Assembly: GCA_019973155.2 (NCBI GenBank)
Contig: BPQB01000026.1
Location: forward strand, 315,001 to 379,000
Length of the DNA: 64,000 nt
Direction of reading: 5' to 3'
Source of the DNA: Phanerochaete sordida
Lineage: Eukaryota; Basidiomycota; Agaricomycetes; Polyporales; Phanerochaetaceae
The number at the start of each line of letters is the position of its first letter. Positions within the stretch are counted from its first letter, which is position 1. Under the pieces are notes generated by a model. The model did not search any database. It was given only the letters and a program-made list of their open reading frames with translations, and had not been told where the DNA came from. Shown one piece after another: positions 1 through 64,000 of this stretch. The position numbers and the translations under genes were made by a program.

Positions 1-268
1 GGCCGCCGAGTGCCTTGCTGTAGCGTATGCATTCGCGTTCGACCCCGTCGCAGCGGCCCATCCACTCGTCGACTTGCTTCCTGCGCAGTTCTATCTGGCT
101 CTCGACGCATTCTGCGAGCTGCCTCTGCAAAGCGGAGAGATCATCGGCGAGCGCTGTCTGGGGAAGTCCGAGTTGGTTGTGTAGGGTTGGGAGAAGCTGG
201 GTCTGAGATTGGAGGTGTGTGTGCAGGGAGTTGAGGAGAGATGTTATCGTCGTCTCAGGTGTCGTCAT
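1..268 (-). CDS. ASE1: Ase1/PRC1/MAP65-type microtubule-bundling protein, N-terminus only (runs off the left edge)
   Basis: The reverse strand opens with ATG at 268 and stays open to the window edge for 89 codons. The peptide is hydrophilic and heptad-like. It contains a segment reading QLLPTLHNQLGLPQTAL and, near the edge, a stretch with VDEWMGRCDGVERECIRYSKAL. This resembles the N-terminal dimerisation/rod region of fungal Ase1 (PRC1/MAP65), which crosslinks antiparallel microtubules of the anaphase spindle midzone. No intron is evident in the visible part. Family assignment is from memory of these motifs. The spectrin-like microtubule-binding domain would lie outside the window. The gene is divergent from the MYND gene at 619. 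Confidence 0.7.
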   Translation of the reverse strand, partial: MTTPETTITSLLNSLHTHLQSQTQLLPTLHNQLGLPQTALADDLSALQRQLAECVESQIELRRKQVDEWMGRCDGVERECIRYSKALGG

Positions 269-618
269 CGCTGGGTGTACAGAGAAAGCGTGGCAAATGG
301 CATGAGGTGTCGCAAGTTCAACCTCATGGCGGAGGAGGCGTGCAAGTCGCGACGGTCATGTGGCCGTCGGGCGCTAATCTATATTGTCCCCTCGCGCCGC
401 GCCTTTCGCCACACGCTCGCGGCTCTCCTCCCACCCTCCACCACCTTGACCCTCGTGGCGCCCACCTTCGTCGTCGACGCCGTTTGCGAAAACCTACCCC
501 AGTCCCGTGGCTCTGCCCGTACGGTCTTGGGCCGCAGAGATAATCTCGATTTACATCCGTATTATGTAAGCGGGACATAACGCTTTCGCCTATCGACCCT
601 CCTCTCTAACGTCCAGCC
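269..618. promoter_or_regulatory. Divergent intergenic promoter region (Ase1-like / MYND)
   Basis: This 350-bp gap separates two divergent start codons, so it must hold both promoters. I see no ORF with family resemblance and no clear TATA box. Pyrimidine-rich tracts just before 619 are typical of fungal transcription-start regions. Confidence 0.4.
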
Positions 619-1686
619 ATGACGACCTCAGACACGCCCACCTTCCCACCTGACGTCGTAGTCGATGTACATGACCTCGCAGCCATTATCCTCGACTGCC
701 ATGCACAGCTGGAGGCCAAATTCGCCCGCCGCCAGCTGCTCGAGGTGAACCGCGGCACGACCCCTCTCCAGTTCGTGCCCGAGTCAGTCCTTGGTCCGGA
801 ATGGCCAGAGGCTCCCAAGAAGATCACATATATCATGAAGGAGCTGGAGGATGGTGCTCCTCGTGTCACACTCGATACCTTCGCCAGCCCTGAGGGTGTC
901 AGGACCCCCGACGACCAGCCCCTGTCCCGCAAGGACCTCGAGGACGTGTATTGGCGCTGCAAAACCTTCGACAGCGGCTACGTCCTTGCATATGTCGCAC
1001 AGCAGGTCTTTGACGCTCTACCGCCCACCGCGACGCTGTCCATCAGGACGTCCCAGGGCTACGATGTCACCTGTGCGCCCAAGGACACGACCGTCGCCGA
1101 AATCGCCGTCCTGGCGCGCGAGCCGTGCATGCACGTTGTCCTCGACGGCGAGCAGAACCTCTCGGGCTTCGACGGGCCCCTCCCATGGATCTGGCTCTTC
1201 CTCGGTGCGCCCGAGTCGGAGAAGCCGGACATCGACACCCGCGCCGTGCTCGACCTCGGCCTCGCGCAGCTTGGCGGCCACGGGAGTGGCGGCGAGCACT
1301 TTGCGCTCGAGCGTGGCGTGCACTACCTCGACGTGGTGCTGAACCGCTTCGCCGTGGACCTCGGCGGCGATCTGAAGCTCTCTCACAAGATCACGCTTTC
1401 GCCGCCGGTCGTCCGCGCGCACGGCGACGCGGTCAAGGCCATGGTGCTCCAGCGGCTGGCCAAGGTAGCCGGCGGGAACGACCAGTTTTGCAGGCATTGT
1501 GGGAAGGACGAGATCACCCTGTTGTGCTCGAGGTGCAAGAAGGCGTATTTCTGCAAGGAGTGTCTCAACCAGGGATGGAAGTACCACAAGAGGTGGTGCC
1601 ATCCCCCGCCGACTAACGCAATGGAAGGTGGGCGGGAGAAAGAAGAGGGTAATCTAGAGGTGACTGAGGGGACGAGCGTGGCGTAG
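619..1686 (+). CDS. MYND zinc-finger protein, 355 aa
   Basis: Single-exon gene of 355 codons. A C-terminal MYND finger is clear (about residues 292-330): C-x2-C, C-x2-C, a YFCKEC segment, then H-x3-C (FCRHCGKDE, LLCSRCKKAYFC, YHKRWC). MYND fingers mediate protein-protein contacts. The first 280 residues match nothing I recognise; they are acidic to neutral with no membrane segment. This architecture (novel N-terminus plus terminal MYND) is common in Agaricomycetes and often lineage specific. The start is the first ATG of the frame, preceded by a pyrimidine-rich leader. Function beyond the finger is unknown. Confidence 0.85.
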   Translation: MTTSDTPTFPPDVVVDVHDLAAIILDCHAQLEAKFARRQLLEVNRGTTPLQFVPESVLGPEWPEAPKKITYIMKELEDGAPRVTLDTFASPEGVRTPDDQPLSRKDLEDVYWRCKTFDSGYVLAYVAQQVFDALPPTATLSIRTSQGYDVTCAPKDTTVAEIAVLAREPCMHVVLDGEQNLSGFDGPLPWIWLFLGAPESEKPDIDTRAVLDLGLAQLGGHGSGGEHFALERGVHYLDVVLNRFAVDLGGDLKLSHKITLSPPVVRAHGDAVKAMVLQRLAKVAGGNDQFCRHCGKDEITLLCSRCKKAYFCKECLNQGWKYHKRWCHPPPTNAMEGGREKEEGNLEVTEGTSVA

Positions 1687-2089
1687 AGCCAGTAGAATCA
1701 GCTGAACAACGAGAACCTTTGTGAGGCACTTTCCCAAGTTTGACAGGATTCTCTCAGCTAACGATACAACGCAGAACGTCCGCCTGGATTTTCGTCAATT
1801 GCGATGCTACGTACTATCTTTGGATTCTACCCGGCAGTATAAGACTTGCCAGCGAAATAGAAACCCTGCTTTGCTCGCTTGGTCGCTCTCAAGCGTTGCC
1901 CCTTTGGCCGTGGCGTGCCGACTGACTTTTCAGATCCCTCTCAAGACGTGAAGAAGCACCGAGATGTCCTTACGCCTCCGCGAACACTCGGCTCGAGCGC
2001 GTTACCTTCGTCTTGGGAAACTCTCTTGGCTAACTCACTGGGCTCTATATACGGAGACTCCAGAGCTTCCTTCATCCCTTTGTTTTCAT

Positions 2090-2146
2090 GGCAGATGCGA
2101 GAGGGTTATCAGAATCCCGGATTCTGATAACCCTCTCGCATCTGCC
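2090..2146. repeat. Perfect 57-bp palindrome (28-bp arms, 1-nt centre)
   Basis: Left arm 2090-2117 and right arm 2119-2146 are exact reverse complements with a single C at 2118 between them. The arms begin GGCAGATGCGAGAGG and meet at AATCC-C-GGATT. No mismatch occurs in 28 pairs and the symmetry ends sharply at both sides. It sits in non-coding DNA between a + strand gene end (1686) and the next + strand start (2724). Confidence 0.95.
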
Positions 2147-2512
2147 CCCCTCTCGTCCCCTGGCCGGCTCCTGTGCACGATGCAGTTCGACGCCTCCAGC
2201 CTGGACCATCGCTGCCGTGGTTGGTCACCTTGAGTTCAATCACCTGCACGACCATTTAGGCAATCTGAGGCTCTGTCACTCTGAGCTGTGGTCTCAACAA
2301 GTCTCGAGGTCCACTACCCTCCGGATAAGCAAGGTGGCTGCCGCCGAAGGGGGCGCTTCACGGGTATTTGTCCATGTTAGAATCGGAGGCTTCCGATTGC
2401 CCAATGTAGAACATCGTTGACTTGGGCGAAGTCGCTTCGCCGCTGGCTCCTCTCGTCTCCTCATGCCCGCATACAAGCAGGGGCGCACGGGGAGAAGAGA
2501 GCCGCAAGCCGA

Positions 2513-2545
2513 AGCCAGAGCTGCTCGAAAGAGCAGCTCTTGGCT
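2513..2545. repeat. Hairpin-forming inverted repeat
   Basis: Arm AGCCAGAGCTGCTC (2513-2526), loop GAAA, and arm 2531-2545 pair throughout except for one bulged T. A GAAA tetraloop on a 14-bp stem would be very stable as RNA. It lies about 180 bp upstream of the coiled-coil gene start. Confidence 0.8.
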
Positions 2546-2723
2546 GAAATAATGCCAGCCAGCTCCCGCGGCGTCGGTTGGCTGTCAGCCCGCCCGCCAG
2601 CCGGCTGAGGCTGACGGGGAGCTCATACATAACTACAGCCCGGCGTACGAACCATCCGCTTTTACCCTTTCTCTCCTACCTTCCATCTTCACTCGCCTCC
2701 CGACACCCCCCCCCCTCCACACC

Positions 2724-5566
2724 ATGCCGGCGCAGCTCTTCAAGACCATCAAGACCGTCCTTGTCGCTGCCGTCCTGGCGGCATCGGTCGTTTCGTGCAC
2801 TATGAACGCCCACGACACAGGACAATCTTCATGCGTAGAACCGTCCATCTCGCTCTCCAACATCACCTCGGCCGCCAACACTTCCGTCTCGTACTGCCAA
2901 CCAGACCCAATCTTTGGACCCTTTCCACTCCCTTCTTCATCTGCGCTCAGCCTTCCAAACATCGTCGACTCGGATCCTATCGCAACTATTTCGCATATCA
3001 CTTCCGACAAAGTTTTTGTCTCTACTATCGCTATCACTTCGCTTCCTTCGGCTACTGTCTCGGTTCTCAACATTTCGACCACTTTTGCAACTCCCGCCAT
3101 CGCATTTGCTTCGCCTTCGCCTATATCAGTAATTACGGATACCCGTGCTACCCAGGACAACGTCGAGATTGACTGGGACATCCTCGCGCCGCTGGCTCAG
3201 CGTGCATGTCTCCTTGCGCTATTCTTCTTTCTGGCGGTGAGTCCCCCAGATCGTCACAAGCTACCACTTGAACTCAAACTTCGAAAAAAGGTTCACCTGC
3301 GTCGACTCGTGAAAGACATGAGGTCCAGCACGGCATCCGCGGCCGCCCTCAAGTTGTTGAACGCCGGTATGCAGGTCACGATTGCTCGCTTCGAAGGCCA
3401 GGTCAAGACGGCCGCAAACACACTTGCGCGGTTTCCGCCTCTTCTTGCAAGCCTCCACCACGCAGTGGTCAGTCTCAGTCTCTACTCATGTTCGACGTTG
3501 ACTGAAATCTGTCGTCAGGAACGGAGCGTCGAACTGGACCTGACGACCGAGGCTCGCATCGACCACGACTTCGAGGGGAACGCCGGCCACTTGCGGAACA
3601 CGATCGCGCTCTACGACGAGAAGTACAGCCTCGAGAACGACGTCGATTCCCTGCGATGCTCGCTGGACATTCAGCGTTACTCGGAGACGACGGCGGCAGT
3701 CGCGGCAGAGGAGCAGATCGCGTCGTCTCTTGCGCAGCTCTCCGAGCACGAGGTACGCCTTTGGCCTTGTTTTCATGGATGTATGCGCTCACATTTGCTT
3801 CAAGGCTCGACTTTTGGACTTGGACATCGAGATCGAAGGACATGCCGCGGCGGCCGAAACTCTGAAAGCCGAAATCGACACCGCCCGCGTAGACTCGCAT
3901 ACACCCTTGGCCGAGAAAGACGTCGCTCGCAAGCACTTGGCTTACCTGCACGAGATGGACTGTCGCGAGGCAGCGGAGTCTGATGCTGAAATTGCCGAGC
4001 TGAAGGCGCAACTCGCTCATCTCATGGTACGTTTCTTGACATTATTTGCAATAGCTGCCTCTGACATCCAGCTAGGAAACCTGCGAATTGACCACCGGTT
4101 CCATCGTGTCTGCCACACATGTTTGTGACAAGCTGACTGAGGACATTGAGCATGTGTTCCTTGCCTCCCATCACGCTCAGCAGGCCCTCATCGGCGACAT
4201 TGCCTGCGCGACAACCGACATCTCTTCTCTCAATGCCGATCTCGTGCAGCAGGACTCGGAACACGAACAGCTCGTCGCCGCACACGATGCTCTTACCGGC
4301 GCATCTGCTCAACTGGACAAAGACGCCAACGCCCTCGAGTCGGCTTTCACCCAGCTCCAGATCGATGAGGCCAGCATGCGGGCAGCTTCGCTTAAGGACG
4401 CTGAGGACCATGCGGTGAAAATGGCGACTCTCATTAACGAACGCGACGCGCTCGACGTCTCACAAATGAGCGCTCTCGACAAACTCGCCGAGGTCAAAGG
4501 TCAAGCGGATCGGGTCGTTCATGAGACTGCCGCTCTGCTCTCTGCTCTCCGCGAGAAGCAGGCCACCAACAAGCAGCACTTCGACGAGGCTGCTGCCGCT
4601 CTCGAGACCTCCATCGCCCAGGACACCACCGCCATTGCCGACCGCCAGGCAACCATCCTCACCTTGGAGGCCAGCACCAAGTCCACGCAGGCTGCGCTCG
4701 AGGTCCGCAGAAAGGAGTTCGAACGCCGCTCAGAGAACTATGAGAACGACATGAACGCCAGCTGGGAACTCAAGGCCACAGCGGACTACGACAAGCAGAT
4801 GTACGACTCGCTGCTCGTTGATGAGGACCGGCTTGCCGACAGAGCTCGCAAAGAGCAGGCCGAGTGCGAGGCGCTGGCCGACAAGGCGCGTGCACACTCG
4901 CGCGAGGTCGCGCAGGAGACCGCGGTGACGAAGCACGCGTTCACCACGCAGCTGCGCGACCTGCAGGCCGAAGCGAGCTCCCTCGAGGCGGCCATCGCCG
5001 AGCTCAAGGCCGCCAGCGCACGCCTCCCAGCCGAGAACGCGCAGCTCGAGCGCGAGGTCGCGGACCGCGAGCACGAGTACACGGTGCGCAAGCGCGCGCT
5101 GGACATCCGCGAGCGCGAGGCGCGCGACGAGATGACGAGCTTCAAGATGAGCGAGGAGGCGGCCCTCGCCCGCATCGACGCGCGGATCGTCAGCTGCGAG
5201 GCCGAGCAGGCCGCGGCGACGAAGCGGATGACGGACTACCAGGGCGAGGTCGAGCGTTTGCAGGGCGTGGCGGATGCGGTACGGCAAGAGCTTGACGACA
5301 CGGAGGACGAGCTTGCGGTGGAAAGAAGTAACGCTGCGGCGCTCTTCGACTTGATTCAACACCCTAGCTCTGATCCCGTGTTTGTTGCTGCTTATGCGAA
5401 GCCGCGGACGCCGGTCGTGTCGCTGCAGGAGCCCGAGCCCGAGGGCGACGACTACTCGGCGATTTTCGACGCCTCTTTCGAGGAGGCCCTGGAGGGGGAC
5501 ATTGCAGAGTCTAAGACTTGCAAGGGTCTCGCGGAGGCCGGTCTGGGACTCGGCCTTATGTTGTGA
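2724..5566 (+). CDS. Membrane-anchored long coiled-coil protein, 878 aa
   Basis: Five exons: 2724-3236, 3291-3467, 3519-3752, 3805-4026, 4076-5566. All introns are 49-54 nt with GT..AG ends, and frame is kept through every junction. The first 25 residues look like a signal peptide or anchor (KTIKTVLVAAVLAASVVSC). A second hydrophobic segment sits near residues 158-171 (ACLLALFFFLAV). From about residue 190 to 840 the protein is almost continuous charged coiled coil rich in Ala, Glu, Leu and Arg. The C-terminus is acidic and then hydrophobic. The segment between the hydrophobic parts is Ser/Thr rich. I do not recognise a family; a tethering or scaffold role on an internal membrane is inference only. 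Introns 1-3 are multiples of 3, so partial retention would still leave an open frame. Confidence 0.75.
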
Positions 5567-5667
5567 TCTCTTAATTTTTGCATAGGATACGGACTTGGGG
5601 TTATTTGCATGTCACCAGAGTACAGGAACTGTCTGCATCGTTATTTATTCTATTTGCCTCTTTCAAG

Positions 5668-6533
5668 TTATACAGCAGCGCCCTGCGAGACGAGCCCTGT
5701 GAGTGTCATCCTGCGCGAGAACCGAGAAGGACTTACGCCATTGATGAAAATAGTCTGTCCGTTGACCCACCCGGCTTCGTCCCTCGCGAGGAATGCGAAG
5801 ATGGGGGCAATCTCCTCGGCACCCGGGAGACGGTTCTGGGGGTGGAGACCGGCGAGGAACTTGAGCCCCTCCTCGCTGGTCGTCTTCCTAACCATGTCGG
5901 TGTCGACGAAGCCCGGAGCGACCGCGTTGACAGTGATGCCCTTGGCGCCGAGGTCCTTCGCGAGGACGCGTGTAATCTGCTCGACTGCGCCTTTGGCAGC
6001 GGAGTAGACGGCGTAGTTGGCGGGGATGCCGGACGTCTTCGTCGCGGTAGACGAGACGAAGATGACGCGGCCTCCTGCACACAGAGACACCGTCAGCAAA
6101 TGCGGATCTCTACCAGTGCGCATCACGTACCGGTCTTGAGGTGCGGCGCAGCAGCCTTGACCATGAAGAGCGGGACCTTCACGTGAACCATGACCTGCTC
6201 GTCGAAATGTCCTTCGTCGATGTTCGCGAGGAGCGCGTCGCCGAGGATGCCTGCGTTCAGCACCAGCACGTCGAGCCTCCCGAAGTGCGCGAGGGTCTCC
6301 TCGACGAGGCGCACGCCCTCCGCAATGCTGCCCATATCCGCCCGGATTGCGATGGCGGCGCCGTGGCCTGCCGCGTTAATCTCGCGGACGAGCGCATCCG
6401 CCGCGCCTGCGCTGCCGAAGTAGTTTATGACGACGGACGCGCCGTCGGCCGCGAGCCGACGCGCGGTGGCGGCGCCGATGCCGCGCGAAGAGCCCGTTAC
6501 GAGCGCGACTTTGCCGGAGAGTGGGAGGGACAT
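5668..6533 (-). CDS. Short-chain dehydrogenase/reductase (copy A), 251 aa
   Basis: Exons on the minus strand: 6131-6533, 5737-6074, 5668-5682; introns of 56 and 54 nt. The last exon is 15 nt and restores the usual SDR ending (GQTIFINGG then a short tail). The Rossmann motif TGSSRGIG is at residues 13-20. An N-Y-F-G-S stretch after beta-2 suggests NADP(H) preference. Catalytic S142/S143, Y158 and K162 (YSAAK) are present. Closest in style to fungal 3-ketoacyl reductase/versicolorin-reductase-like SDRs; the substrate cannot be told. An in-frame upstream ATG (6569) exists, but the SDR core starts right at MSLPLSGK, so 6533 is chosen. A TATA-like TATAAAAT lies at 6606-6613. Tandem paralog of the gene at 7214-8072. 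Confidence 0.92.
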
Positions 6534-7213
6534 TTGGGCTGGGTGGTGAGGACGACGAGGTAGGACCACGGTGTCAATGGCTCCCTCACCTGTGCATTCT
6601 GCACGTATTTTATACGGCCAGTCTTCCTTAGGTCTCCCTCAGAAGAATGTCGTGCACCTCCCCAGAACGACGGCCGTCGTACGGTACGCTGCAGCGTTCC
6701 TTGGTAAGCAGCTGCACCGTCGGGGTGGCCATCTCTGCGACGCTAGGCATGCGTCCTGTCGGCTACAGCTTAGTAACACGCTGGACTCCAGAGCGAGGTA
6801 GACAAAGGGTCAACTGGTCATCCTGCACGACAGGATCGGCCCACCGGGCACCGAGAACATGGCTACATTTTGCGACATTGTCACTTTCGTGGAGTCTAAT
6901 TCTAGCGGAAATAGCATCTTAGAAGGAGATAGCACGTTACTGGGGACTTCTGCTCACCTTGTGTGACGACGCTTGAGGCTGGAAGGCCTAGGCATTAACC
7001 TCAATGCTCGGCAGCTAACAATCCAGCCAGGTACAACTGATCACTCAGCGCAAAGCCCCTTTTCGGTACCGAACGGGCCGCCCCGAGAGTCTTCCTCCCG
7101 GTCACTTTCGCCAGATGGCCCCGAGACGTGATGATGATGATATATGCATTGAGTGATAGTATGGAGTACAGCCAGGTCTTACGGTCAAGAGCAGAAGCGA
7201 CTTCACCAAGCCA
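6534..7213. other. Spacer between tandem SDR genes
   Basis: This 680-bp spacer holds the promoter of copy A (TATA at 6606-6613) and the 3' region of copy B. No gene or repeat was recognised. Confidence 0.5.
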
Positions 7214-8072
7214 CTATACAGCGAAGCCCTGGGCAGAGATGAGCTGAGTTTCGACATATAGGCTCGCATGTACTCACCCCATTCACGAAGATAGTCTGTC
7301 CGTTAACCCATCCCGCCTCATCCCTTGATAGAAACGCGACTATGGGGGAGATCTCGTCCGGCTGCGGTACACGCTTCTGAGGGTGGGCGTTCTCAAAAAA
7401 CTTGATCACTTGCTCCGGCTTCCCGTGCCGGAAAAGCTCGGTGTCGACGGGACCAGGCGCGATGCAGTTGACATTGATGCCCTTGCTGCCGAGGTCTTTC
7501 GCGAGCACACGCGTCATCTGCTCGACGGCGCCCTTCGTCGCGGTGTAGACAGCATAATTTGGCGGTACGCCGGAGAACCTCGTCGTCGAAGACGAGAAGA
7601 AGAATACACGTGCACCTGAGTGGTTGAGAGGTTAGAACGCCGCATATATGCTAGGGACGGAGTGCTCACCGGGCTTAAAGTGCTTCGCCGCCTCCTTGAC
7701 CATGAACAGCGGGACTTTCACGTTGATATTGAAGTGGTCATCGAACGCCTTCTCGTCGATATCTTCCAACGCGCCGTTGTTCATCAAACCCGCGTTCAGC
7801 ACCAGCAAATCCAGCTTGCCAAACTGCTGAACGGTCTGGTTGACGAGCCTGACACCTTCTGATATCGACGAGACATCTGCCTTGATTGCGACCGCCTTGC
7901 CCTTGCCCTCCGCGTTGATCTGCTGCGCGAGGTCCTCTGCCGCCTGCGCGCTGCCGAAGTAGTTCACGATGACCGTCGCGCCATCGACAGCGAGCCGTCT
8001 CGCGATGGAGGCTCCAATACCGCGCGAGGAGCCTGTGACGATGGCGACTTTGCCGGAGAGTGGAAGAGACAT
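7214..8072 (-). CDS. Short-chain dehydrogenase/reductase (copy B), 251 aa
   Basis: Exons 7670-8072, 7278-7615, 7214-7228; introns of 54 and 49 nt. Exon lengths (403, 338, 15 nt) are identical to copy A, so this is a tandem duplicate. It has TGSSRGIG at the N-terminus, NYFGS after beta-2, NAG, and an active site region with Y-x3-K (YTATK). The protein ends GQTIFVNGG plus three residues. The GC-rich coding frame differs from copy A at many positions, so the duplication is old. The TATA-like element TATAAAG is at 8136-8142, 64 bp upstream. NADP-dependent oxidoreductase of unknown substrate. The frame extends upstream to another ATG, but the core begins at 8072. Confidence 0.92.
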
Positions 8073-9302
8073 TGTGCGAGTGGATAGGAGTGAGGTGAGA
8101 TGTGGATGCTGCTGACCTCCCTGTGTCACGCTGAGCTTTATAGGCTCTGCATGAACGCTGTGAGCCCACAGGCAACCCGCACGGCCTAGCAGTGTCCCTG
8201 AATGACGAAGCCAAGTAAGACGGAGGCGGAATGCAATGTGGGCCAAGAGAGCGCCGACGCCCGCCTCGAGGCCGGGGTCAGTCTGAAGAGACTACGCGTC
8301 GCTCGGCTCTGGACGGCAGCGGCTCTCATTATGACAGTGCTATGGGCCGAGTCGGAATGTCACAGGCCTGTGTAAAGCTTGCGCAGGCTTGCTGGGGTGC
8401 CCTCACCCGACTCTATCGGCCGTCAATACTTCAAGCTTCAAGCTTCACGCTGAGTCGATAGGCTTTCAGTGCGGCCTCTCAGCGATACTCACTGTGGGTT
8501 CACGAGTCAGGCGACCATATTTAACGTAAAGCGACTGTAAATTACCTCGTGCCCTTCGCGTCCTTCAAACTTTGTTCTGGGTTTAAGTCCAGCGAACGAG
8601 AGCAGCCACTGTTGCGATCTCATGTCGTCCACGTCGCTGACAGCGGGGAGACGCAATATTCCAGACTTTTGGTAAGCCAGCAAGCCGGCGAATTGTAACT
8701 TATGTCATGCAAAGGGATTGTGTGGAGAACAGAGGTGGATGTGGATGAGAGCTGGAGCCTGGGACGAAGACCCACAGTAGCGTCCGCGTCCACGTGATCG
8801 ACGGCGTGTGTGCTAATAAGCGCGGGTTCGGGAGCAATTGCGACGCTTTCGCTTCTAACTCTTTGCTGCCACCGGGTCGCGCGAGCTTGACCTTGTCTAC
8901 TGTCGCAGTGCGTTACGTACTCTACATAGTTCCCACTAGCTCGTTGATTCTACCATGACGCGTGCACATCAATATGGGAACTAGGCTACTTATCAGCGAA
9001 ATCAAGTTTACAGAAGAAACTGTCTCTCTTGAACAGCTCTGTCGCTCTGGGATATCTCGTCACAAGATAATACTACGTATGTTTCTGTGGTCTTTTTATC
9101 TAGCCTTTTGCTTCCTGCTGACATTCTGCGGTTGTATAGTTCGTGAACGATTGTCGATGTCGCGAGTAATAATATATGTTCATGGGGCGACGCCTTCGCG
9201 TGCACCACGACGCAATTCGCCATACCATCTGTTTATCACACGCTCGGAAGGCTCTGCATTGTAGGACGCTCCAACTGAGCCGGAGAATTAGGCCGAATTG
9301 CT
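8073..9302. other. Intergenic region
   Basis: About 1.2 kb containing the promoter of SDR copy B and otherwise AT-richer DNA. There is a short CTTCAAG tandem near 8429-8448. No gene was recognised on either strand. Confidence 0.45.
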
Positions 9303-9511
9303 TTTGGCACAGTCAAAATCGACACTTTCACCGACAAGTCGCTGGAGCGCGCCAAGGAAATCTTGGACCAAGTCCCGCCGTAGAACGTGCGGGGCCAGCT
9401 GTAAGTAAGAACCCTATGCATGAGCATCCAGGGGTTAACCCATGACTGTTTGTATGCGACAGGTCCAAGACAGGCCGTCCAATGTTCCTCGGATATGCAC
9501 CGCACGCTTGA
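9303..9511 (+). pseudogene. 3'-terminal gene relic with a nonsense codon
   Basis: Reading from TTT at 9303 the frame gives a protein-like string (VKIDTFTDKSLERAKEILDQ) until TAG at 9381-9383. It then continues NVRGQL to a good donor at 9401. An intron 9401-9462 (GTAAGT..GCGACAG, 62 nt) joins in frame to SKTGRPMFLGYAPHA and a TGA at 9509-9511. Correct splice signals plus coherent codons around a single stop suggest the last two exons of a broken gene. I do not recognise the family. No convincing upstream exons were found. Confidence 0.4.
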
Positions 9512-9931
9512 ACGCCCGTCATGACAGCGAATAAAATCGCCTGACGTTCCTTGTACCGTCGAGGTCGCTCACGCGTAGCTGAGTTGTCCGCGACAACTCG
9601 CCGAAGACGGTCCCGTATACACTCACGGATCATTCCCCAGGTATGTTTGTTCTCGTGGCCACCCTCCGGGCTGGGCTTGGCGGAGGCTTGGCGCGATGTT
9701 TGCGCTGACAGACAGGCTCCCGCTAGTTCTTCCTATTGAACTCTCGTCAATTTCGTCAAATTCCGGTCCAAAGCTCAGACATCCGCTGTTCATGCGCTTC
9801 TGAAGCCTTGTTCTAGTTGACCGGCCCGCCTGCTTCAGTATCCTCGGAGGCGCACCAGACTGCGGCGAAACATGCCTGCGCGGTGTTCCTGGCATGACTT
9901 TTGCTGGCGTGCTCGGACGCGTGGCTAGCAC

Positions 9932-9939
9932 TTATATAA
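9932..9939 (+). promoter_or_regulatory. TATA box of the xylanase gene
   Basis: TTATATAA lies 57 bp upstream of the xylanase ATG (9996), a typical distance for highly inducible secreted-enzyme genes in basidiomycetes. Confidence 0.6.
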
Positions 9940-9995
9940 GGACGTACCCAAGGCTCGAACAGCAACAGCACTGTACGACATACAGACAGGACATC

Positions 9996-11703
<1,708 letters not shown>

Positions 11704-11830
11704 GCGTTGTGACATGGTTTCTGCCTGCATGTGCTGTTATATCCGTGAACTTCAGATATATATGCCTCTTCAGAATCAAAAGTATCTGGTCATCGGATCC
11801 CACTTGTCCGCGTCACGCAATGCAACGAAT

Positions 11831-11871
11831 GCCGGAGTCGAACCGACAGGTCGTCGATTCGATCCCGGCGT
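11831..11871. repeat. Two tRNA T-arm fragments in opposite orientation
   Basis: 11849-11871 matches the T-arm and 3' half of the nearby tRNA-Ile (11969-11991) with one mismatch. 11831-11847, read on the minus strand, is another T-arm-like sequence (GTCGGTTCGACTCCGGC). No acceptor, D or anticodon arm accompanies either, so these are tRNA-derived debris rather than a gene. Confidence 0.6.
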
Positions 11872-11918
11872 ACACGAAAACCACACATAGAGTACTATAC
11901 ATGAGCAATGATTCATAT

Positions 11919-11997
11919 GGCCGACTAGCTCAGTTGGTTAGAGCGTGGTGCTAATATTGATACGCCAAGGTCGTCGGTTCGATCCCGGCGTTGGCCA
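11919..11997 (+). tRNA. tRNA-Ile (anticodon AAT) with an apparent 5-nt intron
   Basis: Acceptor GGCCGAC (11919-11925) pairs with GTTGGCC (11990-11996); discriminator A is at 11997. The D arm is AGCTCAGTTGGTTAGAGC. The T arm is GTCGG-TTCGATC-CCGGC (11973-11989). The anticodon stem TGGTG/CGCCA (11946-11950 with 11963-11967) encloses 12 nt where 7 are expected: CTAATA, TTGAT, A. Placing the extra 5 nt at the canonical 37/38 position leaves CTAATAA with anticodon AAT, the normal eukaryotic Ile tRNA. Confidence 0.9.
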
Positions 11998-13148
11998 GAT
12001 TTTTGTTTTTATGTCCATCATACATATATTATAGAGTTGTTCTCCAGTCTCGTGTATCGTTTGCATTCGCTTCGGTCGGTTTCCCATAACTTGTGCAGTG
12101 CGCTCATTGATTTCGCGTTCAAATTCTGCTAGAAAGTAGAGTGTAAACGACGTACGGCGCCGTTCGCGATTAATCCTAGTTCGACTCTGCTTCCATCATC
12201 TCGACAATCGGCTACACCGTACACCTTCTGGCCAGGGCGTTACTGCACAATTTTTTCATACGTATGGAACGTTAGGCAAGTGCTAGGTTGGTTCTGTGAT
12301 CTTCTCTCAAAAGAAATCACTCTGCAGCTGCTCTGCGCTCAAGATAGCCCCGCTGCGGTGCTGACGAAGCTGTCTCAGGACTCGCACATCAAATTTGGCA
12401 TGAGTTGAATTCGACATCGTGACAATGAACGCAGAAAGTCTCACACGACGTGCAGCTCCAGTGCTGCGCAGCTTGCCAGTACCGTTGTGGCGGAGACGGC
12501 AAGGCGGCGCTGATTGGCATAAAATGCACCGCGCAGCACCGGTGGGATGCCGTGGCTACCGCTCATTAAAGTTGAGTTATGCCACGGACGAGTTGCAGGC
12601 AATCTGAACATATTCGGTGGAGGTTCACCAAAGCCGGGCGCGCGTACCCACGTTTCGGATGCACTTGAGAGTCAATGTCATCATGTCGTCCGACCCCACT
12701 TCCAACAGGTCCCAGGGCACACACGAAAACTTCAAAGTTCTCCGTTATCTTCACATCGCGGTCCGCGAACGGATGCCTGCATCGGTCTGCGCTGCACACG
12801 CGGGCACGGTTATCGCAGCTTCCGGGCCATTGTTCCATTGATACGCCCAGCCTCGGTCGGGAACAGGACGATCGCTTTGGGCATCTTCCAGGGCGCCCTG
12901 GTCATTCCGCAGGCTCGAGGGTCGACTTGTGGTGCTGCGTACGACCCACCGTTCGAAATCAAAATGAAAGACCTCCACTAATGCGGCATGCGGCATTGCC
13001 AGGGGCGTGGTGCGGCACGTCTGCCATAGATATTGGTACGTTTGCTTCCATGCCCTGAATGCCGTTCGTTGTTCCGCATGGGAGCTTACTCCGTAATTGA
13101 CAGCTGCTCGTGTCCGCATTGGACGGTTCTAGATACACTCTGAGACTC
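11998..13148. other. Intergenic region
   Basis: More than 1.1 kb with no recognisable gene. A T-run (TTTTTGTTTTT) directly after the tRNA at about 12000 is the expected RNA polymerase III terminator. Open frames here lack coding character. Confidence 0.45.
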
Positions 13149-13156
13149 TATAAATA
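13149..13156 (+). promoter_or_regulatory. TATA box of the small secreted peptide gene
   Basis: TATAAATA sits 78 bp upstream of the ATG at 13234. A strong TATA box before such a short frame supports the frame being a real transcription unit. Confidence 0.55.
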
Positions 13157-13233
13157 CCGCGTGCTCATGACCCTTGAGCCAGGAACGCCCATCCGCAACT
13201 CCCACATCGTTGCCAGAGTGCTCAGCCTCCATC

Positions 13234-13415
13234 ATGCGCGTCCTTACCGCACTGTCCGTCGTGCTCGTTGTCGCCGTCGCATCGGTGTTTGCTACCCCCG
13301 TCCCCGTAAGTCTGCATCGGTAATGCGCATTGCTTGGGATGCTCACGCAGTGCAGGGCGAGGATATCATCCCCAACGCAGACTGGAAGCGTGAGGCGGAT
13401 CCCAAAATGTCGTAA
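13234..13415 (+). CDS. Small secreted peptide precursor, 43 aa, with a Lys-Arg-Glu-Ala site
   Basis: Two exons, 13234-13305 and 13356-13415. The 50-nt intron begins GTAAGT and ends GTGCAG. Exon 1 encodes an almost pure signal peptide (LTALSVVLVVAVASVFA, then TPVP). Exon 2 encodes GEDIIPNADWKREADPKMS and a stop. After signal cleavage only about 20 residues remain. They contain KR-EA, the arrangement cut by Kex2 and then dipeptidyl aminopeptidase in yeast alpha-factor. There is no C-terminal CaaX box, so it is not a typical basidiomycete lipopeptide pheromone. Possibilities are a short secreted signal or a fast-evolving effector-like protein. The intron, TATA box and signal peptide agree, but the gene is too short for certainty. 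Confidence 0.55.
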
Positions 13416-14144
13416 CTACACATGGCCGGTTGGTGCGTAGATCATGCCCAGGTGTCAAGTGTATCAGCGTTGACTTGATGATCCTGCATAGTAAACAGTT
13501 CAGTCCAGCTGAACGCCGCCGATAGCCATGCATGCTAGTACACATCCTCTACCTTTCGTGGCTCGTTCGCTATATACCCTACTCTTCGACACTGTCAACA
13601 ATACCGATATAAGCAAGAGTCATCATGGACTTGCCAACGTATCTGTAGCATATTGACCGACTTTCCAGTAATTATTTGACACATGCTTCTGAGCCCACCT
13701 TCTGCACTCCGCGTCGGTCGCAGATGATTCTTGAGAGAGGTCGTTGCCCGATGGCTTTACAACTATCGTCCTCGTTCTGCGATCATGGATTTCCGCTGCA
13801 CACGCGGCTACAAAATACTTACGATAGAGCAGGGTCGACGCCGGAGCCAGTCACGGTGGTACACTAGTGCGATCTGAGATAAAATTGAAACAAGCTTGAC
13901 AATTGAAGTGAGATTAAAAAGGCCTCCGTTGAGCAGATTCAGGGAAAGACTCTTCTAGCACGAGGCCCGCGGTCTCGCCACGCAGGCGTCGCGGGCCAAG
14001 GAACAGCAAGGACTCGGAGGCTGGGGCCTGGGCTGGATTCGGTCACGGCAAAGTCACGTAACTGTCACCAGTGACACATGGCGACCGTGACAGTGTCCTC
14101 CGCGCGTAGACGCCGTCGGCTGCTCACCGACCTCCACTTCGAAC
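13416..14144. promoter_or_regulatory. Upstream region of the Pol epsilon gene with a GTCAC/GTGAC cluster
   Basis: No gene was seen. Five GTCAC or GTGAC pentamers occur between 14042 and 14091, including the 14-bp inverted repeat TGTCACCAGTGACA at 14063-14076. A GGCCCGCG/CGCGGGCC inverted pair lies at 13964-13997. No MluI cell-cycle box (ACGCGT) was seen, although replication genes often have one in yeasts. Confidence 0.45.
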
Positions 14145-17100
14145 ATGGCGCGTGGCTCGTTTTCCGGGGCCGCTAAACGAGGCCGCGGGGGCTCAAGATT
14201 CCCCAATCGCGGGGGCAACTTACACTTTCGAGGGCGAGGGCGAGGGCGAGGCAGAGGAGGAGGCCCATCGAACGGCCAGCCCGGTCCACAACGCGAGGAC
14301 GATGGCACGCAGCTCGCAGAGCGCTTCGAGCAAGTCAGGTTACAGGACGAGATAGATGAGAAGATGGGCTTTGCGAGGGTGTCAGAAGGACCTACGAAGG
14401 AAGGGTGGTTGGTCAACATGCACCCGGTGCGTGCTTACTTCTCCACACCGCTTCACTGAGCTCATTACAGACGCGTAGACATTGATGAAAGACGCGGAAT
14501 GGCCATCTGGAAAGGCTGCAGTAGACTTCTTTTTCATTCAGGAAGACGGTGGCCTGTTCAAATGCACGCTACAATACGAGCCGTACTTTTATATTGCATG
14601 CAAGGTTCGTGTCGGGAGGTTGGCCGATAGTGTGCATGAGCTAAGTCTGCATCCCATAGAACGGGATGGAAACCGTCATCGAAGAATGGCTGCTGAAGAA
14701 ATACGAGGGCATAATATGTCGTATCACTCGTCGGAAGAAGGAAGACCTGAAGATGCCGAATCACCTTCTCGGCCACCGGCGACTGTACCTTCAGCTACAC
14801 TTCAGGAACGTATCAGACCTGCTCACGGTCCGAAGAGACATCATGCCTTTGGCTCTGGCAAATAGCGCAAAGCTAGATGCCGTTGACGCATACGCGGAGG
14901 TCGTTCAAGCCACGGCTAACGAGGCGAGCATGTCCATTGAGGTCGACTCCGAGTGGGCCATGGACGTCGACAATGCTGCTTTCGGTGGTCGAGGGAGCAA
15001 GGATCGTGATCCTCGGGAAGGCATCATCGACATACGGGAGTACGACGTCCCGTACTATCTGCGAGTCGCCATGGACAACGAGATTCGCGTCGGTTTGTGG
15101 TACGCTATCACGTTCGAGACGGGGCAGCCCATCTTCAGACAGCTAGTCGAACGTGTGAAGCGTGCCGACCCAGTCGTCATGGCGTACGATATCGAGACGA
15201 CCAAGGCACCACTCAAGTTCCCGGACCAGGCGATAGACCAGGTCATGATGATCTCGTACATGGTCGACGGCCAGGGCTTCCTCATCACGAACCGCGAGAT
15301 CGTCAGCGAGGATATCGACGACTTCGAGTATACGCCGAAAGAAGGTTACGAGGGCCCCTTCACGGTCTTCAACGAAACTGACGAGGTATGTACCGCAATT
15401 TCGCTACTGCATACCGACTCACGTATACATACAGCCTTCTTTGATTCGTCGCTTCTTTTCGCATATCCAAGAAGTGAAACCCACGGTTATGGCGACATTC
15501 AACGGAGACTTCTTCGATTTTCCGTTCCTCTGCGCAAGGGCAAAAGTACACGGAATAGACATGTTCCTTGAGACAGGCTTCGCCATTGACTCAGAAGAGG
15601 AGTTCAAGAGCAAGACCTGTGTACACATGGACTGTTTCCGCTGGGTCAAGCGCGACTCCTATCTGCCGCAAGGTAGTCAGGGTTTGAAGGCTGTCACCAC
15701 AGCGAAGCTTGGGTACAATCCTATCGAACTCGACCCCGAGCTCATGACTCCGTGAGTGGACGCTTCTGCTAGACCTACAATTCGCTCATTATACCCTAGG
15801 TACGCAATGGAGCAACCGCAAGTTCTCGCCCAGTACTCCGTCTCCGATGCAGTGGCAACATACTATCTCTACATGAAATACGTCCACCCCTTCATCTTCT
15901 CACTGTGCAACATCATTCCCCTCACTGGTGACGAGGTCTTGCGAAAAGGGTCGGGCACACTTTGCGAGACGCTGCTCATGGTACGTGCTGGCTATCGCGT
16001 GGCGTCACTCGCTTATACATGTCGGTAGGTTGAAGCGTTCCGTGGTAACGTTATCATGCCCAACAAGCACGAGGATGCGCATGGCCAGATGTACGACGGA
16101 CATTTAGTCGCATCTGAGACCTACGTCGGAGGTCACGTCGAGGCGTTAGAAGCCGGTGTGTTCCGGAGCGATATCCCAACACATTTCAAGATCGAGCCGT
16201 CTGCTGTCCAGCAGGTAAGCCTACCTTCGTGTGCAAAAGATGATGCTGACTAGAACATTATAGCTCATTGACCAGTTGGACGCTGCTCTCACATTCTGTA
16301 TCACTGAGGAATCGAAGTCGTCGCTCGAGAGCGTGACGAACTACGACGAGGTGAAAGCGCAGATCCAGGCGAAGCTCGAGGAAATGCGCGACAACCCTCT
16401 CCGCACAGACAGCCCACTCATCTACCATTTGGACGTCGCCGCCATGTACCCCAACATCATGTTGTCAAATCGACTCCAACCAGACTCCGTCGTGGACGAG
16501 TCCGTGTGCGCCGTCTGCGACTTCAACCGTCCCGGCAAGAGCTGCGACCGGCGGATGACATGGGCGTGGCGAGGAGAGTTCTTCCCGGCCCGGCGCGACG
16601 AATTCAACATGATCAAACACGCGTTGAACCAGGAATCGTTCCCTCCCAAGAAGCCTGGCTTGCCTCAGCGAAAGTTTGGCGACCTCTCGCCTGCTGAACA
16701 GACCGCACTCCTCCACAAGCGTCTCGGCGATTACTCGCGCAAGGTATACAAGAAGGTCAAGGATACGAAGGTCGAGAACCGCGAGGCGATCATCTGCCAA
16801 AGGGAGAATCCCTTCTACATCGACACGGTGCGCCGCTTTCGTGACCGTCGTTACGAGTACAAGGGTCTGCATAAGACCTGGAAGAAGAATCACGATAACG
16901 TCGTCTCCGAGGGCCGCTCCATCGCGGAAGTTGACGAGGCGAAGAAGATGATCGTGCTCTACGACTCGCTGCAGCTCGCCCACAAGTGCATTCTCAACTC
17001 CTTCTACGGCTACGTCATGCGCAAGGGTGCCCGCTGGCATTCGATCGAGATGGCCGGTATCACCTGTCTGACGGGTGCGACTATCATTCAGATGGCGCGG

Positions 17101-20100
17101 CAGCTCGTCGAGCAGATCGGTCGCCCCCTCGAGCTCGACACGGATGGTATCTGGTGTATGCTTCCTGGCATCTTCCCCGAGAACTTCAAGTTTAAGCTCG
17201 CGAACGGAAAGGCCATCGCGTTCTCCTACCCTTGCACTATGCTCAACCATCTCGTCCACGCTGAGTTCACCAACCACCAGTACCACGACTTCGATCCGGA
17301 GACCGGCGACTATAAGATCCACAGCGAAAACTCGATCTTTTTCGAGCTGGATGGCCCGTACAAGGCGATGATCCTTCCCTCGTCCAAGGAGGAGGACAAG
17401 CTCTTGAAGAAGCGCTATGCCGTCTTCAACGACGATGGGTCGCTCGCGGAGTTGAAGGGCTTCGAGGTCAAGCGTCGAGGGGAGCTGCAGCTCATCAAGA
17501 TCTTCCAGTCTCAGATCTTCGAGAATTTTCTGCTCGGCACTACGCTTGAAGAGTGCTACGCCGCAGTAGCGCAGATTGCAGACAGGTGGCTCGACGTGCT
17601 CTTCAGCAAGGCCGACAGCCTTTCGGACGAAGAGCTGGTGGAGCTCATTGCCGAAAATCGCAGCATGTCTAAGACCTTGGCGGAGTACGCGGGCCAGAAG
17701 TCGACGTCGATCAGCACCGCCAAGCGACTTGCCGAGTTCCTGGGTGACCAGATGGTCAAGGACAAGGGTCTCGCGTGCAAGTTCATCATTTCTGCGAAGC
17801 CGCCTGGCGCGCCCGTCACCGAGCGTGCGGTGCCGGTCGCCATTTTTTCCGCCGAGGAGAGCGTGAAGCGAACGTACCTGCGGAAGTGGCTGAAGGACAA
17901 CAGTCTCACGAACTTCGAGCTCCGTTCGATCCTCGACTGGGACTACTACATCGAACGCTTGGGCTCCGTCATCCAAAAGATCATCACCATCCCCGCGGCA
18001 ATGCAGAAGGTCGCGAATCCCGTCCCGCGCATTCGCCATCCCGACTGGCTGCACCGACGTGTCGTGGCTGCAGGCGACAAGTTCCGCCAACACAAGATGA
18101 CGGAGTACTTCAGCAAGATGGCCGTCGACGCTTCCGAGACACAACAAACCGAAGGCGACATCGAGGATATCGGCAGCACGCAAGATCAGACCGGGCGCAA
18201 GCGTATTGCGGTCGTCAATCGCAAGCCAACCCGCCGTGAGGAGACACCGGATCCTGAGGCGGAACAGCAGCTTCCCAAGGTCAAACCCGAGGTGAACTAC
18301 ACTGCGTGGTTGAAGGGTGCGAGGGTCCGCTGGCGGCAGAAGCTAGCGAAGAAGCTCGGCTTCAGCGATGACACGGTCGTACCCGAGATGTTCAAGAGCG
18401 TCCGTATCAAGAACATGGGCCGTTGGGACATCGTGCAGATTCGCCCGACGAGGACGCCGGGAAAGTTCACCCTTTGGCTTGCGACCGACACAGGCCTCAC
18501 GTCCGTGCCTCTTCGCATCCCGAGGGAGTTTTACGTACATTTGCGTATGACACCCAAACGCGATCATTTCAGGACCGACCTGTATGGCGTCGAGAAGGTC
18601 GTACGGACATTGCCCCGCGATCAACCCTGCGCCAACCTGTACAAGCTTTCTGTCCGGGAGGAGACATTCCTCGAGGAGCAAGAACATTTCATCCATCTCA
18701 CCAACGATCCTAGCGTTGATGGAGTGTACGAGCAGCAGGTAGGAGCACAGGAGAACTTCCGCGAATGCCGTCTACTGACTCGACTATCTAGGTCCCTTTG
18801 ATTACTCGCGCGTTGCTCAAGCTAGGCAAGACCTGTGCGACCGACATCAGCGGCTTGACACTTAACCGCGCTGAGGTCGCCGGATTCGACCTTAGCCAAC
18901 TTGACCGAGCAATGGCAAACTCATCGCGGTCGAAATACCTGGACGAAGGACGATCCGCCAAATATGCGTTCCTCTTCCACGCGATGTCCGGCTCCGCCAA
19001 TGTCCACGTATTTGGCTTGTTCCTGCCGTCTGGTCCCGTCAGGCTGCACCTCGTCGATCCAGCGACTCGCCGCCAGGGACTCGTGCGTCTACCAGAGACC
19101 TACCTAGACTTGCTGAAGAAGCGTCCGAATCAGGGAGCCAACATCTCCTTCGCGTATCCTGATGCCCTTGACTTCACATCTACCTACCATGCGAACGACC
19201 TCACAGCTTTGAAAGCGATCTCTCGCGAACTTGGTCTGGTGGAGAGCCAGGGCCTGACGGTCGTCATCTCGTCCATCAAAGAGCAGACCTACTTTGATGC
19301 ATTCGTCCCGAAGCTGGCGAAGTTTCCAGTCCTGTCAATGTCGAAGGCCAAAGCTCTCCACTCCCTCGACGTTCTACCCTGGCAGCCCGCTGCCGCCCAG
19401 AAGATGCTCCGTCGCTACCTCACCGTCGGCGCCTGGTTGGATCGTACCATTGCTCTTGCGGACTACTACGACGTCCCGATTGGCCACATTGATGGCGATC
19501 AGCCGTTGTTACTTACCGACATCGAGTTCGCCCGGAGGCTAACAGCCCAGGATATCCTGCTTTGGTGGTCGCCGACCGACCGACCCGACCTAGGCGGAAT
19601 AGAAGACGATCGTCGGCCCACGGAAGAGCTACCCAAGACCGAGTTCATGTCCCCAGGATGCTACTCGAACGTCTGTCTAGAGATTACGGTTCGCAATCTG
19701 GCCGTCGATGCAGTCCTGCATTCGATGATCGTCAACGAGCTGGAGGGTAGCGGTGGCGCTACCGCGTTTGACACGACGAAGAACCTGGATCAGTACGCCG
19801 GCGAGGATACTCAGAAAGACTTAACCCTTGGCGAGTCTAGCGTATCGCCGGTAACCTTCAGCATCCTCCGGGGCATGGTGAAGACATGGCTGCTAGACAA
19901 GATCCACGGCAACTTCGAGAGTCCCGCCACGTTAGCCATCGACCACTTCTGGCGATGGGCCAGTTCAAACGCTTCGAACCTTTATGAGCCTAGTCTCCAT
20001 CGGTTCATTCACGGCCTCATGCGCAAGACATTCATTCAGATGCTGGCCGAATTCAAGCGGCTCGGATCGCACGTCGTCTATGCCGACCTGAGCAGGATTC

Positions 20101-21261
20101 TCCTCGTCACTTCCAAACCTCCGGGGACAGCGCATGCCTACGCTACCTATATCACCACCGCCGTCACATCGCATGAACTCTTCCAACACGTCTACCTTAA
20201 CACGGAGCGTTTCTACGACTTCCTCATCTTCATGGACCCAGCCAACCTGGGCGGCATTGTCTGCGAAGACCCGCTCGCCGTCGACCCGCCCGAGGAGCTG
20301 TGCTTGGAGATGCGCTGGAACATCCAATCGTTTTTGCCTCCTGCTATGCAGGAAGACTTCAAGAAGGCCATTCGCTACTTCCTGGTCGAGTTCTTCAAGG
20401 TCAAGCAGAAGAGCAACGCCGGTGGTCGGGCTCCGCTCCGTGCTATCCAGAACGACGGGCCAGATGCGACGCAGCCGGACATAGGGAAGACGAAGGAGCA
20501 GGAAGATAGCAAGGAGTTTATCCAGCGCAAGCTTCTACGAAGAATGCTCAAGATGGTCGGAAATGTAATCGAACGTCACCGCGAGGCTATGATGGACGAA
20601 GAAGCCCTGGCTCAATGGCAATTCCCCGTGCTTCCTGGGTCGCACCTCCACATGACGAACCCTGTCCTCGAATTCGTCAAGTTCACATGCGCTGTCTTCG
20701 CACTGTCCAAGGAGTATCAGATCGAGGTCGGCATCCTCAAGCGCAACATGCTCGACCTCGTTGGCGTGCGGGAATTCTCGTCCGAGGCGGCGTTCCAAAA
20801 TCCTTGCGAGCCGCTGAAGCTTTCTAACGTCCCCTGCCGGCATTGTGACTCTCTGCGCGACTTCGACTTCTGCCGCGACCCCGAGCTGCTCGAGCTCGCC
20901 GGCCAGAGCGCTCCGCGTTGGACGTGCGCTCAATGCTATGGAGAGTACGACCGGACCATGATCGAGTTCTCCCTCATCGAGATGGTCTGGGAGCTCGAGC
21001 GGCGGTTCGCACAGCAGGATCTGCGCTGCAACAAGTGCAAGCAGATTCAGTCTGACAACGTCTCGCGGTTCTGCCAATGCTCCGGCAATTACCAGCTCAC
21101 TATCAGCAAGGCCGACGTCCGACGGCGGCTGCGGACCATGGTCAACGTTGCGCTGGTTCACAAGTTCCCAAGGCTAAGGGTATGTTCTCTCCTGTCGTCA
21201 CAAACCCCTATTCTGACTGTTCCCACAGGAGTGCGCCGAGTCTCTGTTGAACTCTTGGTAA
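14145..21261 (+). CDS. POL2: DNA polymerase epsilon catalytic subunit, 2237 aa
   Basis: Nine exons: 14145-14426, 14479-14604, 14660-15385, 15435-15751, 15800-15980, 16029-16214, 16264-18738, 18792-21179, 21229-21261. This is the leading-strand replicative polymerase (B family). Proofreading exonuclease motif DIE is near residues 313-315. Polymerase motif [11 protein letters not shown], is near 663; motif C, DTD, is at about 898-900. The PIP-box-like QHKMTEYF at about 1215 would bind PCNA. The inactive C-terminal polymerase half follows, ending with CysA (CRHC, from about 2113) and CysB (CNKC..CQC, from about 2177), which contact Dpb2 and hold metal or Fe-S. Length is close to the yeast protein. 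Odd point: the N-terminus carries an RG-rich tract (about residues 20-45) not needed for catalysis. The start at 14145 keeps this tract. Confidence 0.97.
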
Positions 21262-21445
21262 ATTATGTTCTGCAACTACTTCTCTCGATGTCGTTTTGCT
21301 GTCAGCTTGCTATCGGATGTATACCACCTGTATTACTTTTGTACCCATAGAGCACATTCACTTAATGCATCCTTGATTATATCCAGCGATGGACCGCTAT
21401 GAGAGAGCCCGAGTTGGGAGCCACAGATCGTAAGGGCCTGATGAG

Positions 21446-23256
21446 TCACACGGCTCCATATCCAACTTCGACCCCTGGTGGAGCCGTCTCCTTCGCCCTG
21501 GACGGCTCAAAATCCATCTCTCCCTTCAGATCCTCATAAAACTCCCTCGTCATGCCCGCCTTCTCCCTATCCTCGACGTTGAAGGGCCCCTTCACGTCTC
21601 CGCGCCAGCCCCGGCGCACCTCGTCGCGGAAGGTCGCGACGGGGTCGACGCCCTCGCGCTCGCAGAGCCACGTGAACCAGCGGTGGCCGGCGGTGACGTG
21701 CGTGACCTCGTCGGCGTGGATGATCTCGAGCACGCTCACGCTGTCCGCGTCGCCCGCCCGCGCAAACTTCGCGATCGTGCCCGGGTTGACGTCGAGCCCG
21801 CGCGCCTCGTGCACGAGGTGGATGATAGCGAGCCGCGCGCGCAGCGAGCCGAACGTCGCGCGGGCGGACTCCCACAGCGCGGCGTGCACGGGCAGCGATC
21901 CGTAAGGTGTCGCTGGGGACAGCGCCGCGAGCCGCGAGGTCAGCAGCGTGAAGTGCTTCGACTCGTCCAGCGCCATCTTCGTGAAGTCGGAGAAGAAGGC
22001 GGGCGGCAGGTCTGGGTTGCTTGGGCCGAAGCGTGCGATGATGTCCCACCTAGCTGACCTTCAGCGAAGGACACTATGAGACTTGGGTTCGCGACTTACG
22101 CTAAGTCAATGCTATTGAAGCCCGAAGTCATCAGTTTAATTCTTGACAGCGTAACTGGACGCAGTGGTTACTTACGCCCATTGCTCAATATTTGCAAGCG
22201 CGTGCAGCATTACAGCCCTGTTTTTCCGTTTGCCCATCTGCCGGGAGTCGACCGTGTTCTTCGCGACAGCTTCTTCCCGAGGCGGCTCCTCAGGCGGCCG
22301 AAGTGCGCTGGCTGAGCGGTGGCCGATAGACTTGATGGCCCCTGTCCGGAAGCCATTGACAGCATGTCTTGTTCGCTGTACCTAGGTAGGGCGTCAGTGC
22401 CCGGGCAAAGAAGGCGAAGCTGCTGACAGACCTTGAGAGTAGGGTCAACGGTGTTGAGTATAAGCACAGCCCAGTCGATCAGCGTTTTCGGCGGGTTTTC
22501 TGTCGGGACTACAGGCTCAGGGGGAAGGTCTGCTCGCTTTTCTGATTTTGAAGATAGCGACAAGTGCGAGAGATCGAGAGGCGGCGGTGGTGGATCTGCG
22601 AAATCTGTGATGCATGGTCTATAAGTGTTAAAGGAGAAGGAGCATCCAAGCTCTGACCTTCGGAGACAGGTCTGAATTCAACCAATCGCCAGTTGGTACC
22701 GCTTTCTGGCGTCTCAACCCAGACCTTCTCTTCCGGAGAATCGGGATCGTCCGGACGAACCTGCACGGCATATGTACACGCTTTCAGCCCTGTCTCGCTG
22801 TGTCCAGTCTTCAGATCGAAGTCATATCTAGAGAGCCGCATTTAGTATTTAGTATTTTTGTGTCCTCGCTACTGCAAAGCCCAAGTTCACCTGTGCCATG
22901 GGCAGACGAGTACGAGACTGCTGTCACATTCCTCGATCTCTGCATGGGAGATATCTGCCCCAAGATGCGGGCATTGTGCCTCCATAGCATACAGCTGCTG
23001 CGCCACATTCTGCGACTCTGCAGACGAGAGGTCCTCTTCCGAAGTGCTGATTTTATTTGCGACTGCGGACTCCGAAGGCGTAAGTCGGAAGAGGATCAAT
23101 TGGTGATACACTCCCTCTTGCGAACGCAGCGTCAACAAGTAGCGGAAGTGCGTCAAAAGGTTCTTCAGTGGTGAAACCCTTCGTTTGGTTTGTCAATATG
23201 CACACTGCGCTCAGTATGAAGGAGGCCCCTTACGGTAAAAATTGCTGCCGCGTCAT
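21446..23256 (-). CDS. Rieske [2Fe-2S] - DUF455 (ferritin-like) fusion protein, 491 aa
   Basis: Seven minus-strand exons: 23234-23256, 22891-23178, 22658-22827, 22432-22604, 22176-22381, 22100-22111 (12 nt), 21446-22049. All frames fit. Residues 1-170 form a Rieske domain with cluster ligands C77-x-H79 (CPHLGA) and C100-x2-H103 (CPWHRYDFD), of the nitrite reductase small-subunit/ferredoxin type. Residues from about 183 form a DUF455 helical domain with conserved segments (ILNTVDP, QRTRHAV, HALANIE, DESKHF, IHLVHEARGLDV, HADEVTHV) resembling MiaE-like di-iron ferritin folds. Electron delivery from Rieske to a di-iron site is a natural guess; the reaction is unknown. The usual AHIE motif reads ANIE here (AAT codon), removing a probable metal-ligand His. 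Confidence 0.85.
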
Positions 23257-24189
23257 GGTGTGGCGAGAAAGAGGTCCTGCAAGACTGCTGTGCAGGCGAG
23301 CTGGAAAGACTAACCCCGCTAAGGCCGGCCGAAGTCTGCTTAGCCATTCTCTGTTAGCTTTACGCAGCACTGTACTAGAAATTCGACCGCACCTGGCAGA
23401 GTTATGAAAAAGAGAGCGGAAGAAAATGGTCATGTCCGGAGTTGAACCGGACCCGAGACGTGATATCCAGCTGCACCACGTAGCCTAATAAGGAAAAGTT
23501 CCCGTTCGCTCCTTGCTCCGAACATCCATCTCGAGTCGAAAGCGTCACCTTGAAGACTGAGGGTAGTGCACGAGAGTGGCTCGAACAGACGGTATGCTTA
23601 TGTGCGCGGTGAGCGGATAATGTGCGGCCCTCACCCATGAGGCTTAGCTGTGTGAGTAATTGGTCTGCCCAGATCCACGTTCCTCATGGTCAGCCAGGCA
23701 GGTCACCGGAGGACATGACAGCGTGCTTCAGCCCAGTTCATAGCGCGAGGCCGTCTGAGTGGTCATGGAGAAGTGCACAAATGAGGAGAAGCAACGCCCT
23801 GCGATGACCCTGACGCACCGCAAGTCTCACGTCTCCTCTAAGCGTCGTGGCGTGGATTTTGCCGGTAAGTCTCCTTCATGCGATCAAACGCACTGCGGGC
23901 CGGGACAGAAGGCCACGAACGCAGTTCCGGAGTTCTTCATTTAACCTTCTCCATGATATTTCAGGTGTTGCGTACCGAGCACTCGCAGGAGAATCCCCTC
24001 CACCTGATGCTGGCGCACGCTGCGGACATGGGGTGCGGTCAACGCTGCGGTCCGCCCCACGACACTTGGCAGCATCGTTCTGGCTTGTGGCATGCAGCCT
24101 CCATGACTGTTTCTCCGCTAAGCTGCAGCAAATCGTCGCCTGATCGATCCCTATGTCACCGCGCGCCGGACATTTCTCCATCGCGATGC
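23257..24189. other. Intergenic region between the Rieske-DUF455 and GH12 genes
   Basis: Nearly 1 kb with one tRNA-like relic (23427-23485). Otherwise no gene was recognised; the divergent promoters of the two flanking genes must lie here. Confidence 0.45.
23427..23485 (-). pseudogene. tRNA-like relic lacking the anticodon arm
   Basis: On the minus strand a D-arm-like segment (GTGGTGCAGCTGGATATCAC) is followed after a few bases by a perfect T-arm (TCCGG-TTCAACT-CCGGA) and CATGACCA, a plausible acceptor 3' strand. The 5' strand GGCTACG pairs poorly with it and there is no room for an anticodon stem. This looks like a deleted tRNA copy, possibly Arg-type by its D arm. Confidence 0.4.
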
Positions 24190-24190
24190 G

Positions 24191-24197
24191 TATATAA
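24191..24197 (+). promoter_or_regulatory. TATA box of the GH12 gene
   Basis: TATATAA lies 49 bp upstream of the ATG at 24240. Confidence 0.55.
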
Positions 24198-24239
24198 CCT
24201 TCGCAAACACACGGACCCTCAGTGCACTCCAAAGACGCC

Positions 24240-25182
24240 ATGTTCTCCAAGCTCCTGGTGCTCGCGCCTCTTCTCTCCCTCGCGCTCGCCGCGCCCGCGC
24301 CAGCTGAGCTCGAGTCCCGGGCGACCATCGACACGTCCTCGCACTGCGGGCAATGGGACACTGTCACTGCTAGCCAGTACGAGATGTTCCTCGACCAGTG
24401 GGGCATCTCCGGTGCGACGGGGTCGCAGTGCGCGAACCTCATCAGCCTCAGTGGCTCCACCATCTCTTGGAAGACCACGTGGAGCTGGTCCGGAGGCTCA
24501 GGCGGCGTAAAGTCGTTCACGAACATCCAGCTCAACCAGGGCATCAACCAGCAGCTCAGTGCGATTACCAGCATGCCGGTAACGTCATATTCTTTGCACC
24601 CTGATGACACTATGCTGAGGTATCCTGCGACTCCAGTCGACCTGGCAGTGGTCCCAGAGCAGCACCGGGACCGTCGTCGCGGACGTCGCGTACGACCTCT
24701 TCACGTCGAACACCGCGGGGGGCTCGAACGTGAACGAGATCATGATCTGGCTCGCGAACTTCAACGCGGGCCCGATCTCCTCGACGTACGGCTCGGACGG
24801 CCAGCCGACGCCTGTCGCGTCGGGCATCAGCCTCGCGGGCCACACCTGGAACCTGTACAGCGGCTCGAACGGCGCGAACAACGTCTTCTCGTTCCTGCCC
24901 ACGAGCGGCACCATCACGAGCTTCAGCGGCGACATCAAGACGTTCCTGAACGTAGGTGCTTGCGAGCGGGGTGCATCGTCAGGATGCTGATGCTCGTTCT
25001 AGTACCTTGTGCAGCACGAGGGCGTCAGCAACTCACAGTACCTGGTCACTGCTCAGGCCGGGACAGAGCCCACCTCTGGCTCCGCTACCCTGACTACGTG
25101 AGTTTGCTATTTCGCCTACCAGCAGTCTCTGGCTCAAATCGCTTTTCATTATAGTACGGCATACAGCCTGGTCATCAACTAG
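24240..25182 (+). CDS. GH12 endo-beta-1,4-glucanase/xyloglucanase, 258 aa
   Basis: Exons 24240-24578, 24637-24951, 25003-25097, 25155-25182 (introns 58, 51 and 57 nt). The signal peptide (about 1-17) is followed by a short Pro-Ala propeptide and the GH12 jelly roll. The catalytic nucleophile is in NEIMIW (E147) and the acid/base in AGTEPTSG (E240), both at family positions. The protein has no carbohydrate-binding module. It hydrolyses beta-1,4-glucan or xyloglucan outside the cell, complementing the xylanase at 9996. The final 28-nt exon encodes TAYSLVIN, the typical last beta strand. Confidence 0.95.
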
Positions 25183-25824
25183 GACGAACGAGGACAGTGT
25201 ATGGTCATTCTGTACTACGTCTACACGTGAAGATGTTTAGGATATGGCACATGCGATCTTTTCTGTCAAACTCCATCGTTTCGACTTTTCTCTTCGATGG
25301 TGTGAACACTTGATATTTATTGAACTAGCGTCGCGCAGCCAATTGACAGCAATATCGAGACTACGTCGGAGAACGACACTGAAGCGGTCTGCGACCGGTG
25401 CTCTCGCGAAGAAGTACACGGTGTCGCCGCGGATACCTGTGGACAGCTTAGGACCCACTGGGCCTGGCGGAGGATGGCGGAAGCAGTCTATCCTCCACGT
25501 GACCGCGGCAGCGACAGCAGCTTCCGCGTCCGCGCGCCCCACACGGAACCGCGAACGCTGGTGCACGACGAAGAGCGCAGCGATCAGACCCAAAGAGCAT
25601 CCCAGCACGTTCCCTGGATCCCACTCAAGCAACTGTTTTGCGATGCGTAGGAAAACATGTTTCGATTGCAGAGGCGAATGAAAAGTCCATCGAGTCTCGG
25701 ATGATACAAGTGTGTGCTAGAAGATAAATAGCTGAAAGCAATGATCACAGCGACATCATACATCGTGCGCGCGCCCCCGGCCAGTGCGTCTCGTGCAGTC
25801 TATCGTACAAACGCGCGGGCAGCC
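25183..25824. other. Convergent 3' region
   Basis: This 640-bp gap separates the 3' end of the GH12 gene from the 3' end of the four-TM gene on the other strand. Open frames on both strands lack similarity to anything known to me; I see no gene here. Confidence 0.45.
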
Positions 25825-26670
25825 TTATGCGTTGCTGCCGAAGCGGTGGGCGTGGTCGGTGTACGGGTACGGGCCGGCGGCGGGGTTGAGCAGGCCCTGG
25901 TTGACCTCCTGCGCCTGCTGCGGGTAGTACGTCGGCTCGTACGTCGACGCGCCGGCGACCTTCGCGGGCTGGTACTCGCGCGACCAGGTGTGGTTTTCGC
26001 TGTCGAGCTGGTCGACGTACTTGCCGATGACGGACGCGATGTCTGCAGTGACGTCAGCACGCGTGTGGGGGGCTCGAGGCGGGAAGTACGTACAGCAGTT
26101 GATGAGGAGCGCGACGACGGTGGAGACGGTGTAGATGAACTTCTGCCACCACTTGAAGTGGAACTCGCACTGCTGGCCGTTCACTTCGCAACCCTTGAAG
26201 AAGTTCTTGCCCGAGTACACGAGGTAGAGCATGTACCCGGACGCGGCCGCGGTCACGATGACGGTGATCCAGGTCGTGGTCGAGTAGATCTTCACGAGCG
26301 CGCGGCTGCGTGCAATAGAGCCGATCCAACTGCGTCGTGCGTCAGAGGCATGATTCTCTCACGCGACAAGAGATGAAACGCACCCTCCGAACGCGATGAG
26401 CGCGAGCAGGGAGAAGACACCCGCGATGACACCGAGTGAGATTTTGCCGGCGTTGTTTATTTGGCTCCAGTCATTGCCATCGACGACTTCGCCCTTGAGC
26501 GCGACTGGACAGGGGTCAGCTCGTGCCGCATTGCTCGGAGTGACTCGGGACTTACGATGCAGCCAGAACCAGACTATCGCGGCGCAGACACCCTCTGCGA
26601 GAAAGTGGAAGAGGGAAAAGACGAAGACACCGAAGCGGACGGGGATGCAGCAGCAGAAGTGCTTCGACAT
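25825..26670 (-). CDS. Four-TM membrane protein of unknown function, 229 aa
   Basis: Minus-strand exons 26556-26670, 26384-26504, 26094-26329, 25825-26042; introns 51-54 nt and frame maintained. The N-terminus has a CCC cluster (HFCCCIPVRFG) and TM1. TM2 is about residues 62-80 (LGVIAGVFSLLALIAFGG), TM3 about 95-112 and TM4 about 145-158. The tail is hydrophilic and Tyr/Pro rich (YEPTYYPQQ). A Cys-containing loop lies between TM3 and TM4 (GCEVNGQQCEF). The topology is reminiscent of fungal tetraspan or MARVEL-like proteins, but no signature of a named family is clear. Its promoter abuts the left end of the helicase/DUF6589 unit. Confidence 0.8.
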
Positions 26671-26819
26671 GGCGTGCGCCTAGTCTTGCGCGGTCGCTCG
26701 TGAAGTAAAGGAGAAAAAAGAGACGAAAATAAAAGAAAAAGGCTCCCTGGATGAAGGAGGGAGAGGGTGCGAATGAAGGCTGGGCATGGCGTGTGCGTGG
26801 TAGATATAGTCTCCCAGAG

Positions 26820-26846
26820 GCAGACGCTTACGGAGTAAGCGTCTGC
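26820..26846. repeat. Perfect 12-bp inverted repeat with a 3-nt loop
   Basis: GCAGACGCTTAC (26820-26831), GGA, GTAAGCGTCTGC (26835-26846). Its right arm overlaps the left copy of the direct repeat that borders the transposon-like unit (26839-26856). Confidence 0.9.
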
Positions 26847-26856
26847 AACCAGGACT
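26839..26856 (+). repeat. Left flanking direct repeat of the helicase/DUF6589 unit
   Basis: GCGTCTGCAACCAGGACT directly precedes the left inverted repeat. Its partner at 32637-32653 directly follows the right inverted repeat and differs by one substitution and one missing G. Confidence 0.6.
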
Positions 26857-27046
26857 GGGGGTCCTTGCAGGTGTGTCCGCCATCAAAAAAAAGCCGCTCG
26901 GCAACGATCACGTGCAGGTCCCCGCGCTTTGTTTATTACTCGTCGTCTCGCGTTCTCCTCATCTGTCCTCCATGTCTGCTAGATAATAGCACACTTTTTT
27001 TCGCGTCTTTTGCCTGTCCTCGTCATGAAAAGTCAGACCCCTACAA

Positions 27047-29357
27047 ATGGCTCCCATTCCGCAGCAAGACAGCACCGAATCCGACTGGCACACCCGGTTC
27101 AAGTACGACTGGCAAACAAGTGCCGGTCATGCTCGCCTCAGGGAGCTCGCGGAGCCGCGACTTTCCTTCTCTCTTGGAGACTTTCAAGTTAAAAACACAT
27201 GCCGCCTTCTCATGGGTCAAGACGTGGTGTTGGTTAGTGCGACTGGGGACGGAAAGACCGCGTTAGCGTATGTATACGCCATGGCGCGGCCAGACACGAT
27301 TACAGTCGTGGTATCCCCGACAAACGCTCTCGAGAGCGATATGGTGAGTAGCATGTATTCTTGCTCCGTGGCGTCGCTTATACCGTGCGGCGTAGGTCAA
27401 AAACTTTGAGAAGCTTGGTATCAGTGCCGTGGCTCTCAATAGCGAGAGCCTTACCAGAGCCGACCTGGCCCAGCCTCCGCGGGATCTCTGGCGAGAGATC
27501 AACGACAGGAAGCATCAGGCCATCTTCATTTCACCAGAACTTCTTGGCGACAGCCGTTTCCGCGCCTTCCTCCAGAACAAGGATGTTCGGCCCTGGCTCG
27601 CTCTCCTCGTTATAGACGAGGCGCACCTGGTTGACGAATGGGGGAAAGACTTTCGAGAGGCATACCGGCGCATCAAGGACGCTAGGCCGTGGTTCCCAGA
27701 GTGGACGACCGCGCTCGCTCTGACAGCGACGTTGGAGCCTGGCGCCCAGACCGACCGGGTCGTCGAGGCCATCGGCTTCCGCACAGGCTTCCACCTCGAA
27801 AGACGCGATTGTGCGCGATACAACGTCGATATCGTGCTCCGTCGCATAGAACATTCGTACACAACAAGCGAATTTCGGGATCTCGACTGGCTCATCCCCG
27901 CCGATACCTTCCAAGCCGCCGACATCGAGAAGACCCTTCTGTACTGCGAGACGATCGATTTAGGCCATCGAGTGGCGCGCTATCTTCGCACTCTGCTCCC
28001 GCCGTCCCTGTCAGGAAGCGGGAAGTACAAGGTCATCCGGCACATGCACTCCATGAACTGCCCATCGTGCAAGGAAGAGGGACTTGCATCGCTCTATCAG
28101 ACGGGTGACGAGCGCGAGACAGGCATTCACGTCACGACGGACGTTCTTGGCACTGGGATGAACATGGCGGACTTTGACCGAGTCATCTGCTTGCTGACAC
28201 CGTCGAGTGCAGCCGCGGCTATTCAACGCATTGGCCGAACGTCTCGCGGGAGGGACCGCCATGGTACGGCGTATATTTACCTCAAAAAATCGGACGTCGA
28301 AGCGGTCGAAGTCTGGCTCCATCAAACCAAGCTCGACGATATGGACCCTCGTCTGCTGCGCACCCCGGCCCTACCTTCTGTGTTACAGAGCGATGCAGCG
28401 AAGACAATGACGGCCAAATCTGGATATGCTTCGCGCAGTTCCAAGAATTCTTCCCAGCTCTGCCCGTCCCTGCGCCTCATCATTGCAGCTCATGTCCTGG
28501 GAGCGTGCATTTCCCGCCAGATCAACATCATCTATCAGAACCCGAACACAACTGTCAATTGCGGACGATGTAGCTCATGCGTCCCACGCTCCGTCCCACT
28601 TCCCCGCCCACTCCCCGCTCCTCTCTCTCCTTGTAACCCTACGTCTCCCATGCAAGCCAGTGCTCCTCATCCAAATTCTTCGTCGATAGCCGCTGCTGCA
28701 GACGACCCCAAGGTCTTTGCCTGGCAGAAGCTCACTGCCAAAGATATCGCCGAATTCAGCACGAAGCTCGAGTGCGCCGCTTACCGCGTTCGACGCCGAT
28801 CTCCACGCACACCCGACTTCATATGTGTCGGCTACAAGAGCTTCTTGTCACAGCCTTTCATTCAACTTATCCTTGCCGACTTCCACCTTGTCGCCACCAA
28901 GGAGGTACTGCACGAGCGCATGAAAGACTGGCCGTATTGGGAGACTGCCGGTAACGCGCTTTGGGATGAAGTCGATGCCTTGCGGACTGAGGCGCGAACC
29001 ATGCTCGAGGCGCGGCATGCAGAGAAGCTGGAGAAGGACAGGGAAAAGCGTGCAGAGGACAAGGTTCGTGGCAAAGCTCTAGCTGAAGCTGGTCTCGACA
29101 ATGTCAAGCGCGTACGCTTGATCGTCCGCTCACCTCCGCGGACTTCTTCGGCTGGAGCCAAAGAGAACGAGGTCCAGCAGGCAGTACTCATGGCCGACGA
29201 CGAAGAGATTCGATGCGCTCACACCGCTCTAAGCCCGCCTTCGACGCCGCGGAAGAAACGGAAAGCTTCGACGGTACCGGATTCCCCAGCCGCACGCCCA
29301 GCCAAAGTGACAAGAACATTGCGTCCACGGAAGAGGGTCGATAGTAATGAGTCATAG
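27047..29357 (+). CDS. RecQ-like DEAH helicase of the mushroom-expanded type, 752 aa
   Basis: Two exons, 27047-27343 and 27396-29357 (52-nt intron). Helicase motif I is ATGDGKT (about 66-71), motif II DEAH (173-176), motif III TAT, and motif VI QRIGRTSRGR (from about 376); HVTTDVLGTGMNM is the motif V region. A Cys pair (CGRCSSC) after the core recalls the RecQ zinc subdomain, and the C-terminus is basic (TPRKKRKAS, TLRPRKR), suggesting nuclear localisation and DNA binding. This is a 3'-5' DNA helicase of the RecQ superfamily, not the cellular Sgs1/BLM gene: it lacks HRDC and long N-terminal parts. Convergent with the DUF6589-like gene. A role in mobility of the unit is inference. No frameshift or internal stop is visible, so it may be functional. 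Confidence 0.88.
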
Positions 29358-29434
29358 CTGCGTAATGGTGAGTCTATGCAGCTGTATATCATCTGAAAGT
29401 ATCTAATTGTCATCTCTGGCCTCTCTGCGCCTCT

Positions 29435-32400
29435 CTAGACCTCCTCATCCTCGTCACCTTCGTCATCCGACCCCGAATCATCCTCATCCTGCACAAGTCG
29501 CCCATCGAGCCACATGTTTGGCATGGGGGGAGCTGCTGCTTCGTCGTCGTCGTTCACATCGCCCTCCGCGGTTTCTGTACCAGTGCCGTCCTCCATTTCG
29601 ACATCATTACCACCGTCATGTACATGCACACTATCCAGGGCTGTTCGTGTTGTGAAGTCCCGTAGCCGTGTTGTGCGTGCGAAGATTCGATAACCGTTCT
29701 CGAAGTCGTCCTGAGCTAGAGGTGATAAGGATCTCCCCTGTCGAAAGCGGTGCAGCTCGCGCTCTCGCATGAGTGCGGAAACTCGCCGCATCGCAACCAT
29801 CTTCTTCTTGCGCTTGTGCGAACCGCTTCTGCTGGACAATCCTAAGGTGTCACGGAGGGAATCTTTGACATCTAGGAGGTAGCGAATATTATACGAGATG
29901 ATGTTCTTGAAATGTGCGCTTCCGAAAGGCGCAGCGCGGTCATTCGTGAGCTTCTTCAGCTGACGGTTGCCATGCTCCTGCAGCAGATCGAGAGGGAACC
30001 AGCAGCCATCGTAGCCTGTCAAGTTGCATAGCCAGTGATCCAGTACGACAGCGGCAAGCTCATCGCTGAACTCGTACTCGAAGCTGCAGATGAGCTCCAG
30101 TAGTTCATTGGTGTATTTACTGCGCCCTGATCCGCAGAACGTGAACACCCATATCTAGAGCACCAGATTGAAGGCAGATTGATATGAATATGAGAGTCTG
30201 GTCCACACGAACCTGCCGAAGCTACGAAAATCACGTACGCCGATTATATTCATCACACGCCCAATATCTCCGTCTGCGACCGCGCTCTGGAACTCGAAAT
30301 GAAGTATGCAATCGCGCATCCGCAGAATCGTATTGGCGAGTACGTGGTCACCGCTCGGTGCAGAAGATGGGTCGTCTAGCGGCTTCGGCCAGTCAGAGCC
30401 GACCGGGAAATAACCATCCTCGTTCTCGCCGTTGAGCGCGATCTCGTAGCCTTCTGTAGACATGTATTTTGCGACAATTTCTGATGCGTGCTTCAGCAGA
30501 TCGTCGACGGAAGGCACGGATCGGGAGCTGAAGTATGCTTGAAGATCGTCTGCCTTGAGATGCTCCCTGCCAATGAACGCAAAAATATGTCAGCAGGCAT
30601 TGCGCGAGAGTAACGGCGATTGAAGCGCACCTCCAGCAGCTCACAACATCAGAACGCAGCGTGTCAAACACGAGAGCCTGCGCTGGGTAGAAATCCGGCC
30701 GTTTGACGTTCTTGACGTTCCGGCCGAGATGTTCGTTCATGAACGCCAGGGTCGATATGTCGGTGATATCGGTACCCCAGTGAGTCGAGAGTATCCGCTC
30801 GAGATCAGACCAGCCCATGTGCCATAGCTGAATGATGGGCAGAACCCACTCGTATGCGTCATACCCGTGCGGACAGTGCGCCAGTAGACGCTTCAGGGTA
30901 CGGACCTTCTCGACCGTTGCTTGGTCGCCACCGATGAGCATCAGCAGCTCGGACGCCTTCTCCTTGGTAAGCCCGAGCTGGCCCAGGACAATGTCATTGA
31001 GGACATCCCGATTGCCCTGTGCACTGTTCTCTTCATGTGACGATGTTCCAAGCGGCAAAACAGTTGTACGGCGGCCCTTCTTCATTCGGCGTATCGCAAG
31101 TGTGGTTCGGAGGCGGGTGTTGAGCTCGTCCTGTAGATGTGCGATCTGCGCTACCTCTTGAACGAGGAAGATTGCTGTGTGAGCAGCTGAGATGTCGAGC
31201 ACGCGCTGCCAGTCGACTCGAGTGCGCAAGCGTTCGAGATCGAGCTTCTCGCGATGCCTTTCCTCTTTTGCTCGGCGAAGGGCCTCTAAGTCGAACGCCT
31301 TGATAGGGTCTTCGCAGGCGTCCAGGATGATCAGCGTGGCGGCCGTTCCGCTGTCCATGGTACCCTTCTGGCCAAGGTCGGGGTCCCAGACGCGCCGCAT
31401 GCGGTTGATGTTGTCGTATACCACCATGACCGCACGCGCAGCAGCGTAGTGCTGAACGGTCTTCTTTGCAGAGTCCGTGAGATCTTGCAGAACGTGGAGC
31501 GTGGTCGTGTACGCGGCAGAGAGTCCGAGCCGGCAGAGTATGGCAAAGATCTCGACTGCAGCGCCGTTCGCGAAGAGCCAGACGCCAATGAGCTTCTGGA
31601 ACGCTGTAAACTGCAGGTTTCGCGCGTTCAGCAGCATGAGGAGCGATACGACGATGATCTATAGTGCATACCAGTGAGCTAAGAATGCCTGAATAGATAC
31701 CGGGGATATGACACTTACAGCCCACGGATTGCGTCGGTTCTTGCCTTTCCCGGCTGGTGCAGGTCCGCGAATATTCTCCTCAGGCCCTACACCTTCTTCA
31801 GCAGCCGCCTGAGCCGGCCCATGTGGCGGAGAACCAGGCGGAGGGGGTGGCATAGCGGTGGGCACCGCGCGAGCTGCGGGCTGCTCAGTGCGTTCTTGCG
31901 GCTTGTGTACTGGGATTGCGATGCTTGACAACATGCGAACGGTCGTGGGTGCTGTGTCCTTGATGACGGTGAGCATGGAGTCCAGGGAGAAGCTCCGCAC
32001 TGTGTCCCATGTCAGGCTTTCCAAAAGTCGCAATCCGCCACGCTTGTCAACAAGCTGCCGAGCTTCGCGGTCAACTCTGCTTGCCACGACGTCTACAGCC
32101 CACTCCCAAATCTTCTGCTGAGCCATTTTCGAAGCCGGGGTGAGATGGTTGGCACGGGGATGCGAGTCCTTGTGCCTGTAGAGCAAGTCTACGAACTTCT
32201 CTGCTTTGGCGTTGGACCGGCCCCCGAGAAAGCTTGAGATGACCTGCGCGTGATTCTTGGACCTCCGCGCAGTTCCAGAGCCAGGGTTTCCGAACGCATC
32301 CATGAGAAAGTCGCCAAACGACGCGTACTTTGCTTTCTTGATGGCCTTGAGAACCTGGTCGACGCGTGTCTCCGTGACCGCGAAGGGTTCATCTGGAGGT

Positions 32401-32492
32401 TCATCTGGGTCGGGCGGGGCAGGCAGAGGTGACTGGAAGGAAGCACTAGTAACATTGCGAAATTGGTCGCGGAAGTTCAGCTGGCCGTACAT
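29435..32492 (-). CDS. DUF6589-like protein, 949 aa
   Basis: Minus-strand exons 31719-32492, 30631-31658, 30239-30566, 29435-30154; introns 60, 64 and 84 nt. An N-terminal region with FGDFLMDAFG is followed by a Pro-rich spacer. A large core then includes LLMLIGGDQATVEKV (Asp near residue 503), LWHMGWSDLERILSTHWG, and later CNLTGYDGCWFPLDLLQEH. This order matches, as I remember it, the DUF6589 family that is greatly expanded in Agaricomycetes and of unknown function. The conserved GGDQ and the LWH..HWG histidines could belong to a nuclease/transposase-type active site, but that is speculation. The C-terminus is very acidic (DEDDSGSDDEGDEDEE). The reading frame is intact. I chose ATG 32492 because conserved sequence begins soon after it. 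Confidence 0.8.
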
Positions 32493-32636
32493 GTCGCGTA
32501 GAGCGTGCAGGATGAGCTGCGTTCACGCTGCACTTCACGCGTCGCCGCAGGCGCTTCTGCACACAGCTCCCGGACACAGGTACTACCAAATATAGGAATT
32601 CACCCCTCCAAATCGGGAACACCTGCAAGACCCCCC

Positions 32637-32653
32637 GCGTCTGAAACCAGACT
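32637..32653 (+). repeat. Right flanking direct repeat of the helicase/DUF6589 unit
   Basis: GCGTCTGAAACCAGACT, same orientation as 26839-26856. A further 11-bp direct match GGTAGATATAG occurs at 32655-32665 and 26799-26809. Confidence 0.6.
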
Positions 32654-32665
32654 AGGTAGATATAG

Positions 32666-34029
32666 CCGTCGGGCGGGAGCAGGAACGAGGATGATGGCGA
32701 TGAGACGGAATCACGCCTGCACCGCCCGCCTCGATTGCATCGATCCCGCTGCCCAATAAGGCAACCACGCGATACCCGAAGCGGACGGCACACGCGCGCC
32801 TATGCCCCGCGCAGGGCCCGCCCGTCGCGCGCTCACAGCCTCCTGCTTCGCTTCCGCACCGCTCTGCGTCCCAGCGCTGCGCACGCGGTGCCCAGAAATG
32901 CTCGCCATTCAGCTCGCGTGCGCGGGGGCGGTGGGGGCGGTGGGCAGCGCACGCCAAGCGGCACAGAGCCCGCACGCTCGGCCGACGCCCCAGGCCACAG
33001 CAGGCGTTCCTGGGCAAATGCTACATGCCAAATGGCCGGGAGCTCCTGAGTTATGGGCGTTGATGACGGTGGACACTTTGCAGATACGCGTGCGCGTAGG
33101 GCCCGGTGTGAGCGCACCCTGGCGCCCCACCAGCCAAGACGATCTTCGAGGGCCACGCCTGTGTCTTGCAGCTGCGTTACCCCACAACATACGGGGCTGT
33201 CAAGCAGGCAGCAGCTGTCCCGCCGCGCGCGACGAGACGTAAGGTGGTCTCACGGGTGGCGTCCGTGTCGGAGTGCGCCCTGTCCGCGCGACTCGGAGAC
33301 CTCGGGCACTGAGCATCTTCCCTGGCCGAGGTTCCAGAGCTTTGGCGGCGATAGCCACAACCCAATCGACAGGTTCGATCGCATTCGGATTGCACTCGAA
33401 GGACAAAAGGACCTCCGACGAGGAGGTGCAGCGAGCCTGCACGGCCATGCAACGCTACGCAACGGCGGGCGTAGCAGCATCGCGCTCTGCTGATGCTCCA
33501 CGCATTGTGAGCGAATGTGCGAATGTCGAATCACCAGCAGAGCGGCAACTGGCAGCGCACCGCCACCTGCCGAGCATATGCGGTTCGCATCTACGAATCT
33601 GTCGGTCACAGTCGCTGGCAACAGTTGGCCAGCGAGACTGGATTTCCAAGGGTGCCAATTCAGGCGCGGTGTGGGATCCTCGGTCGGCTCATGGTAGATC
33701 GCAGGGCGGACGGCTTGTGCGAGGGGCGACACCATTGGCGAGGCCGGTCCGCAGTCCCACGATCTGCAGACTGACCATTGCGGTGGTGCCCAGATATCCT
33801 GCTGCCTAGTAAAGCACGCCTCTACCAGCCATCGCAGAGCGCAGCACGCTGCCTGTGAATATGCGGAAAACTGTTCAGCAATGCGCAGCACACTACGACA
33901 GCACCTAAGTGCACACGGCGACGGAGGTCCGGCTTGGCACCAAGAAGCCCTGCTGCGCACACAATAACCAAGAACACGGGGGAAATGCAGACGAACGAGA
34001 GCTATGAGTACAACAGAGACACTGGGAGT
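32666..34029. other. GC-rich intergenic region
   Basis: About 1.35 kb with long GC-driven open frames on several strands, none with codon preference or recognisable domains. It contains the right flank of the transposon-like unit and the 3' side of the proteasome gene. I see no gene. Confidence 0.45.
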
Positions 34030-34884
34030 CTAGTCCATTCTTCCTTTGAGCTTGCGCGTTATGACCTGGTCCTTCGTTCTGCAGACACGGCGTCAGCGTC
34101 GCACGGGCACAGCGGAAGGCGGGCACTCACATGAGATGCACGACCGCGCCCCAGCCCGAGAACGCGTCGCGGTCGACGGCGTTGAGGAGCGTCTGCGAGA
34201 TCGTCTCGAAGAGGTCCTCGGCCTCCATGTCGGGCTCCCAGAGGCCCTCGGCGACACCGAACAGCTTCTCGCTCGCGGTGCCGGCGACGACGAAGTCCTT
34301 GGCGAAGTTCAGGCAGCCGATGAGGTCCGTCGCCGCGATGAACGGCGCGTACCCGCCCGCGGGCGTCTTCTGCATGCCTGCGATGACGGGCTCGATGAAG
34401 TACGGCCCGAAGCGGCGCTCGTACAGCGTCGACGAGACGAGCTGCGCGAACGTCTGCGGCTCGATCTCGCGCTCCTCCTTGATCGTGTACATGTTCACGC
34501 GGTACCGGAACTGTTCTCGCCTGAGGCACAGTGCATCGTCAGAGGCTAGGAGCTCGGTACAACGGACAGCTCGACGCACAGTGTGGTGACATCTGTCGCA
34601 AGACCAGGCAGGCCAATGAATAGCCGATCCGTTACAGGGAACACCTAGACAAAGCGGCACTGGTCTCAGTAACAGGCAGCATGAGACAGGGTAGGACACA
34701 GACCTTCTCAAAGTCCGATGTTATGCTGAGCGACTGCACACCCAAGCGCAAGTCCGAGGCGATAGCGACACAGTCCTTCCCCACCATGGCTATGACGGAG
34801 CCACCGTTGTATTGCATGATCGACTGCGCGCGCAGGACGTGGTGAGTACATCAAGGGCGTGGAGAATGCTCCGGTGCTGACCAT
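34030..34884 (-). CDS. PUP3: 20S proteasome subunit beta-3, 208 aa
   Basis: Minus-strand exons 34882-34884 (the ATG alone), 34704-34823, 34580-34644, 34131-34520, 34030-34078. The splice after ATG restores MSIMQYNGG, the conserved N-terminus. Further hallmarks are [43 protein letters not shown] and a tail ending KLKGRMD. Beta-3 is a non-catalytic ring subunit; it begins with Met-Ser instead of a processed catalytic Thr. Length equals the eukaryotic family. The region upstream (35005-35054) holds five GTCAC/GTGAC motifs like those before the Pol epsilon gene. Confidence 0.96.
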
Positions 34885-35004
34885 GATGGGCAGGAGTTGT
34901 TGAGGGCGAAAGTGAAGGGAGAGGGAGGAGGGAGTACACGCGAGAACAGGTCGATTACTGGACGCGTCACACAGGTTACGCGTCGCCTGCGTGCGCCTGC
35001 GTGA

Positions 35005-35054
35005 GTCACACATGTCACGTACAGGTCACCGCCGTGACAGTTACTTCATGTCAC
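35005..35054. promoter_or_regulatory. Cluster of five GTCAC/GTGAC motifs upstream of PUP3
   Basis: GTCAC at 35005, 35014, 35025 and 35050 and GTGAC at 35034, about 120-170 bp upstream of the PUP3 start codon. The same pentamer is clustered before the Pol epsilon gene (14042-14091). Confidence 0.4.
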
Positions 35055-35359
35055 GAGTGTCCGAAGGTCGTTCCTCGCGTCCATCCCCTCATCCTCATTC
35101 TCGCAGCTCACCTTGAGCTTGAGCTCACGGTCTGTCGCCAACGTGCTGTAATCGTGCAGCACACTCAAAGCACTGCGATAACTGGCCCCGGAGCAATCCT
35201 GGTCTCGTGCTACTCGTCCGCGGCGTAGTATACTGCTCGGGGCGACAACATCAAACGACTCGTCTGTGGGCCTGTGGCGTCCATAGCATCCAAGCAATAC
35301 ATTCATCCTAGTCCAGTACTACAAATACAACAGTCTCGTCGCCACAGTCATCGCGCCGT

Positions 35360-35710
35360 CTACTTGTTCAGCTCAGCAGCCCTCGCGCGGAGCTCCTCGC
35401 GACCCTACATCCCACCAGTCATTAGCTGCACGCTCGCACGGACACACACGCCACACGCACCTCGGGCTGCCCGGCGCTCTGCAGCATGGTAGGGTTCGGG
35501 ATGTATGGCCCCGGCGTGTGGAACGCCTGCAGCTCGGGGTTTGTGTTCAGCCCGCCGCCGAGCTGTGGCGGCTCGAGGTCGCGCGGGTCGTTGCTCTTCT
35601 GCGGTGGCCGTCAGGACGCGCGAGAGATGGAGTGCAGGAAGACGTACGGCGGGGTGCGGCTGCGTGTGAAACTGCTGCTCCTGGCCCTGGGTGGTGGTGT
35701 TGGAAGACAT
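35360..35710 (-). CDS. Small conserved-looking protein, 81 aa
   Basis: Minus-strand exons 35648-35710, 35461-35598, 35360-35404; introns 49 and 56 nt with good signals, and all three exons keep frame. The product is hydrophilic: a Gln/Thr-rich start (NTTTQGQEQQFH), a middle with GPYIPNPTMLQSAGQPE, and a charged helix REELRARAAELNK at the end. No membrane segment or signal is present. I do not recognise the family, though the splicing pattern and non-random composition argue for a real gene. Possibly a small cytosolic or stress-related protein. A single long frame spans parts of it but contains the introns. Confidence 0.65.
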
Positions 35711-36258
35711 CGTCGCGTGTGGTGTGAGGTATGGGCTGCGAGGTGCGAGGTGGTGGTGGTGGTGGTAGATTGTGTTAGATGAGGATCAGGTGCGAGGCGC
35801 GTCCTTACTTATATGTCGCGCGCAGAGGCTTTGTTCCAGGTCTTTGCAGATCGATGACGCACAGCAGCTGTGCATGGGCCTTTCGCCGTCCCGACTGCTG
35901 CGGTGCTGTGGAGTGGCATGCTCCGGATCCGACTTCGAGCCACAATCATGCTGCCGTCCCCAAACTATGTCCGACCCTGCAAGTCCCCAGCGAGAAACCA
36001 GGAAAACGTCTTACATCGTGAGTTAACGTCGATTATGTCTGTGCATCGCCCGTTGTATTCGACGCTCAAGCGCGTCCCAGTACTCCGCATGTCGCCGTCG
36101 TGAATTATAGCTCTTTCCACTACCGCTATCGTCGCCCATGTTGTGCTGACGATATAACCATCGATGCATATTGTGTGGTCAAGAACATATTATATTGTAC
36201 ATTAATAATACTGATGCGATAAACCTGCAACGTCCGTTATCGTGGGATGCATAGAGCC
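35711..36258. other. Intergenic region
   Basis: This 550-bp gap between two minus-strand genes holds the promoter of the 81-residue gene (a CCACCACC/GGTGGTGG run near 35750-35768). No gene was recognised. Confidence 0.45.
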
Positions 36259-37046
36259 TTAGACGGCATCCCTTCCGCCGTCCTTTGCGTCTATTTGCCT
36301 CTCGTGCTCGACGTTCTCACCCTGCGCCTGTCTCTCAGCCTTCTCGGTACCCTCAGGCGCAGTCGTCGCAGCCTGCGCCTGGGCGCCAGCCTCCGTCGGG
36401 TGTGTTTGAGGGCCGCGCTTGCCGGTGACAGAGGTTTGCGCAGCGTTGCCCTGGACGTCTTCGCGGCCATCGTTCGTGGGATTGGGGTTGCCTGCGCGCT
36501 GGTCTGGCTGGTCTGACTGCGTATCCTGCTGGTCCTTGTCCTTGTCCCCCTCCCCATCCGCAGTCTTGAAAGGGTCGGCCTGGATGGCTGTCAGTTCAGA
36601 TGAAACTGTGAAGAGACTGCTCGACTCACGTCGTCCTCTTCGTGCTGCTTGCGCTTGAGTTCTCCGGTGCGCATCTCCTTGCCGTGCTGGGCCTTCTCGG
36701 GCTTCCGGGTGACCTTGCCCGCGAGCTCCTCCTTCAGTCCCTGGATCTTGTCGAACGTAGTCTGGCGGACCATCGTTAGCTATGCCGCGCGGCGTGTCCA
36801 ACACCGCAGGAGACTCACCGCTTTCTGCTGGACGCCATACTCAGGACCGAGGCCGACGGCGCCGGCATGCAGCTGCTTGGGGTAGCCGCCCTCGGGCTCT
36901 GTCGTCGAGCCGTTCTGCTCGCCGTCCGCGCCGCCGTTCTGCTGCTGGGACGCCTGGGTGTCGACGTGCTCGGCCTCGGGACGCCTGTCGACGTCCTGCG
37001 GGGCCTTGCCGTTCGCGGAGTGCTGGCTGGACGCGACGCTGGTCAT
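36259..37046 (-). CDS. Hydrophilic stress-type protein (possibly CsbD-like core), 226 aa
   Basis: Minus-strand exons 36819-37046, 36630-36761, 36259-36579; introns 57 (with branch GCTAACG) and 50 nt. The N-terminal third is Gln/Gly rich and ends with YPKQLHAGAVGLGPEYG. The middle reads DKIQGLKEELAGKVTRKPE then HGKEMRTGELKRKQ, which resembles the CsbD stress-protein pattern (K-I-x-G..G-K, then G-x-x-x-x-x-x-G). The C-terminal part is disordered, rich in Asp, Gln, Thr and Ala. Soluble, no signal peptide. It may act as a desiccation or heat-stress hydrophilin. The CsbD link rests on weak motif similarity. Confidence 0.7.
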
Positions 37047-38026
37047 GTTGCTGTGGGTGAGTCTATCGAGGATGCTGACGATGGGGTATACGAGTGCGAA
37101 AATGCTGGCGATGTGTGGGTGCTAGGCTGGGATGTTGTGATGGATCTCGCGGCGCGGTGCGCTGGGCCTATATAGGCCAAGCCTGCCTGCATGATGGTAT
37201 TTTTGGGCTGGAGGAGTCTCGAGGAGATGACGGACGGGCTCCACTGGCGGTGGCACATGCGCCCAGGACGACGTGACGTCAGGCTCCAATCCACAGCACT
37301 TACCAAACTGGGTTCCACAGTGTTCGGCGTTCGGCTTGCGCGCCGAACCGAGCCGGATGCTGGCCTGCTCCTCCTCTGCCTCGTCTCAACAGGAGTCCAG
37401 GACTCCCTGGATCTCGAGGCGTAACTCCGATACGTTACAGTAGATGGACAGCTTGAGTCGCGGCAGCTCCTCATTACTCCTTCTGACTTCCACGCACCCT
37501 CGTGTGTGAAGCCTTGCACGATCTTGGATCGTGCAACGTTTGTCCGTACGTGTCGTATAGGCCACGAATGAATTGCGGCATGCAAATCCGGCGGGCAAGG
37601 TTGCTGTGTAAAGGTGCGTACTCGACGGACATCATGCTGGTCAAGGAATTCTACTGACCTCGAGGCACACCTCGTATACACAGTTTCGTGCCCATATGTA
37701 CTTGACGATGCCCTCTCGTGCCTCGAGCACGTCTCTAGACACTGATGCTAGTGAATAATATCGCTGGCTGTATGTCTTGAGTATACTTTCACGCGGATCC
37801 TGCGCACGGCGAAGCAGACGACGCCTCGGTCAGGCACAGGGATCTGCGCTCACGTCCTCCGTCTGTTCCTGAGCATAGCCGCTAGCCAGAATTCACTGCC
37901 TCCAGGGTCATGCAACCAGGCAGCGAGGACGTCGGGCCATGCACGTCCTTATATATGAGGATGGAAGTAAATGCTTGGCTTCGTTGTCGAGCACCTACTT
38001 CACTTTTTCTACGCTCGTGCCCCAGC
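37047..38026. other. Divergent intergenic region
   Basis: About 1 kb between divergent starts (37046 minus, 38027 plus). A TATATA-type element occurs near 37951. Direct or palindromic clutter such as GATCTTGGATCGTGC near 37520 is short. No gene was seen. Confidence 0.45.
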
Positions 38027-38926
38027 ATGTCGGACGTCGCGAAGAGGCTAGGTCTCGCACGCCTGGTGCAGCTCTGTAAGGCACTTCACTAAAGAGGTGT
38101 CTGCTCGGTTGTTAACGCGACGCAGCTGTCATATCCGCGTTCTCGTTGGTCGTCCTCGGTGTCAACGCGCACTACATCTCGACAACCATGAACACGCAAT
38201 TGAACGTCGACGGCGTGCCCGCATGGCCGCAGGCCGCGCCCGATGCCTTCTCGGCGCTGAACCTGGCGGTTGCGGTCATCACAATCCGGAAACAGTGCCC
38301 GCGATGTAAGCTCCTCGTATGGGACGTTCGTGCGCATGTCGCTCAACCGTGCCCGCCAGGATCATTGTTGACGTCGTCAGGAAGGGCGCCGTCACGTCGA
38401 TGATCGCCGTAGAGTTCGGGTGGCTAGGTAATACTTGTCTTATCTCGTCCCCGAAACTTGACTGACTTGGATTGCACAAGGCTTCCTCGATATCATGTGG
38501 CTCGCCTCTGCCGCATACACGACGAGTATCTGGCCACCACTCGGCGCCCTATGCTCGCTCAATCCGAACATTTCAAATTTGGACGGTGCCTGCGTTGATG
38601 TCCAGACGAGCATGGCGTTCGGCTGGCTGAACTGGATAGTTTGTACGTCCGTCCTCTGCTGAAAGGTGTCCTCGCTCACTCGCGGTGCCCTAGTGACTGC
38701 TTATCTCGTGCTGCTGTTCGTCTTCTGCATCGTGTCAGCGAACAGAGGACGCCTTGTGTGGACGAGCACTGTGAAGACTGCGAACTGGGCGTCTGGCAAG
38801 GGCTACTCCGCACCGCCGATGCAACACCAGGTGCAGCCGTCTGCTGGGTATGGTGCACCTCGAATTCAGTATCAAATGCAAGCACCTACCGGATACACTG
38901 CTAAGCAATATGACCCGACGGATTAG
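38027..38926 (+). pseudogene. Four-TM MARVEL-like gene with a 1-nt deletion and early stop
   Basis: Exons by signal and homology: 38027-38075, 38126-38305, 38360-38427, 38481-38642, 38694-38926; introns 50-54 nt with the same phases as the intact paralog at 43204. The exons sum to 692 nt, one short of a whole number of codons. Exon 2 reads well up to VAVIT, but the conserved PETVPAM-IIVDVV continuation is in the neighbouring frame. A single base is therefore missing at about 38278-38290. The 3' frame ends at TAG (38924), while family-like codons (KAQPAQYEYGGD) continue beyond it. A weak alternative donor at 38296 could bypass the shift. Family: small four-helix fungal membrane proteins with a Tyr/Gln/Pro-rich cytoplasmic tail. 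Confidence 0.7.
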
Positions 38927-39404
38927 AAGGCTCAGCCGGCTCAATATGAATACGGCGGCGATGCACACATGTTTTGCAAGTCCCCTCCTTACTTCTCGCA
39001 TGACATTCGGATAGTGGCTGAAACTCTGGTATCTACTCCTCGCACACTCCTTGACTCTGGACAGTGGTATAGTCCTTTGCTAATAGAGCAACTTTCCACG
39101 TCTAAAAATCCTCCGGTAATCACGGCGTCTCTCGTGGCAAGAGCTTGGAGGCTGTGGGATAAGGAATACAGTAACGTTTGACAAATGTGATGCGCGGTGA
39201 GCTGCGAATCTGATATCTTGATTACGAGTGCGAAAGCGTACATATCGTTCCAAACATCGATAGGAGACACAGAGTTCAATCGATACTCTGCACGAGTCCC
39301 ATCCGCCATTGCTGTGCACATCGAACGACTGTGCGAGCTGTCCTTCTCCTCCACTCGACCATCACCTGCCGACAACCCACCCACCTACCTACTAACAGCA
39401 CTCA
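38927..39404. other. Intergenic region before the NLR gene
   Basis: The first 20-70 bases are the former tail of the four-TM gene. The rest shows no gene and should hold the NLR promoter. Confidence 0.4.
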
Positions 39405-42150
39405 ATGGAAGGTTCTCGAATCAGAAGAAGAGATCTCGCACTCGACCATGCACCCACTGTCTTACAGATTGCACAGGTCGCGGCTGACGTGGCGCCTGTC
39501 CCCTGCCTGGGTTCGGTCATTGGTATACTGTCATCCATCTTACGGCAAGTCGAGGCGAGTAAATTGGCAGCAGTCTGCAATGGTATTTGACTGAGTCGCT
39601 CGTGGCATGTAGGAAGTCCGAAACAACAGTGAGAACGCGGAGAAATTCCTTGAGAAGGCAAGGGCGCTTGACGCGGTAGTTGCGGATACGCTGCGAGAGG
39701 CGAGCGATACACCTGGCACCCCTGGCTCTACCGCTCTTCAAGGACGGCTGGAAAAGCTCTTGAGGTCTGCAGAAAATTGAACAGTATCCATCAGCCGATC
39801 CCTATTGTTCTGACTTCCTGCTGGCAGCGTGCTTGTCGAGGTTCGTGTGAGCGCAGGGGAGCTAAAAGGGAGACCAGGCCTCGGCGGAAGTCTTAAGGGC
39901 GTCATCTACGCGAAGCGTAACAAAGGAATATTAGAGGACATGGATAAGAAGGTTACAAGCGCGATTACAATGTTTCACGTAAGTACACGTATTTCCCCTG
40001 ATGTCCTCATCCACATGAAACCTCAATCGTCATCCCATTGCAGCTCCGTGGGCAGGCAACAGTGGAGATTGCGGTTAGTGAGGTCACGCGCCGCGTCAAG
40101 GTCTGTATCACGATGTGCTTCTCTACATTTGCAAACCGCAATACTCATCGCCGAATTTAGGACGTGCACAACACAATTCTTACTGCAGGTCTATATCCTG
40201 TTTGTTCCCGATTTTTCAGCACACGCAGCTAACTGGATTTGACCATCGTCAGACGAAGAACGATTGATCACCTCCATACCACACGCTCTCGCAGGTTATT
40301 ACTCTGTCGATGAGCTCAAGAGCGGCTTCTTGGAAGGCACAAGAGAGGAACTGTTCGAAGATTTGGAGACATGGGCCCGCCGACAGCTGGGATCTGCTTC
40401 CCGCGCAATACTGCAGCAGCTCTACTTGCTAAGCGGTGGAGCTGGCCTAGGGAAATCATCCGTCGCCCATCAGCTCTGTGTACGAATCGCCGAGAGCTGG
40501 GGGCTGAATCTTGGCGCGTCCTTTTTCTTCGTCCGCGGTGGCGGAGCCCTGGAGTCCGCACGGTCCTTGTTTTCCACGATTGCGCACCAGCTCGCTCGAT
40601 CTCAGCCTACGCTTCGGCCCTACATTGCGGAAGCGGTATCAGACTTTCTCAGAAACGGAGAAGAGCAGCAGATGACGAAGACTTTCAGAATTCTTCTTTG
40701 GGGGCCCCTCACTAAATTCGCAGCCTCCGGAGTCCACCAGCCCAACACCTTCGTCGTTATCGATGGCCTCGACGAGTGCAAGGATAGGCTACTCGTGCCC
40801 GAACTCCTTCAATGCCTCGTCAAACTTGTGCGAGCTTTTCCTTGGTTATATATCTTCGTTGGAACCAGACCCGAGCCACATATCCTACCCACCCTGACAT
40901 CGGCCAACTCGGCTAGTGTCGTGTATCATCGAAGCTTGAACGACACAGTCATCGAGTGGAAAGAGGACGTTGCGAAATACATCCGTGCAACAGTCCCGAT
41001 GCTGCGGTCGTGCCGCGAATACGTCCGCGACAACCCCGATTACCTCGGACGCCTCATTTCCCGCGCTAACGGCGTCTTCATCTATGCGCGTGTTGCGGTC
41101 AACGTCCTCGAAACATTCGATGATCATCCTGAGGAGCTGTTCGCCCTTCTTCTAGGCTCACAGGACTCCAAACTCCCTCCGCTCGATGACCTCTACCTCC
41201 AAGTGCTCCGCCTGGCCTTTCCACTCGAATACCTCGACGTTCTACCAGGGCGTGTGGATCGCCTTCGTGCAGTTCTAACGTTTCTTGCCCTGCGCATGAA
41301 CGATCTCTCTCCTGAGGCCATCGCGCTGCTGCTCGGACACTCTGAGGACGACGTGGTGCGAGTGGTAGACCGGCTCCGCTCAGTCCTGCTGGTAGACGAG
41401 AAAGGCAAAGTTGTACCCCTACACGCCACCTTTGGCGAGTTCTTGGTGGACCCCAACCGTTGCATTGATGCATCGTTCCATATCAACCGAGCCGATGGAC
41501 ATTCACTGCTGCTATCAAGGTGCATCGCGTCCTTCTCGTTCGAGAACGCCCAAGCATTTCTGGCCAGTGCCCGCGATGGTGTCTATGACGGCCCTGTGAA
41601 ATATATGTTTTACACCAAGCACTGGGATCTCCATTTGCAAAATGCAAAATACAACGCAGAACTCGGCCAGCAGTTGCAGGATTTTCTTCGACTTCAGCTC
41701 CCCATATTCTCCCGGTTACATGGCAAGCGCGACCGGCGCAGGCTACTTGCTGCGTTCTTCGAGGTATGCTCTTCACATCTACACGCGCATCTCCATTATT
41801 GACACAGATTATAGCCATTGGAGAATTCATCTGCAATCTGCGTCGAGTATTCAAAGTTTTACGATTATTGCTTCTGTTGGTGGTGCGCACGTCTTCAGCA
41901 AGATTACAAGGTCAACCCTCGCGCCGTGTACACCAGTACAGGCATTACCAACAACCCGTATAGGGTCTGTGAATACCTCAATGACGAGCTACGCGGTGTC
42001 GAAATCACTGTCTCGCCCGGTGATTTAGTGCGGTACGAAGCAGTCGTCGAAGACCTTTACATGAAAATACGCGAGGCAAAATCGGAAGCCTTATGGTACA
42101 ACTCTGCGCTCGAAACTGGCATGGATGTCGACTTCGAAGGGACACGCTGA
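39405..42150 (+). CDS. NLR-like protein: MLKL/HeLo-like N-terminal domain + NACHT, 794 aa
   Basis: Exons 39405-39554, 39613-39764, 39828-39978, 40044-40100, 40161-40188, 40253-41763, 41815-42150. Intron 1 uses a GC donor (GAG|GCGAGT). Residues 1-170 are helical (VLQIAQVAADVAPVPCLGSV, then EEVRNNSENAEKF, and later AITMFHLRGQATVEIAVSEV). As I recall, this matches the basidiomycete four-helix domain related to MLKL/HeLo cell-death domains. NACHT follows: P-loop GGAGLGKSS (241-249), Walker B FVVIDGLDEC (D350-D353), sensor GTRPEPH, and a winged-helix region (LHATFGEFLVD). No WD40, ankyrin or TPR repeats follow; the C-terminus is unassigned. Likely a regulated cell-death or non-self-recognition switch. 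It sits between members of a four-TM family. Confidence 0.85.
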
Positions 42151-42470
42151 TGATGGTCGATGTTCGGCCAAATACGCTCATCACAGCCGGCTCAACCACC
42201 CGCACCCCCCGGACGTCTCCTCCCGCTCCCCTCCCTCCATCTAATCAATGCTACTCATCCCTTCGCGGCGGCCTCGCTATATGCTTTGTCCACTTTCACC
42301 ACACGCCTCTCTTTCCTCTCTTTCTAATTCGATCCTCCTCCTCTTCCTTCCCTTTTGCCTCCGCCTCCTTTTGCCGCCGCACCGTCTGAGCTCTCGCTCG
42401 CTCCCAGCCTCTTAGATTGCGGAAGAGGCAAGGAAGAGGCGGTACCGTGGTTCCTCCAGATACCGTCTCC
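42151..42470. other. Pyrimidine-rich spacer after the NLR gene
   Basis: A long C/T-rich stretch (about 42180-42400) with no gene; it may include the NLR terminator. Confidence 0.4.
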
Positions 42471-42700
42471 TGGGTATGGTGCACCCTAAATGCAGCATCA
42501 AATGCAAGCACCTGGTGGGTACACTGCTACGCAATACGACCCGCCGACGCAGTCAGCCCAATACGTATATGGCGGCGGAGCGGAAGTTTCAGGCTTTCCG
42601 ACTGTGATATTTCGCAAGGCACGAATCCTCTCCTTACATCTATCTGGGACGGTGATTGTAAGGCCATGTCATATGCTATGAGTACAATTCATACCCCAGA
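42471..42700 (+). pseudogene. Decayed C-terminal fragment of the four-TM family
   Basis: From 42471 the sequence parallels 38845-38940, the tail of the four-TM pseudogene: TGGGTATGGTGCACC, ATCAAATGCAAGCACCT, TACACTGCTA and GCAATA-GACCCG are shared in order. Translated, it reads GYGAP, a stop, then MQHQMQAPGGYTATQYDPP and SAQYVYGGGA. No upstream exons remain. It appears as a direct repeat on the other side of the NLR gene. Confidence 0.65.
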
Positions 42701-43203
42701 TTCCCTTTAAAGTGGTACGGTTCCCCGTTAACCGAGCATCCCCCAGACATCGCCATCTCGACATCCGCAATGTATCACCACAGCCCTGCTGGGAGACCAC
42801 GGCATGCTTCCCACAGCGCACGGGCCCCCTCGCACCAACGCTCCCCGAGCTTCAAAACCTGTCAAAGGCCTGTGAACATTGACGGTTGCCAGCGTCATCA
42901 CGCCCGGGGCGCGCGCGCAATGCTGCGAACACGGGCATCGCCCTGCCCGCGCGAGAGTGCCGCCCAGCGCGGAAGTGGCCAAGCCAGCGCGCCCGCCAGG
43001 CCCGCTGCACGTCTGATATCGCCCGTGCGCTGCGAAGATGCCTGCGTGCCCGCTGCCAGCATCCTGCGTTTATGAATGGGGCAGTCCATGGTGATGGCGC
43101 CGCTTTCGATTTCACCCTCTTCTCCCGCCCCCCCTCGTCGCGTCTTGCCCTTGCGCGTGCTGTGGCCTCAGCCCGACCTGCGACACCGCCGAGCATCGAG
43201 ACC
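42701..43203. promoter_or_regulatory. Upstream region of the intact four-TM gene
   Basis: A GC-rich 500 bp with open frames on both strands but no recognisable gene; C/T tracts close to 43204 are typical of start regions. Confidence 0.4.
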
Positions 43204-44205
43204 ATGCCGCGACTGAGCCCGTTGCAGGTCGGCAGGCTCGCCGTGCTTTGTGAGTTTGCGGAGCATCTGCTGTGGGAACGGGAACTTACGTGCACGACAG
43301 TTCTGACCACCTTCTTTTCGTCTATCATCCTTGGGCTCCTGACGCAGCTCGCGGCCAAGGGGGAGACGCAGCCGCGCGTGCTGCTCAGTGTCGCTGTGTC
43401 CGCGCTCGTCGTGTTGACCATTCCTGCAATGTAAATCGCGAAATTCCTTGTTATGCGTCTCAACACTTACACACCGCCATAGGATCCTCATCGACATGTT
43501 CCGGCAAACGGTCACCTTCTTGACCTATATCATCAGCGAGGTCATCTGGCTAGGTGCGTCCTCTGCGGAAGTGAGCGTTCGAGAGCGAGTCTCACAGTGG
43601 CCTGCAGGCATCTTGTCGTTTACCTGGCTAGTCGCCGCCCTCCTGCTCCCGCTGGACAGCCAGACGTGCCGAGCCTCTGACTGCGACATGAAAATCAACG
43701 CATCGCGCATATTCGCGTTCCTCTCATTCGTCACGCGTAAGCCCGCCGCCTACCAGCCCCATACCCCACTCACCCGCGCGCAGTGCTCCCGTACATCATC
43801 GTGCTCCTCACCGCCTCCTCGCGGCTGCGGCGCTCGTCCGACCGGCCCGCACACGTCTGGACAGGCAGCGTCCGCGACGTCTTCGCGCCGGGGCGCCCGC
43901 TCGTCGCGTCCGCGGCGCCGCTGCCCACGGCGACGCCGCTCGTGAGCATCGCGCTCGCGCCCGCGACGCAGCCGCCGACGCCGCTCAAGAGCGGCTTCGG
44001 CTTCGTCGTCGAGGCGGACGACGACCCGTTCCACCCCGAGCCCGTCAGCTCGCGCGCGACGTCGATGCTGCTCTCTGGCACGCGCTCGCCGACCGCGCTC
44101 TCGCCGACGAGCCCGACGAGCACGCGCGAAGGCTTCCTGTCGCCGTCCAGCCCTGTGTTCGTCGCGCTCCCGTGCGCGCTGCCGACGGCACACTTGCAGG
44201 GGTAG
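43204..44205 (+). CDS. Four-TM MARVEL-like membrane protein, 265 aa
   Basis: Exons 43204-43249, 43301-43430, 43483-43553, 43608-43736, 43784-44205; introns 47-54 nt. TM1 is in the exon 1-2 region (VLTTFFSSIILGLLTQL). TM2 is VLLSVAVSALVVLTIPAM, followed by ILIDMFRQTVTFLTYIISEV (TM3) and ILSFTWLVAALLLPL. An extracellular loop carries Cys (QTCRASDCD). TM4 is IFAFLSFVTLLPYIIVLLTA. A 120-residue Ser/Pro/Ala-rich cytoplasmic tail follows. The first exons share positions and phases with the 38027 gene, making the two paralogs; the tails differ. Function is unknown; cortical or plasma-membrane organisation is a guess from MARVEL-type proteins. Confidence 0.8.
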
Positions 44206-44536
44206 CGCGGTCTGTGAAAGCAAAGGAAGGCGGAAGGTTGTTATTGTACCCACGCATATACCCACGTATTCTAGTCAACCGGGGCACAGGTCTCGTGTAT
44301 CAGTGCTGTAGTCCATAAATTAAGTTCGGTATCTCGCGCTGCATCATGTTGTGAGTTCTTGGGCGGGCCGCCTTGGGATAATCGAACGTGAACCTTTGAC
44401 TGATGGGAGGGTATCCAACCCGCGCCTGGATTAACATAAATGAGCCAGTACGATCATAGTAATGTACAGTCTACAGGAAGCTGTCCGTCGCGAGGCATGT
44501 ACAGTAAATATGCGAGTCCGTAAGTTATTGAGATGT

Positions 44537-45243
44537 CTATAGCTTTGGTGTGTTTGAACGCTCCGGAGCGTACTTTGCCTGTGAATGCCAAGTACGTCAG
44601 GAGACTGAGAAGACTCCCTGAACGTAACACGCACCATCTCGTTCTCCTTCTTCTGATAGCCACATTTCTCGTAAAATGCTGAGGAAGACGTCAGCGAAAC
44701 GCGAGCGAACTATGACCGAGAGCACGCACGTATGTTCTTGTCGCTGCAGTTCAGGATCGTCTTGTAGCAGCCGCTGTTCTCGCTGATGCGGGTGAGGGCC
44801 TGGATGACGCGCAGGCCGAGCTTCTTGCCCTGCTGGCGCTCGTCGACGGCGATGTCCTCGATGTGGCCGACGCTGCCGAGCCCGCGCAGGAACTTGCGCT
44901 CGATGAAGACGGTGCCAACGGCGACGATGCGATCCGAGGCCTTGTCGACGATCACGATGCCGTAGTACGTGCTCGCGGCGGCGCGTTGCGCGTTGAACTG
45001 CGCGACCCACGCCTCCTCGCCGGGGTCCGTCACGACCGTCAGCACTGCGAGCACGGAGAGGTGCCCGCGCCGGTAGTCCGTGGATGCGAGGGGGCGAATC
45101 TGCGCGTTGGGTCAGCTGAGGCGGCGCAGAGCGTGCCCGGGCGCACGTACGTGGAGGTCGGGGTGCAGCTGCTCGCGCACGTCGGCGGGGATGTACTCGG
45201 TGGGGAACAGGAGGTCCAGCTCGTTGTCGGGAGTGAAAGGCAT
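44537..45243 (-). CDS. GNA1: Glucosamine-6-phosphate N-acetyltransferase, 182 aa
   Basis: Minus-strand exons 45151-45243, 44730-45099, 44635-44678, 44537-44578; introns 51, 51 and 56 nt. The GNAT fold shows IRPL..DY..GHL near the start, VGTVFIERKFLRGLGSVGHIEDIAVD, the acetyl-CoA loop RQQGKKLG, and ENSGCYKTILNCSDKN then FYEKCGYQKKENEMAKY. It makes N-acetylglucosamine-6-phosphate from acetyl-CoA, an essential step toward UDP-GlcNAc, chitin and glycosylation. Skipping the last intron would replace the conserved MAKY end by an unrelated tail, so the spliced form is preferred. Length is slightly above the family norm owing to a C-terminal tail (APERSNTPKL). Confidence 0.94.
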
Positions 45244-46399
45244 GATTACTGGGGTGATTGCGGGGGTATCGGTGTGTGTAGATGCAAGAGAGGGTAGTGT
45301 AGGGTATTAGGGATCGTGCAGAGAGAGTAAAAGGGTGGAGAACAGCGAGTTGGAGTGAGGAGAGCATGAGGAGCGCGGCGGAAGATGTACCTGCGCGCAG
45401 ACCGGGCGCTTGCCACCGCCTTCGGGATCCGGAGTGTCGAGGGCTGTTCGTCTCTGACAACCGCGTACAGCCCAGCAACCGCAACAGCCTTCTCGCGTTC
45501 ATGACCCTGCACATCCTACACGTTTGCTCCGAGCATCATGCAATCCAGCTTTTGGTTTTCCCCAGGTGCTTTGCCTCGACGATGGAAGCAGTGGCCGGAT
45601 GGTGTCTGCTCCAGATCTATAGGCGACATTGGGAGGTGTGTCGCAGGTGTATCAAGCCAGCTGCAGATCCAGAGGGGTACACCTGAGAGCACGTTCGCTG
45701 CATGCGACCCGCCCGAGAACTCAAAACATGATGCAGCGCGACATTGCGTACGAGATATCGGCTGGTCAGCTCAATTCATGGACTGCAGCGCTGATACGAA
45801 ACTTGCGCCTCAGTTTACTAGAATACGTGGGTACAATACATCCTTCCGACTTTCTTTACACTTTCACAGACTGCATTCAGCATTCTTGCGGACCCACGAA
45901 GGGCTTGCTTAACCCAATCTCCTGCCTCTGCTATCGAGATCCCAGGCTGTCCTGCTTGTGGGAGCCATCGCTAGCGAGATTGCGTACTTCATGATGGCGT
46001 AGGAATTCGACGTGTCGGCGTACTGAAGGCCTGATGATTCCAGCCTTTGGGCGATTCGGAAGAGAGCAAGGTAAGCAACTGGATTTACTGGATACAATGC
46101 CAAGCTCTCTTGACCAGTAGTTAGCTCGACTCCTGCTCCAAGAGGAATTCATCAAGACCATCGCGATTAACTACAACCAAGACGCAACGTACAATATATA
46201 TAACGAATGTGATATCCGTCCGGTTGTGTGCGTTCCCGACTCATTTCGACGGCCCAGGTACTGCGATCTGACGTCGTGTCTTTGACAGAGTGCGCCGTGT
46301 GAGTTCACATGATGGGAAGAGTAGGCCGCCGCTGCAGCACGCACGGCTATATATCCGAGCTGGAATCATCGGGATTCACAGCTATCTATCCGCACTGCA
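45244..46399. other. Divergent intergenic region
   Basis: This 1.15-kb stretch holds the promoters of GNA1 (minus) and the iminopeptidase-like gene (plus; CGGCTATATATCC near 46347). No coding similarity was recognised in the short frames. Confidence 0.45.
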
Positions 46400-47404
46400 A
46401 TGACGGAAAGCACGGGGCACGTAACCTGGACCTACAAGGGCGAAGAGCTCCAGACGTGGTACAAAGTCGTCGGCGACCTCCACTCCTTCCCCACTCCCGT
46501 CATCGCGCTGCACGGCGGGCCCGGCATGCCGCACATCATGGAGACGCACGACACGCTGCACACCGCGCACGGCATCCCCGTCGTCATCTACGACCAGGTC
46601 GGCTGCGGGCGGTCGACGCGCCTCGGCGGGAAGCCCGCCGACTTCTTCGCGTTCGAGCTCTGGTTCGCCGAGCTCGACGCGCTCCTCGCACACCTGCGCG
46701 TCGCGTCGCGCTTCGCGCTCGTTGGGCACTCTTGGGGCGGCGCCCTCGCGGCAGAGTACACCGCGGCGCGCCAGCCGGCGGGCCTCCGCGCGCTGGTCGT
46801 CGTCGGCATGCCCGGCGACCTGCAGGTCTGGACGCGCTGCGCGCGCAGGCTGCTCACGGCGGGCTGGCCGGACAAGCTGGCGTACCTCGAGCGCTGCGAG
46901 GAGGAGGGCAAGCTCGACGACGCGGAGTACCGCGCGGTCTACGGGGAGTACTTCCAGAAGCACATGATCAGCGTGACGCCGTGGCCGAAGCCCTTCGCGG
47001 ACGGCATCAGCGCGATGCTCGAGGACCCGACGGTGCCGGGACACCTGTGAGTGCGCATCGTCCGTGTGGCGAAGGCATGCTGACAGAGTGATAGGATGGG
47101 CCCGTACAAGTTGAAGGTCTCGGGCACGTTACGCGACTGGAAGATCGCGCGCAACGCTCCCAAGATCCACGTGCCTACGCTGCTCGTTAGCGGCATAAAC
47201 GACCAGGCTCAGGAGGAGACGATGCGGCCCTGGTTTAACGGCATACCCAAGATCAAATGGGTCGTGTTCGCCCACAGCTGCCATGTGCCGTTCTTCGAGG
47301 AACCCGACCGCTACTTTGACATTGTCGCCAACTTCGTGCGTGACGTAAGTGTTTGGTATCGACCCTGCAGAGCTCGCGCTAATGCCCTGTCTTAGTTGCA
47401 ATGA
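46400..47404 (+). CDS. Proline iminopeptidase-like alpha/beta hydrolase (S33), 301 aa
   Basis: Exons 46400-47046, 47095-47344, 47396-47404. The last exon only encodes Leu-Gln-stop. Oxyanion motif HGGPG is at 38-42, DQVGCGRS at 65-72, nucleophile elbow GHSWGG with S111, acid Asp in SGINDQ, and the catalytic His in HSCHVPFFEEP. The order and spacing fit family S33 proline iminopeptidases, which remove N-terminal Pro, and close fungal relatives acting on small amides or lactones. No signal peptide, so cytosolic. Coding GC is very high in exon 1. Convergent with the ureohydrolase gene; 3' ends are 270 bp apart. Confidence 0.93.
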
Positions 47405-47676
47405 GGCTCGCAGACCCTGACCTCCGTTCATGTCCGAGTGTTATGTCGATACGCCACTGTATTCAAGGGACTCGCGGTGACTCGCGGCTAACAGCAATCA
47501 ACAGTCATCATTTCCTAAAACTACAACATAGACGGAGGCTTGAAGACGCTCGCACGGGTCATTTAGACCATGAGGCCAAGAGGCAAAACTGCGATACTGA
47601 GACGACGAATGGAAGTTACCTTATGTGAAGCGAACGAGATGGTTCTACCATTACGATCCGCGCAGGCGTGAATAGG

Positions 47677-49231
47677 CTAATCGACGACCTTGCCCAAAGG
47701 CGTCTTGGCCATCACGCTGAGCACTTCGTAGAGCACCTGTTAACGATAGCGGATGAGGGCATGGTCCACGCGTGCCGTGCGATACGTACGTCAGCGGCCG
47801 CCATCGTCGTCAGCTCGGCGTTGGTGTCGTAAGCGGGCGCGACCTCGACAATGTCGGCGGACACGACGTGCAGCCCGTCGAGCCCGCGGAGGATCGTGCG
47901 CAGCTCGCGCGTCGACCACCCACCGGTCTCTGGCGTGCCCGTCGCGGGCGCGAACGCGGGGTCGATCGAGTCGATCTGCGCGGTGGTCAGCACCGGTGGC
48001 GACGCAGAGCGGGGGCGACGCACGTCGATGGAGAGGTACACGGGCCTGTCGCCGACGGTCTCGCGGATCTTCTTGATGATGCCGTCAGTGCCTGCGCGGG
48101 CGTGTGTCTGAGCGTCTGTGCAGCCGGCCTCGAGGCAGGGAACGTGGCGGCACGCACCAATCGTATCGATCTCGCGCGCCTCGATGCGTTGGAAGCCGGA
48201 GGCATCGTCGTTCGCGTAGTCCGCGGGACCCGAGAGCGTCGTCCGGATCGCGCCGTGCTGCAACAAGGGGAGAAACTAGGATCACACAGTATCTGGACGC
48301 AGAGAGGAGAGGGAGACGGAAGGGAACCGGATACTTGCAATTGATGAGCCGTTCTTGATGAGGCCTTCCTGGCTGGCCCAATAGAAGTACGTGCCGTGGT
48401 TGATGGCAGCTTGCTGAGACGGCGCGCCTCCGAACACCTGCGGTTTCCAGGTGTCAAGGTGCGAGTCGAAGTGGATCACAGAAATGGCGCCGTAAGCGGA
48501 GTGGATAGAGCGCAGGAGGGGCAGTACAATGGTGTGATCGCCCCCAAGGGTTATAACACGCGGATGGTGCTTTCCGTCGCTGGAGATGGGTACGAGAGGC
48601 TTCCCGGTGACGGAGTCGTTCCCGAGCGGGGAGAAAGTGGGACGATGCAGCAGCGCCTTGTGACCCTCCTCGATCTGCTTGATGGCGTATGCGTTGTCGT
48701 AAGGCGTGACCGGGATGTCGCCGCAGTCCACGATCTTTAGCCCCGACAGGAACGGGTTGACGGCGAGGGGCACGTTGTAGCCGCCGTAGAGAGTCAGGCG
48801 GCGCGAGCCAGCCCTGATTCCTGCGGGGCCAAAGCGTGCTCCGGGGCGGTAAGAGGTGCCGGTATCCTGACCTCTCCTGTGAGCGTGTACGTCCACATGC
48901 GAAAGAATAAATTACGTACAAAAGGCGCGCCAATGAAGGCTATGTCAAAGGAGGCATCGTTACCCTTGCTCAGACACTGCACCCACGGCAACTTTGCGAA
49001 GGTGGTGATGCCAGAAAATACGGAATCCGCGGTCACTTTAGGCTCAGGGTTAGCCAGCAGCCTCGGGATTCGCAACGATAACAAACCTTCATCGTCGCCC
49101 GGATAAATCGCTTGATATGGGAACCGGACGTAATCCAGAGGCATCTGCATGTCGTGATCATGACCGTCGTGCGCGAGAACGGACATGCATGAGAGCGACA
49201 CGAGGCCTAGGAGTGCGGTGAAAAAGCGCAT
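47677..49231 (-). CDS. Secreted agmatinase-type ureohydrolase, 439 aa
   Basis: Minus-strand exons 48920-49231, 48339-48866, 48024-48257, 47790-47975, 47677-47736. The intron between exons 2 and 3 has a GC donor (ATT|GCAAGT..TTGCAG). The 48-nt intron 47976-48023 is in frame, but removing it restores SIDIDSIDPAFAP, the conserved metal motif. A signal peptide (1-20) is followed by a His/Asp-rich stretch (HDGHDHDM). Mn-binding motifs are GGDHT, HFDSHLD and SIDID. ARFGPAGIR and GTPETGGW mark the agmatinase/guanidinobutyrase group of the arginase superfamily: guanidino compound plus water gives amine plus urea. The ATG at 49231 is chosen because it begins the signal peptide; an upstream ATG (49264) adds a poor leader. 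Confidence 0.93.
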
Positions 49232-49734
49232 GCTGGGTAAGTGATGTTGGGAGAGACTACACACTGAGTCGTGAGGTCGCTCTGACGAGTCTCAGTGGTT
49301 AAATAGCATCATGGTCGGGAAACCTCGAGGCAAACGCTGGCGCCGAAAACTTACACATGTACCGTCTCATGACTGCTATCTCGGAGCCAGGCCGCTCCCC
49401 GTGGCATGGTCTTGCCACGGAATGCCATTGCGCGCGGCCAGTGAGAGGCAGAGAGATGAAACGAGTGCGACACCATTTGTCTCCTCTTATCGCCCGCCGG
49501 GCGAAATGGAGGAAATTAGGAGCTGCGTGGCAATTTTCATGAGCCTTTCTTGATAAGAGGGGTACAAAAGGGGCACTAGATTCACTTCCTCGAGGCCGAG
49601 GCGACGTTTTAGGCCGACAGAGTGGACCGAACTTCGTCAGCTGGCGATAGACGACGGCCAGCTCGCTCACGAGAAGAACGTATGAATACTAGCGGTAGAA
49701 ATTGCCATCAGACTCGCTCTCGTAATCTTTCCCT
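49232..49734. promoter_or_regulatory. Divergent promoter between ureohydrolase and MATE genes
   Basis: A 500-bp gap with two divergent starts. TCTTGATAAGAGG (around 49548) contains a GATA-type core. No gene was seen. Confidence 0.4.
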
Positions 49735-51738
49735 ATGAGCACCACTCACCTACCCACCTCCCAAGACGAGAGGCAGCCACTCCTCGAGAGCGAGCCTGCG
49801 ACGCCCACGACGGCGGTCTCGTATGGCGGTACGACGACAACTTCCGAATCCGCCACTGCGGCGTCTCCGCCGGACGCTGGCGGCCCAGGGCGCCTCTTCG
49901 TCTCTCTCCTCGTCGACTCTGTCCCAGGTGAGCCAGCCAGACTCTTGAACATCGACGCGGGCGGTTTCTGACCACACGGATTTCCAGTGATTCTATCTTA
50001 TGCGCTACAGAACTCCATCCAGACGTCGGCCATCCTCGTCGTCGGGCGCCTCGGCCCCGACGAGCTCTCTGCCGCAGCGTTCTCGCTGATGTTCGCCATG
50101 GTCACTGGCGAGTACATTTCTCTTCGTGCCCGTTGCGAAAGATCCCACGACTATGCGTAATTTGTGCAGGATGGTGTGTTGCACTCGGGGGTACGACCGC
50201 TCTTGACACGCTCGGATCCCAGGCCTTCACCGGGGGCGAGCGGCGTACAGATGTAGCCATCCATCTTCAGCGCTGTATCATCCTGCTCTGGGCCCTATTT
50301 GTACCTGTGGCCATAGTCTGGGTCTACGCTCGTCCAGTGCTCCTCGCCTTCGGCCAGACAGAACGATTGTCCCGTGACGTACAAGCGTTCCTCCGAATCC
50401 TCATCGCCGGTGCTCCTGGATACATCGCCTTCGAGAGTCTCAAAAAATATCTACAATGTCAAGGTTTGTTAGTTCGATCGTAAGGAATACGCCGAATTAT
50501 TGACTCGATTCATAGGCATAATGCGCGCCTCGACCATGGTCCTCATTGCCGTACTCCCTATCAATATCCTCGTCAATATTCTCCTCGTCCATAATACCTC
50601 CCTCGGATTCCTTGGTTCTCCATTGGCACTATCTATCAGCTATTGGCTTGCCTTTATCTTCCTCGTCCTCTTCACAGCCTTCTCTCCCACTCACCGAAAA
50701 AACGGCACGTGGGGCGGTCTGGATCTCGCTACTGTGCTCGACGTCCGCAGCTGCATCGATTTCCTGAAGCTCGCGATTCCCGGAATTCTCATGGTTGGCA
50801 CAGAATGGTGAGCATCATGTGTTATCCACATAGAAGCTCTACCGCTCACCGTTCCGTTATGACAGGGCCGCCTTCGAGATAGTCGCCCTGGCTGCAGGCA
50901 GGCTCGGAGCCCTTCCCCTCGCCGCGCAGTCCATCATCATGACTGCGGACCAGAGTCAGTTGCAGGCACATCCATGTACTCCACCCGCTGACTTGTCGCC
51001 AGTCCTGAACACGATACCGTTCGGTATCGGTGTCGCTGCCTCAACGCGCGTCGGAAACTACATCGGCTCCCGTTCTGCGCCACTAGCCAAGCGTGCAAGT
51101 CATCTGTCGGCACTGCTCAGCGTCGTCGTTGGTGGAATTGTCATGATTACGCTCATCGCAACCAAGGACGTGAGGGTGTTCCCTGCAGAAATGGTCTGCC
51201 CCATGCTCATTGCATCCCAGCTATTCGGCTACCTCTTCAGTGACGACGCAGACGTCGTACGCCTCGTGAGCAAGGTCATGCCTCTGGTAGCATCCTTCCA
51301 GGTGCGTCCATTTAGGCTTGCGCTGTGCTCAGGCTCACGAACATGTCTGCAGATCGCCGATGGCCTCGCCGGCTCGTGCGGAGGTGTCCTCCGAGGCCAG
51401 GGCCGCCAGCACCTCGGAGCCTTGTTCAACCTCGTGGCATACTATGTTCTAGCTCTTCCGATGGGTATCACCCTCGCCTTCCATCCTCGCACGCACATGG
51501 GGCTACAGGGCTTGTGGATCGGTACGTTCTTCTTTAGAGCGGATCGAATTAGCTGCTGAATGCTCTCGCGGGATCAGGTCAAGTCGTCGCGCTGTTCATC
51601 GTCGGCTTTGGCGAGTACGCTGTCGTATGGCTGGGCACGGACTGGGAGAAGGAAATTCAGAAGGGCGTCGAGCGCAACAGGGAGCAGGCAAAGATTCGCT
51701 CCATGCACCAGGTCGAAGACCAAGACAATAGCTGCTAA
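49735..51738 (+). CDS. MATE-family multidrug/toxic-compound exporter, 521 aa
   Basis: Exons 49735-49927, 49988-50107, 50170-50463, 50516-50807, 50866-50954, 51003-51169, 51221-51301, 51353-51521, 51578-51738. The second intron has a GC donor (ACTG|GCGAGT). A 65-residue hydrophilic Ser/Thr-rich N-terminus contains ERQPLLES, a dileucine-type sorting signal for the vacuole. About twelve TM helices follow. MATE signatures are present: [40 protein letters not shown] and [18 protein letters not shown]. It is a proton- or sodium-driven antiporter exporting organic cations, probably to vacuole or outside. The 51-nt intron 51170-51220 is in frame and could be mis-read as coding. Confidence 0.93.
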
Positions 51739-53502
51739 CCACACAGTGCAGCCAAACGTGCATCGACGCATATATCAATAGATCAGCTTTGCAAAGTCTA
51801 AGGGTACCCAGCTTAGGCACGTTTTGCGAGCTATCGGCATCCTCGAGCGAGTTCCACGTGTCCATGGCCTACTTCCAGGGGCTGTGCATGGCCGCATTGT
51901 GAACGGCTGCTGTAATGAGGCGGTGCGCCTCTAATGTCGCTTGATAGTCGGCAACGCTCAGCTGTTGTGGAACGGCAGTTCGAATACTTCGAACGTCGTC
52001 GAACATCACGACATAGAGTTCGACTGCCGCGGTGCCGGAGTGTTCCTCAGTGCCCTTGTGGCGTTCCGGAAGGCGAGCCACAGGGATCTTCTGGACAACA
52101 TATTCGTGAGCGAAGCAGGGGATTTCACGTAAATAATCATCTAGCCATAGAAAACAATTCCCTTGAGCCCCGTGCTGTTCCGGAGACATTGCACTCAGAA
52201 CTTACCCCGGGTGTGGCAAGGCTGTTCGGGTGCGGTCGAGGTTGAAGCTAGTGGAACCTGATGAGGGTCATCATAAGCAATTGAACTCTGAAGTCTACAC
52301 AGCCTTGCCGTCACCAACCACATGTAGTGGAAGGTCGAGAAGCCTGGAGGTCGGGACGAGTCGCTATACTCTCAATCGACGTTTTGCAAGCTAATACTTC
52401 TACCAAAGGTCAAACGGTTATGAAACATACCGCACACCATGCTGTAGAAATAATACTCATATAGGTTCTCATAGAGACCGTCTGAGTTCGTGAACGTGAG
52501 AGTTGAAAACAAGTCCGAAGCCGGGTCCGTCGGTTGGGCGCTACCGACCACTTACAGGCTGGCTTGACCCACCACCAACTTCGACCCGACCCACTCTCAC
52601 GTCTCGCCACATGGTGCGCTACAGCTCCGAACACTCGCTTTCTAGTATACCAGGGCCTGCAGCGCGCTCTAGATAGTCATATGGATCAGGAACTGGCAAG
52701 TCAAACATACCGCATGCGTCGTCAAAGCAATCTAACGAACTTGCACAAAGCAGGACAAGTTACAAGGCAGCATGCAACGCTCCGTTGCACTATCTTTATC
52801 TTCTCCACCTCGGAGAGGCTTCTGTCTTCTGTCCGCATGGAATAGGCGGTGTTATCACAAAATAGGACGTGATGATGCAGCCTCGAAGGGCCGCACCATG
52901 TGGCCAGCAGGTCACTTGCGACCGCCAGCGCATAACAGCAGGAATGGGGAGAGCTGAATTGCCCCGTGCGGAAGCAACGTTCGCTGGCACGGCGGCACCC
53001 GCAGTGCGCCCCAAGCGCGGCGCGCAGCCAATTGCGAGGATGCACGGGGTGAACGTGGTGCGTCCGCCCGATCATGGGCGCGTCGACTTCGCGACGCTCC
53101 AGGTTCACGGACGCCGTCGAGGCTGTGCGCCGCCACCCTTCGGTCCCGGCAGGGGCCCTGGGCTGTCGCGGAACCGCTCGACGGCACCGGTGCCCCTCGT
53201 GCTCCCCCGGCGAGCCCGCATGGTCATCCTTCCAGAGAGGCCCTTCGACCCGCATTCTCCTTGACGCATGCGCATGGCCTCGCGGTTCCTGCACCTGCCT
53301 GCACCTCCAAAGCATGATGGCCCCTGCAGCGGCAGCACGCCCGAACGTGACGTCGCGGACGGCGGCGCGGCAGGTCGTTCCTTCGACCGAGTCGCTTCCT
53401 CAAGATTCTGCCGCGCGCAACGTGCTGCGTGCTGCCGGCCGCGACCGTGTGGCACGGCACGGGCAGCTGCACATTCATTGACGCGACGGCGCGTTGGCGA
53501 GA
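51739..53502. other. Long intergenic region with an interrupted minus-strand frame
   Basis: About 1.75 kb. A minus-strand frame from 52189 down to 51740 is open except for one TAG (51869-51871). It reads ELYVVMFDDVRSIRTAV, then LSVADYQATLEAHRLITAAV and, after the stop, MDTWNSLEDADSS. It might be a relic of a gene, but I recognise no family and no splice pattern. The remainder, including GC-rich 53000-53480, shows no gene. Confidence 0.35.
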
Positions 53503-53508
53503 TATAAA
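53503..53508 (+). promoter_or_regulatory. TATA box of the RNase gene
   Basis: TATAAA 68 bp upstream of the ATG at 53571. Confidence 0.55.
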
Positions 53509-53570
53509 GGCGGGCAGTCTGGTGGGGAGCCAGCAGGGACCCAGTCACTCGCAGCACTACTAGCCTCGCC

Positions 53571-54155
<585 letters not shown>

Positions 54156-54631
54156 AAGGTTCCCTTTGTTTCTTGGAACTCTGGATTTTGTAATAGTTTG
54201 GAAGGACACAATACTATGGGATATTCGATCGCAGATCTCTTTCACTACGTCAGTTGTTAGGCTTGGAGGGATCAATAACTTTGCTGCTAGTGCGGCCGGC
54301 GCGAGGCGGGACTGTCTCTCGAACCTTTCGCCGACGATCTCACGAAACAGGCAACGCGCTGCCAACTGTCATGTGCCTCTTCTATGAGTCCAAGACATGT
54401 CTCGTACCTTGGGGTGTCGAACGCGGACGATAACGCACACATGACGAGCTAGGGCCCACGGTCTCGAGAGGAGTTTGCAGAGTGCGAATGGAATAGCAAA
54501 TTCGGTTGGCTTCACTTTCTTTCATGATATCATACTACACGGTGTTTGCAGACCTTCCAAATAACGAGATAATGCAGAGCATACGACGCCAGGGAGAGAC
54601 GGACTAGAGTGGAGAGTATGGATGGCAGCGT
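54156..54631. other. Convergent 3' region
   Basis: A 475-bp gap between the 3' ends of the RNase and calmodulin genes. No gene was seen. Confidence 0.45.
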
Positions 54632-55434
<803 letters not shown>

Positions 55435-55830
55435 CTGTGCGTATGTAAAAAGAGGGGGGAGGGTAGGATCTGGTGGACGGAGGAGGAGGAGGTTATAAAC
55501 TGGGTCGTCAGTGCCTCGGTATCGCAGGACACTTGCTCCAGACGCCCGCGGCGCGCCATCTCGGCGATCGCCGAGCTATTACCAGCCCCGTTTCAGGTTA
55601 GGGTTGCTCACCGCACCGCATCGCGGTGCACGTCGGACAGCCAGAGCCTCGTGTTTGCACAGAAACTCGGGGAGACTGGCGAGAGAAGATCCAGCGCGCA
55701 GCGATAAACGGAGAAACGTAGTACTATGGCGGTGTAAGAGGACGTGGGCGATACAAAAGAAGTAAATAGGGTATCTCTTCCGAGGATAGTGTTGTGTCGC
55801 AGATGGATGGATGTCTGGATATTTGGGAAC
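55435..55830. promoter_or_regulatory. Calmodulin promoter and Las17 3' region
   Basis: Upstream of calmodulin a long C/T-rich tract on its coding strand (complement of 55440-55495) probably marks the transcription start. No gene was seen. Confidence 0.4.
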
Positions 55831-57359
55831 CTAATCCCAGTCATCTTCCTCTTCCTCTTCGTCGCTATCTCCAACCTTCTTGTTCCTCTCGAGGAGGGCA
55901 GCCGCGAGCGCGGCGGTGAGGTCACCTCCGCCACCGCTGCTGGGCGCAGGCTCTTCGGCGGGAGGAGGGGTGGGCCTGGAGGGACCGGGGGAATCAGTAT
56001 CACCACGCTTCTTGAGTATATGGACGCCCGCGCCCTGGATAGACGCCAATAGAGCACCTCGTCCGGGCTGAGGAGCGGGTATGTCGGCAAGAGCGCTGCC
56101 ACCTCCGCCAGAGGCAGGCGGTGGAGGAGGCGGAGGCGGAGGTGCACCTCCCATCGGAGGAGGGGGTGGCGGGGGTGGTGGTGGAGCGCCACCTCCCATG
56201 GGCGGCGGTGGTGGCGGCGGAGGGGGAGGGGGCGCACCGCCGCTAGGAGCTGCTCGACTTGGTGGCGGTGGAGGCGCAGCTGGAGGGGGAACCGGTGAAC
56301 GCGACGGGGGCGCAGGGGGCGGGGGCGGAGCTGCAGATGGACGTGAAGGGGGCGCTGGCGGCGGTGGAGGTGCCGCAGAGGGGCGTGACGGCGGTGCAGG
56401 CGGAGGAGGCGCTGCGGGGGCACGACTTGGAGGTGCGGGAGGAGGCGACGGCGGTGCAGCTGGAGGAGGAGCCACACGAGATGGGGGTGCGCGTGAGGGA
56501 GGGGGAGGTGGTGGAGCAGGCGACGACGTACTCTGGTTCTGAGTATGTCCTCGCCTAGGTGCTGGCGGCGGCGGAGGTTTCTTCTTCTCCCCGCCAGCAG
56601 TTGCTCCCGCCTGCTTATCGCGCATGTATTCCTTGATGAAGTCCATATTGTTCTGGATCATCTCTCTGTCCACTCCTTGAGACTCAAGGGAAGATAGCAA
56701 CGCTGCCCAGGACGGGTCGACGCCTGAGCTGGTGAACCCCTTCTCAGCGTCGTAGCCCATGTGGGCGACGTGCTTGAACGAGCCCTGAGTCGGGCCAGAT
56801 ATCATAGACTTGTCGATTTTACCGCCTTTCGCAGGTTTCTTCTTAGAAGACGATGCCTTGGCTTTGCCTGTTCGTGTCTTAAGCGTTGAGCGGCGAAACA
56901 AGCTGCCAGGTAACACACCGGTATCAGCTTTCCGAGTAGTAACCTTCTTGTACATGGTTTTCGCTTCACTCTCGTCAGCGAAGACAAATCCAATCATACA
57001 GTCCTGAGAGCAAAATTAGAAAGTCGATGAGCGACTGGCACAGCACCACTCACATCTCCAGGAAACGAGTAGAAGAAGGGCCGATCCTGGAAGTACTCAA
57101 AGCCCTCGTACAGCTCGTGCTCCCAGATTACACCCCTCGTCCCGGTCAAATCAATCATTCTAAAGTAGAAGGCATTTCGCGTGTTGTCCTTTACGAAAGC
57201 GATGGCCCCCTGCAGCCCGGAGTACGACCACTCATTCGGGTTCGGATGCGCGTAGTAGATGCGGCCGAGGGCGGCCGTCTGGATCTTGTTCGAGGACTTG
57301 GGGATCGCATTCTTGACCTTGGTCTTCTCCTCGTCGGTCAGCGTCGACACGGCGGGCAT
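55831..57359 (-). CDS. LAS17: WASP/Las17 actin-nucleation promoter, 492 aa
   Basis: Minus-strand exons 57054-57359 and 55831-57003 (50-nt intron). The N-terminal WH1/EVH1 domain (about 10-120) has GRIYYAHPNPNEWSYSGLQG, IWEHELYEGFEY, FPGDDCMIGFVF. A basic linker and a SHVAHMGYD-like conserved stretch (FKHVAHMGYDAEKGF) follow. About 220 residues of poly-proline runs recruit profilin and SH3 proteins. The WH2 motif is near 415-435 (GRGALLASIQGAGVHILKK), and an acidic tail ending in Trp-Asp (EEEEEDDWD) forms the Arp2/3-activating CA region. It acts at cortical patches during endocytosis. An upstream in-frame ATG (57446) is possible but adds sequence not typical of WH1 starts. Confidence 0.95.
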
Positions 57360-57900
57360 AGTAGGAGCAGCGGAGGCGCTGTGTGAGAGTCGGGAGGAAG
57401 GGGTGTTGCGCTGCGCAGCCGGCGGGCACCCCCGGCGGCCTCTCAATTGTCACTCGGGTTAGGGTCGTCGTCATATTTGTGCTTGTTAGGATCAGGAGCT
57501 GCCGCCTGCCTATTCCGGCACACAGGCAAAGCGACCGCCCGCTGTCGTCTGCCGACTCCTTGCCGAACGAAACGTACGATGCTCGGCGCTGTTGCCACGT
57601 CGCCGGCACAGGCCGACTGCGAGGGAGCTCGAAAGATGCTGCCCACAATTCTAGGATAACAGGTATCATTGGATTCCTCATGTCAGAACTGAGCATGACA
57701 CTGCGCCCGCGTACTATGTTTCCCACAGCGCCGGCGGACGAAGATCCAGGACACATCAACTGTCGATACATTGCAAGCATATGCACAGTATTCTGAGAGC
57801 AAGGTCGTTACAAAGCATAGTCGTTACAGTAGATTTCCGGACTCCAGACAGCATCCCAATACAGTCAGTGAAATCCCCAACGCGCCGGCGAGGGTGTCAT
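57360..57900. other. Intergenic region
   Basis: 540 bp containing the Las17 promoter and the 3' side of the peroxiredoxin gene. No gene was recognised. Confidence 0.45.
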
Positions 57901-59016
57901 CTAGTCTGTCGCCATTGGTTGTTCAGCTGGTGCTGCCTGCTCAGCAGCCTCGGGCTCAGCTGCCGGCTCAGCCTCCTTCTTTTCCTCAGTCTGCACGTCC
58001 TCCATGGGCTTGTCGGACTCCTCGGCCTTGTTGAGACTCTTGACGAACTCAAGAGCGAGGGAGGGGCTGTATTGATAGGCGAGTTTTAGGCTGACATTGT
58101 CGAGTTTGAACGGATAGGACGCACCTATCAGCAGGTTTGACTGGCAGCTCCTTCTTGATGAGCTTGCCGCCCTTCTCAAAGATGAAGTGGCTGCGCTTGG
58201 TCTTTCCGCCTTCACCCGCACCGAGCGCCGTGATCAGGACGCGTTTGGGGTCAGACAGCAGAGGATACGGGAGCTCCTTCTGTTCGCCAAGAATTAATAC
58301 TGGGATTAACTAATGTCTCAAAACCCATACCTTAGTCTGCCACTTGCTCTGAGCAGTCGGGCTATCCGCGCTCAAGCAGTACACGTCATAGCCGACCTCG
58401 GTGAAGTTGGGATACGCGTCGCGGAAGCCGCACGCCTGCGTAGTGCATCCAGCTGGCAGAAATGAGTATAGCATGTATAAAAGAGCAGAAAAGAGCTTAC
58501 GAGTGTCAGCCTTCGGCACAAGGAAGAGAATAACTCCCTTCTCGGCTGTGAGAGTGGATACGTCGACGTCTTCACCCTTCTCGTTCTTCAGAGTTAGAGA
58601 AGGCAGCGAGTCGCCAACGTCAATTGACTTCACGGCTATATACGGAACGCATCTCTAGCATTCTAAATATATGTAGACGTGGGGAATACGCACCATTGTC
58701 GGCCTGTGACTCTGGTCCCTCGACCTTGGCATCCCCAACGCTTTCGTCAGCAGGCTGCTCGCCCTCCTTGGTCTCAGTATCCTTCTCGTCGTTCTTGACC
58801 TATCGAGCAGCCCGTTAATTCAAGTCTACACAAATAGTGGGGCGCAGAAAGGCCCCGTATGCAGCATAGCGTGACACAGACCTTCTTGGCGGCCGGGCCA
58901 TCCTCTCCGCCGGGCTCGCCAGTGGACCTCTTCTTCGTGGGCTTGCGCGCGGGCTTGGGGGCCTCCTCCTTCTTGGGCTGCGCAGCAATGCGCGACGAGC
59001 GGCGTGTCTCTGCCAT
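57901..59016 (-). CDS. BCP/Dot5-type (nuclear) peroxiredoxin, 272 aa
   Basis: Minus-strand exons 58882-59016, 58694-58799, 58501-58635, 58331-58452, 58125-58279, 57901-58066; introns 48-82 nt. The N-terminus is very basic (KKEEAPKPARKPTKKRS), fitting nuclear or chromatin targeting as in yeast Dot5. An acidic linker precedes the thioredoxin-fold AhpC/BCP core: VGDSLPSLTLKN, then PGCTTQACGFRDAY with peroxidatic C128 and resolving C133, LSADSPTAQSKWQTK, and LPYPLLSDP. It reduces peroxides using thioredoxin. A 45-residue Glu/Ala-rich acidic C-terminal tail is extra compared with bacterial BCP. Divergent from the LRR gene at 59593. Confidence 0.93.
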
Positions 59017-59592
59017 TGCGCGATGAGGAGAGGTGAGAAATGCACACGAAGGAGTCGAGAGAGGGCTGCGTTACAGCGCTAGTTTCGTGTACGCCAGGGT
59101 GCACCTGAGCATTCCAGCCGACAAATACGACGATTCTCAGACACATTACGCGACTCAATGACTCGGGATTGACACGTGTGATAGTTTCCGTCCGTTGAGC
59201 CGTATTCCGGTGCGCGTGCTCCCGGGAGATAGCGGTGTTCAGGCGACACGGGTAGGGCCCCTGGCGTCACGTCCGTCCACTCAATTTCTTCGCTCGTCGT
59301 CGCCTTTCGGTGCATATAAACCTGATTACTTCACGCCGAGTGCTGGCGCAAACGAGGGGCCGACCGAGCAGAGGTATCGATTCGGCATCCGTGGAGAGGT
59401 GCAAGTCGTGCCGTGCTATTGATTGTGCTCAAGACGACCATAACGAAGAGCTACTTGATCAACTTGTAGTCTCGGTTATCAAATGTCTTACTCGATAACG
59501 AAGTGATAAGAAGAGGGTAACAAAACACTTGAAAGCGGGGTAGCGCTTCTGGGAGGCGTCTTCTGCACTTGCATTCCGCGAAATGCACAGCG
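59017..59592. promoter_or_regulatory. Divergent promoter region (peroxiredoxin / LRR protein)
   Basis: 575 bp between divergent starts, with a CACGTG core at 59175 and CGTCACG around 59268. No gene was seen. Confidence 0.4.
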
Positions 59593-62500
59593 ATGTCCTC
59601 TTCGCCATCACCCTCGTCGTCGGCTGTGACGATCCCAACCCCTGGGAAATCGATCCTGAAGAAGCCTCCCCCTGCCCCACAGTCATTCTTCAGCCTCGGA
59701 CGGCTCTCCAAGCTCCTGCCCACTCAAAACACCACTTCATCTAATGACAGCAATGATGAGAGCAGGACGCTCAAGAGGGCACACTTTATCCTACCCGAGA
59801 TCGCTACTGTGTATCCCATATACGCCTCCAATCCTCCCTGCACGCCGACTCTGAAGGATGAGAAACGTTCCATTGAAGAGCGTGAGGCAGAGCGGCGGCG
59901 GCGGGTCGTACGACGCAACTCCGTGACCCCGGACGCTACAAGTCCCGAGGAACACTGGTGGAGCGTCGAGCAGGTCGAGTCGTTCTATCGCGAGTGCTGT
60001 GTAGGACGAGAGGAGGCCCCTGATGGGGGCATCTCTGCAGCTATCCTGGTGCGTGCGTCGTCTTGGCAGCACGAGCCGACGTGTCTTTCGTGCCCCGGAG
60101 CCCGCTGACCGTCGTCGTAATGTAGCGCGCCAAGGGACCACAGCCGCGGACGGTTGACCTATCGGGTGTCCAGCTAACTGTGGGCTCTGCTGCAGTGCTG
60201 TCGGACGTGTTCACGATAGAGTGGGGCCTGCGCAAGCTCGTCATGAAGGAGTGTGACCTCGACGAACACGTTCGTCCACCGCGTCTCTCTGCTGCTGTAT
60301 GCTGAACCTGACGTACCAGATACTCAAACCGATACTCCACTCCTTGCTCATCCCGTCGTCGTTGACGTTTCTGTCGGTAGCATCCAATCGACGGCTGAAG
60401 GCGGGCGCGTTCAAGCTTATTGGAGCATACGTTTCGAAGGTGTGTTTCGTCGGTTCACCTGCGGGCACGCTCATAACCATTCGTCACAGGCAAAGAGCCT
60501 ACAGTTCTTGGATCTGTCCCAGAATGCGCTGGACAAGAAGTCTATCGAATACATCGCAGCGTCTCTTCAGCCTGCACCAGCACCAGGATTGGTGTCGCTG
60601 CGTCTTGATGATTGCTCGTTGAAGCCGCAAGCACTCGATGCCCTAGGTCTGTCTCTTCTGCGCTGCAGCGTCGATCACGCTGATATGAATGCCTGTCTTT
60701 AGCACATGCCGTACGCGTATCGTCCTTGCGAAACATCTCCCTCCGATACAACAAGATCAATGCCACTGGAGCAGTTGCTGTAGCATTGATGATTCGCGAC
60801 TACCCCGACCGCTTCCCGATAGCGAACGGCTCTACATCATCGATAGCCAGCCCGACATCAAGCACGGCGAGCTTCCTCTCACCACCAGCGACGCCGTCAA
60901 TACCATCAAGTCCTGTATCACCGGAACAGTCTCTCCCGCCACCCCCGCCGCCACGCACTGGCCCTATTCTTCCCCCTCCACGCCATCCTTCGGCAGCCCC
61001 GCTTCCGCAGACTACCTATACGCCCTACATTCCGAAAGCGCGGCGCGCGGCTTTGGCGGCTGTCAGGTCCGACAACAGCAATCCACTGCTGCCCGGCGGA
61101 CAGCAGGTCCCTCTCATCACGAGCTCTGCGCAGGGCGGCATAACTGCCAGACACCCGGTGCCGCCGCCGTACTCGCCTACGCCTAATTCGCCGCAACCCA
61201 ATAACGGCCACGGACCGAGCGCCGCGCTCCTGGACAAAGTGCGGGCACTGGATGCACTGCCGAGATTGGGAGCGCTGAGGACGCTGGATCTGAGGGGGAA
61301 TGATATTCGGGTGCGTGCTCATACGAGGCGCTGTCTTGGCAGGATGCTAATCGGACCGTTAGATGGGCGTCACGTACATCGCACAAGTCCTCAAACGCAA
61401 CCGGACACTGAAGGTCCTGAACTTGAGCGAGAACAAGCTCGATGTGCAGGCACTGGTAGCGATGGCGGAAGCTCTGGTGAGTTTCTCCTTCCCGCGTTTT
61501 GTGAGCCGGGCTGACTGTGGGGTATAGAAATACAACTCCAGCCTAGAAACTCTGGATCTCAGCAAGAACCCTTGCTGCGGCCCTAGCCTTGAGGGGGTTA
61601 GTCGCGGCCGGGAATAACTTACGCTTCTCAAGCGTACTAACATTACTGTACAGGTCCAGTCTCTGCGTACGGCCTTCACGCTGAATAGTGCTCTCAAGCG
61701 ACTGTTCCTGTCCTCAACGTCGCTGACATCGCCAGGTGCGATCGCCCTGGCAGAATTCCTGCCAGAGTCAACATCGCTGCTGCATCTTGACTTGACAATG
61801 AACAATCTTGACATCGCGGGAGTCATGGCTCTGAGCTCAGGGTTGAAGGCCAATCACGTCATGAGGTGTCTGGACCTGAACATTCCTCCTGGCGATGAAG
61901 AAATGGCTCGGTGAGTGCTCTGATCTATCTCAAGAGTGCAGTATCAACTTTCCTAGCAGGATGTGCCGCGAGATCCTCAATACTTGCGTCCGAAACACCG
62001 AAGAGGCGGACAAAGCGTCACAGGCTAACTCGGATACTGCGTCGATGCTTAGTACCGGGAAGAGTCGTGCCCTCTGGCTCATGATCGAGGAGAGCGAACT
62101 TGCAAAGACCTTCCGGCAGGACGAACAGAAAAAGGTTGAGGCCCCTGATCCAGGCGTACCTTCGTCCCTTGCGTCGTCCCAGGCCCCCACTGACTCATTG
62201 CCCTCCCCCCTGGAACAGAAAGACACCGACAGCATCCTGCAGAACGCCCGCGTCGCGAAGGCACAGCTTGAGGAATGCCTCGCGGACGCGAAGGGCGAGG
62301 CCGCGGACCCAGTCATGCTCGACTTCGCCCGCACCGTCCTCCGCGAGCTCGGCAAGCTCGTCCAGCACACCGACGACGCGATGAACCTCGGCGAGCTCCT
62401 GCACCTCAACGACGAGATCACGGCGCTCGTCGCGCGGTGCACACCGCGGCGTCCCACACTCGGCGGGCTCGGCATCCGCCTCGAGAGCGGGCGGCCTGTG

Positions 62501-63165
62501 GCGGAGAACGGCGTCGCGCTCGGTGCGGACCTCCACCCTGAGGAGGACGAGCCGACGACGCCGCGGATCGACAAGGGCAAGGGCAGGGCTGAGCCGGAGC
62601 CGGAGCCTGTCGAGCCAGTGCTCAGCCCGACGGCGATGGGTGTGGAGTCGGATGAGGAGGTCGAGGTCGACGAGTCGCTGCTGGGACACGTCGAAAGCAT
62701 TGTGTCCCCCACGGACCGGTGAGTGCCGCACGTGTTTTCGATGCGTTATCGCGGATCTGACTGTCGGTATATGTAGCTCGAGAAGCTGGGTCGCTGAAGA
62801 GGGCGAGGTGTTCCGGAAGGGAGCGGTCCTGCTGACGCCAGAGGAGATGGAGAACGAGTATGACTCTGAGGAGCTACGCAAAGAGGTGTGTGCTGAATGC
62901 CCATGGGTGTCAAGAACCAAAGCTGATATGTCCCCAGCTGCTCGAAGCCATGGTGGAACGGCCGCCGCCACGAGCTCTGCAAGAGTACGACCCTCTAGCG
63001 GTCGAGGGTCAGGGATCGCCGATGCCTTCGCCGTCGCTAGAATCGCCACCGAAGCCGATGCCTCGCCCCTATGTCCGCCGTTCGCGCTCATCGTCTTCGA
63101 TGACAAGTCCCCACGAAGGTCCCCTCAGCCCGTCCATCCCAGGCACTCTGCAAGAGGCGGTATAG
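59593..63165 (+). CDS. PPP1R37-like leucine-rich-repeat protein, 1006 aa
   Basis: Eleven exons: 59593-60048, 60126-60269, 60320-60439, 60490-60646, 60703-61310, 61363-61476, 61528-61596, 61654-61910, 61960-62718, 62777-62885, 62938-63165. The N-terminus is Ser/Pro rich, with TPGKSILKKPPPAP and KRAHF, an RVxF-like PP1 docking motif. Ribonuclease-inhibitor-type LRRs follow (about 150-650): LQFLDLSQNALD, LRNISLRYNKI, LRTLDLRGNDI, LKVLNLSENKLD, LETLDLSKNPC and LLHLDLTMNNLD. A 150-residue Ser/Pro-rich insert interrupts them (exon 5). The C-terminal third is helical and then acidic. Order and motifs fit protein phosphatase 1 regulatory subunit 37 (LRRC68) relatives in fungi. A PP1 regulatory role is inferred. 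The first in-frame ATG, 59593, is used. Confidence 0.85.
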
Positions 63166-63766
63166 ACTAGACGACGCATGCTGGGCTGGCCTCGCCGGTC
63201 CAACTCCCATCGACGGGCACGCTGGATGGGCCCCGGGGAGACGGGGTTGCCAGGCTTTCTTGCCCCTGGATGTGTGCTAATGCTGCACGAGGAGACCACT
63301 TTTGAGCGTAACATTAATTATACCAGGTGTCATAGTCGGTTTCTATTCTTCCTTGTTTACTTGGCTTTCTCTACCTCCACAGACCCTCTAGGCACCATAC
63401 CATCTGCATCCTTACCTACAGTAGTATTTAGACTATTTGGAGGCTGTTCAATGCATTGTCAACGTCTCGACAGATCTGCTCGAATTGAGTGCATGATTTT
63501 GGCGGACAGTCTCTCACCTCGCCCTTTCTTCGGCACTTGCTCTCATCTTGCTTCATCCACCGGATTGTTGTCCATTACACATCGCACCATCTAGGTCGGA
63601 TCTGCAACGTTGCAACGCTCAAACAGATTGCAATCGAGGGTCATGATGACATAGTCGTGTCAAGGAGATCGTCTAATGGCTTGACGGCCATTGCTCGCCA
63701 CAAGTAGTTCGACCACGTTCACCAACCTCTTCCACGTTCCTCCAGCAACCTCGCTACCTCCCAGCC
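63166..63766. other. Intergenic region
   Basis: 600 bp between the LRR gene and PMI. C/T-rich runs just before 63767 mark the promoter. No gene was recognised. Confidence 0.45.
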
Positions 63767-64000
63767 ATGTCGTCCACGACACCAGTCTTCAAGATCATCC
63801 CGACGACACAGAAGTATGACTGGGGCAAGAAGGGGCTGTCGTCGAAGGTCGCGCAGTTCGCGACCGCGTCCAAAATCCCGGGGTTCGAGCTCGACGAGAA
63901 TGCGCCGTACGCAGAGGTACGCGCTCTGCCGCTCCGGGACTCTGGTCTTCACTGACAATGCAGACGATATAGTTGTGGATGGGTACTCATGTTAGCTCAC
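63767..64000 (+). CDS. PMI40: Mannose-6-phosphate isomerase, N-terminus only (runs off the right edge)
   Basis: Exon 1 is 63767-63916 and exon 2 starts at 63973 after a 56-nt intron (GTACGC..GATATAG). The protein begins with VFKIIPTTQKYDWGKKG and, after splicing, reads YAELWMGTHVSS, the classic start of type I phosphomannose isomerases. It interconverts fructose-6-phosphate and mannose-6-phosphate, supplying GDP-mannose for glycosylation and the cell wall. The zinc-site residues and the rest lie outside the window. Confidence 0.93.

Follow-up and report, generated by a model that had tools for sequence, protein, structure and literature searches.

A 64,000-nucleotide stretch of Phanerochaete sordida DNA (the window) very probably contains a DNA transposon of two genes, intact in structure and closest among described elements to AcademH, in which the DUF6589 protein would act as a DDE transposase and a RecQ-like helicase as its accessory. 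The element and its relatives in the same genome have termini in common and are flanked by target duplications of 8-10 bp; the convergent gene pair recurs, and internally deleted relatives are present. Mushroom genomes hold many members of the orphan Pfam family DUF6589, which thereby gains a testable function as a transposase.

Boundaries and layout of the element

Two intact convergent genes, a RecQ-like helicase on the forward strand and a DUF6589 gene on the reverse strand, fill the block, and gene models were recovered for both, in agreement with an initial annotation of this DNA. That annotation had also ended the block in a pair of inverted repeats and had read the direct repeats just outside them (26839-26856 and 32637-32653) as target duplications. 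A search of the P. sordida assembly (40.8 Mb; its contigs are given C numbers here) with the left end so defined found a single additional place, a 176-bp copy on C116 that contains both ends of the window element. Because the homology of this copy continues outward past the boundaries first proposed, the 17-18-bp direct repeats, although present in the sequence, lie inside the element and are not target duplications. The inverted repeat is likewise real (83% over 23 bp, 26857-26879 and 32614-32636), but it is subterminal rather than terminal. As the C116 copy shows, the true ends are at 26807 and 32654. The features of the element are as follows (those with no strand are marked as such):

26799..26806, no strand: left target site duplication, GGTAGATA
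26807..32654, no strand: whole transposon, TAGTCT...AGACTA, 5848 bp, from the C116 copy and the terminus/duplication scan
26807..26812, + strand: left terminal inverted repeat TAGTCT
26820..26846, no strand: perfect 12-bp palindrome with a 3-nt loop, close to the left terminus (z -3.4 for the outer 120 nt folded as DNA)
26857..26879, + strand: subterminal inverted repeat, left copy, GGGGGTC motif
27047..27343, + strand: RecQ-like helicase, exon 1
27396..29357, + strand: RecQ-like helicase, exon 2 (DEAD, Helicase_C; recQ_fam)
29435..30154, - strand: DUF6589 putative transposase, exon 4, contains E727
30239..30566, - strand: DUF6589 putative transposase, exon 3
30631..31658, - strand: DUF6589 putative transposase, exon 2, contains D340 and D503
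31719..32492, - strand: DUF6589 putative transposase, exon 1
32614..32636, - strand: subterminal inverted repeat, right copy, GGGGGGTC motif
32649..32654, - strand: right terminal inverted repeat AGACTA
32655..32662, no strand: right target site duplication, GGTAGATA

The small C116 copy has AGTTGTGG on either flank. A third copy is split between C12 (91-95 kb) and the start of C64, with C64 carrying helicase exon 2 as far as residue 405 or so and C12 the remainder together with DUF6589; its outer flanks have GTTTGGGC in common, and the split is a probable assembly error. A 12-bp duplication, our initial reading from two copies, was discarded when the split copy assigned the TA to the element, leaving 8 bp in all three insertions of the window's own family.

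The two encoded proteins

Our two-exon model of the helicase is 752 aa long (the deposited model has 691 aa) and matches Pfam DEAD and Helicase_C. Its top NCBIfam model is recQ_fam (E 3e-31, 108 bits, with a cut-off of 220), and its nearest solved relatives by sequence are BLM and RECQ5.

The DUF6589 model has four exons and 949 aa and is a 100% match to the deposited PsYK624_086170, which has the same length. Pfam lists DUF6589 (PF20231) as a family of unknown function; among four translated DUF6589 frames compared with Pfam (up to E 0.1), three matched PF20231 only and one matched nothing, with no hAT or KDZ match in any of the four, and the Pfam matches of all six frames compared included no Rep/HUH family. 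In the predicted structure, a check that the initial annotation had suggested, there is an RNase H fold with conserved D, D and E (D340, D503 and E727), the best fold match is hAT (Hermes), and a helical insertion precedes the catalytic E. This model points to DUF6589 being a DDE transposase.

Relatives of both genes are numerous in mushrooms, as had been noted from the start. PF20231 was the sole domain given for each DUF6589 protein among the matches listed (120 of 145), with no helicase or XPG fusion among these; the named relatives, about half of those listed, are Agaricomycetes, with no animal protein among them. The word DUF6589 had no mention in the literature searched, in which a link could exist under other words.

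Related copies in the genome

Searches of the genome with the helicase and DUF6589 showed that convergent pairs recur. PF20231 matches lie at ten places (C37, C30, C20, C12, C189, C26, C152, C9, C2 and C213), seven of which have both ends and a duplication (C26, C12 with C64, C189, C2, C20, C37 and C9), and seven of which have a convergent RecQ partner (C26, C12, C189, C152, C9, C2 and C37). There was no RecQ partner at C20, nor in the 5 kb read at C30. The C152 and C30 loci begin at contig edges; C152 (L029) yielded its right end alone, through alignment, and the ends of L030, missed by the first scans, were recovered by alignment with L029. Ends were sought and not found at C213 (L032) and C30 (L049), and scans of L034 and L037 gave no ends with matching termini.

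C37 is a second element carrying both genes (6987 bp). In the copies C1, C20b and C27 the helicase gene is partial and DUF6589 is represented by the beginning of its gene; C20a retains DUF6589 without a helicase. Two additional end searches brought in more copies, seven of which were read at both ends. Across the 18 insertions the duplication is 9 bp in 14, 8 bp in 3 (all in the window's family) and 10 bp in 1 (C2). Most have TAGTCT termini; among sister copies the left terminus is TAGGTT at C2, TGATCT in the full C9 copy and TAGGCT at C189. The look through the same genome that the initial annotation had called for thus returned both matching ends, at C116 and in further copies, and other RecQ/DUF6589 pairs. 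Joined flanks of ten insertions (the window, C116 and eight others), used to look for empty sites in the same genome, matched only as two halves.

Several other loci deserve mention. At L047 170-201 (G000:C20:80069-80100) there is a lone 32-bp copy of the window's left end, likely a remnant, with no matching right end in the 10 kb read. L035 has at 8628 a lone end, TAGGCTCGCTTCCAGCCTCTA, resembling the right end of C189, and the RecQ gene of that locus is not enclosed. A small copy of family D (the C37 type; G000:C9:421073-422348) and a full element of a different family (425916-432361) are separated by about 3.6 kb, possibly marking an insertion hot spot. On C213 DUF6589 and RecQ are divergent, and a 129-bp stretch overlaps (92%) the start of contig C30; these two loci are rearranged or misassembled. 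In Mycena belliarum, the contigs bearing the homologues P0011 (DUF6589) and P0039 (RecQ) are both 358097 bp long, probably one and the same contig, which would fit pairing in another mushroom.

Chance controls

Our shuffle scan required TA..TA ends, an inverted match of at least 5/6 (4/6 for L031) and an exact 8-10-bp duplication. Qualifying ends appeared in 0/200 dinucleotide shuffles of the window stretch; for other loci, the shuffles giving ends, out of 200 each, were 1 for L028, L039 and L047, 5 for L031, L036 and L048, and 7 for L038. A strict control (TAGT/TAGG..CTA) gave 0/150 drawn segments, of which 120 were sampled with overlap from the window and the other 30 were three segments drawn ten times each. 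A looser scan was positive in 7 of 211 overlapping windows, each of these combining 5/6 ends with a 9/10 duplication. At a single sister locus the end find alone is not overwhelming; the case for an element lies in the TAGTCT/TAGGCT sequence common to the loci and in its recurrence, and 18 loci with related termini do not look like a product of chance.

These counts bear on the simplest alternative, that two neighbouring host genes happen to sit between chance repeats. Although both gene kinds have many mushroom relatives, and chance end pairs can arise at single loci in shuffles, the convergent pairing at seven of ten DUF6589 loci, the related termini with duplications at 18 places and the empty result of the window shuffles and drawn segments make this explanation exceedingly improbable. 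The initial proposal of one mobile unit with DUF6589 as its transposase is supported by the common ends, the target duplications and the fold, while we infer the helicase's part as partner of DUF6589 from its constant company.

Folded ends

A G4+TC motif occurs in 13 of the 26 ends examined (several are close copies), compared with 3.3% of control segments, and is therefore common but not universal. At the right end of L027 (C12) and the left end of L033 (C64), a C-run stands at positions 20 and 72 in place of the window's G-run, as if the motif were inverted.

Eighteen ends from nine elements were folded as DNA over their outer 120 nt. Eight had z of -3 or lower, including the window's left end (-3.4); the ten with higher values include the window's right end (-0.3), the left end of C189 (+2.2) and both ends of C116 (0.1 and -1.2). 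Hairpins near the ends are also found in families A, C and E. For family D, 15 distinct ends were tested out of 19 found, leaving out three identical ones and L062, whose inner part differs. Twelve of the 15 have z of about -4 or below (2/360 random window 102-mers do), and in 12 the minimum-energy structure consists of a single basal stem enclosing two hairpins, with differing arm sequences; the exceptions to this fold are C17 left, C2b right and C33. When halves were exchanged between family D ends less than 85% identical, the chimeras averaged -20.2 kcal/mol versus -26.6 for the parents, and 5.4% of 186 chimeras reached the stability of the parental mean or better.

Paired changes were scored on more than one alignment; since ends within a family are related, the counts that follow overstate how many changes arose independently. 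In a model-fitted alignment both sides have changed in 16 of 33 pairs, and covariation is 0.223, versus 0.116 when shuffled (0/500 reached 0.223) and no more than 0.130 when slid; further pair types number 25 versus 27.4, lower than most shuffles. An unfitted MAFFT alignment gives 0.164 versus 0.113 (0/500), at most 0.134 when slid, with 12 of 33 pairs of the named structure double-changed, a count reached by 135/500 shuffles and hence not unusual. The consensus fold derived from this MAFFT alignment is weak, with changes on both sides in 4 of 18 pairs. The family D covariance model matches L062 (E 3e-11) and ends of family E (5e-5 to 5e-3). At E 0.05 it picks up no end of C116, C189, C2, C9, C12 or C64, and neither end of the window element.

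Because the family ends are related, and because repair copying one arm onto the other could produce paired changes, we treat a structural role of the folded ends as a hypothesis, which for the window's family leans on one left-end hairpin. It could be that a hairpin or three-armed junction just internal to TAGTCTCG is kept by paired changes and is opened or extruded by the element's RecQ-like helicase, giving the DDE transposase melted or cruciform ends to work on; we put this forward tentatively and consider it rather unlikely. If true, one step in the movement of this DDE transposon would depend on DNA structure and be assisted by a helicase, and folding ends might help explain why RecQ helicases have been recruited to eukaryotic DNA transposons. 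Parvoviruses have T-shaped ends of similar form. Alternatively, the end palindromes may have no role in transposition and be maintained by template-switch repair of the arm-copying kind, a reading to which we give slightly less than an even chance: it accommodates the ten ends with z above -3 and the ends that the family D model misses, but it is harder to square with a two-hairpin fold kept in 12 of 15 ends despite differing arms, with paired changes in excess of shuffles and with the hairpins of families A, C and E.

Proposed mechanism

Based on the fold and on the known chemistry of DDE transposases, we can present a rough scheme. DUF6589 would bind near the ends, most obviously at the subterminal inverted repeats with their G-run, cut at TAGTCT/AGACTA and join the element's ends to target DNA cut with an 8-bp stagger between the strands (8-10 bp in the sister families), after which gap filling would generate the target duplication. 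The element-encoded RecQ-like helicase would play an accessory part, opening or remodelling the ends or else the gaps that joining leaves behind. Copies with the same ends in which the helicase, or most of the transposase gene, is missing probably moved in trans. The conserved, putatively catalytic residues of DUF6589 are targets for mutation, and the mapped ends, the duplications and the small non-autonomous copies provide material for a transposition assay.

Comparison with known transposons

Helitrons carry a helicase of the PIF1 type and are not known to make target duplications or to have inverted termini. A rolling-circle element of this kind, with the hairpins as terminators, could account for the presence of a helicase and for the hairpins near some ends, but the target duplications and inverted termini found here, the lack of a Rep/HUH Pfam match in six frames and a helicase that is RecQ-like rather than PIF1-type leave it next to no probability.

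Kolobok elements duplicate TTAA, which was duplicated in 0/18 of the insertions described here. In this they differ from KolobokH, which otherwise resembles them as a DNA transposon encoding a RecQ helicase, known from fungi only according to the part of the source available to us (PMC9587614). hAT elements usually make 8-bp duplications, as excerpted from PMC12730594, and the window's family shares this length with them, along with the best fold match (Hermes) and the helical insertion before the catalytic E; unlike hAT, our elements encode a helicase, their DUF6589 frames have no Pfam hAT match and the sister duplications are 9 or 10 bp. The same excerpt gives 8-bp duplications for KDZ/Zisupton, which are similar in this and in their occurrence in mushrooms, and differ in that the DUF6589 frames have no Pfam KDZ match.

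The initial claim that the element is unlike hAT, Mutator, KDZ or Helitron was overstated as a sign of novelty, since it does not fall outside every known kind: AcademH, a helicase-encoding group of DNA transposons in animals and fungi, was published in 2020 (Kojima, Mob DNA 11:15, as cited in PMC10045372). In the passages available from these sources, AcademH makes 9- or 10-bp and AcademX 3- or 4-bp duplications, a difference linked to helicase and nuclease (PMC10045372, 2023); 81% of fungal Academ copies have recognizable protein domains, for example PF00270 and recQ_fam (PMC6416283, a 2019 survey); and AcademH is low-copy in Basidiomycota, Ascomycota and Mucoromycota (PMC10799480). Our group likewise consists of fungal DNA transposons with a helicase, of the RecQ type, besides the transposase, and 15 of its 18 insertions have 9- or 10-bp duplications. 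It departs from AcademH in the 8-bp duplications of the window's family (3/3) and in its folded ends, which are absent from the published descriptions of Academ as far as these were available and found no mention in the portions of the literature searched.

A separate new superfamily, in which the DUF6589 and Academ transposases belong to separate lineages that acquired RecQ helicases independently, seems improbable to us. RecQ has been recruited more than once, given that KolobokH also encodes one (PMC9587614, as excerpted), and the 8-bp duplications, the unknown function in Pfam and the silence of the searched literature on the word DUF6589 would suit such a lineage, but the helicase together with the 9-10-bp duplications matches what is reported, in the parts available, for AcademH and fungal Academ. 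Because helicase content and duplication length fit that description, the whole group is most likely AcademH, likened to it by published description rather than by transposase sequence, and the window's family is most likely an AcademH variant with 8-bp duplications.
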